This document shows, one piece after another, positions 1-31,054 of a stretch of DNA of 31,054 bases. The stretch is taken from IMG/VR virus record IMGVR_UViG_3300031673_000320, positions 1 to 31,054 of that record; one strand, 5' to 3'. The stretch comes from a virus. The first letter of the stretch is position 1; each line of letters begins with the position of its first letter. The notes under the pieces are model-generated. The model had not been told where the DNA came from and ran no database searches. It saw only the letters and a program-made list of their open reading frames with translations. The position numbers were made by a program, and so were the translations under genes.

Positions 1-138
1 CGGTAAGACACATGGATTGTGTCAAACGCAAAATGGATTTTGCGGGTAAAAATATAGTTAATTTCAATTAGTCGCTGGTGATTTACAATGACAAGATTAT
101 TGTAAATAAAGGATGGAGTCAGTCCGTTGAGGGGAGGT
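1..138. repeat. 138-bp terminal direct repeat, left copy
   Basis: Positions 1-138 are repeated at 30917-31054 with one difference (C at 120, A at 31036). This is what a circular molecule written out with overlapping ends gives. The single mismatch means it is not an exact k-mer overlap, so a real near-identical duplication or a base error remains possible. The end of the repeat falls inside a 21-bp tandem array, a likely place for an assembly to stop. Confidence 0.9.
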
Positions 139-188
139 CACTCGCATTTGAATCGAGGTCACTCGCATTTGAATCGAGGTCACTCGCA
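127..188. repeat. 62-bp block with 21-bp tandem repeat, copy 1
   Basis: The unit GAGGTCACTCGCATTTGAATC (21 bp) occurs about 2.6 times here after a short TTGAGGG lead-in. The whole 62-bp block is identical at 26108-26169, and its first 12 bases end the window (31043-31054). Read in one frame, the unit encodes Arg-Gly-His-Ser-His-Leu-Asn. Here the block splits a sequence that resembles part of the tail-fibre gene at 22941. The 8-mer CCGTTGAG occurs at its left edge (124-131) and just to its right (197-204). Confidence 0.95.
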
Positions 189-276
189 CGTTAGTGCCGT
201 TGAGCTTGCTATGTATTTTTTATCTTCTTGAATAGTGCTCTATTTTTAAATTTATAGCGCCAAGGATGGCAATAGA

Positions 277-683
277 ATGGCTGAAAAAAAAAACGCTCTA
301 AACTCGAAGAGACGGTTGGTCAGCAATTAGACTGTTTAAAAATTGAACAGAATTACGAAAGTCTAACTATACCGTTTATACAGCCTGAAAAACAACGAAA
401 ATACACGCCTGACTTCTGTTTATTCAGTGCTGACTACAGCAAAATAATATTTATAGAAGTTAAGGGTATTTTTGTGAAAGAAGACCGCGACAAGCATTTG
501 TGGGTTAGAAAGCAGAACCCAAGAAAGGACATTCGTTTTGTCTTTGGAAACTCGAAAAACAAAATAGCGAAAGGATCAAATACAACTTATGCGAGCTGGT
601 GTAAAAAGAACGGGTTTTTGTATGCTGATAAAAGAATCCCTTGGGGATGGCTTATAGAATTAGGATTGATGGAAAAAGTATAA
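277..683 (+). CDS. Endonuclease I (T7 gp3-like), start out of frame at an A10 run
   Basis: Holliday-junction resolvase of the T7 endonuclease I family, which in T7 cuts branched DNA during replication and packaging. The body reads openly in one frame from 285 to 683. It has YTPDF, then IEVKG about 15 residues later, giving the Asp, Glu and Lys of the PD-(D/E)xK site, and a conserved C-terminal half with FVFGNSKNKI and YADKRIPWGWL. The only good start is ATG at 277, behind AAGGA. It is in another frame and would stop at 328-330. The frames are separated by ten consecutive A (284-293). Eleven or eight A would give an intact protein of about 135 aa (T7: 149). Homopolymer error, polymerase slippage or a real mutation are all possible. 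The Shine-Dalgarno lies in a hexaloop AAGGAT between GCC and GGC (259-270). Confidence 0.85.
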
Positions 684-686
684 AAA

Positions 687-812
687 GTGAAGACAAAAGA
701 TATTATACAAATTTTTATTTTAGTAGTTACCCTTGTTGTGTCGAGAAATATTGCCACGTCCCCAGGAAATAAAACAATTGATTTTCATTACGGTGAAGAA
801 GTGGCAAAATAA
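687..812 (+). CDS. Small single-pass membrane peptide (41 aa)
   Basis: GTG start three bases after the endonuclease stop. The peptide begins MKTKDIIQIF and continues with a hydrophobic stretch of about 13 residues (ILVVTLVV region), then a polar tail. That is one possible membrane segment or an uncleaved signal anchor. There is no clear Shine-Dalgarno, so translation would depend on coupling to the upstream gene. The function is unknown. Small membrane peptides next to nuclease genes occur in many podoviruses, but I recognise no family. Confidence 0.45.
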   Translation: MKTKDIIQIFILVVTLVVSRNIATSPGNKTIDFHYGEEVAK

Positions 813-813
813 T

Positions 814-1107
814 TTATTCTTTGGGAAGTTGCCATGAACCCAAAAAATCTTCACTGCTAATATTTTTAATATCTATCTCACCATTAAATTTAAATTTAGT
901 ATTGCACACTGAGCATACAGTGCATATTTCTCTCGGTAGATAAAGGGGATAGCATATACTCCCGTATAAAATATAGTCTGACCTAGTTGATAAGCACTCG
1001 CAACACTTATTGTTTATAAGATGTTCGCATGATAGATAGTTTCCAATAATTTTTATACTATAAACTTTGTTGCTGTTTAATTTCTGTGATATATTCATTA
1101 TAGACAT
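814..1107 (-). CDS. Cysteine-rich hypothetical protein (97 aa), possible zinc binder
   Basis: Leftward ORF, converging with the small membrane ORF one base away. It starts at ATG 1107 behind GGAG about 9 nt upstream. It holds eight cysteines, including CEHLINNKCCEC and CTVCSVC, spaced like a treble-clef or zinc-ribbon protein. No enzyme motif is visible. Its position among small non-structural genes suggests a host-takeover or regulatory accessory protein, but that is only inference. Confidence 0.6.
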   Translation of the reverse strand: MSIMNISQKLNSNKVYSIKIIGNYLSCEHLINNKCCECLSTRSDYILYGSICYPLYLPREICTVCSVCNTKFKFNGEIDIKNISSEDFLGSWQLPKE

Positions 1108-1135
1108 TTCAATTCTCCATATATTGATTTGTTTA

Positions 1136-1159
1136 GTGCACGTATAACGTAACGTGCAC
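1136..1159. promoter_or_regulatory. Inverted repeat between accessory genes
   Basis: Perfect 8-bp arms GTGCACGT (1136-1143) and ACGTGCAC (1152-1159) enclose an 8-nt loop. The element lies between the leftward genes ending at 1162 and starting at 1107. There is no T-run on either strand, so it looks more like an operator or mRNA-processing hairpin than a terminator. Confidence 0.55.
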
Positions 1160-1161
1160 GA

Positions 1162-1350
1162 TTATTTTATAGTAGCCAAAAAATTATATCGAACATTAAG
1201 TACTGACTGCCTTTGCCCCGTGCAGTGAATGTTAATATCGTTTAATACGGATTTATTAATATAAAAAAGGAATGGTGTTCCGCAATCTCTTGATCTTTTC
1301 ATGCTGCCCTGCATTCTGAGAATAAGTTTGTCACCGTCAATCTGGTTCAT
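1162..1350 (-). CDS. Hypothetical protein (62 aa)
   Basis: Leftward ORF whose ATG (1350) lies inside the 3' end of the upstream gene ending at 1337. The 14-nt overlap suggests translational coupling. It has no Shine-Dalgarno of its own and no recognisable domain. The product is basic, with a short hydrophobic patch (TPFLFYI). It could be non-coding, but the coupled overlap and absence of a competing ORF make it plausible. Confidence 0.4.
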   Translation of the reverse strand: MNQIDGDKLILRMQGSMKRSRDCGTPFLFYINKSVLNDINIHCTGQRQSVLNVRYNFLATIK

Positions 1351-1687
1351 AGTTTTTAGCCCACAGTAGGATGTTTAATAGCTCGTCGGGTTCGACCCAT
1401 CCCATAATTTCATCTTCAATATGTCGATTTGGTGCAGATAATTTTATGTATCTTCCTGTTATAAATTCATTTTTATAAACTATTGCAACTTCTGCATCAG
1501 GGGATGATGCATCATTTACCAATACAAAACAAGATGAATTATTAGGGTAATTTTTGCAATGCGAAAGATCCGCATACTGAACACTAACTCTTGCGCCATT
1601 TGAAAAGCAAATGCTAAATCCATTGATATATGTCTCTCCATCGAAAGATCTAAACAGTGATGAAAAACATTGATCTTTTTTACTCAT
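1337..1687 (-). CDS. Hypothetical protein (116 aa)
   Basis: Leftward ORF starting MSKKDQCF behind GAGGAG, about 9 nt upstream of ATG 1687. It is a soluble protein with alternating hydrophobic/polar segments (GFSICFSNGARVSVQYADL, then CFVLVND), suggesting a small beta-rich fold, and an acidic-aromatic C-terminus (GWVEPDELLNILLWAKNYEPD). I do not recognise a family. It is first in a coupled pair with the 62-aa ORF below it. Confidence 0.6.
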   Translation of the reverse strand: MSKKDQCFSSLFRSFDGETYINGFSICFSNGARVSVQYADLSHCKNYPNNSSCFVLVNDASSPDAEVAIVYKNEFITGRYIKLSAPNRHIEDEIMGWVEPDELLNILLWAKNYEPD

Positions 1688-1786
1688 TGTTAAAACTCCT
1701 CATTGGATTTATAGTCTTTTTCAAAAGATGTTCCTTTGAATTTTTCATAATGATAGGCCATTTTTTATACGTAATTTTTTGTTAAT

Positions 1787-2125
1787 TTATCCATTTACTA
1801 TATCCCTTGTTTGTTGTAAATTATCCTTTACCTTCTTTAGCGAGCTTAAAAAAGCTAACTTTATAATTAAAGCTGATTTGCCTTCCCTATATACCACATC
1901 TCGGGACGTTAATAATAGATTGCTTATTATTTCATCACAATTTTTATCTAAGTGCTTAATTTCCTCATTAAGCTTTTTCTTTAGAAAATTGATTTTTTTA
2001 TTTGTTTTAGAGTACTGTTCAATATAAACATCTGTCATTGAAGTTAAAAATTCAGCTATATTATTTTTACTGTAAAGTGATGATCTAAGATCTAATATTG
2101 CATTTGACTCAACGAGCGTTATCAT
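1787..2125 (-). CDS. Hypothetical helical protein (112 aa)
   Basis: Leftward ORF. I place the start at ATG 2125, not at upstream in-frame codons, because AAGGTGAG sits 4 nt before it. The protein begins MITLVESNAIL and is Lys/Glu/Leu-rich with long predicted helices (KINFLKKKLNEEIKHLDKNCDEII), so it is probably a coiled coil. No catalytic motif is visible. It may be an accessory protein that binds a host partner. The function is unknown. Confidence 0.55.
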   Translation of the reverse strand: MITLVESNAILDLRSSLYSKNNIAEFLTSMTDVYIEQYSKTNKKINFLKKKLNEEIKHLDKNCDEIISNLLLTSRDVVYREGKSALIIKLAFLSSLKKVKDNLQQTRDIVNG

Positions 2126-2251
2126 TTTTCTCACCTTGGTTAGTCCTCTTATTGTTAATCGAACGCTATCTGACAAGCTGCGCATAAGCGGAAAAAAACA
2201 AGCATTCGAGCATTGTTGTTTATCCGCCTGCGCCGCCTCAAATATTAATTA

Positions 2252-2644
2252 TCACCCAACATATCGCGCATATTTAAAACCCTCGGTATTCACATAAAAT
2301 TTTTCATTAGTTTCAGCGTTTATAATAAGGACAACACCGGTTATCCATACCTCAGGGTTCTCGTCTTGAGCCCACTTCTTAAGTGCTTCAATAAAGGTAT
2401 AATCGTCATATCTATTGTCGATACATTCACTGCCACCAATACTCTCCCAGATGTCATTCTCATGCAAAAGGGTATTGCCTAGAGCGTGGTATACACTCGC
2501 TGGAACAATAAGCGTTTTTTTTATCTCACAGTGTTTTTGGTACGAACCTTCCTTGATCATCTCATCATTTTCTTCAAGTGTATTATTTTTGTTTATTTTG
2601 GGAAATTTAACATTAGTATATTTTAAAGCGTCCTGTTGATTCAT
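2252..2644 (-). CDS. Hypothetical protein (130 aa)
   Basis: Leftward ORF beginning MNQQDALKYTNVKFP, with AAGGAAA about 7 nt before ATG 2644. The product is soluble and acidic, with a globular C-terminal half (EVWITGVVLIINAETNEKFYVNTEGFKYARYVG). A hairpin-rich AT stretch at 2190-2227 (outer arms GCGGA/TCCGC, with T7 on the minus strand) may end its transcript. It is divergent from the repressor cassette at 2852, sharing a 200-bp regulatory gap. The family is unknown. Confidence 0.6.
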   Translation of the reverse strand: MNQQDALKYTNVKFPKINKNNTLEENDEMIKEGSYQKHCEIKKTLIVPASVYHALGNTLLHENDIWESIGGSECIDNRYDDYTFIEALKKWAQDENPEVWITGVVLIINAETNEKFYVNTEGFKYARYVG

Positions 2645-2749
2645 CTTAGTTTTCCTTGTTTATTGATTTAATTAAATGTGTGAGCCAATAACGGCCAAGT
2701 CAACAATTTTCTTTTAAAAATGATGACGCTATCAACTCACAAACACATT

Positions 2750-2825
2750 GTTACACATGTCCCCCACATCAGTCAACACTTTTATTAATGTAATTGTTGA
2801 CACATGTTCCCCATGTCAATATACT
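2750..2825 (+). promoter_or_regulatory. Strong promoter with overlapping inverted-repeat operators
   Basis: TTGACA (2797-2802), a 17-bp spacer and TATACT (2820-2825) form a near-consensus sigma70 promoter for the rightward cassette starting at 2852. From the -35 box to the spacer end (2797-2819) runs an inverted repeat TTGACACATG...CATGTCAA. A second similar element at 2750-2777 shares the core ACACATGT followed by CCCC. Two operators over a promoter that drives an XRE-type regulator fit autoregulation. The binding protein is inferred, not shown. Confidence 0.7.
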
Positions 2826-2851
2826 GTAATTATAAACCGGAGATATTTAAT

Positions 2852-3040
2852 ATGATAATCAGTACGAGAGAGTTTAAAAACAATTTGAAACGATGTTTAT
2901 TGAAGAGTGATTTTATTGTTTGCACAAAATATCATGAGCCCGAACATATAACAGTATCATTTGACAAATCATTAAGAGTTGTGTTAGATAGAGTTAAAGC
3001 AGCTCATAGAGAAGCTAGGGAATACGTTAATGAGATTTAA
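2852..3040 (+). CDS. Small protein upstream of the repressor (62 aa), Phd/YefM-like N-terminus
   Basis: The start at ATG 2852 is chosen over an upstream in-frame ATG because that one lies inside the promoter, and CCGGAGA precedes 2852. The N-terminus MIISTREFKNNL resembles the DNA-binding start of Phd/YefM antitoxins (ISTREFRNNL-type). The rest is basic and helical and I cannot confirm the fold. It overlaps the XRE gene by 11 nt, so the two are probably translated together. It may be an antitoxin-like regulator or a Cro-like partner. Confidence 0.55.
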   Translation: MIISTREFKNNLKRCLLKSDFIVCTKYHEPEHITVSFDKSLRVVLDRVKAAHREAREYVNEI

Positions 3041-3254
3041 AAACACTGATATTATAGATAGATTGATTGAGCTCAGAATAGAAAGGGGTTTTTCGCAAGA
3101 ATATGTCGCGAAGAAGACAAAAAGCTTCCGTTCAAACATATGCAGAATTGAGCAAAAAATTCACTCACCAACACTAAGAACGCTTCAAAAATACGCGAAA
3201 GGGATTGGTGTTGATTTAATTATAAGTATTGTAAATGATAATAAAAAAGCCTAA
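3030..3254 (+). CDS. XRE-family helix-turn-helix regulator (74 aa)
   Basis: A single Cro/CI-type HTH domain spans nearly the whole protein. The pattern is IDRLIELRIERGFSQEYVAKKTK, then SNICRIEQKIHSPTLRTLQKYAKGIG. There is no C-terminal oligomerisation or LexA-like protease domain, so it would not respond to RecA cleavage. The only other DNA-binding regulators I see are the AlpA-type and DUF6471-like proteins, so this is the best candidate for the immunity repressor, probably acting on the paired inverted repeats at 2750-2825. It could instead be the antitoxin half of a toxin-antitoxin pair with its neighbour. Confidence 0.85.
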   Translation: MRFKNTDIIDRLIELRIERGFSQEYVAKKTKSFRSNICRIEQKIHSPTLRTLQKYAKGIGVDLIISIVNDNKKA

Positions 3255-3462
3255 AAATATTGCGTGGATTGCTTTTGTAGTTATATTAATATCTGCTGAA
3301 ATATGTATGTTTTTGTCTTTTGCTTTAGGATTTAAACTTGAAATTAAACACGTAGTGCTTGCTAACAACATAATATATGCTGCACTCATCATGACAGCTG
3401 TTGCACTATTCGCTCACCAATTATATGATTTAATCACTATCATGTGCATAGTATTTTTTTAA
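3235..3462 (+). CDS. Two-helix membrane protein (75 aa) with duplicated 3' end
   Basis: The ORF overlaps the repressor by 20 nt. It encodes two hydrophobic helices (about residues 8-30 and 41-65), so it is probably an inner-membrane protein. Possible roles are superinfection exclusion or a holin-like activity. Its 3' end is duplicated: 3396-3449 recurs in diverged form at 3464-3517. The downstream copy would encode a different end (AVALFAYKAYNLITSIS then stop), so the present C-terminus is a product of tandem duplication. Confidence 0.6.
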   Translation: MIIKKPKNIAWIAFVVILISAEICMFLSFALGFKLEIKHVVLANNIIYAALIMTAVALFAHQLYDLITIMCIVFF

Positions 3463-3518
3463 TAGCTGTTGCACTATTCGCTTACAAAGCATATAATCTA
3501 ATCACTAGCATAAGCTAG
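3396..3518. repeat. Imperfect tandem duplication, 68-bp period
   Basis: The segment starting AGCTGTTGCACTATTCGCT at 3396 is repeated from 3464 with point differences (CACCAATTATATGATT against TACAAAGCATATAATC). The first copy ends the membrane-protein ORF. The second copy still carries a plausible original C-terminus and a TAG at 3516-3518. Confidence 0.85.
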
Positions 3519-3544
3519 AAAACACACTCAAAAGGGAGAATGTC

Positions 3545-3712
3545 ATGGACGACGTGAAACCTGCACGGATTAGTGCTGCGCCATCAATTAATAAACCCAA
3601 ATTTCCTGAGCCACACGAAGTTGTTCGTATGATTCAAGCTACTCATAGAGATACAGTTAACGCTGTGAGGGCGAGGCAAGGAAAAGTGTTTTTCACTGAT
3701 AACGGCTGTTAA
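3545..3712 (+). CDS. Small protein before small terminase (55 aa)
   Basis: ATG 3545 has GGGAG 6 nt upstream. An ATG five bases earlier leads to an immediate stop. The protein begins MDDVKPARISAAPS and is polar and basic (VVRMIQATHRDTVNAVRARQGKVFF). It ends two bases before the small terminase gene, so it opens the late/packaging operon. Short proteins here are common in T7-like podoviruses, but I recognise no family. Confidence 0.65.
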   Translation: MDDVKPARISAAPSINKPKFPEPHEVVRMIQATHRDTVNAVRARQGKVFFTDNGC

Positions 3713-3714
3713 AA

Positions 3715-4152
3715 ATGGCTACTACTCGCATTGACGACGTTCATGATGTACTCGTAAAAGCTATTGAAGACGGCGCTACGTACAAAATGGCAAGTTGGGC
3801 TGCTGGAGTGAATGAGTCTACGTTTTCACGTTGGATGAAAATAGGCGAGCAGCATAGAAAAGATGGAATATTAGATACTAACTACTCAAAATTGTGCAAG
3901 GACATAAAAAGAGCTAGATATGATCGTGATTTAAAGCATATTGCAGTGATCGAAAATTGCGCAAAGCAAGGGCAGTGGCAAGCGAGTGCCTGGTGGCTAG
4001 AAAGAACAAATCAACATCAATTCGGTCGCAATGCTGATGAGCTAAAAAAAGCTGAAGAGCTAGAGCAGAAGATCGAAAAATTATCTAAATTAGTAATTGA
4101 AAAATTAGGACAAGGAGGGATAAATCATGATGACAACACAGAAACAGAATAA
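3715..4152 (+). CDS. terS: Terminase small subunit
   Basis: DNA-recognition subunit of the packaging motor. Residues about 8-40 form a helix-turn-helix (ATYKMASWAAGVNESTFSRWMK), followed by a helical region. The motif CAKQGQWQASAWWLERTNQHQFG is typical of HTH-type small terminases, and the C-terminus is a Lys/Glu coiled coil for oligomerisation. It lies 17 kb from the large subunit, unlike the adjacent T7 genes 18/19. The first of its genes in the operon stops two bases upstream. Confidence 0.8.
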   Translation: MATTRIDDVHDVLVKAIEDGATYKMASWAAGVNESTFSRWMKIGEQHRKDGILDTNYSKLCKDIKRARYDRDLKHIAVIENCAKQGQWQASAWWLERTNQHQFGRNADELKKAEELEQKIEKLSKLVIEKLGQGGINHDDNTETE

Positions 4153-4321
4153 AATATTAACTGGTAACGAAAGTAATATGCTTCAGGGCTCTACTCAAGA
4201 TAAATATCAATCTAAATACAATTCAATAAAGCCCAATGCTAGGCATGCAGACAACGGATATGTGGGATCTAATTATTCTGATGTCACTATGAGTCAGATT
4301 AATCGCATGACGAAGGAATAA
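4127..4321 (+). CDS. Hypothetical protein (64 aa)
   Basis: The start overlaps the small terminase by 26 nt and follows a strong AGGAGG. The product is polar, Asn/Ser/Gln-rich and probably disordered (MMTTQKQNKILTGNESNM). A small virion or head-assembly accessory is possible from position alone. The next gene starts directly after its stop. Confidence 0.6.
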   Translation: MMTTQKQNKILTGNESNMLQGSTQDKYQSKYNSIKPNARHADNGYVGSNYSDVTMSQINRMTKE

Positions 4322-4507
4322 ATGTTTACTGAAAGCGAGGACCTGGGCGAGCCCCGGGTCGATGTTTTGCCAGCAGCTATGAATGATCATTTGAAGTTTA
4401 TTTATAATATGCAAGAGCTCACAGTTAAAAAATCAAAGATAAGGAATGAATGCAAGCGTAGGTTCAACACACGTAAAAAGATTATGGAAAAGCTAAATGC
4501 AAAATAG
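4322..4507 (+). CDS. Hypothetical protein (61 aa)
   Basis: ATG follows the previous stop directly, with GAAGGA as ribosome-binding site inside the upstream ORF. The N-terminal half is acidic and the C-terminal half strongly basic (VKKSKIRNECKRRFNTRKKIMEKLNAK), suggesting nucleic-acid or partner binding. I recognise no family. Co-translation with its neighbour is likely. Confidence 0.6.
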   Translation: MFTESEDLGEPRVDVLPAAMNDHLKFIYNMQELTVKKSKIRNECKRRFNTRKKIMEKLNAK

Positions 4508-4544
4508 GACATGTAAGACATAACATCAATAGGGTTTCAAAGAA

Positions 4545-4955
4545 ATGATAGCGACGTTCGTATTCTACAATAAAGCTTCGGGACCGCAAGCGTGGCTAGG
4601 GTTCAGTAAAAAATTTAAGCATTGCAATGTAATTACGTTTGATGGTGAATATACTGTAATGATCGAATATTCAAAGCAAGGGATCGTACCAAGGGTTTAC
4701 GAACACAATAATTGTGCGGATATTATTGCGAGATTGAAGCGGTTAAAGTCTGTCAGCGCTATCGTGACAGTGTTTATCAATGAAAGAACTATAATGCCGT
4801 GGACTCCTTTTTGGATTAAATCGTGCAATGAGCTAAATCGTCACGTATCTGGCATTGATGTGGGTATGACGTTTAACCCAAGACACTTGTACTCTAAACT
4901 TATTAAATATAATGGACACTCAAACTTTATAATTGAGCATCATTGGCGGAGATAA
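4545..4955 (+). CDS. Hypothetical protein (136 aa), conserved-looking, near portal
   Basis: A globular protein starting MIATFVFYNKASGPQAWLGF, then FKHCNVITFDGEYTVMIEY. The adjacent His26-Cys27 followed by a beta-rich segment resembles the permuted papain-fold (NlpC/P60-like) proteins found near the terminase in some podoviruses. I cannot identify the full catalytic set, so peptidase activity is only a possibility. This would be one place to look for a missing lysis or maturation enzyme. The ribosome-binding site is weak. Confidence 0.55.
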   Translation: MIATFVFYNKASGPQAWLGFSKKFKHCNVITFDGEYTVMIEYSKQGIVPRVYEHNNCADIIARLKRLKSVSAIVTVFINERTIMPWTPFWIKSCNELNRHVSGIDVGMTFNPRHLYSKLIKYNGHSNFIIEHHWRR

Positions 4956-4984
4956 GCCAATAATTTAAAATAAATTTCTAAAAT

Positions 4985-4998
4985 TAACAAGGACGTTA
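4985..4998 (+). promoter_or_regulatory. Shine-Dalgarno hairpin before the 75-aa gene
   Basis: Arms TAAC (4985-4988) and GTTA (4995-4998) enclose the hexaloop AAGGAC, which is the Shine-Dalgarno of ATG 5001. It belongs to the family of loop-presented ribosome-binding sites described in the findings. Confidence 0.55.
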
Positions 4999-5000
4999 TT

Positions 5001-5228
5001 ATGGGAATGTTTGGTGGCGACGGCGACAATGGTATGTCTGATCGTCTGGGACAGCAACAACAAGAAGCTGACAGAAAAACAGAATTGGCTAGGCAAAATC
5101 TTGCACGTCAAAGAATGCAAATTATTCAAGGCCAGGGTGGGCAAATCTGGAAAGCAGATATCAGCGGTCAGGCCGTGAAGCCCATCATTGACAGCGGACA
5201 AGATGGAGCACCGCCTGGAGCAGTTTAA
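5001..5228 (+). CDS. Gln-rich small protein upstream of portal (75 aa)
   Basis: Begins MGMFGGDGDNGMSD, then a Gln/Arg-rich helix (GQQQQEADRKTELARQNLARQR) and a Pro/Gly-rich end. It is low complexity and probably extended. Position just before the portal suggests a head-assembly or minor virion role, without sequence proof. Its Shine-Dalgarno AAGGAC is in a hairpin loop (4985-4998). Confidence 0.65.
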   Translation: MGMFGGDGDNGMSDRLGQQQQEADRKTELARQNLARQRMQIIQGQGGQIWKADISGQAVKPIIDSGQDGAPPGAV

Positions 5229-5258
5229 ATACAACTAAAATAGGGGAGGTTCAAGCAT

Positions 5259-6863
5259 ATGGATGTGCAAGAACACTACGAGCGCTATCAAGACGCTTAT
5301 CAGTACAAAAAAAGATGGCTTGGCTTATATCAGGATCTGTACTTCTACGTAATTCCGAATAGGGACGCGTTTAATGTAATTGGAAATTATAATGATAAGG
5401 GAAAGCCAACAACTTCTGGAATCTGGGATAATACAGCGGTTCTTTCGTCGTACGAGCGTGCGAATGATCTTCACGCACTGCTTATGCCGAAAGACAGGGT
5501 TTGGGGAAGAGCTACGCTTGATCCTCATTTGCACGACTCTAAAGAGATTGACGCGTTACAGCCCGGGCTAGATGAGATTAATGACCGGATTATGTTTTAT
5601 CTGAACCAAAGCAATCTTGCTCGAATCATAAGCTCGTCAAATCTTGACTTGATCGGGGGAACAGCGGCGCTTTGGGTTGAATACATCAACAGCGACAATC
5701 CGTTGTCGTTTAAAGCTATACCTGCCATCGCTCTATACATAGAGCAGAGCACCGATGATTTAGTGAATACCGGATGGTATCAATCTAACATGTGTGCAAG
5801 AAAAATCATCGAGGAATTCCCAGATTACAAGGGCACCAGTCTTCAAATGTTAAAGGACAATCCCAATGAAATTCATCAAGTAATATATGGTCAAATAGGG
5901 AAAAAGGACGAGAAGAGCAAAGTAACAAAATATTATATTTACGCTGTTCTCGAGTCTGACCAGGAAAACATTTTATGGGAGATTGAACGCACGTATCCTC
6001 AACTAATCGTTTATCGGGATCGTGTCCGTCCCGGTGAAGCGGATGGGCGAGGGATTGGCCTTGATCTCCTGCCTACAATTCGCGATTTAAACAACTTGGT
6101 TCGCGACGACAGAAAAAACAAAGCTTTTAAAGCTGATCCCCCCATGTTCTACGATAACAACAAGATGTTTAACCCCTGGAGCGTTAAAAGCTGGTCAGGA
6201 GCTATGATTGCCCGTCAGCCCGGACAGCGTAATCCGATTGAAGCGTTGCAAATGCCTGTTTATCCAGAAGTTCGAGAAGATATTCGCATGTTGCAGGATG
6301 TTATTAAGAAAGGATTTCAAGTTGATCCGCTTGGCGAGATTAATAACCCCGTTAAAACAGCAACAGAGATTTCTATACGTGAGAACCGCGCACAAAGATC
6401 TAGCTCTACAGACATTGCTAGGCTGATTAATGAATTGCCCAAACAGGTTTTCCAGGTAGCGGCTGAAATATTAAAAGAAAGCCAAATGTTGACAAGGAAA
6501 AGAGACATAAACGCGTTCCCGCATGACGTCAAGTCTCTAACGTTTGAGTTTCAATCGCCGCTATACGACATACAAAACAAGTCTGACATTGAAAACTTCG
6601 TTCAGAACCTGCAATTGAAACAGCAATTTTTCGGGCAGGGTGCAGCAATGGCCACGGTTAACATATCAGTTGCTAATAATTTCTTGACAAAAAAGTTTAA
6701 TCTGCCAAGTAAATTGTTCAAGTCTGCAGAAGAAATTGAGGACATTATGAATCAATCCGGGCAGCAAGAACAACAGGCTCAACAAGCACAACAAGGATCT
6801 CCTACGCCGACAACGACAGGGTCTCAAGTTGGGTTGCCGCAGGGAACGCCCGAGCAATTTTAA
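5259..6863 (+). CDS. Portal / head-to-tail connector (T7 gp8-like)
   Basis: Forms the dodecameric ring through which DNA enters and leaves the head. At 534 aa the length matches the podovirus head-tail connector family (T7 gp8: 536). The N-terminus is helical (YKKRWLGLYQDLYFYVIPNRDAF). The core has SYERANDLHALLMPKDRVWGR and RPGEADGRGIGLDLLPTIRDLNNLVRD, characteristic of this family. The C-terminus is Gln-rich (QQEQQAQQAQQ) and probably disordered. It starts after GGGGAGG. The assignment is firm at family level. Confidence 0.93.
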   Translation: MDVQEHYERYQDAYQYKKRWLGLYQDLYFYVIPNRDAFNVIGNYNDKGKPTTSGIWDNTAVLSSYERANDLHALLMPKDRVWGRATLDPHLHDSKEIDALQPGLDEINDRIMFYLNQSNLARIISSSNLDLIGGTAALWVEYINSDNPLSFKAIPAIALYIEQSTDDLVNTGWYQSNMCARKIIEEFPDYKGTSLQMLKDNPNEIHQVIYGQIGKKDEKSKVTKYYIYAVLESDQENILWEIERTYPQLIVYRDRVRPGEADGRGIGLDLLPTIRDLNNLVRDDRKNKAFKADPPMFYDNNKMFNPWSVKSWSGAMIARQPGQRNPIEALQMPVYPEVREDIRMLQDVIKKGFQVDPLGEINNPVKTATEISIRENRAQRSSSTDIARLINELPKQVFQVAAEILKESQMLTRKRDINAFPHDVKSLTFEFQSPLYDIQNKSDIENFVQNLQLKQQFFGQGAAMATVNISVANNFLTKKFNLPSKLFKSAEEIEDIMNQSGQQEQQAQQAQQGSPTPTTTGSQVGLPQGTPEQF

Positions 6864-6879
6864 TGATGGAGGACACACC

Positions 6880-6951
6880 ATGAAAAATTATAGAATATTT
6901 TTGTCAGTTATTTTTTCAGTAGAGTTTTTTATAGATAGGAGAAGTTCATGA
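6880..6951 (+). CDS. Leader-like micro-ORF (23 aa)
   Basis: ATG 6880 follows GGAGG by 8 nt. The peptide is MKNYRIFLSVIFSVEFFIDR plus three residues, hydrophobic in the middle. Its TGA overlaps the next gene's ATG as ATGA (6948-6951), a classic coupling junction. It may be a membrane micropeptide or only a translational starter for the 89-aa gene. Confidence 0.5.
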   Translation: MKNYRIFLSVIFSVEFFIDRRSS

Positions 6952-7217
6952 GCAATCTACAAGCGCTATTAAATTTAGGCGAGATAAGTCAATTTGATGT
7001 TGCTATGTACGAACAGTACTCAACAGCTAGCGGTAGAAAACATTTAAAAAGCATGTTGTTTTTATATCACATGGAAGAAGTCCCGCCTCACGTCGGCGAG
7101 AACGTGTATTCATGGCTAGAAGGACGGCGGAGTTCGTGGAGAGACGCTCAACATTCAGTAGACAGGGTTGATACTTTATTAAGAGAAGGAGTAAATAATG
7201 ACAGAATTAGTGAATAG
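6948..7217 (+). CDS. Hypothetical protein between portal and scaffold (89 aa)
   Basis: Starts MSNLQALLNLGEISQFDVAMYEQ. The protein is helical and mixed-charge, with a Trp/Arg-rich C-terminal half (VYSWLEGRRSSWRDAQHSVDRVDTLLREG). It overlaps the scaffold gene by 20 nt. Genes at this position in T7-like podoviruses are often small head-assembly factors. The exact function is unknown. Confidence 0.65.
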   Translation: MSNLQALLNLGEISQFDVAMYEQYSTASGRKHLKSMLFLYHMEEVPPHVGENVYSWLEGRRSSWRDAQHSVDRVDTLLREGVNNDRISE

Positions 7218-7926
7218 TGATGGTACAGTCTCAGTGACAACGGATGCGACAGTATCAACTGACTCTGTTTTAACTGGCGACAGTGGGCCGCAGCTTTACG
7301 CTGGAAAGTTTAAAAGCGTCGAGGACTTGGAAAATGGATATAAGCAAAGTTTGCCTTTATACCAAAAAAATCAGGAATTAGAAGCTGAGCTTAAGAAGCG
7401 AACGACTATACCAGACGAGTATTCAGTCCCTGCAGACGTCACATTACGGGAAACTCAGCTTAGAGAGCTAAAGGCATTAGCAAAGAACGCTGGACTTAAC
7501 GAAGAACAATTCTTACATGCGGCTAGAAGCATTAATGCGAACGTTTCACAGCAGATGAGCGCATTTGAAGAGCGAAAACAAAGCGTGGGGGAAGAAAAGA
7601 TTAACCTTCTTAAGGGGTTCGTAAATAAAAACTTCAATGGATTCTCTGATGAATTCAGAGGTAATATGTTAAATCAAATTATAAGGGACGATAAAACTAT
7701 GAATGATGCACTTAATCAACGTGATAAACAATTGAATTCACAAGTTCCAGGAATGTCCGGCACCTCGCGTGCTTCGAAGGGCAGTGAGCTATATGACGCT
7801 AAAAAAGAATGTAACGATCTGGCTGCTCAAGCATTAGCTCGGCCTAACGACATGCAAATACGAGAACAGTTTATTAGCAAGAACCGTGAGGTTGGGCATT
7901 ACATTGAAGAGCTTAAAAACCGATGA
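7198..7926 (+). CDS. Scaffolding (capsid assembly) protein
   Basis: Internal scaffold that guides procapsid assembly and leaves before DNA packaging. The evidence is the motif LYAGKFKSVEDLENGYKQ near residues 34-50, typical of podovirus capsid-assembly proteins, then a long helical Glu/Lys/Gln-rich region, a length of 242 aa, and position between portal and capsid. The N-terminus is Thr/Ser/Val-rich and probably flexible. A hairpin and an antisense regulator gene lie directly downstream. Confidence 0.8.
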   Translation: MTELVNSDGTVSVTTDATVSTDSVLTGDSGPQLYAGKFKSVEDLENGYKQSLPLYQKNQELEAELKKRTTIPDEYSVPADVTLRETQLRELKALAKNAGLNEEQFLHAARSINANVSQQMSAFEERKQSVGEEKINLLKGFVNKNFNGFSDEFRGNMLNQIIRDDKTMNDALNQRDKQLNSQVPGMSGTSRASKGSELYDAKKECNDLAAQALARPNDMQIREQFISKNREVGHYIEELKNR

Positions 7927-7941
7927 AGTTTTTGCTTGATA

Positions 7942-7966
7942 GAGTGCAAACAATGGATTTGCACTC
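7942..7966. promoter_or_regulatory. Hairpin with AUGGA loop between scaffold and capsid
   Basis: Perfect 9-bp arms GAGTGCAAA (7942-7950) and TTTGCACTC (7958-7966) close a 7-nt loop CAATGGA. No T-run follows on either strand, so it is a poor terminator. The AUGGA loop is like those of the hairpins at 7-44. It overlaps the end of the antisense AlpA-type gene. Confidence 0.7.
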
Positions 7967-8141
7967 AAGACGCCCTAACGAGTTTCTCGCGAGAATTAAT
8001 CCAATAATCAACTTCCGTGTTTAGCCAGCCAATGCTGTTTGAAGATAATTTTCGTCTTTCAGGAAAGTTACCGGCTTTCTCTAATCTGTATAAAGTTGAT
8101 GATGAAACACCAATTTTTGACAACACTTCTCGTTTTCTCAT
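7965..8141 (-). CDS. AlpA-family regulator (58 aa), antisense in the late operon
   Basis: Short MerR-like HTH of the AlpA type. It begins MRKREVLSKIGVSSSTLYRL, continues EKAGNFPERRKL, then IGWLNTEVDYWINSRE, the usual order of the AlpA domain (recognition helix, then W-x-x-x-E-V-x-x-W). Family members regulate prophage or integrative-element genes, as AlpA does for the CP4-57 excision gene. It is the only minus-strand protein gene inside the virion block, with about 190 nt of AT-rich DNA upstream that could hold its promoter. No good Shine-Dalgarno is visible. It may act on the lysis-lysogeny decision or be a later insertion. Confidence 0.85.
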   Translation of the reverse strand: MRKREVLSKIGVSSSTLYRLEKAGNFPERRKLSSNSIGWLNTEVDYWINSREKLVRAS

Positions 8142-8334
8142 ATAAAACAGTTCATGAGCAAAAATAAAGCTTTTTACACGGACTTTCTTGGTGTATTATT
8201 ACCCTATCGTTCTATCAAAGCCCTGCATTTGTAGACAACCTTTTTGAGCGATCACAAGTATTGTCAGCCCGAGTAATCGATAACCTGCCAGATAGTTAAA
8301 AACTAATTTTTAATTTATGACAAGGATGTCTATT
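8142..8334. promoter_or_regulatory. Non-coding gap and leader upstream of capsid gene
   Basis: This stretch separates the antisense AlpA-type start from the capsid start. I see possible but weak -35/-10 pairs on the plus strand (TTTACA with TTATTA, 17-bp gap, near 8172-8200) and no convincing protein. A 26-codon ORF from 8154 has no ribosome-binding site. The 3' end holds the capsid Shine-Dalgarno hairpin (8319-8330). Confidence 0.4.
8319..8330 (+). promoter_or_regulatory. CsrA-consensus-like hairpin over the capsid Shine-Dalgarno
   Basis: GAC (8319-8321), hexaloop AAGGAT and GTC (8328-8330) lie 4 nt before the capsid ATG (8335). The 10-mer ACAAGGATGT equals the core of the published CsrA in-vitro selected consensus RUACARGGAUGU. 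The same 10-mer lies before the gene at 12246, and ACAAGGACGT before the genes at 5001 and 26735. Confidence 0.55.
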
Positions 8335-9216
8335 ATGGCCCCTCAAATCGATCTAGCAACCGCGAGTCAATTGTTTGACACGTTGGTTACGCTTCAATAT
8401 CAAAATAAACAACGCTTCGGACAAACCATTGATGAACGTCACGGGACTAGCGGCACTACTTTAAATGTACCGATTTCTGACCTGATCGAGATGCAACAAG
8501 GAAATTTCGCTCCCACGAATATTCCTGTCACAGCAGTTGATGAAACCAATGTGCCAGTAATAGCTAAAGATTACAGATTGAAAACTGTTGTCGGCGGCGG
8601 ACAAAAAACATTATTCAACTACGACAAAATCACAAGCCATGCCAAGCTTCACGCAGAATCTGCTGGCCGTATGGATGATTTCGTTCGTGTTGATGCAATT
8701 TTCTCTAACCCAGGTTTGGGCTCCATCGCTACGGTTCCTGTAACTGTTGGCGTAAACACAGGTATTAACCAAGGCAAAATGTCTGAGGCTCTTTCACAAT
8801 TGGAAAGCGAGGGCGTTGATACTATGGATCACGCTGTGTCCATGTGGGCACCGGCTCTATTGAAAAAATCAATGCAGAATGACGATCGTATGGTCAACAT
8901 CTTCTACACTGATACGAAGCCATTAACCAATAACAAAATCCAATCATACCTCGGTGTTGATTGTCGTTTTGTTGGTGAAAACGGTGTCAATAGAATCCCA
9001 AGCACGGGCGTTGGTCCTGCTGTGTACCTTGTTCCTATGGTTCACAAGGATGCAATCGTACAAAGCTATAACCGCGATATTTCGACCTCAATTACTTGGG
9101 TTCAACAAGAAGATCGTTGGGAACTGTTAACCATATTTACGACCGGTGCTGAAATTGTTCAGTTGAAAGGTATCGTATTAATGACTGCGAACAATCCGTT
9201 TGCAGCTAACTCATAA
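8335..9216 (+). CDS. Major capsid protein
   Basis: Shell subunit, 293 aa. I start at ATG 8335 (MAPQIDLATASQLFDTL) because AAGGAT lies 7 nt upstream. The in-frame ATGs at 8317 and 8326 lie in or before that site. The motifs GTTLNVPISDLIEM, DRMVNIFYTDTKPL and CRFVGENGVNRIP, the position after the scaffold and the size all fit podovirus capsid proteins with the HK97 fold. The Shine-Dalgarno hairpin suggests translational control of the most abundant virion protein. Confidence 0.88.
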   Translation: MAPQIDLATASQLFDTLVTLQYQNKQRFGQTIDERHGTSGTTLNVPISDLIEMQQGNFAPTNIPVTAVDETNVPVIAKDYRLKTVVGGGQKTLFNYDKITSHAKLHAESAGRMDDFVRVDAIFSNPGLGSIATVPVTVGVNTGINQGKMSEALSQLESEGVDTMDHAVSMWAPALLKKSMQNDDRMVNIFYTDTKPLTNNKIQSYLGVDCRFVGENGVNRIPSTGVGPAVYLVPMVHKDAIVQSYNRDISTSITWVQQEDRWELLTIFTTGAEIVQLKGIVLMTANNPFAANS

Positions 9217-9233
9217 TTTAAGGGGTATTAAAA

Positions 9234-9521
9234 ATGGCTAGCAAAGATTTTAAAGCTAATTTAGCCCAAGTTTCTGGCGGTAGAAGCGGGCTCGCTCCTG
9301 CTGTCTGGATGGGAACTACAATAGATAATTTAGCTACAATTACGGCCTCAGGGTATGTGAGTGATTTAGTAGAAGAGGGACTGTTAAAAGGCGGAGATTG
9401 GTTGTTCATCAGCCACTCTGCTACCAGCGGCTTCCCTGTGTCGCCACCGTCCGGAATATTTGTTGTAGGCCAGATTTTGGCTGTTTTCAGCTTAATTTTA
9501 AAAGTTGATAACGCCCCGTAA
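9234..9521 (+). CDS. Small virion protein after capsid (95 aa)
   Basis: Begins MASKDFKANLAQVSGGRSG. The middle is hydrophobic and beta-like (WLFISHSATSGF, then GIFVVGQILAVFSLILKVDNAP). Small proteins with this composition between capsid and tail-tube genes may be head decoration or completion proteins, but I recognise no family. A GC-rich terminator-like hairpin follows. Confidence 0.6.
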   Translation: MASKDFKANLAQVSGGRSGLAPAVWMGTTIDNLATITASGYVSDLVEEGLLKGGDWLFISHSATSGFPVSPPSGIFVVGQILAVFSLILKVDNAP

Positions 9522-9530
9522 TAAAATAAT

Positions 9531-9561
9531 AAAGGGTGGGGCTGATTTGCCCCTCCCCTTT
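9531..9561 (+). terminator. GC-rich hairpin after the small head protein
   Basis: Arms AAAGGG-T-GGGGC (9531-9542) and GCCCC-T-CCCCTTT (9549-9561) surround a 6-nt loop TGATTT. One mismatch and one bulge break the stem. It ends in TTTG, not a long T-run, so it may attenuate more than terminate. It would separate head from tail genes and lower downstream expression. Confidence 0.65.
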
Positions 9562-9581
9562 GTTAATCCAAGGAAGGACTT

Positions 9582-10163
9582 ATGGCGTTACCAATATCTC
9601 GCTTAGATATAGTAAATCAAGCGTTAACAGAACTAGGCCGCTTACCTGTGACCAATATCAACAACTCAGAGGATGCAACACTACTCGATGCTAAACTTAA
9701 CTTATTGCTTCCAGTGCTCTTGCAAGAAACTGTCTGGAACTTTGCAATTCTATTCAGGAAAGATAGCACGCCGCTTACCACGCCCCTTACGCCTGATTTC
9801 ACCTATAGTTACCAGCTTCCCGCTGACTATGGGAGAATGTTTCAGTTTGGCAATATCAATAATAATTTTAGTCAACCTTACCTCATATCAAACAACATTA
9901 TATCAACGAATGAGAAGCCAATCTCATATTATTACGTCATCAATGATGTAAATGTTGAGTCTGTATCCACGATGTTTTTCCGTGCTATCTCGTTATTTAT
10001 TGCGAGTGATGCCGCTCTTGTTTTAACTGAAAATGAAAAGCTTACTCAGTATCTTCGTCAAAAATATGAGGAAGAGAAAGGAAAGGCTGTCAACTTAAAC
10101 GACATGGAACGCTACATAACAACACGGCCTCATAATGACTACGACCGTAGAATATTTGTTTAA
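9582..10163 (+). CDS. Tail tubular protein A (T7 gp11-like adaptor)
   Basis: Ring protein joining portal to nozzle. At 193 aa it matches T7 gp11 (196). The N-terminus (ISRLDIVNQALTELGRLPVTNINNSEDATLLDAKLNLLLPVLLQE) has the family pattern, followed by TVWNFAILFRKD and SYQLPADYGRMFQF. Position directly before the nozzle gene agrees. The Shine-Dalgarno AAGGAA is loop-presented (TCC 9567-9569 with GGA 9576-9578). Confidence 0.92.
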   Translation: MALPISRLDIVNQALTELGRLPVTNINNSEDATLLDAKLNLLLPVLLQETVWNFAILFRKDSTPLTTPLTPDFTYSYQLPADYGRMFQFGNINNNFSQPYLISNNIISTNEKPISYYYVINDVNVESVSTMFFRAISLFIASDAALVLTENEKLTQYLRQKYEEEKGKAVNLNDMERYITTRPHNDYDRRIFV

Positions 10164-10174
10164 AGAGGCGTGGC

Positions 10175-12190
10175 ATGGCTACTGAAACCATTCGACAAAC
10201 AATGTTCACCATGGGTCAGGTTGACCCGGTAAACTATAAGCGAACAGATTTTAGGGATTACCTTAAGGCGGCACAAAGCCTTTTAAACATTGAAGTTGGC
10301 ACTACGGGCCTAGCTAAAAAGCGAAAGGGCTCTAAGTTTCTGCTTGATGTATCGACGTATGCTCAACTAAACTCACATATATACGAATTCACTGACAAGA
10401 ATGGTGCTTATTACCTTATCTTGTCGTCTGATTTAGATCTGCATGTTTTTGACATTGTTGGCGGCGTGCTAACTTTTCGTCAAACAGTGGCGACGCCCTA
10501 CACTGGTATAGCTCTTGACTCGCTAGATTACACAGAAGACAACGACTCGTTAATATTTTCACACCCAGAATTCATCCCGTCCAGGTTGTTTGTTAGCAAC
10601 TACGGCGGATTTGGCCCTGTGTTTGACTTTAAACCGCTGGACATATTTCCGTTTCCTGCATTTGATTTCAGCACGGTAAAGTACAAAGAACTAACGGTAG
10701 CGCTTGCGGGCGACAACATTACGAACACGCTAACTGTCACAGCGGCCAGTGACCCAGGGTTTACTACGGACTGGCAAGGCGGACAGATCATAGGCGGTGG
10801 CGATACAGTAGAAGACCCTATCGGCTACGGAATCATTAGCAACGTAGTGCCATGGAACGGCGCTGTTGTTGTTTTCACTATAGACGTAAGGACTCCATTC
10901 AGAATACCAGGGTCAACAAAAGGATCTGAGTACTCTATCAGGCAGCCATCCTGGAGCGACACGCTGGGTTACCCGGCTAAAGTAGCGTTTTACCAGAATA
11001 GGCTTTGGTTCGCGAACACTACGGAGCTTCCGAACACTATATTTGCTTCTCAGATCAATCAGCCAATCAACTTCAACGTTGGGGTGGGCAATGATACTGA
11101 CGCGATTATATATACGCTAGGGCAGAGCCAAACAGGCGGAATCACGTGGATAAACCCTGGTAAGCAGCTTGAAATATATACACAAAATTTTGAGTTTGTT
11201 GCGCCCCAGGACGTTAATACTGCTCTGACGCCAGGGACATTTAGCATTAGGCAACAGAGTGCGTACGGTGCATCAACAAGCTTCAAGCCAATAAACTACA
11301 TTAACGACTCATACTTCGTGACGAAAACCGGGAAGGCTTTAATTAACTATCGCTTTGACGGCATAGGGCAGACCTACACGTCTACCAACGTATCTGCGGC
11401 TGCGAGTAGCTTAATAAAAAATCCGTTCAATAGGGCGCTTCTACGGGGCACTGACAACTCTCAAGATAACTTCGTTTATCTTTTAAACGACGACGACAGC
11501 GTTACAACATTCCAGTTTGCTATGCAGCAAGGGCTTGCGGCTCTAACACCCACAGAATTTGAGAAGGACGAGAATGGAGTGCCAACAATCGATGTCGTTG
11601 ACATATTTACCATCAACAATGAGGTCTATTTCTTAAAGTGCTATTCTCTGACAGGCGTACTTGCTATTGAGAAGTTTGTGGAAGACTTCAAGATCGACAG
11701 CTACATTGAAAGTACTATGGCTACTACGGGTCTAGTTACCGGGCTAGATCAATTTAACGGTTATGTTGTTGAAATATTTTTCGAAAACCAGGATTACGGG
11801 CAATACGAGGTTGTTGATGGAGAGGTTACGGTAGTTAACCCGGATGAAGATAGCGGCGTAGTGCAAGTTGGATTCTTGTACCCAATTGAGATAATTACGA
11901 TGTTTTTATTCATGGGGCCAAATAAATCTAACTGGACTAAGCACATCACTGAGATAAACGTAGATTATTTTGAGAGCTTAAACTTTTTCATCAACGATAA
12001 GCTGGTTCCATACCAGCAATTTGAGTTTATACAAGATGGTGAACCCCTCACGCCTCAAACAGATACTGCGACAATTTACCCTACCAGGGGCTGGAATCGG
12101 TTTTCTACGATCAAAATCACACAGAATTCTCCCTTTGACTGTCAAATACTGGGAATTTCATACGAAATAAACTCTGATATTGTGTCATAG
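10175..12190 (+). CDS. Tail tubular protein B (T7 gp12-like nozzle)
   Basis: Nozzle protein at the distal end of the short tail, which with tubular protein A forms the DNA channel and the fibre attachment site. The N-terminus (FTMGQVDPVNYKRTDFRDYLKAAQSLLNIEVGTTGLAKKRKGSKFL) is typical of the family. A beta-rich middle includes YPAKVAFYQNRLWFANT. At 671 aa it is somewhat shorter than T7 gp12 (794). It lies 11 nt after tubular protein A. Confidence 0.92.
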   Translation: MATETIRQTMFTMGQVDPVNYKRTDFRDYLKAAQSLLNIEVGTTGLAKKRKGSKFLLDVSTYAQLNSHIYEFTDKNGAYYLILSSDLDLHVFDIVGGVLTFRQTVATPYTGIALDSLDYTEDNDSLIFSHPEFIPSRLFVSNYGGFGPVFDFKPLDIFPFPAFDFSTVKYKELTVALAGDNITNTLTVTAASDPGFTTDWQGGQIIGGGDTVEDPIGYGIISNVVPWNGAVVVFTIDVRTPFRIPGSTKGSEYSIRQPSWSDTLGYPAKVAFYQNRLWFANTTELPNTIFASQINQPINFNVGVGNDTDAIIYTLGQSQTGGITWINPGKQLEIYTQNFEFVAPQDVNTALTPGTFSIRQQSAYGASTSFKPINYINDSYFVTKTGKALINYRFDGIGQTYTSTNVSAAASSLIKNPFNRALLRGTDNSQDNFVYLLNDDDSVTTFQFAMQQGLAALTPTEFEKDENGVPTIDVVDIFTINNEVYFLKCYSLTGVLAIEKFVEDFKIDSYIESTMATTGLVTGLDQFNGYVVEIFFENQDYGQYEVVDGEVTVVNPDEDSGVVQVGFLYPIEIITMFLFMGPNKSNWTKHITEINVDYFESLNFFINDKLVPYQQFEFIQDGEPLTPQTDTATIYPTRGWNRFSTIKITQNSPFDCQILGISYEINSDIVS

Positions 12191-12245
12191 CCCCCAATAG
12201 CTTATTATTATCAAACAAAAATCATTTTAGACAAGGATGTTAAAA

Positions 12246-12722
12246 ATGGGAACTTTTGCTATTGCAGCCGCTGCAATAAGTGCAACCTCGACTGTATTAA
12301 AAATGGAATCTCAATTTGCCGCTGCTGAAAGCCAGCAAAAAGCTATTGAAATGCAGCAGAAACAAAGAGAGCTTCAACTATCTCAAGAACGACTTAACGT
12401 ATATTCTGCAGTCGGAAAAACAATCAGTCACCAAGAAGCTCAAGCGAGCGTCAAGGGTGTGGCTATGTCATCACCAAGTCTTAACGCTATCCAGCGTCAA
12501 ACTATGAACATTGGCTCAGAGAAGTTTCAAAATATTGAGACTGAAAAAGAAATGAGCGAGTACAACGCTAAGACTGAACAAGAAAACGTACAGAACACTC
12601 TATGGGCTCAAATGTTCGGGAACGTAGGCGGATCAGCAATGTCATTTGCACAGCTAAAAGGAGTTTCTGAGTCATTGCCCGAGAAGGGCGCAGCTAAAGC
12701 AGATAGCACTAAAAAGGGATAA
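12246..12722 (+). CDS. Internal virion protein, gp14-like (158 aa)
   Basis: Ejection protein carried in the head core and released into the cell envelope at infection. Start is ATG 12246 (MGTFAIAAAAISATS). The ATG at 12237 overlaps the Shine-Dalgarno. A short Ala-rich hydrophobic N-terminus is followed by a Gln/Glu helix (AAESQQKAIEMQQKQRELQ), as in T7 gp14 (196 aa), and the position just after the nozzle gene matches. The Shine-Dalgarno is in hexaloop AAGGAT flanked by GAC and GTT (12230-12241). Confidence 0.8.
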   Translation: MGTFAIAAAAISATSTVLKMESQFAAAESQQKAIEMQQKQRELQLSQERLNVYSAVGKTISHQEAQASVKGVAMSSPSLNAIQRQTMNIGSEKFQNIETEKEMSEYNAKTEQENVQNTLWAQMFGNVGGSAMSFAQLKGVSESLPEKGAAKADSTKKG

Positions 12723-12727
12723 AGGTT

Positions 12728-14797
12728 ATGCCAGAATTCGCACAATTTCAAGAAGAGCATCCCGTTTTACCTGAAACCCCCGTTGCTAGCAAAGCTAAGG
12801 GCCAAGAGGCTATGGCGCAAGCATTTGGACAGGTTGCACAGCAGGCGGCTCAGGCAAGCATTAATCTAGCTAAAGAGCATAGCCAAGCGATGTTCATGCA
12901 TGCAGCCACTCAATCTAGCGATATAATGAACCAAGCTCAGGTTGATATGATTAAAAATCCCAGTCAGGCTGATGCCATTCAAAGAAGCACCGAATCTTCG
13001 CTAATGAAGACTGCTCAAGTTCCCATGAGCAAAGGGGATAGGTCCCGCTATGATTACATCATTAATCAGAAGAAGAACAGTTTAAAGCTTCAGGCTGCTA
13101 GAACAGATGCGCACCAAAACTTACTTCAGAACCAAGCTGCTTATGTTACGGGCACCGGTTCATTAATGCAGCAATATTCAAACTCTCTAGCTTACGGAGA
13201 CTTTAAAACCGCTAAAATATTACATCAAAACATATTAGACAACGGAAAGAACGCCGTTGCTGCTGGAGTAACAACGCCACTTTCATTTGAAAACAACATC
13301 AAGGCTCTTGATTTATTAACAGAGAAAGGCAAAACTTTTTATGATCACGTATCAGGCGGACAAGCCACGGCAGCGCAAGCAAATTCAGCTGTAAGCAACC
13401 CCTTAGACCCGAACAATATGAACGCTGGCAATTTAACAGCTAACGCTGGCACTCAGGTTCTGAACAACTCCAGGCTAGAGGCAATGTCTAATGATGACGT
13501 TAACAAGGGTATAGACGACAATGACCTGTCTAACCCAAGGCTCAGAGCTCAGTTAATGAATCAAAAAGGACAGTTTGCTTCTTCTATGGCAAGAATAGAC
13601 GGCGCGTCTGATGCATATGGACTAATTAATTCGAATCCTTCTTTTGCTCATTTACAGCAACAACAATCTGAGTTGCAAAGCAACCAGAATCCATCTGACA
13701 GAGAAAAGTCAAAATTTAACATTTTAAATAAATACATGGCTAGCTTAAAAACAAACTACTGGAAAACACAAGCAAATACTGCAATGGGATTTAAGGCTAC
13801 TAACGAATGGATACAGGACTCTGCGGCTGCAATGTCAAAGCAAGGAAGCCCTGAAGAACTTTACAGCTCACTACAAGCAGCTGATCAAAAGCATATGGAC
13901 GCAGGCATAGCTATGGGCGAGACTCAGCACATGGACATGGAGTTAATTAATCCGATTCATGAAAACATTGTAAACGAAGCACAGTCTAGCTTTTCAGAGG
14001 GAGGAAATCCCGAATCGCTTATTGATAAAATGTCCTATGTAAATGAAAGACAGAAATCGTACCTTGCAAAGCAATTGAAAGATCCCATTCAGTCGGAGAC
14101 TGGCTATAGCATAGCCTATGGAATGGGCAAAGGAATGACACAGTCTTTTCAAAGACAACTTATATTGTCTCAACAAAAGGGCCGGGACTATAGCAAGATG
14201 TCCTACCATGCTGATGGTGATTCGAGAGTTTCATCAGCAGTTTTAGGTGCAAAAATATCATCTGAGATGGGCGATATTTTGTCCAACATATCAAATCTTC
14301 CTGACGGACAAAAAAGAGCTCAGGCATTCATGGGAATGGCTATTAATTTTGTTAAATATAAAGCGTCGAGCGCTGCTGATTTAACAATATCTCACGCAGA
14401 TGACTATATAAAAGAATTCAAAAATCAAATGAGCACGGGCTATGATATTCAGGTGGGATCAAATTATAGTTTCAATAGGTCACAACACAGCCTGACGACG
14501 GCAGAGTATGGGATGTTGTCCCACGCTGCTATTAATTCAGCTTTTGAAAACGTACGACATTCTGACCCAAAAATGACTGACGATAGGTTCCTGTCTTTAA
14601 TTGATAGGATGAATGTATCCGCTTCCTTTGCATCTGATGGTAGTGTTATTGTTTCGACAGCACAAGGGAATATCCTATACAGCGCTCCATATAGTGGATC
14701 ACTTCTAAACCACGCGAAAGCAACAGCTAAAATAAGTAGAGGCAAACGCGAAACATCGTGGCAGGAAAGGCTTGCATCAAACTATACTGGTATATAA
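12728..14797 (+). CDS. Internal virion protein, gp15-like (689 aa)
   Basis: Large, mostly helical Gln/Ala/Ser-rich protein (GQEAMAQAFGQVAQQAAQASINLA near residues 25-50; several Asn/Gln-rich linkers). Order and length fit T7 gp15 (747 aa), which lines the trans-envelope DNA conduit. No catalytic motif is visible. The role is inferred mainly from synteny. Confidence 0.75.
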   Translation: MPEFAQFQEEHPVLPETPVASKAKGQEAMAQAFGQVAQQAAQASINLAKEHSQAMFMHAATQSSDIMNQAQVDMIKNPSQADAIQRSTESSLMKTAQVPMSKGDRSRYDYIINQKKNSLKLQAARTDAHQNLLQNQAAYVTGTGSLMQQYSNSLAYGDFKTAKILHQNILDNGKNAVAAGVTTPLSFENNIKALDLLTEKGKTFYDHVSGGQATAAQANSAVSNPLDPNNMNAGNLTANAGTQVLNNSRLEAMSNDDVNKGIDDNDLSNPRLRAQLMNQKGQFASSMARIDGASDAYGLINSNPSFAHLQQQQSELQSNQNPSDREKSKFNILNKYMASLKTNYWKTQANTAMGFKATNEWIQDSAAAMSKQGSPEELYSSLQAADQKHMDAGIAMGETQHMDMELINPIHENIVNEAQSSFSEGGNPESLIDKMSYVNERQKSYLAKQLKDPIQSETGYSIAYGMGKGMTQSFQRQLILSQQKGRDYSKMSYHADGDSRVSSAVLGAKISSEMGDILSNISNLPDGQKRAQAFMGMAINFVKYKASSAADLTISHADDYIKEFKNQMSTGYDIQVGSNYSFNRSQHSLTTAEYGMLSHAAINSAFENVRHSDPKMTDDRFLSLIDRMNVSASFASDGSVIVSTAQGNILYSAPYSGSLLNHAKATAKISRGKRETSWQERLASNYTGI

Positions 14798-14799
14798 TA

Positions 14800-16800
14800 A
14801 TGAGTTATCCGGTTACACAATCATCGTTAACATCAGCAATTGAAGATGCAGATAAGACCCCTCCATCATTATCAATGTCTGCTTTTGCGGGATTTATTAG
14901 CGCGTGGACAGAACCTGAAAAGCTAGCCTTTAACGTGCAAAGTTCTTTATATGGATTAAAAAGAAAAAACCCAGTTAGCCAGGGTCTGTCAGCTATAAAC
15001 GAGGAAATGAAATCTCCTAGCATGGGATGGACTCAGAACACCGCAAACTTCGTAGGTTCCCTTGGTGGATTTGTTGGAAACCCTGTTAATGCATTATTAG
15101 GTTACGGAGCAGCGGGTGCTGCAGAAAAAGGTATAGCGGCTCTTTCAGGTGCTTTGCCAGAAGCAATTAGCGCCTTTGGACAAACATCAGCAGCCAAGTT
15201 ATTGGGAGAAGAGGCAGCGTCAAGAATGTCTGAATTTGTGCCCAAGACAATTGGCGGCGTAGGATCTACACTGGCAAAAACTTTTGCCGTAGCTTCCGCA
15301 GAAAGTATACCGCAGGCATTTAATGAAAACTTTAACGAGAAGACGGGAAAATTCGATATTATTGGTGGCGCTGAACAGACACTTAAATACGGATCCTTAG
15401 GCTTAGGAATTCATACGCTCGGTGTTGCTGGCGGCATGATATACGGAAAAATAGCCGCGGGCCGAGCTTTTAAAATGCCAGAACTCGGGGATTCTTCAAA
15501 GGAAAACCTTGACGAGATAGACAAAGCATTTCAGGAAGGTAAAATAGATGAACACGAGTATCGATACGCCCACACATATTTAACAGACCCAAACAACATG
15601 GAGAGCCTGCAAAAATTAGGCGCTCAGGTTTTGACCTCTGCAAAATACAACGTCGACTCTGTTAATAATAAAGTTTTCATGAATATAGCGAGCAAAGAAA
15701 CTATAGACAATCTTCACTCGTCAATATTTGATCAGCTTTCTTCTAATGCATCGGGGGACTTGAAAACTGCAATGTCAGACTATCAATACTCTAATGCAAT
15801 TGATGGAATAAGGTCTGAAAGCGGTCACATGGCTGACGGTCTTAAGGGCTTTGCTTCCTTTATGGGAAATAGGTTGTCAAAGGCTAAGGATAACCTTGCT
15901 AAATTTAAAAAAATTAGGGACAGCTCTGGCTACGAGAATATAACAAATGAGCACCCCATCTCTCAGAGAAGTGTTTTTAAGCATATACGAAAAGGGAAAT
16001 ATGATTTTTCTTTGTTTCCTCATGCGATCCCTAAAAACCTAAGCGAAAGATTTGCTCAAGAGCAAAAAATATCTAGCATGTCGACTAGATACAAAAGCTA
16101 TAGGAAAAAAATAAAGCGAGGCGAGCCCGTAAAAGACTCTATTCGTGAGAAAATTAATAAACTAGACCAAAATATAGAGCATATAAAGTCTAATCTTACA
16201 AAAACAATGAGCCCATCAAAAGAATTAAGTCATCTAGAAGAGCATTTTTTATCGAAAGATAATCTTCCTGATAATTTTCAAAGATTTCATGAGTATCACA
16301 GGTTAAAAGACTTATCTAATTTTTCAGAAAAGGCCAAGGCTTTGCTTCACCATGTTGATCTCAAAAATGAATATGAAGTTCAAACAGGTTACAAAGACAT
16401 GGTTGACTCCATGACAAAGCTTATGACGTCAGACGTGCAAAAATATGCAGATCCTAAGAAACTTCAGGCTTACCTGCAACAACGCATGGAATCTAGCGTG
16501 CCGGAGATGAAGGATATGGGTCAACTTCCTGACCATGTGGCGCCAAATCAAAGAGAAATAAAATCGCCTGACGAAGCTTTCAGAGATAAAAGAGAGCGAG
16601 CAAGCGTTGAAGATCATGAGAAAGATCTGCAAAGCGCTATGAATGATGAAGAGCAAATACTAAAAGATAATGACCAGGACATTCGAAGAAGTGGGGCAGA
16701 AGACTTGGAAAAAGAATTCAACCTAAGCAAAAAGCGCTACATTCAGTTTAAAAAAACATCAGAAGACCGCGATCGTCTTTTGTCGTGTGTTAGGGAATAA
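14800..16800 (+). CDS. Internal virion / ejection protein (666 aa)
   Basis: I prefer ATG 14800, two bases after the previous stop, to an upstream GTG at 14758 inside that gene. Neither has a clear Shine-Dalgarno. Residues about 85-210 are Gly/Ala-rich and hydrophobic (FVGSLGGFVGNPVNALLGYG, SLGLGIHTLGVAGGMIYGKI), consistent with membrane insertion. The C-terminal two thirds are charged and helical. With the 808-aa product of the next gene it may replace the single large T7 gp16. I see no lytic transglycosylase motif. Confidence 0.7.
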   Translation: MSYPVTQSSLTSAIEDADKTPPSLSMSAFAGFISAWTEPEKLAFNVQSSLYGLKRKNPVSQGLSAINEEMKSPSMGWTQNTANFVGSLGGFVGNPVNALLGYGAAGAAEKGIAALSGALPEAISAFGQTSAAKLLGEEAASRMSEFVPKTIGGVGSTLAKTFAVASAESIPQAFNENFNEKTGKFDIIGGAEQTLKYGSLGLGIHTLGVAGGMIYGKIAAGRAFKMPELGDSSKENLDEIDKAFQEGKIDEHEYRYAHTYLTDPNNMESLQKLGAQVLTSAKYNVDSVNNKVFMNIASKETIDNLHSSIFDQLSSNASGDLKTAMSDYQYSNAIDGIRSESGHMADGLKGFASFMGNRLSKAKDNLAKFKKIRDSSGYENITNEHPISQRSVFKHIRKGKYDFSLFPHAIPKNLSERFAQEQKISSMSTRYKSYRKKIKRGEPVKDSIREKINKLDQNIEHIKSNLTKTMSPSKELSHLEEHFLSKDNLPDNFQRFHEYHRLKDLSNFSEKAKALLHHVDLKNEYEVQTGYKDMVDSMTKLMTSDVQKYADPKKLQAYLQQRMESSVPEMKDMGQLPDHVAPNQREIKSPDEAFRDKRERASVEDHEKDLQSAMNDEEQILKDNDQDIRRSGAEDLEKEFNLSKKRYIQFKKTSEDRDRLLSCVRE

Positions 16801-16802
16801 TT

Positions 16803-19229
16803 ATGGCTAAGCAAAAGTTCAATCAAGACTGTATAGATGCTCTCTTAGAGAAGATGACTCACTTTGACCAGGATGATGTCGAAAGCTACCTAAGAGACGT
16901 TAATGCAAAAGCTGAAGAATATAAAGATTTAACCGGTCAGGCGGCAATTTCTAAGGCCATAAAAGAGGTGGACAAACAGACCTTAGCAGATTTATTTGAG
17001 CGAAACATGGTATCGGCTAGAAACGCACAAAAGCTCACAAGAATGCAGCAGTTTATTAAGACAGGAAAGGCTACATTAAGATCTTTGATGGTAAGGGACA
17101 GGACGGGAAAAAACCCACACTTCAATATTGAAAGCGCTCAACATGCAATGCAATCTAAGCTATACCGTGAATTTCATGATGACTTAACAAATGATGAGCT
17201 TGGTTTTGTAATGAACCCACAAAATGATCTTGATATAGCAAAAGCTATCGATGGAAAATCTTCAACAAATATGGCTAGAAGGATTGCTGACAAGCACATG
17301 AAGCTTGTTGAAAAAACAAAATCTGAGATTGTATCATCTGATGCCTTGCCGTTGTCACACCTTAACCCAGGTAGACAAATCAGCGTAACGCATGACAGAT
17401 CTAAAATCTTAAGCGGTGGACGGTCTTTGGTTAAAGCTGCTATGCGGCAAGATAAATACAGTAACTCACAAGCTAAAGACGCCTGGGTTTCATTTATAAA
17501 GTCAAAACTTAATGTAAAAGAAACGTTCAAAAAAACAAGCGCCATGGGAGAGGACGGAAATATAATCGACGGCGAGGTGAATACTATCCTTAACAGGACG
17601 TTTGATAATATCATTAACGACCGGTCAAATATATTTACAAATTCTCACGTATCAAACGATACGGAGGCGGTTAAAAGACGTTCGCGCATGTTTTTCCAGT
17701 GGAAAGACACTGAAAGCTGGATGGATTACAATTCAAAGTACGGAAAAGGTGATTATTACAGCGCTGTCACTGGACACATACATTCTTCTGCCAACAGAAT
17801 TGGGTCAGCTCAAATCCTTGGCGATAACCCGTCACAGATGTTTTTAAACCTTAAGGTTGCACAAGAGGCATCGGAATCTAAAAGTGCGTTATGGCACAGA
17901 AACACAGAGTTCATGTACAAAGAAGTCAACGGCATTGATAAAACAGCGGTATCTCCTAAACTTGCCAACTTCATGTCAAACATTAGAACCCTCAGTGGCA
18001 TGGCATCATTGTTTAAAATAGCCGCGCTCAGTATACCTGATGCGGCATCAGCCGCTTCGTTTGCTCAACGTTATGGATATAGCTACTGGTCTGCGTGGGG
18101 AGAACACTTATCGCATGTGTTTAACTTGTTTCCTAGTGATGAGCGCAAATATGTTTCTAGTCAATTTAAATTAATGCTTGATAGTCATATGGGATACATG
18201 GGTAAGTTTGTAGACGCACACAACACTAGCGCGGGTGTAAGTAAATTGTCATCGGCATTTTACAAAAAAGTTGGAATTCACGCTCTCGATAATGGCAACA
18301 AAATTTCAACTATGAATATTATGGCTAGGCATCTTGCTAATATGTCTGGGCACACGCTTGAATCAATGCCAAAAGCTCTAAGAACTCACTTAGATAAGTT
18401 TGGCATAACGGATTCAGAATGGAATGTTTTGAGAAAGAAAAATAAACAGGGGTTATTTACCCTGGATAACGTTGATACGCTAACCAATGACGAAGTAAAG
18501 GGTTTGTACGACGAGTCAAATAAGCATTTACCTTTGTATGAAGTTAAGAACGACCTTTATAGAAAAGTGTATGCTATGTTTGATGTAGCCTCAGAAAATG
18601 CCGTCGCACAACCTGGTGCGTTTACACGCGCGATGATGATGCAAGGAACGTCGCCAGGAACAGTAAGTGGAGAAGCTGTGCGTGCAGTTATGCAATTCAA
18701 GGCATTTCCATACCAATTTTTAGATAGAGTTCTCATTAGGGGGTTTATGGACGCTGACGGACCTATGGCAAAAACAAATTTTGCGCTAAGCCTTATGCTA
18801 GGAACGCTTCCATTATCTGTTGGAGCAAATATGTTTGACTATTGGACTGATGGGAAAAGTTTCCCAGACATAACTCAAATGAGCTTTCCTGAGGCGTCTA
18901 AATTTCTTTTAGAAATAATTCAACCAAACATAGGTCTTTTTTATAGCGCAATTGATTCTAAAAGGGAAAACCAGGATATGCTTACGACTCTGATGGGGTC
19001 ACCATCAACTAAATTTCTATCCAATGCTTTAGCGGCAGTGATGGGCGCAGGTACTGGAGCTGTAACCTTTAACAAAAAACAATTACAACAGGCTATGAAA
19101 TCTGCAGAGAAGGCAGCAACATCTATTATACCCGCTAGACACATTCCAATTATCACGCCTTTTGCCAGACAGGCATTGGGCCAGAAATCTTATTTACAAC
19201 CAGGACAAAAACAACTTTACGGAAAATAG
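16803..19229 (+). CDS. Large internal virion protein (808 aa), gp16-like C-terminal part
   Basis: Starts two bases after the previous stop. It is long and helical, with a conserved-looking C-terminal portion (AVMQFKAFPYQFLDRVLIRG, then LMLGTLPLSVGANMFDYWTDG) of the type seen in large podovirus ejection proteins. Hydrophobic helices at roughly 395-425 and 655-680 could cross a membrane. There is no recognisable peptidoglycan hydrolase domain. The synteny (last of the internal proteins, before the tail fibre) supports an ejectosome role. Confidence 0.75.
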   Translation: MAKQKFNQDCIDALLEKMTHFDQDDVESYLRDVNAKAEEYKDLTGQAAISKAIKEVDKQTLADLFERNMVSARNAQKLTRMQQFIKTGKATLRSLMVRDRTGKNPHFNIESAQHAMQSKLYREFHDDLTNDELGFVMNPQNDLDIAKAIDGKSSTNMARRIADKHMKLVEKTKSEIVSSDALPLSHLNPGRQISVTHDRSKILSGGRSLVKAAMRQDKYSNSQAKDAWVSFIKSKLNVKETFKKTSAMGEDGNIIDGEVNTILNRTFDNIINDRSNIFTNSHVSNDTEAVKRRSRMFFQWKDTESWMDYNSKYGKGDYYSAVTGHIHSSANRIGSAQILGDNPSQMFLNLKVAQEASESKSALWHRNTEFMYKEVNGIDKTAVSPKLANFMSNIRTLSGMASLFKIAALSIPDAASAASFAQRYGYSYWSAWGEHLSHVFNLFPSDERKYVSSQFKLMLDSHMGYMGKFVDAHNTSAGVSKLSSAFYKKVGIHALDNGNKISTMNIMARHLANMSGHTLESMPKALRTHLDKFGITDSEWNVLRKKNKQGLFTLDNVDTLTNDEVKGLYDESNKHLPLYEVKNDLYRKVYAMFDVASENAVAQPGAFTRAMMMQGTSPGTVSGEAVRAVMQFKAFPYQFLDRVLIRGFMDADGPMAKTNFALSLMLGTLPLSVGANMFDYWTDGKSFPDITQMSFPEASKFLLEIIQPNIGLFYSAIDSKRENQDMLTTLMGSPSTKFLSNALAAVMGAGTGAVTFNKKQLQQAMKSAEKAATSIIPARHIPIITPFARQALGQKSYLQPGQKQLYGK

Positions 19230-19284
19230 CAGTCTGTGACAATTTGTCACTGACTGGAAACCCAATATCACAAGGAGGTGTACC

Positions 19285-20880
19285 ATGGGAACAGTGCCAC
19301 AAGAGGAAACTCGTAATCAATATGTAGCAGATGGAATTGAAAATACCTTTATCTATTCTTATTTTATTCCAAAGGAAAAAGACATAACAATCTGGGTTAC
19401 GCCCTCTGGGAGCCCGCCCAATGAAACTGTAGACATTAAAATTCTTGGCGTTGATTACGCTGTGCAAAATGCCGGCGTTCCAGGTGGTGGAACCTTTAAA
19501 TTCTTGCCAGGAAAAATACCGGGAATAGGCGCAATTGTGACGGGCATAAGATCTGTAATTGACTCAATCACTACAAACTACGTTGATGCTAAAACAATTA
19601 GAGGTGACAACCTTGATGAATCATTCGAGCGTGAGATGTTGGTTACCCAACAGAATGTAACAAACTTAGATCGCACTGCGTTGAGATATCAAAACAATGC
19701 GTTCCTGCCAGACTCGTTAACTAGGAACGTTGTTCCAACGCTAGACCCTAACTTTTTTTGGAAAGGTTCTGCGGCTGGCGGCGTTATTGCCGTTGAGGAC
19801 AAAGAAGAGGCTGGATGTTCTTCACTAAGATCTGAGCTAGCAAGTGAAGTGCAGGGCGTTGATGGCGCTGGACTCTCTGGTTATTTTGACGAAAACCGAT
19901 TGCTGAGCACAAATGTACGGACTCAGTTAAACGGGTATGGCGACCCGACTAGTGGACAGGATGGAGCGAGATTGATTGGGTATTATGATCCGGTTAATTT
20001 AATTGAAACAAGTGTCGGAGACCAGTTAGATCTTGTAACAGGAGAGACTGACGGCTTACCTGAAAAGCTACAAAACAGTTTTCCTATTTATGGAGACGAT
20101 GTTGGATTAGCGGATGCTATGGTTGTTAACATTGTTCCTGCTTATCAAGCATACGTTCCTGGAACAAGGGTATTTGTTAAGGTTGCAAATGCTAATGTTA
20201 CTCAAACACCAACATTAAATCTAAACGGACTTGGCGATAAAACAATTACCAATAAGTCTGGAGCTCTATTAGTCGCTGGTGATTTACAAGCTGGTGGTAT
20301 TTATGAGTTTATTTATGATGGTGTAGATTTTCAATCTTTAACATCTCCACATAACAGAACACATGGAGAATTTAGTTCATTAAGCCTTGTTAGTGTTACA
20401 AATACTACCACAGAAACTAGCTTAATTGGCAATATATCAGGAAGTAATGTTATTCCAGCAAACTTCCTAACAAATGGAAGCGCATACAGGTTTAGCTTAA
20501 TTGGATCTTATCAAGATACTCTTGAAACACCAATTTTCTTAAGAATAAAATCAAATGGGACAACTCTTTTTGGTTTTAATGCTGTTGATTGGGGAAAAAC
20601 TCCTTTGGCATTCACTCCGGTACTTCCTTTAGCTATTAATGTAGACATTGTATTTAGATCAGTTGGGAATCCTTCAACAATATACGCCAATTTAGAAATA
20701 ACAAACGGATCTAGTTCTATAGACTATAGATTACGATGGAATACTTCTTTTGAGGGTGTAAATACAACTGATTTTAACTCTGAAATTGATAATACATTAG
20801 ATTTAACACTTGAATGGAATAATCCAGGCCCACAGTTATCAATGAATATTGAATCCTTTACTTCAGCTAAAGTTTTTTAA
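19285..20880 (+). CDS. T7-type tail fibre
   Basis: Residues 1-140 form the T7 tail-fibre attachment domain: MGTVPQEETRNQYVADGIEN, FIYSYFIPKEKDITIWV, then TIRGDNLDESFEREMLVTQQNVTNLD. The middle is beta-rich. The last 170 residues form a domain related to the end of the protein at 24239 (shared pattern T-D/T-F-N/D-S/T-E-I-D/E-N-T-L/I-D/E-L-T). It binds the nozzle and, by its tip, probably the receptor. The Shine-Dalgarno AAGGAG is loop-presented between CAC and GTG (19269-19280). A 16-bp palindrome follows the gene. Confidence 0.92.
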   Translation: MGTVPQEETRNQYVADGIENTFIYSYFIPKEKDITIWVTPSGSPPNETVDIKILGVDYAVQNAGVPGGGTFKFLPGKIPGIGAIVTGIRSVIDSITTNYVDAKTIRGDNLDESFEREMLVTQQNVTNLDRTALRYQNNAFLPDSLTRNVVPTLDPNFFWKGSAAGGVIAVEDKEEAGCSSLRSELASEVQGVDGAGLSGYFDENRLLSTNVRTQLNGYGDPTSGQDGARLIGYYDPVNLIETSVGDQLDLVTGETDGLPEKLQNSFPIYGDDVGLADAMVVNIVPAYQAYVPGTRVFVKVANANVTQTPTLNLNGLGDKTITNKSGALLVAGDLQAGGIYEFIYDGVDFQSLTSPHNRTHGEFSSLSLVSVTNTTTETSLIGNISGSNVIPANFLTNGSAYRFSLIGSYQDTLETPIFLRIKSNGTTLFGFNAVDWGKTPLAFTPVLPLAINVDIVFRSVGNPSTIYANLEITNGSSSIDYRLRWNTSFEGVNTTDFNSEIDNTLDLTLEWNNPGPQLSMNIESFTSAKVF

Positions 20881-20886
20881 TTAAAA

Positions 20887-20902
20887 TGTTCTACGTAGAA
20901 CA
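20887..20902. promoter_or_regulatory. Perfect 16-bp palindrome between fibre and large terminase
   Basis: TGTTCTACGTAGAACA reads the same on both strands, 6 bp after the fibre stop and 14 bp before the terminase ATG. With no loop and no T-run it looks like a dimeric protein site, not a terminator. I saw no second copy in the window. Confidence 0.7.
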
Positions 20903-20915
20903 CAGGTAAACACAA

Positions 20916-22406
20916 ATGAACCTGAAAATATACGAAAATAAGCTTAAAAAACTATCCGAAATGATGGATAGCTATGAGAGTGGGAAATACACAACCACCC
21001 GGGATGATGATGCAAACTTGATCATTAAGTTTGCAGATGGCTCGCCGTTCATAATGTTTCCCATTATACAGCTTAGGATATACCAGAAGGCCGCACAGAT
21101 AGCGCTATATAAGAATGGCATACTACGACACTGGTGGATGTGGACTCGCCGAATGGGTAAAGAGGTCATGTCCTGGATTCTATTGATAGAGGGCGCTATA
21201 GAGACTCCTGGGCTGTATGTCATGATATATCCTACTAACGTCCGAGCGAGAGAAGTTATCTGGGACGGTGATATAATAATGGAGGACGGCAGAAGCTTTA
21301 AGTTTTTAGATATGATTCCAAAAAAACTTCTATTGAAAGTTAATAATTCTGAAATGAAAGCTTATCTGACGAATGGCGCTATCATCCACTGCTACGGAAT
21401 AGACACCAACCCCAATAAGCCCCGGGGAACAAATCCGCGGGGAGTGGTCATGTCTGAAGTAGCTTGGATTGATCCAAGGGTGATCGGCGTGATGATGCCT
21501 ATTCTTCAGCAAAACAAAGGTTGGCTCATACTGCAAAGTACTTTTGATGGCATGAATCACTTCTATCGCACGGGGCTGGAGATAAAAGAAGAACCTCTGT
21601 GGCACCACAGCTTCTACACTGCGGAGACCTGCGTTGACAAGGACGGAAAACGGTATATTACTGAAGAGGTCATCAATCAAGATCGTAAGATATTGCCGGA
21701 TTGGCTTGTACTCCAGGAGCACTATGGTATAGTTCAAAACAATCCCGAGTCTATGTTTTTCTCCCGCGAAATGGCTAATATTCATGAGAATGGAAAGATT
21801 GTACCAGAGCTGTTATACCCTCAATTCGCTGTATATGCGTTTTGGGATATTGGGGTTAATGATTGCACCGTTGTTCTTCTTGTTCAGTTTGACCATAACA
21901 ACAATCCGACTATCATTAACTGCATTGAAGACAACAACAAAAACATCCACTTTTACCTTGAGAGATGCACGGAATTCTGTGCCAAACACGGGCTCTATCT
22001 TGAGTCTCATTTCGCGCCGCACGACGGACGAAACCGAAGTATAACCTCGGGAAATAACATAACCTATCAGCCAGAAACATTTGTTGATGTTGCGAGAGAT
22101 TTGGGACATAGCTTTCAAGTGGTAGCTCGACCTCAAAATAAAATCAATGCAATAAACGCCATGCGAATACGGTTAAACACAACCAAATTCAACAAGGAAA
22201 ACACCGTAAGACTGATAGAGTGTTTGTCCGCATATGGCAAAGAATTTGACGAGAAAAACAACGTTTACAGGGACAAGCCCCACCCAAAATGGGCCACACA
22301 TTGTGTCGACGCATTCCAGACAATGACCCTTGCAACACAGGCTAACATGGTTCAAAATACTGTCAGCGATGTAATATATTACACGGATCAAAGGGACACG
22401 ATCTGA
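20916..22406 (+). CDS. terL: Terminase large subunit
   Basis: ATP-driven packaging motor and headful or end-cutting nuclease, 496 aa. The Walker A-like segment is WTRRMGKEVMSW (Gly81-Lys82-Glu83), with Glu where Ser/Thr is usual. Walker B-like GVVMSEVAW has Glu181. The C-terminal RNase H-type nuclease has FWDIG (Asp311), HFAPHDG (Asp370) and HCVDAF (Asp465). It lies after the tail fibre, as in T7, whereas the small subunit is 17 kb upstream. The Shine-Dalgarno is weak (CAGG). Confidence 0.93.
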   Translation: MNLKIYENKLKKLSEMMDSYESGKYTTTRDDDANLIIKFADGSPFIMFPIIQLRIYQKAAQIALYKNGILRHWWMWTRRMGKEVMSWILLIEGAIETPGLYVMIYPTNVRAREVIWDGDIIMEDGRSFKFLDMIPKKLLLKVNNSEMKAYLTNGAIIHCYGIDTNPNKPRGTNPRGVVMSEVAWIDPRVIGVMMPILQQNKGWLILQSTFDGMNHFYRTGLEIKEEPLWHHSFYTAETCVDKDGKRYITEEVINQDRKILPDWLVLQEHYGIVQNNPESMFFSREMANIHENGKIVPELLYPQFAVYAFWDIGVNDCTVVLLVQFDHNNNPTIINCIEDNNKNIHFYLERCTEFCAKHGLYLESHFAPHDGRNRSITSGNNITYQPETFVDVARDLGHSFQVVARPQNKINAINAMRIRLNTTKFNKENTVRLIECLSAYGKEFDEKNNVYRDKPHPKWATHCVDAFQTMTLATQANMVQNTVSDVIYYTDQRDTI

Positions 22407-22436
22407 TCTTCTCGCTACCAAAATATAAACACGAAA

Positions 22437-22450
22437 TTACAAGGAGGTGA
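22437..22450 (+). promoter_or_regulatory. Shine-Dalgarno hairpin before the 97-aa gene
   Basis: TTAC (22437-22440), hexaloop AAGGAG and GTGA (22447-22450) pair with one U-G wobble, placing the ribosome-binding site of GTG 22454 in the loop. Part of the complementarity also follows from the extended anti-16S match AAGGAGGTGA, so it is a weaker family member. Confidence 0.4.
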
Positions 22451-22453
22451 AGC

Positions 22454-22747
22454 GTGGCTATTACTCTTGGCGTATCCGCTGGATATTCTAATGCCGTAGC
22501 TAATGACATTCCATTCGGGTTTGATGCCCTAGGTAAGCCCTTCATTAGTACCTACATTATTGTTGGCACTACAGGAAACATTGTGTGGAAAAACTCTGTC
22601 GGTGAGCTTCAATATGTGCAAAATGTCAGCTCTGGCACAACTCTCGGCATTGCTGCTACTGAAATTGTATCCGCGGGAAATGTTTACGGAGTTCTCAGAA
22701 CAACGACCGCAGCTCAATTGTCTGCGCTATGGTCCAACCAGTACTAG
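22454..22747 (+). CDS. Small structural-type protein (97 aa)
   Basis: GTG start after a strong AAGGAGGTGA. The product is Gly/Ala/Thr/Val-rich and beta-like (MAITLGVSAGYSNAVANDIP, then GNVYGVLRTTTAAQLSALW), resembling small fibre-accessory or decoration proteins. There is no cysteine and no charge cluster. It lies between the large terminase and the second fibre gene. The function is not certain. Confidence 0.6.
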   Translation: MAITLGVSAGYSNAVANDIPFGFDALGKPFISTYIIVGTTGNIVWKNSVGELQYVQNVSSGTTLGIAATEIVSAGNVYGVLRTTTAAQLSALWSNQY

Positions 22748-22760
22748 GCTAGGGTGACAT

Positions 22761-22907
22761 ATGAGGGGAATAATTTCAAAATTAAATGCATTTATTCCTC
22801 TAGTAATGCACCAAGATGTACCGCCACCCCAAACAGGTTTTGTAATAACGATTGACCCCGAGGATGTCGTGACTATCGACGGCGACAACGTTGTATACCT
22901 AGAATAA
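22761..22907 (+). CDS. Small acidic protein before the second fibre gene (48 aa)
   Basis: ATG 22761 follows AGGGTGAC. The sequence begins MRGIISKLNAFIPLVMHQDV and ends in an acidic beta segment (DPEDVVTIDGDNVVYLE). The gene fills the gap between two structural genes. It is possibly a fibre chaperone or minor virion piece. I recognise no family. Confidence 0.6.
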   Translation: MRGIISKLNAFIPLVMHQDVPPPQTGFVITIDPEDVVTIDGDNVVYLE

Positions 22908-22921
22908 ATTACTAAACCATT

Positions 22922-22941
22922 TTATTAAAAGGACTTAATAA
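22922..22941 (+). promoter_or_regulatory. Seven-bp Shine-Dalgarno hairpin before the 427-aa fibre gene
   Basis: Arms TTATTAA (22922-22928) and TTAATAA (22935-22941) are perfectly complementary and enclose the hexaloop AAGGAC. The right arm includes the first base of the start codon. This is the longest stem in the family of loop-presented ribosome-binding sites. Confidence 0.65.
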
Positions 22942-24224
22942 TGGCTGATAAACGACTTATAGATTTCGTACCAAAAAATTTACCAACTGGCGACGACATT
23001 ATATATCTTGGTAATGTGGCTGATTCTTTTAGAGAGAGTCGAACAACTTTAAATCAAGAACGGTCTTATACACCACAATATGTTAGGGAGGCATCAGAAG
23101 ATGTTACACAGCTATACATGGGTAAAAACGTAATCAACGGGTCCGCGTCTCCAATTACTGTCACTATTCCACAGGGCGCCGCATTTCCCATCACGTCTCA
23201 GTTTAATATGATTCGCAACGGTACGGGAGCTTTTACATTAGCCGCTGCCGCTGGCGTTACATTAAACGGCGTCGATGGTGGTTCCGTTACTCTTGCCCAA
23301 CAATATGATCGTCTTGTCTCAACAGAAATTCTACCTGATGAATGGACTTATATTGAATATTCCGGTTCTGACCTTCCGCCGCCTATTTTGCCAGCTTATG
23401 GCGAAATGTTTTTCCAGGGAAACGGAACAGCAACAACTATTGCGGCACAAAGTACACCGGTTAAAGTTGCTGGTACATATGTTGCAGGTGAGACTCAGGA
23501 TTTCACGCATGTAGCAGGAACCCTAACTTATACGGGAGCTGAGACACGCGTATTTAGTGTTGATGTTTCGACCACTGTATCGCTTAATTTAAACACAGCT
23601 AACATTACTGTATTGGTAGCTAAAAACGGAGCTGTCATAGAGCAATCTGGACAAAGTCCAGACTTGGATGGAGTCAGTCCATCGTTCGTGCCGTTGAGTT
23701 TGAACAAGCTTGTTTCGCTTTCAACTAATGACACTATTGAAGTTTGGACTCAAAACAACAGCGTTAACAATGAAGATATAACGCATCAAGATTTAAACGT
23801 TACCGTGGGAGCACCTGGAATTACAGGGGGAAGCCTCACGTCAAGCGGAATTCCTGGAATTTCTTTATTTTCACACGATGGATTTGCTTTTTCACCGATA
23901 GTTTCAACTAGATTTTATCAAAAAATAGGAAATATTGTTTGTGTAAATCTTAAGATAGCCAGCATGAGGAAAGCAGCTGCAGCACCTCAAACAATGATAG
24001 AAATTGAAGTGCCATTCACGCCAATGTTTACAACAACTGTTCAAGCCGAAGGAAATGGGACGGTTGTACTTTTCAACAGTCTACTACCTGGAGATACAAG
24101 CATAGTATCAAACGTAAGTTCAGTTATAGGACAAAGCAGAATACGAATTGATTTCTTTGTAGAAAAAGAAGCGCCAATTGACGTATACAAATCAAGTCTC
24201 ACTATTTATTACCAAATACAATAA
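22941..24224 (+). CDS. Second tail fibre / spike-like protein (427 aa)
   Basis: Begins MADKRLIDFVPKNLPTGDDI, an N-terminal segment of the kind that docks accessory fibres. It is followed by beta-rich Gly/Thr/Val repeats and a globular C-terminal domain (about 300-427). There is no pectate-lyase or glycosidase signature I can name. Bases 23666-23702 resemble, in two flanking pieces, the non-coding locus at 111-208. The Shine-Dalgarno is in a 7-bp hairpin loop. Confidence 0.7.
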   Translation: MADKRLIDFVPKNLPTGDDIIYLGNVADSFRESRTTLNQERSYTPQYVREASEDVTQLYMGKNVINGSASPITVTIPQGAAFPITSQFNMIRNGTGAFTLAAAAGVTLNGVDGGSVTLAQQYDRLVSTEILPDEWTYIEYSGSDLPPPILPAYGEMFFQGNGTATTIAAQSTPVKVAGTYVAGETQDFTHVAGTLTYTGAETRVFSVDVSTTVSLNLNTANITVLVAKNGAVIEQSGQSPDLDGVSPSFVPLSLNKLVSLSTNDTIEVWTQNNSVNNEDITHQDLNVTVGAPGITGGSLTSSGIPGISLFSHDGFAFSPIVSTRFYQKIGNIVCVNLKIASMRKAAAAPQTMIEIEVPFTPMFTTTVQAEGNGTVVLFNSLLPGDTSIVSNVSSVIGQSRIRIDFFVEKEAPIDVYKSSLTIYYQIQ

Positions 24225-24238
24225 AGGGAATTCTTAAA

Positions 24239-25570
24239 ATGGTTTCAACAGTAAAAACAACACTTCCAGCAAAAGCAACGACAGCAGAACGTCTTTCTTT
24301 CATAAACTTGCCCGCAGGATCTGAAGTTTTTGATACAGATTTAAATAAAAGTTTTATTACTATAAGTGGTGGAGCATCGCCGACATGGGACAGCATAAAC
24401 AATACTAGCTTCTCTGAAGTTATATCAAGCGCAACATCTGTTGCAACGTTCGTTGTAGCATCCGGTGGAACAGGGTACGTAAATGGAGATTTTGTTGAGC
24501 CAACAGGCGGATCAGCTACAATCAACGCGAAATTAAAAGTTGTGGCAGTAGGTGGAAGCGGAAATATTCTTGCCGTTGCATTAGTTCCAGACCAATCAAA
24601 TTCTGGTTTTTATGTTTCGAATCCATCGCCGCTTGTTGCAAACCCTGTTACTGCGGTAACAGGATCAGGAGTAAACGCTACCATAACTTTTACAATGAAG
24701 CCCGCTGGCACTGTTACGATAGACCCAAATAATTTTAATGCAATGCAATTTAATGCAGAACATGGCTATATTGGCCTGCCAAACATACCAGTTGGCTTTG
24801 AAGACAGCGTAACAATGAATGAGGGCGGTATCAGGTATTTGCAGAGAACAGATGCTCTAGAATATAGAGACGATGTCGGTAATAGGCGAGTAATGTCTGA
24901 CCTTGATGTTCCCCTTGCTGTAAAAGGCGATCTTGTCGCTAGAGGATCATTCCAAAATGAAGCTGTCCCTATTGGACAAAACGATAAGGTTTTAACTGCT
25001 TCTGGGGAAGCGTCAAACGGTGTGGCGTGGAAAGATGTTCCAAGACCAGCTCAGTTTTCCCAAATTATAACTAAAACAGTAGCTGCCTCAGACGTTGAGG
25101 AAAGCATCATCGGCGGGGGTTTTGGATCTCTAACGTTCCCAGAAAATTATTTTGTTCAAGCAGATAGTTTTCATTTTAAATCAGGCGGAAATATTAGAAC
25201 AAACGGTGGCGGTCAAACAATACGGATTAAAATAAAAACTGATACTGCTATATTAGCAGACACCGGGTTTATAACATTAACATCTATAGCATCATTACAA
25301 TTTTATGAAATGGAGCTTGATTTTGTTGTGAGAAACATTGGCGTGGCTGGAGTAGCGGAAGTTGCAACTAATGGAAATTTCAATTACCAATCAACAATTG
25401 GCGGCGGCAATTTTGAGGGCGCGGGTATAAACTTCTTTAACTCAACAACTTTTGACACAGAAATTGAGAATACAATTGAATTAACCGTGCAGTGGGGAAT
25501 ACCTAGCGTATTAAATGTTATTAGTTCTAATTTCGGATCACTAGAGCAAAAATACAGGTTCCCTTCATGA
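24239..25570 (+). CDS. Third fibre-like protein (443 aa) with shared C-terminal domain
   Basis: The N-terminus (MVSTVKTTLPAKATTAERLSFINLPAGSEVFDTDLNKSF) is typical of phage fibre linkers that end in a small beta tip. The middle contains FVVASGGTGYVNGDFVEPTGGSATI, a glycine-rich repeat-like region found in fibres. The C-terminal 170 residues match the end of the main tail fibre in pattern (FDTEIENTIELTVQWG against FNSEIDNTLDLTLEWN). It probably shares the receptor-contact fold. The last bases overlap the holin-like start as ATGA. Confidence 0.75.
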   Translation: MVSTVKTTLPAKATTAERLSFINLPAGSEVFDTDLNKSFITISGGASPTWDSINNTSFSEVISSATSVATFVVASGGTGYVNGDFVEPTGGSATINAKLKVVAVGGSGNILAVALVPDQSNSGFYVSNPSPLVANPVTAVTGSGVNATITFTMKPAGTVTIDPNNFNAMQFNAEHGYIGLPNIPVGFEDSVTMNEGGIRYLQRTDALEYRDDVGNRRVMSDLDVPLAVKGDLVARGSFQNEAVPIGQNDKVLTASGEASNGVAWKDVPRPAQFSQIITKTVAASDVEESIIGGGFGSLTFPENYFVQADSFHFKSGGNIRTNGGGQTIRIKIKTDTAILADTGFITLTSIASLQFYEMELDFVVRNIGVAGVAEVATNGNFNYQSTIGGGNFEGAGINFFNSTTFDTEIENTIELTVQWGIPSVLNVISSNFGSLEQKYRFPS

Positions 25571-25977
25571 TAGAAACGTTGATTTCTACATTTGCGGGAA
25601 CGGGAACGAGCGCAATCATAGGATTGTTGCATAATTGGCAGTCTAACAAACACGAGTTCATGTTAGCGAGCCAGAAGCAGGATATAGAGGCTGTAGAGCG
25701 CGCGAGAGAATCAAAAAACCCTAGGATGTGGAACACCATACAGTTTGTAACAGTATTAACGACAGTTTATTTTTTTGTATTTCCCATGATTGCAGCTTTT
25801 TACAATATTCCGATGTATATATCATTTGAAGAAAGCCACGGAAGCATCATGTCTATATTTCATGGTGATTTTTCTATAATATGGAAGTCATTTCCGCCTG
25901 GTTACATTATAACGCCCATTCATTCATATATTATGAGTTCAGCGTCAACATTTTGTTTTCTTAAAATGGGTAAGTAA
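25567..25977 (+). CDS. Holin-like membrane protein (136 aa)
   Basis: The start overlaps the fibre stop by 4 nt. A polar, helical N-terminal third (LASQKQDIEAVERARESKNPRMWN) is followed by a strong hydrophobic helix (about 56-82, VTVLTTVYFFVFPMIAAFY) and a second weak one near the end (HSYIMSSASTFCFLKM). The layout resembles the 3-TM holins of gene-transfer and podovirus systems. It is the last gene of the late operon, where lysis genes often sit. No endolysin or spanin is next to it. Confidence 0.6.
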   Translation: MIETLISTFAGTGTSAIIGLLHNWQSNKHEFMLASQKQDIEAVERARESKNPRMWNTIQFVTVLTTVYFFVFPMIAAFYNIPMYISFEESHGSIMSIFHGDFSIIWKSFPPGYIITPIHSYIMSSASTFCFLKMGK

Positions 25978-25987
25978 CTGGGCCTAT

Positions 25988-26008
25988 GGGCGCAAGTAGC
26001 CTGCGCCC
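25988..26008 (+). terminator. Late-operon terminator-like hairpin
   Basis: Arms GGGCGCA (25988-25994) and TGCGCCC (26002-26008) pair perfectly around a 7-nt loop and are followed by TTACCTT. It lies 11 bp after the holin-like stop, where the late transcript should end. The T-run is short. Confidence 0.65.
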
Positions 26009-26037
26009 TTACCTTCCGGGTAGAGAAGGGGATTTGT

Positions 26038-26114
26038 TGGTAGGCCAAGCAGGATTCGAACCTGCTACCCTCGGCTTAGAAGGCCTATGCTCTATCCAGA
26101 TGAGCTATTGAGGG
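26038..26114 (-). tRNA. tRNA-Arg (anticodon UCU), acceptor stem broken
   Basis: On the minus strand the D arm, anticodon arm (loop CTTCTAA, anticodon TCT), T arm (GCAGG/CCTGC with loop TTCGAAT) and an encoded CCA end are all present. The 3' acceptor strand is TTGGCCT, but the 5' strand reads CCCTCAA, so only four of seven pairs form. The anticodon stem has one A-G mismatch. The lost bases lie exactly where the 62-bp repeat block begins, which points to truncation by that block. The intact form would read AGA codons, which this element uses often. It could also be an attachment-site remnant, though no integrase is present. Confidence 0.8.
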
Positions 26115-26169
26115 GAGGTCACTCGCATTTGAATCGAGGTCACTCGCATTTGAATCGAGGTCACTCGCA
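26108..26169. repeat. 62-bp block with 21-bp tandem repeat, copy 2
   Basis: Identical over all 62 bases to 127-188. Here it replaces the 5' acceptor bases of the tRNA-Arg gene and is followed by a partial extra half unit (TTTGGAG). Two copies at unrelated sites, both interrupting older sequence, suggest mobility or recombination between repeats. Confidence 0.95.
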
Positions 26170-26237
26170 TTTGGAGTATTGGCTAATGATGTGCATGTGC
26201 TTTTATCCTATTGGCCCATTTATTTTTATACCAGACG

Positions 26238-26735
26238 TCAAAAAGCCAAGTCTTCATCGTCTATTATTGTATCACCGTAGAGTGATTCCATTCTATCCAT
26301 GCCACTAGATCCATTTTTAACAGCTCTGTAATTTTTAGCAGAAGCAGAAGCCGGCCTTTCTGTAACATCGGAATTTTCATCGTTGTTGTCGCCCTTACTT
26401 CCAAATATTTGCATTTTTGATGCTATAACTGTGGTTGCGTAGCGTTGCGGCGAACCCTCTGGATCTTTCATTCCGTTATATCCTCTAATTTCTAACTCAC
26501 CTTCGATATAAACTTGAGACCCCTTTTTTAAATATTTATTGCATATATCCGCTAAATTTTTGTATGCTACTACGTTTATCCATTGCGTTTTTTCACAAGG
26601 GTTGCCTTGCTTGTCTTTCCATTTTTTACTGACTGCCATACTGAAATTAGAAACAGGGTCACCGCTTGACAAAAATTTATCTTCAGGGTTTCTACCAAGC
26701 CGACCGATCAAAATTACCTTATTTACACCGCTCAT
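26238..26735 (-). CDS. ssb: Single-stranded DNA-binding protein
   Basis: OB-fold SSB of 165 aa. Start at ATG 26735 (MSGVNKVILIGRLGRNPE). An upstream in-frame ATG precedes the Shine-Dalgarno. The core is WKDKQGNPCEKTQWINVVAYKNLADICNKYLKKGSQVYIEGEL, then a Ser/Asn-rich linker and an acidic tip (DDEDLAF) that in the family recruits repair and replication partners. It is the last gene of the leftward operon. The Shine-Dalgarno AAGGAC is loop-presented between CAC and GTG. Confidence 0.95.
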   Translation of the reverse strand: MSGVNKVILIGRLGRNPEDKFLSSGDPVSNFSMAVSKKWKDKQGNPCEKTQWINVVAYKNLADICNKYLKKGSQVYIEGELEIRGYNGMKDPEGSPQRYATTVIASKMQIFGSKGDNNDENSDVTERPASASAKNYRAVKNGSSGMDRMESLYGDTIIDDEDLAF

Positions 26736-26766
26736 ACACCACGTCCTTGTGTTATTAATTAACAAT

Positions 26767-27261
26767 TTACTGTATTACCAAGCCCTGCGATGATTCTAAA
26801 TGAACCCCAGGAACACTATTACCCCTCTCTATTTCTGATTTAATTTTAACCTTATCAAGGGTGATTTTCATTTTAGTATAGCATCTAGGTATCAAAGATT
26901 CATCATCAACAAAAACAGATTTTGGTTTTTTACGAATGCTTAACGTAAATTCAGGTGATGTTATCTTTGATATCCCGCACCTTATCATGCTAGACTCCAG
27001 GTATTTTTTCATGTTTTCAGATTTAGATTCAAGTGATTTTCTTCGAGCTTGCATCTTAACCTCATATTCACGCATTGCATCACATTCTCTTTGTATGTTT
27101 TTATAGTACGCTGCAACGTTGATACATTTAACCTTAACGTCACCCTGTAGCCCCTCAAGAGTATCAGCAATTACTTCCGGTGAAAAATCATCTTCTCGTG
27201 ACATAAGATCATTGCACGCGGTTAAATAATCATTTGAAAGTTCATATAGATTTAAATTCAT
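26767..27261 (-). CDS. Gp157-family protein (164 aa)
   Basis: N-terminus MNLNLYELSNDYLTACNDLM, then EVIADTLEGLQGDVKVKCINVAAYYKNIQRECDAMREYEVKMQARRKS, the pattern of the siphovirus Gp157 family. The C-terminal half is basic and beta-like (SIRKKPKSVFVDDESLIPRCY). Such genes sit beside ERF or RecT recombinases and SSB, as here, and their biochemical role is not settled. ATG overlaps the ERF stop by 4 nt, showing coupling. Confidence 0.85.
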   Translation of the reverse strand: MNLNLYELSNDYLTACNDLMSREDDFSPEVIADTLEGLQGDVKVKCINVAAYYKNIQRECDAMREYEVKMQARRKSLESKSENMKKYLESSMIRCGISKITSPEFTLSIRKKPKSVFVDDESLIPRCYTKMKITLDKVKIKSEIERGNSVPGVHLESSQGLVIQ

Positions 27262-27905
27262 TGTACTGCCTCATTGTTTAATTCCACTGACCGAGAAGCC
27301 AACTTTCTCAACTCGGGCAGTTGAAATTTTAACGCGATTCTTTCATGTGAAGACATTTTTTCCCAGGCGTTTCTCAACGAATCAGTTCCGAGAAGAGCAG
27401 CTTTTTTCATAATTTCACCAATTCTATCCTTATCTACACTATTAATTTCGTGATTTTTATTAACTCTCTCAGATATTACACTATCTCTTTCTGGATCATC
27501 GCCGGTTTTCATTAAAAACGTTTTCATTAATGCATATTTTTGTGCACCAGTGATTGCCTTATAAATTCCCTTGTCACCTGAATCCGAGCCGTCACCGTAA
27601 GAATAACAGATCATACTTTCACCGCTGTCAGCGTCAACAAATGTAAGTTCAAGTTTTACAGTCACTAAAAACGAGTCTTTGTTACCTGCCGTTTTGAACG
27701 AAACACAATCCCTCTCTACTATAGACGAGAACATAAACACCCCATTATTTTTCATTGCAGTCGAAACTGCGTCTGCAACGTCAGCCTCTGTTGCGTACCT
27801 GTAGTTATGAAACTCATTCTTCCCGGTTTTTTCTAGCACAGGGATATCTGACATAATTTTTATCATTTTAGACGCCAAATTTTTTAAACCACTATTTTCT
27901 TTCAT
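27258..27905 (-). CDS. ERF-family single-strand annealing recombinase
   Basis: Anneals complementary single strands. P22 Erf circularises the genome, which fits an element that must become a plasmid. Start ATG 27905 (MKENSGLKNLASKMIKIMSD) follows GGAGAA, and more upstream codons lack a ribosome-binding site. Signature: NEFHNYRYATEADVADAVSTAMKNNGV, CYSYGDGSDSGDKGIYKAITGAQKYALMKTFLM, GDDPERD. Length 215 aa, as in P22 Erf (204). Confidence 0.9.
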   Translation of the reverse strand: MKENSGLKNLASKMIKIMSDIPVLEKTGKNEFHNYRYATEADVADAVSTAMKNNGVFMFSSIVERDCVSFKTAGNKDSFLVTVKLELTFVDADSGESMICYSYGDGSDSGDKGIYKAITGAQKYALMKTFLMKTGDDPERDSVISERVNKNHEINSVDKDRIGEIMKKAALLGTDSLRNAWEKMSSHERIALKFQLPELRKLASRSVELNNEAVQ

Positions 27906-27922
27906 TTTTTTCTCCAAATAAA

Positions 27923-28006
27923 TTAAACTAAAATAAACGCTGAAACCATCAGCAGAGTAATAAACAATCCAAACCAAATAAGATCATCTTTTGTTGATTT
28001 TTTCAT
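27923..28006 (-). CDS. Membrane micropeptide (27 aa)
   Basis: ATG overlaps the stop of the upstream 152-aa gene as ATGA (28003-28006). The peptide starts MKKSTKDDLIWFGLFITLLM and ends VSAFILV: a charged head and one transmembrane helix. It has no Shine-Dalgarno of its own, so it depends on coupling. It may act at the host membrane, for example in exclusion. Confidence 0.55.
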   Translation of the reverse strand: MKKSTKDDLIWFGLFITLLMVSAFILV

Positions 28007-28461
28007 GACTGAACCCCTTTAAATACAGTAATTCCTGATTTTACTAATTCAATAACAAAGTCAGCTTTGTTGGCACGGAAAGTATCATCATCAGGAATTC
28101 TTTCGCGCAGATTTTTTTCTATTTCTTCTATTAATTGATCTTCATAGTAACCAACTGCTTGGTGTCTTATGCTGTCAACGAGGTCTTCTTTTTTATCGTA
28201 ATCTAGTTCATTGCCGACAATGCAAGAAATTGCCTCCATCAAAGAGTCAGAGTTAACAATAAATTCTGCATCATGATTTCCATCATTAATACAGATCTTT
28301 GCGTATCTCTCTCTCTGATCAAATGGGATATCTTCAACGTCTAAGCTTGTGTAGTCAGATTTTTTATCATATGTTCCGTAGCAATCGATGAATTCATTGA
28401 CGAGTTCAGACGCTGACATTTCGTGATTAACTGCAATATTTTGCCTGAATAGATCAACCAT
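28003..28461 (-). CDS. Hypothetical acidic protein (152 aa)
   Basis: Soluble, Asp/Glu-rich, helical (MSASELVNEFIDCYGTYDKK, then DQLIEEIEKNLRERIPDDD). I recognise no family. It overlaps neighbours on both sides, so it is an operon member. Its strong acidity recalls phage inhibitors that mimic DNA, but nothing specific shows that. The Shine-Dalgarno is in hexaloop AGGGAG between GCC and GGC (28469-28480). Confidence 0.6.
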   Translation of the reverse strand: MVDLFRQNIAVNHEMSASELVNEFIDCYGTYDKKSDYTSLDVEDIPFDQRERYAKICINDGNHDAEFIVNSDSLMEAISCIVGNELDYDKKEDLVDSIRHQAVGYYEDQLIEEIEKNLRERIPDDDTFRANKADFVIELVKSGITVFKGVQS

Positions 28462-28636
28462 TAGTTCTGCCCTCCCTGGCTTGTGAATTCATAGTAACGA
28501 GAAATTTTAGCGTAGATTGCATTTCTTGTTCAGTGGTTTCCTTTGTTAAGTGATCGAAATATTTCCCAAGCCTAGAATCGCTTGGGTTACCTAGATCTAT
28601 TAAGCTATTAAGTCCTGATAAACTTCCCTTAAACAT
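28454..28636 (-). CDS. Hypothetical protein (60 aa)
   Basis: I start at ATG 28636 (MFKGSLSGLNSLIDLG) because GGAGGTG lies about 6 nt upstream. The longer reading frame begins in the gene before. The product is polar with a helical C-terminus (KETTEQEMQSTLKFLVTMNSQ). It overlaps the genes on both sides by 8 nt. Confidence 0.6.
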   Translation of the reverse strand: MFKGSLSGLNSLIDLGNPSDSRLGKYFDHLTKETTEQEMQSTLKFLVTMNSQAREGRTNG

Positions 28637-28757
28637 CCTGCACCTCCACATCCGGGGCCCAGTCGACATCCTCATCTAAAAAATAATCAAGCTCTTGCTT
28701 GCTCATCAAGTGAACGGGTGGATCAATTAAATCGTCTTTATACTTAATGTGAAACAT
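28629..28757 (-). CDS. Acidic small protein (42 aa)
   Basis: Begins MFHIKYKDDLIDPPVHLMSK and has an acidic end (DEDVDWAPDVEVQDV). ATG 28757 follows AAGGAGGTC, in a hexaloop between GAC and GTC. It is too short for most gene finders but has an excellent ribosome-binding site and overlaps both neighbours. The function is unknown. Confidence 0.65.
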   Translation of the reverse strand: MFHIKYKDDLIDPPVHLMSKQELDYFLDEDVDWAPDVEVQDV

Positions 28758-28899
28758 CTTCGACCTCCTTGTCTTGAATGCTGTCTAGCATTTTATCATT
28801 TTTTATCCATACTTTCATCTGTTTAGTCAAATCATCAATATCAATGCCCATATCATGCCGCCTAAGCGACGATTTTAGTATCTCGCTGGCTTTATACAT
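28744..28899 (-). CDS. Small hypothetical protein (51 aa)
   Basis: Begins MYKASEILKSSLRRHDMGID and continues DDLTKQMKVWIKNDKMLDSI, a two-helix amphipathic protein. AAGGAG lies 7 nt before ATG 28899. It overlaps both neighbours by 8-14 nt. The function is unknown. Confidence 0.65.
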   Translation of the reverse strand: MYKASEILKSSLRRHDMGIDIDDLTKQMKVWIKNDKMLDSIQDKEVEDVSH

Positions 28900-29023
28900 A
28901 ATCAGACTCCTTGTGTTCTGCCATCAGCTTTCCGCCCAGCTCGACGATTTTTTGTAGCTTTTTAGCTTCAGCTTCGAGCTTTTTAATAACGTCTTGTAAA
29001 TCTATTATTTTTATATATTTCAT
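28892..29023 (-). CDS. Small coiled-coil protein (43 aa), first of the leftward operon
   Basis: Begins MKYIKIIDLQDVIKKLEAEA with heptad spacing of Leu/Ile (KKLEAEAKKLQKIVELGGKLM), so it is probably a short coiled coil. AAAGGAG is 8 nt before ATG 29023. It is the first gene after the leftward promoter at 29101-29128, so it should be expressed early and strongly. Confidence 0.65.
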   Translation of the reverse strand: MKYIKIIDLQDVIKKLEAEAKKLQKIVELGGKLMAEHKESDYV

Positions 29024-29100
29024 GCTTATTTCTCCTTTTAGTAAATGAAGTGAGAATAACTTTAAAACATTTTAAGTATGTTTTACTCCTCACTAGGAAT

Positions 29101-29128
29101 ATTGTATACCAATCTGGGTATATGTCAA
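29101..29128 (-). promoter_or_regulatory. Leftward early promoter
   Basis: On the minus strand, TTGACA (29123-29128), 16 bp, TACAAT (29101-29106). It drives the operon from 29023 to 26238. The -35 region lies next to an inverted repeat CAACA/TGTTG (29126-29140) and shares TGTCAAC with the repressor-cassette operators, so the XRE regulator may also act here. Confidence 0.75.
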
Positions 29129-29181
29129 CACTTCATGTTGTTTATTTTTAATTATAGGTAGATATTATCCTTTTTGAGGCA

Positions 29182-29187
29182 TATAAT
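29182..29187 (+). promoter_or_regulatory. TATAAT box before the replicon genes
   Basis: A perfect -10 hexamer lies 31 bp before ATG 29218. The matching -35 (GTAGAT, 17 bp upstream) is poor, so activation or weak activity is likely. It would give a transcript for the DUF6471-like gene and probably the leader and repA. Confidence 0.45.
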
Positions 29188-29217
29188 GTGCTCAGTTAGT
29201 TTATAGGATTGGTTTTT

Positions 29218-29469
29218 ATGAAAAAAGAAAACAAAAAATATTCAGGCCCAACTGATTATGAAAAACAGGCATCTAGGAAGCTTAGAGGCAAATTAGTTGA
29301 TCTCGGGATAAGCTATGACAATTTGAGTGAAATGCTTATTAATTTAGGCGTTGAAAAAAGGGGAGATTTGATAGGCAGGCAAATAAGAAAAGGAAACTTT
29401 CCTTATTCATTCTATCTTCAATGTAAGGACGTTATTGAGAAAGGGAAAAAAATGAGCCCGGATAACTAA
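29218..29469 (+). CDS. DUF6471-like basic protein (83 aa), copB-like position
   Basis: Start ATG 29218 (MKKENKKYSGPTDYEKQASR) with AGGA 9 nt upstream. The body KLRGKLVDLGISYDNLSEMLINLGVEKRGDLIGRQIRKGNFPYSFYLQCKDVI matches the DUF6471 pattern, a probable helix-turn-helix. It sits directly upstream of the antisense-RNA/leader/repA unit, where IncFII plasmids carry the CopB repressor (86 aa). A copy-control or transcription-repressor role is therefore a fair inference, not a homology claim. Confidence 0.75.
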   Translation: MKKENKKYSGPTDYEKQASRKLRGKLVDLGISYDNLSEMLINLGVEKRGDLIGRQIRKGNFPYSFYLQCKDVIEKGKKMSPDN

Positions 29470-29496
29470 AAAAAGAGCGGGGTTTCAGGGCCCCGC
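29468..29496 (-). terminator. Intrinsic terminator of the antisense RNA
   Basis: Read on the minus strand: GCGGGG and CCCCGC arms (29477-29496) with an 8-nt loop, then TC and seven T (29474-29468). It is a textbook Rho-independent terminator and only makes sense for leftward RNA, since no leftward protein gene lies to its right. Confidence 0.8.
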
Positions 29497-29536
29497 CCCA
29501 AAAGGACTTCCTAAGCAGGAACATGAACAAACATAC

Positions 29537-29552
29537 AAACATAGGAGTGTTT
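29537..29552 (+). promoter_or_regulatory. Hairpin presenting the leader-peptide Shine-Dalgarno
   Basis: Arms AAACA (29537-29541) and TGTTT (29548-29552) enclose TAGGAG, the ribosome-binding site for the leader ATG 29558. It lies inside the antisense-RNA target, so it is a likely contact point for copy control. Confidence 0.5.
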
Positions 29553-29557
29553 ACACG

Positions 29558-29707
29558 ATGAATGCTCACGAACGAACTATAAGCAAATTTTGCTACATTG
29601 TCAATAATAGCATTGAGATATTGTCTATTGTCTCTCGATCTGTTTTCGTAACATACTACATTATGCACACAAGAAAAGGATTTCAACGGTGTTGTCTCAA
29701 AACATAG
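29558..29707 (+). CDS. Leader peptide of repA (Tap/RepY-like, 49 aa)
   Basis: ATG 29558 follows AGGAG by 10 nt and ends at TAG 29705-29707, overlapping the first 19 nt of repA in another frame. In IncFII (tap) and IncB/I-type (repY) plasmids, translation of such a leader opens the repA start. The peptide itself (MNAHERTISKFCYIVNNSIE...) probably has no function beyond that. It is longer than classical leaders (about 24-29 aa). Confidence 0.75.
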   Translation: MNAHERTISKFCYIVNNSIEILSIVSRSVFVTYYIMHTRKGFQRCCLKT

Positions 29708-30423
29708 AATTAACTACAGGCGACTTCGTAAAGCCATTTAAAAATTACTGTGATCACGATAAAAATAACTTCGTTTTTTATAATCGTAACTCGACAAGAA
29801 GAAACCCACCCAAACCCATCGAAATAGCATCTATTAATTTGAAATACTGGGCAAAAAACACCGGTTATTATTTGTGTCATCTTAAGTCACAGCGATACTC
29901 AAATAAGAACATGCGTAGTCAGCGTCGCGAATCCGTTGCTAATGTAGCGCAGTGCATCATTAATCACACAGATTTATGCACAATGCAGCCCATTAAATAC
30001 AATTGTAATGAAAGTCCGAGCTCACTCAACGCAGGGCTAATCTCTGCAATAACAAACATCAGTTACTCACGCGTATTGAGAGCACTTACTGATCTGGAGT
30101 GTGGCGGATATATCAAGGTGAAGCATTCATTCTCGTTTAAAACGGGAGGAATCATTCACAGAAGGCGACATCTGTTAAAAGTCAGTAAGCGATTGTTTGT
30201 TCATCTTGGTGTCTGTGCTCAGTTTTTAGAAAAAACAATTAGCAAGCTACGAAGCATGCGTGAACTAGAGCCCACACTAGAGAGAGAAATGACTAATGCA
30301 CAGAAGCTAGGCATGGATGTAAACAGAATAGCTGCAGAACACGAAAAACGGATGAAAAAGAACAAGCAAACTGGACCTCAGATGTTCCGTTCTTTTTTAA
30401 AAACAATGTCTATCAGACAATAA
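29689..30423 (+). CDS. repA: Replication initiator RepA, IncFII/IncB-like
   Basis: Initiates plasmid-type replication by binding the origin downstream of its own gene. 244 aa, GTG start with AAGGAT 8 nt upstream in a hexaloop between GAA and TTC. Residues about 115-180 form a winged-helix segment (AGLISAITNISYSRVLRALTDLECGGYIKV, then RRRHLLKVSKRLFVHLGV) like the 'RATRAL...LG..T' region of IncFII RepA. The C-terminus is basic and helical (AAEHEKRMKKNKQTGP). Antisense RNA, leader ORF and a DnaA box downstream support the assignment. I cannot see the sequence well enough to place it in a single Inc group. Confidence 0.8.
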   Translation: MLSQNIELTTGDFVKPFKNYCDHDKNNFVFYNRNSTRRNPPKPIEIASINLKYWAKNTGYYLCHLKSQRYSNKNMRSQRRESVANVAQCIINHTDLCTMQPIKYNCNESPSSLNAGLISAITNISYSRVLRALTDLECGGYIKVKHSFSFKTGGIIHRRRHLLKVSKRLFVHLGVCAQFLEKTISKLRSMRELEPTLEREMTNAQKLGMDVNRIAAEHEKRMKKNKQTGPQMFRSFLKTMSIRQ

Positions 30424-30840
30424 CAACCCCTTAACACCCACGGTCTTCATTTGCTTGTTGCTGCACAGCTACATATACACCATTATTTTGTTCAATAAAA
30501 AACCAACCATTTAAAAACTTATCCACATTTTTTTGGGGTATGTCTGTTAACAGTCTGTGATATAGAGTTAGTCACAAGTTAAGTGTAAGTATACCCTTGA
30601 TTAAGTGTTTAACTTAATCAAGTATTATCTAATTGTATTTCTCTTTTCAAAAAAGCAAATCGCATCAATAACCTATGGAGCACTGGAAGATCTATATTCT
30701 CGATGGAAGAAAAAGGGGATAATCCAATTCCCGTAATTTCTGATACAAATAATTCCAATCTTATCTGGGCTCTTACCTAAGCATCAAAAATCTTACCTGG
30801 GCTCTTACCTAAGCCCTATCTAAATAGCCAATATCTCAAC
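30424..30840. other. Origin-like region (DnaA box, inverted repeat, iteron-like repeats)
   Basis: No gene is visible. A perfect DnaA box TTATCCACA lies at 30519-30527, as in the origin of plasmid R1, which also follows repA. A 10-bp inverted repeat CTTGATTAAG/CTTAATCAAG spans 30596-30622. Four near-copies of a 12-mer (TCTTAYCTRRGC) occur at about 30759-30814, in a 32-bp higher-order repeat. Much of the stretch is very AT-rich. The likely role is RepA binding and strand opening. The exact start site cannot be read. Confidence 0.7.
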
Positions 30841-30861
30841 ACACATATAGTTATATGTTGG

Positions 30862-30890
30862 TTGTTCATTTTTTGATTAAGCCTTATAAT
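30862..30890 (+). promoter_or_regulatory. Promoter of the hairpin RNA locus
   Basis: TTGTTC (30862-30867), 17 bp, TATAAT (30885-30890). The -10 is perfect and the -35 weak. A near-palindrome ACATATA-GT-TATATGT (30842-30857) ends 4 bp upstream and could bind a regulator. Transcription would start near 30897 and run through the ANGGA hairpins. Confidence 0.6.
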
Positions 30891-30896
30891 ATCAAT

Positions 30897-31054
30897 GTGC
30901 TATTCAAGAACACGGACGGTAAGACACATGGATTGTGTCAAACGCAAAATGGATTTTGCGGGTAAAAATATAGTTAATTTCAATTAGTCGCTGGTGATTT
31001 ACAATGACAAGATTATTGTAAATAAAGGATGGAGTAAGTCCGTTGAGGGGAGGT
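30897..31054 (+). ncRNA. Candidate CsrA/RsmA-titrating small RNA (5' part, second end copy)
   Basis: From the predicted start near 30897 the RNA contains ACGGA (30912-30916), then the two AUGGA hairpins and other ANGGA motifs of the 138-bp repeat. On a circular molecule it is the same locus as the entry at positions 1-244. Evidence is base pairing and motif density only. Confidence 0.4.
30917..31054. repeat. 138-bp terminal direct repeat, right copy
   Basis: Matches 1-138 except at 31036. It ends 12 bases into the 62-bp repeat block, so the window stops inside the tandem array. Confidence 0.9.

Follow-up and report, generated by a model that had tools for sequence, protein, structure and literature searches.

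The non-coding locus and its surroundings

The DNA analysed here (the window) is a viral contig of 31,054 nt. Its ends share 138 nt (1–138 = 30917–31054) with one mismatch, C/A at 120, and because they overlap it is reasonable to read past position 31,054 into position 1 as on a circle, as the sequence-only reading of this DNA had done when it continued the locus at 1–138. Exact 127-nt end overlaps are present in four full-length relatives. The window codes for a podovirus-type structural operon (Head-tail connector portal, Phage_capsid_2 and terminase), together with SSB, ERF, a Gp157/Gam-like protein, endonuclease I and a RepA-like protein. Neither an integrase nor a csrA gene was recognised on the element; the virus seems to live as a plasmid, that is, as a phage-plasmid. 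Portal searches returned 79 loci in IMG/VR and terminase searches led to a contig of 31 kb that is binned as gammaproteobacterial; the searches for relatives ran with near-identical records of the window excluded. The fold prediction for the RepA-like protein from its single sequence was uninformative (pLDDT 38). A likely oriV lies behind its gene, with two 26-nt direct repeats (TCTTAYCT units, 30757–30814) and a DnaA box (TTATCCACA, 30519–30527).

The locus itself follows a palindrome and a promoter-like sequence. The TATAAT that had been placed ahead of it is present at 30885–30890 with a weak −35 element (TTGTTC, 17-nt spacer), and the consensus promoter scan did not return this promoter, which scores below the cut-off. 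Five ANGGA motifs start at 30912, 30928, 30949, 31025 and 31029; the earlier count of five in about 120 nt is thus correct (122 nt, with a + strand average of 0.68 per 120 nt), and as an element-wide signal such a cluster is weak, with 13.5% of element shuffles having one. Two of the motifs are presented by HP1 and HP2, which are both perfect, adjacent to each other and built on unrelated stems, with the GGA unpaired in each. Sequence and predicted fold both agree here with the earlier description of two hairpins sharing ATGGAT in the loop. A pair of such GGA-loop hairpins within 60 nt was seen in none of 200 whole-element shuffles, and two hairpins arose in 2 of 5000 shuffles of the locus alone. 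Since element shuffles yield five-ANGGA clusters but no hairpin pair, the weight rests on the hairpins and not on the motif count.

The structured unit is larger than the sequence-only reading had stated. The predicted fold closes as a domain of about 258 nt (z −4.6) through the 14-bp helix P1, which begins at the predicted first base, 30897; no comparable helix formed from the first bases in any of 3000 shuffles. The z-score alone says little, because strongly folded intergenic DNA is common in the clade (18 of 334 intergenic windows have z < −4 in a rougher test). One intergenic region of a relative (G009:C13, 11274–11630) is predicted to fold exceptionally strongly on either strand (z about −11, rough test). 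Three of the five ANGGA motifs are freely accessible in the predicted fold (HP1, HP2 and the ACGGA); in the other two, at 31025 and 31029, pairing predominates (P unpaired 0.33 and 0.07). The locus has no Rfam match at gathering level or at E ≤ 5.

Downstream, the locus reads into the gene for endonuclease I, the resolvase of the element, without a strong terminator between. No strong intrinsic terminator was found on the + strand before 907, and near 231–247 there is only a weak terminator-like AATAG[TGCT]CTATTTTT. The ATG frame of the resolvase gene (277) and ORF 474–683 are joined only via one shift at an A10 run at 284–293 (AAAAAAAAAAC), which is either a homopolymer error or a site of frameshifting or slippage.

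Two other parts of the locus have counterparts elsewhere in the window. At 26108, the second copy of the 62-nt repeat block stands in place of the first bases of a minus-strand tRNA gene. The gene is otherwise nearly complete (Rfam tRNA at 26046–26110, missed by ARAGORN) and looks as though a small mobile repeat had inserted into it. A 25-nt stretch of the locus (64–88) recurs with 24 matches in the fibre gene (20265–20289), which is too long for chance, and is also shared with the repeat block. HP3 was considered as an XerCD/cer resolution site, for which XerC and XerD arms with 6–8 nt between them were required; the weight-matrix scan found an XerD-like arm only, the XerC arm being negative, and this candidate was rejected.

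Table 1. Features of the locus and GGA-loop leader hairpins in the window (loop in square brackets; RBS, ribosome-binding site)
Feature	Position	Strand	Basis or remark
Portal start hairpin GCAU[AUGGAU]GUGC	5255..5268	+	portal start codon inside hexaloop
GAC[AAGGAT]GTC	8319..8330	+	over RBS of major capsid gene (start taken as 8335)
TCC[AAGGAA]GGA	9567..9578	+	over RBS of gene 9582
CAC[AAGGAG]GTG	19269..19280	+	over RBS of fibre gene 19285
TTAC[AAGGAG]GTGA	22437..22450	+	over RBS of gene 22454
TTATTAA[AAGGAC]TTAATAA	22922..22941	+	over RBS of gene 22941
CAC[AAGGAC]GTG	26740..26751	-	upstream of SSB (PF00436)
GCC[AGGGAG]GGC	28469..28480	-	over RBS of gene 28003-28461
GAA[AAGGAT]TTC	29673..29684	+	over RBS of RepA-like gene
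RepA-like protein	29689..30423	+	weak winged-helix signal; homologue in L053, 53% identical
Palindrome ACATATA-GT-TATATGT, possible operator	30843..30858	.	sequence; just upstream of promoter
Promoter-like TTGTTC-17-TATAAT	30862..30890	+	sequence; below cut-off of consensus scan
P1, 5' arm of 14-bp closing helix	30897..30910	+	predicted to pair with 225-238
ANGGA site 1 (ACGGA)	30912..30916	+	predicted unpaired
HP1 GACACA[TGGAT]TGTGTC / GACAC[AUGGAUU]GUGUC	30923..30939 (copy at 7-23)	+	7-nt loop, C-G closure
HP2 CGCAAA[AUGGAU]UUUGCG	30943..30960 (copy at 27-44)	+	exact CsrA-type hexaloop
HP3 ATTTACAAT/ATTGTAAAT	81..107 (second copy in end repeat)	+	sequence; hairpin without GGA
Overlapping AAGGA and ATGGA	109..117 (31025-31033 in end copy)	+	predicted mostly paired
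62-nt block of 21-nt tandem repeats	127..188	+	inside folded domain; identical copy at 26108-26169
P1, 3' arm	225..238	+	followed by T-rich TCTATTTTTAAATTT
GCC[AAGGAT]GGC	259..270	+	over endonuclease I Shine-Dalgarno; GGA predicted unpaired
Endonuclease I (T7 gp3 family)	277..683	+	PF05367 5e-25 on 474-680; phrog_945

GGA-hexaloop leaders in the window and its relatives

Comparison of leaders across the clade revealed short perfect hairpins with the Shine-Dalgarno sequence in the loop ahead of many genes. In the window, 7 of the 22 leader ANGGAN sites carry such a hairpin against 0.43 expected (automatic starts, Watson-Crick stem of at least 3 bp, exact register), among them those of RepA, capsid, SSB and fibre. 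With a minimum stem of 4 bp, the hexaloop-register count was 2 of 22, which is not significant, and in the first leader tests (stem of at least 5 bp, first-start ORFs) the window was nothing special. The window's own leader signal is real and rests on short stems, since only the exact-register test with stems of at least 3 bp showed enrichment. A test on curated starts gave 11 of 23; these starts were chosen by hand and are therefore less clean, and we relied on the automatic test.

The clade carries the same signal in stronger form. Over 82 related contigs, stems of at least 4 bp were found at 116 of 883 start-site ANGGAN motifs versus 19.6 expected when the flanks were shuffled around the fixed motif, the starts being automatic, rule-based predictions and the site counts not independent because the contigs are related. 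The proportion of ANGGAN motifs with a stem was 13.1% at starts versus 2.0% away from them, and in 19 of the 116 hairpins the start codon itself is in the loop. Among 1479 distinct GGA contexts, which are different sequences from related contigs, the register with two bases before and one after the GGA gave 82 hairpins versus 8.8 expected, and the base two before the GGA was decisive: 74 of 786 contexts with A formed the hairpin versus 8 of 693 with any other base. The 8-nt and 4-nt registers also score; by our reading these are largely the same hairpins with a closing T.G or A-T pair counted. Seven control phages (T7, T4, ICP1, ZP6, ZCVPP1, HTVC204P and BUCT555) gave 0 of 121. The more distant contigs (roughly from L092 onward) are mostly without the hairpin signal.

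An ANGGAX hexaloop placed directly on a stem is what defines high-affinity CsrA/RsmE sites (PMC4005645, PMC7652899). The register and base specificity of the clade hairpins match the CsrA consensus. The GGA-loop leaders that had been proposed from the window are therefore enriched both there and, with the exact CsrA hexaloop, across the clade.

Individual leaders change in sequence and keep their pairing. The portal start hairpin has the stem GCAA/UUGC in relative L052 and GCAU/AUGC in L053, and the capsid leader has a counterpart in L052, AATGAC[AAGGAT]GTTATT. In an alignment of the portal leader of relatives, with 25 rows chosen for having ANGGAN, all seven pairs of the hairpin show two-sided changes (score 0.384 versus 0.239 shuffled), with 22 covarying cells versus 12.3 shuffled.

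As to the protein, csrA was absent from 34 of 35 scanned relatives. One of the more distant contigs, the related phage contig G436 of 36 kb, has a csrA of its own (L133, 15418–15606) beside repressor-like HTH genes; CsrA-type hairpins are absent from the leaders of its late genes. In the order of the bin that holds the relative G009, which may not be that of the window's host, 30 of 36 genomes had a csrA scoring above the cut-off. The clade lends strong independent support to a probable CsrA link of the locus and the leaders. The clade-wide operator set is a larger finding than the locus itself, and this virus family appears to be wired to the CsrA switch of its host.

Counterparts of the locus in related elements

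L053 was the only close contig found with a window-type RepA; the more distant RepA relatives are in one genome of G009's order and on a Legionella plasmid. After its RepA gene, L053 has an origin-like AT-rich stretch, two GGA hairpins, GTGATC[AAGGAT]GATCAT (−33) and AGC[AAGGAA]GCT (−14), and then a RusA resolvase (3817–4272) in place of the window's endonuclease I. Judging from the genes, unrelated resolvases have apparently been swapped behind the same RepA.

The double-hairpin array of the window is absent at the syntenic place in L053, and a search over 1.2 Mb of clade DNA yielded no other noncoding array of this kind. Candidate arrays in five relatives (G001, G002, G003, G006 and G008) proved not to be sponge-like. 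The one other array hit is a pair of adjacent GGA hairpins, GTTC[ATGGAT]GAAC and TGAAC[AGGGA]GTTCA, in the structural gene region of G001 (21333, − strand) and L080 (6625), near the gene before the scaffold gene. A search of viral contigs with the HP2 pattern gave no homologue of the locus and three chance coding matches, the repeat-pattern search gave no DNA homologue, and 369 gammaproteobacterial genomes gave one chance match only.

A CsrA-binding leader of the resolvase transcript as the favoured reading

The locus is likely to contain a CsrA-type element. Our best explanation, to which we give a probability of about 0.42, is that it is a CsrA-binding RNA forming the 5′ leader of the endonuclease I (Holliday-junction resolvase) transcript. 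Transcription would start near 30897, and the first ~258 nt would fold so that P1 closes a domain presenting the two AUGGAU hairpins and the free ACGGA. About 20 nt past the end of this domain, the GCC[AAGGAT]GGC hairpin would cover the resolvase ribosome site. HP1 and HP2 cannot block the ribosome directly, because they lie about 250–270 nt from the resolvase start, far beyond the distances in L053 or glgC; a host CsrA dimer held on them would instead bridge to the ribosome site and keep the resolvase untranslated, which is how the glgC and pgaA leaders work. The resolvase operator would be one of a wider set at the gene starts of RepA, SSB, portal, capsid and tail genes. The sequence, the hairpins, their statistical enrichment and the covariation in relatives have been observed; transcription of the locus, CsrA binding, repression and bridging are inferred.

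Several observations argue for this leader. The hairpin pair does not recur in element shuffles, the closed fold starts from the predicted first base, no + strand terminator precedes the gene, and the GGA is predicted to be accessible in HP1, HP2, the ACGGA and the endonuclease I Shine-Dalgarno hairpin. The clade enrichment, the portal covariation, the empty controls and the frequency of csrA in G009's order point the same way, as does the resolvase leader of L053: a cis-acting leader is favoured because the window and L053 both set a resolvase behind RepA with a GGA-hairpin leader, a parallel of position and motif only, since the resolvase genes and the hairpins differ. Against it stand the distance of HP1 and HP2 from the resolvase start, the shift that the resolvase frame needs at the A10 run, the lack of a CsrA gene on the element and the closed fold, which in its predicted form resembles that of a stand-alone RNA.

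This last point leads to the sequence-only reading, in which the locus is a sponge of the CsrB/RsmY/RsmZ type: a free RNA running from 30897 to about 240 (some 258 nt), made on a phage signal, would titrate host CsrA and so release those replication and structural genes of the element that CsrA keeps down. We consider this possible and favour the leader over it. Two high-affinity-type hexaloops on unrelated stems, a free ACGGA, the closed fold beginning at the predicted start, a T-rich stretch after 238 and the distance of HP1 and HP2 from any ribosome site would all suit a sponge, and the window carries candidate operators that it could release. Of the proposed design, the multiple GGA motifs, two of them in loops, have stood, whereas a strong terminator, an Rfam match and conservation in relatives are lacking, and the accessible sites number only three. 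Related elements keep the leaders and do without the locus, even those with many operators, and a conserved sponge is unlikely because no noncoding array was seen in the 1.2 Mb from relatives; a sponge private to the window element is possible. The most far-reaching proposal, that a podovirus-like phage family has put much of its translation (replication, portal, capsid and tail) under host CsrA through hexaloop operators and that the window phage-plasmid makes its own CsrA-titrating RNA and so throws the switch itself, is in our judgement doubtful as a whole.

We regard as improbable a reading without CsrA, in which the leaders are ordinary phage initiation hairpins that expose the ribosome site or stabilise the RNA; the locus, unconnected with them, would be a structured RNA or DNA site close to the replication origin. 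Such a site would fit the frequency of structured intergenic DNA in the clade, the position of the locus between the oriV-like region and the resolvase gene, and the 25-nt stretch that it has in common with the fibre gene and the repeat block. Presentation of the Shine-Dalgarno sequence leaves unexplained, however, the 9-fold enrichment in the hexaloop register, the need for an A two bases before the GGA and two hairpins away from any start. Least probable is that a small ORF (ATG 30928, MDCVKRKMDFAGKNIVNFN) begins at HP1 with its start codon in the AUGGAU loop, and that CsrA acts through this ORF on a downstream gene as it does at iraD (PMC7652899). Loops of clade hairpins can hold a start codon, as for the portal gene, and HP1 and HP2 have their ATGs in the same frame; against this, the ORF has only 19 codons and a weak ribosome site and stops ~290 nt ahead of the endonuclease I start.

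Comparison with known systems

The growth state of the host is what CsrA signals. Were a whole virus family to carry CsrA operators on its replication and structural genes, its decision between quiescence and particle production would follow host metabolism through translation.

The locus resembles CsrB/CsrC and RsmX/Y/Z in its several ANGGA motifs, some in hairpin loops with unrelated stems, in its promoter with an upstream palindrome and in its compact fold. It differs in having three accessible sites versus many, in lacking a clear terminator or Rfam match and in its place on a phage-like element; RsmZ, for comparison, packs eight GGA motifs into 127 nt and has a rho-independent terminator of its own (PMC4005645). 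With the glgC and pgaA leaders, the latter having six sites in a long leader (PMC7652899), it shares an upstream GGA hairpin combined with a site over the Shine-Dalgarno sequence. Unlike in those leaders, the hairpins of the locus lie ~250 nt ahead of the start, where only the predicted closing helix brings them close, and the regulated gene would be a phage resolvase.

The putative phage operators are in turn most like the RsmE/RsmA-bound hairpin over the hcnA RBS, where an ANGGAX hexaloop likewise stands directly on the stem (PMC4005645). They differ from it in occurring at many genes of one virus family rather than at single host genes, in their often shorter stems (3–7 bp) and, in some, in holding the start codon itself in the loop. 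In the open-licence literature we came across no phage structural gene described as controlled directly through a CsrA operator; known links are phage-carried csrA genes and effects of CsrA on a prophage repressor (PMC7366521, PMC12371270). The csrA genes on phages, plasmids and Legionella ICEs likewise tie mobile elements to the Csr system (PMC7366521); in the window, unlike in those elements, the link would be made through binding sites, presumably for the host protein.
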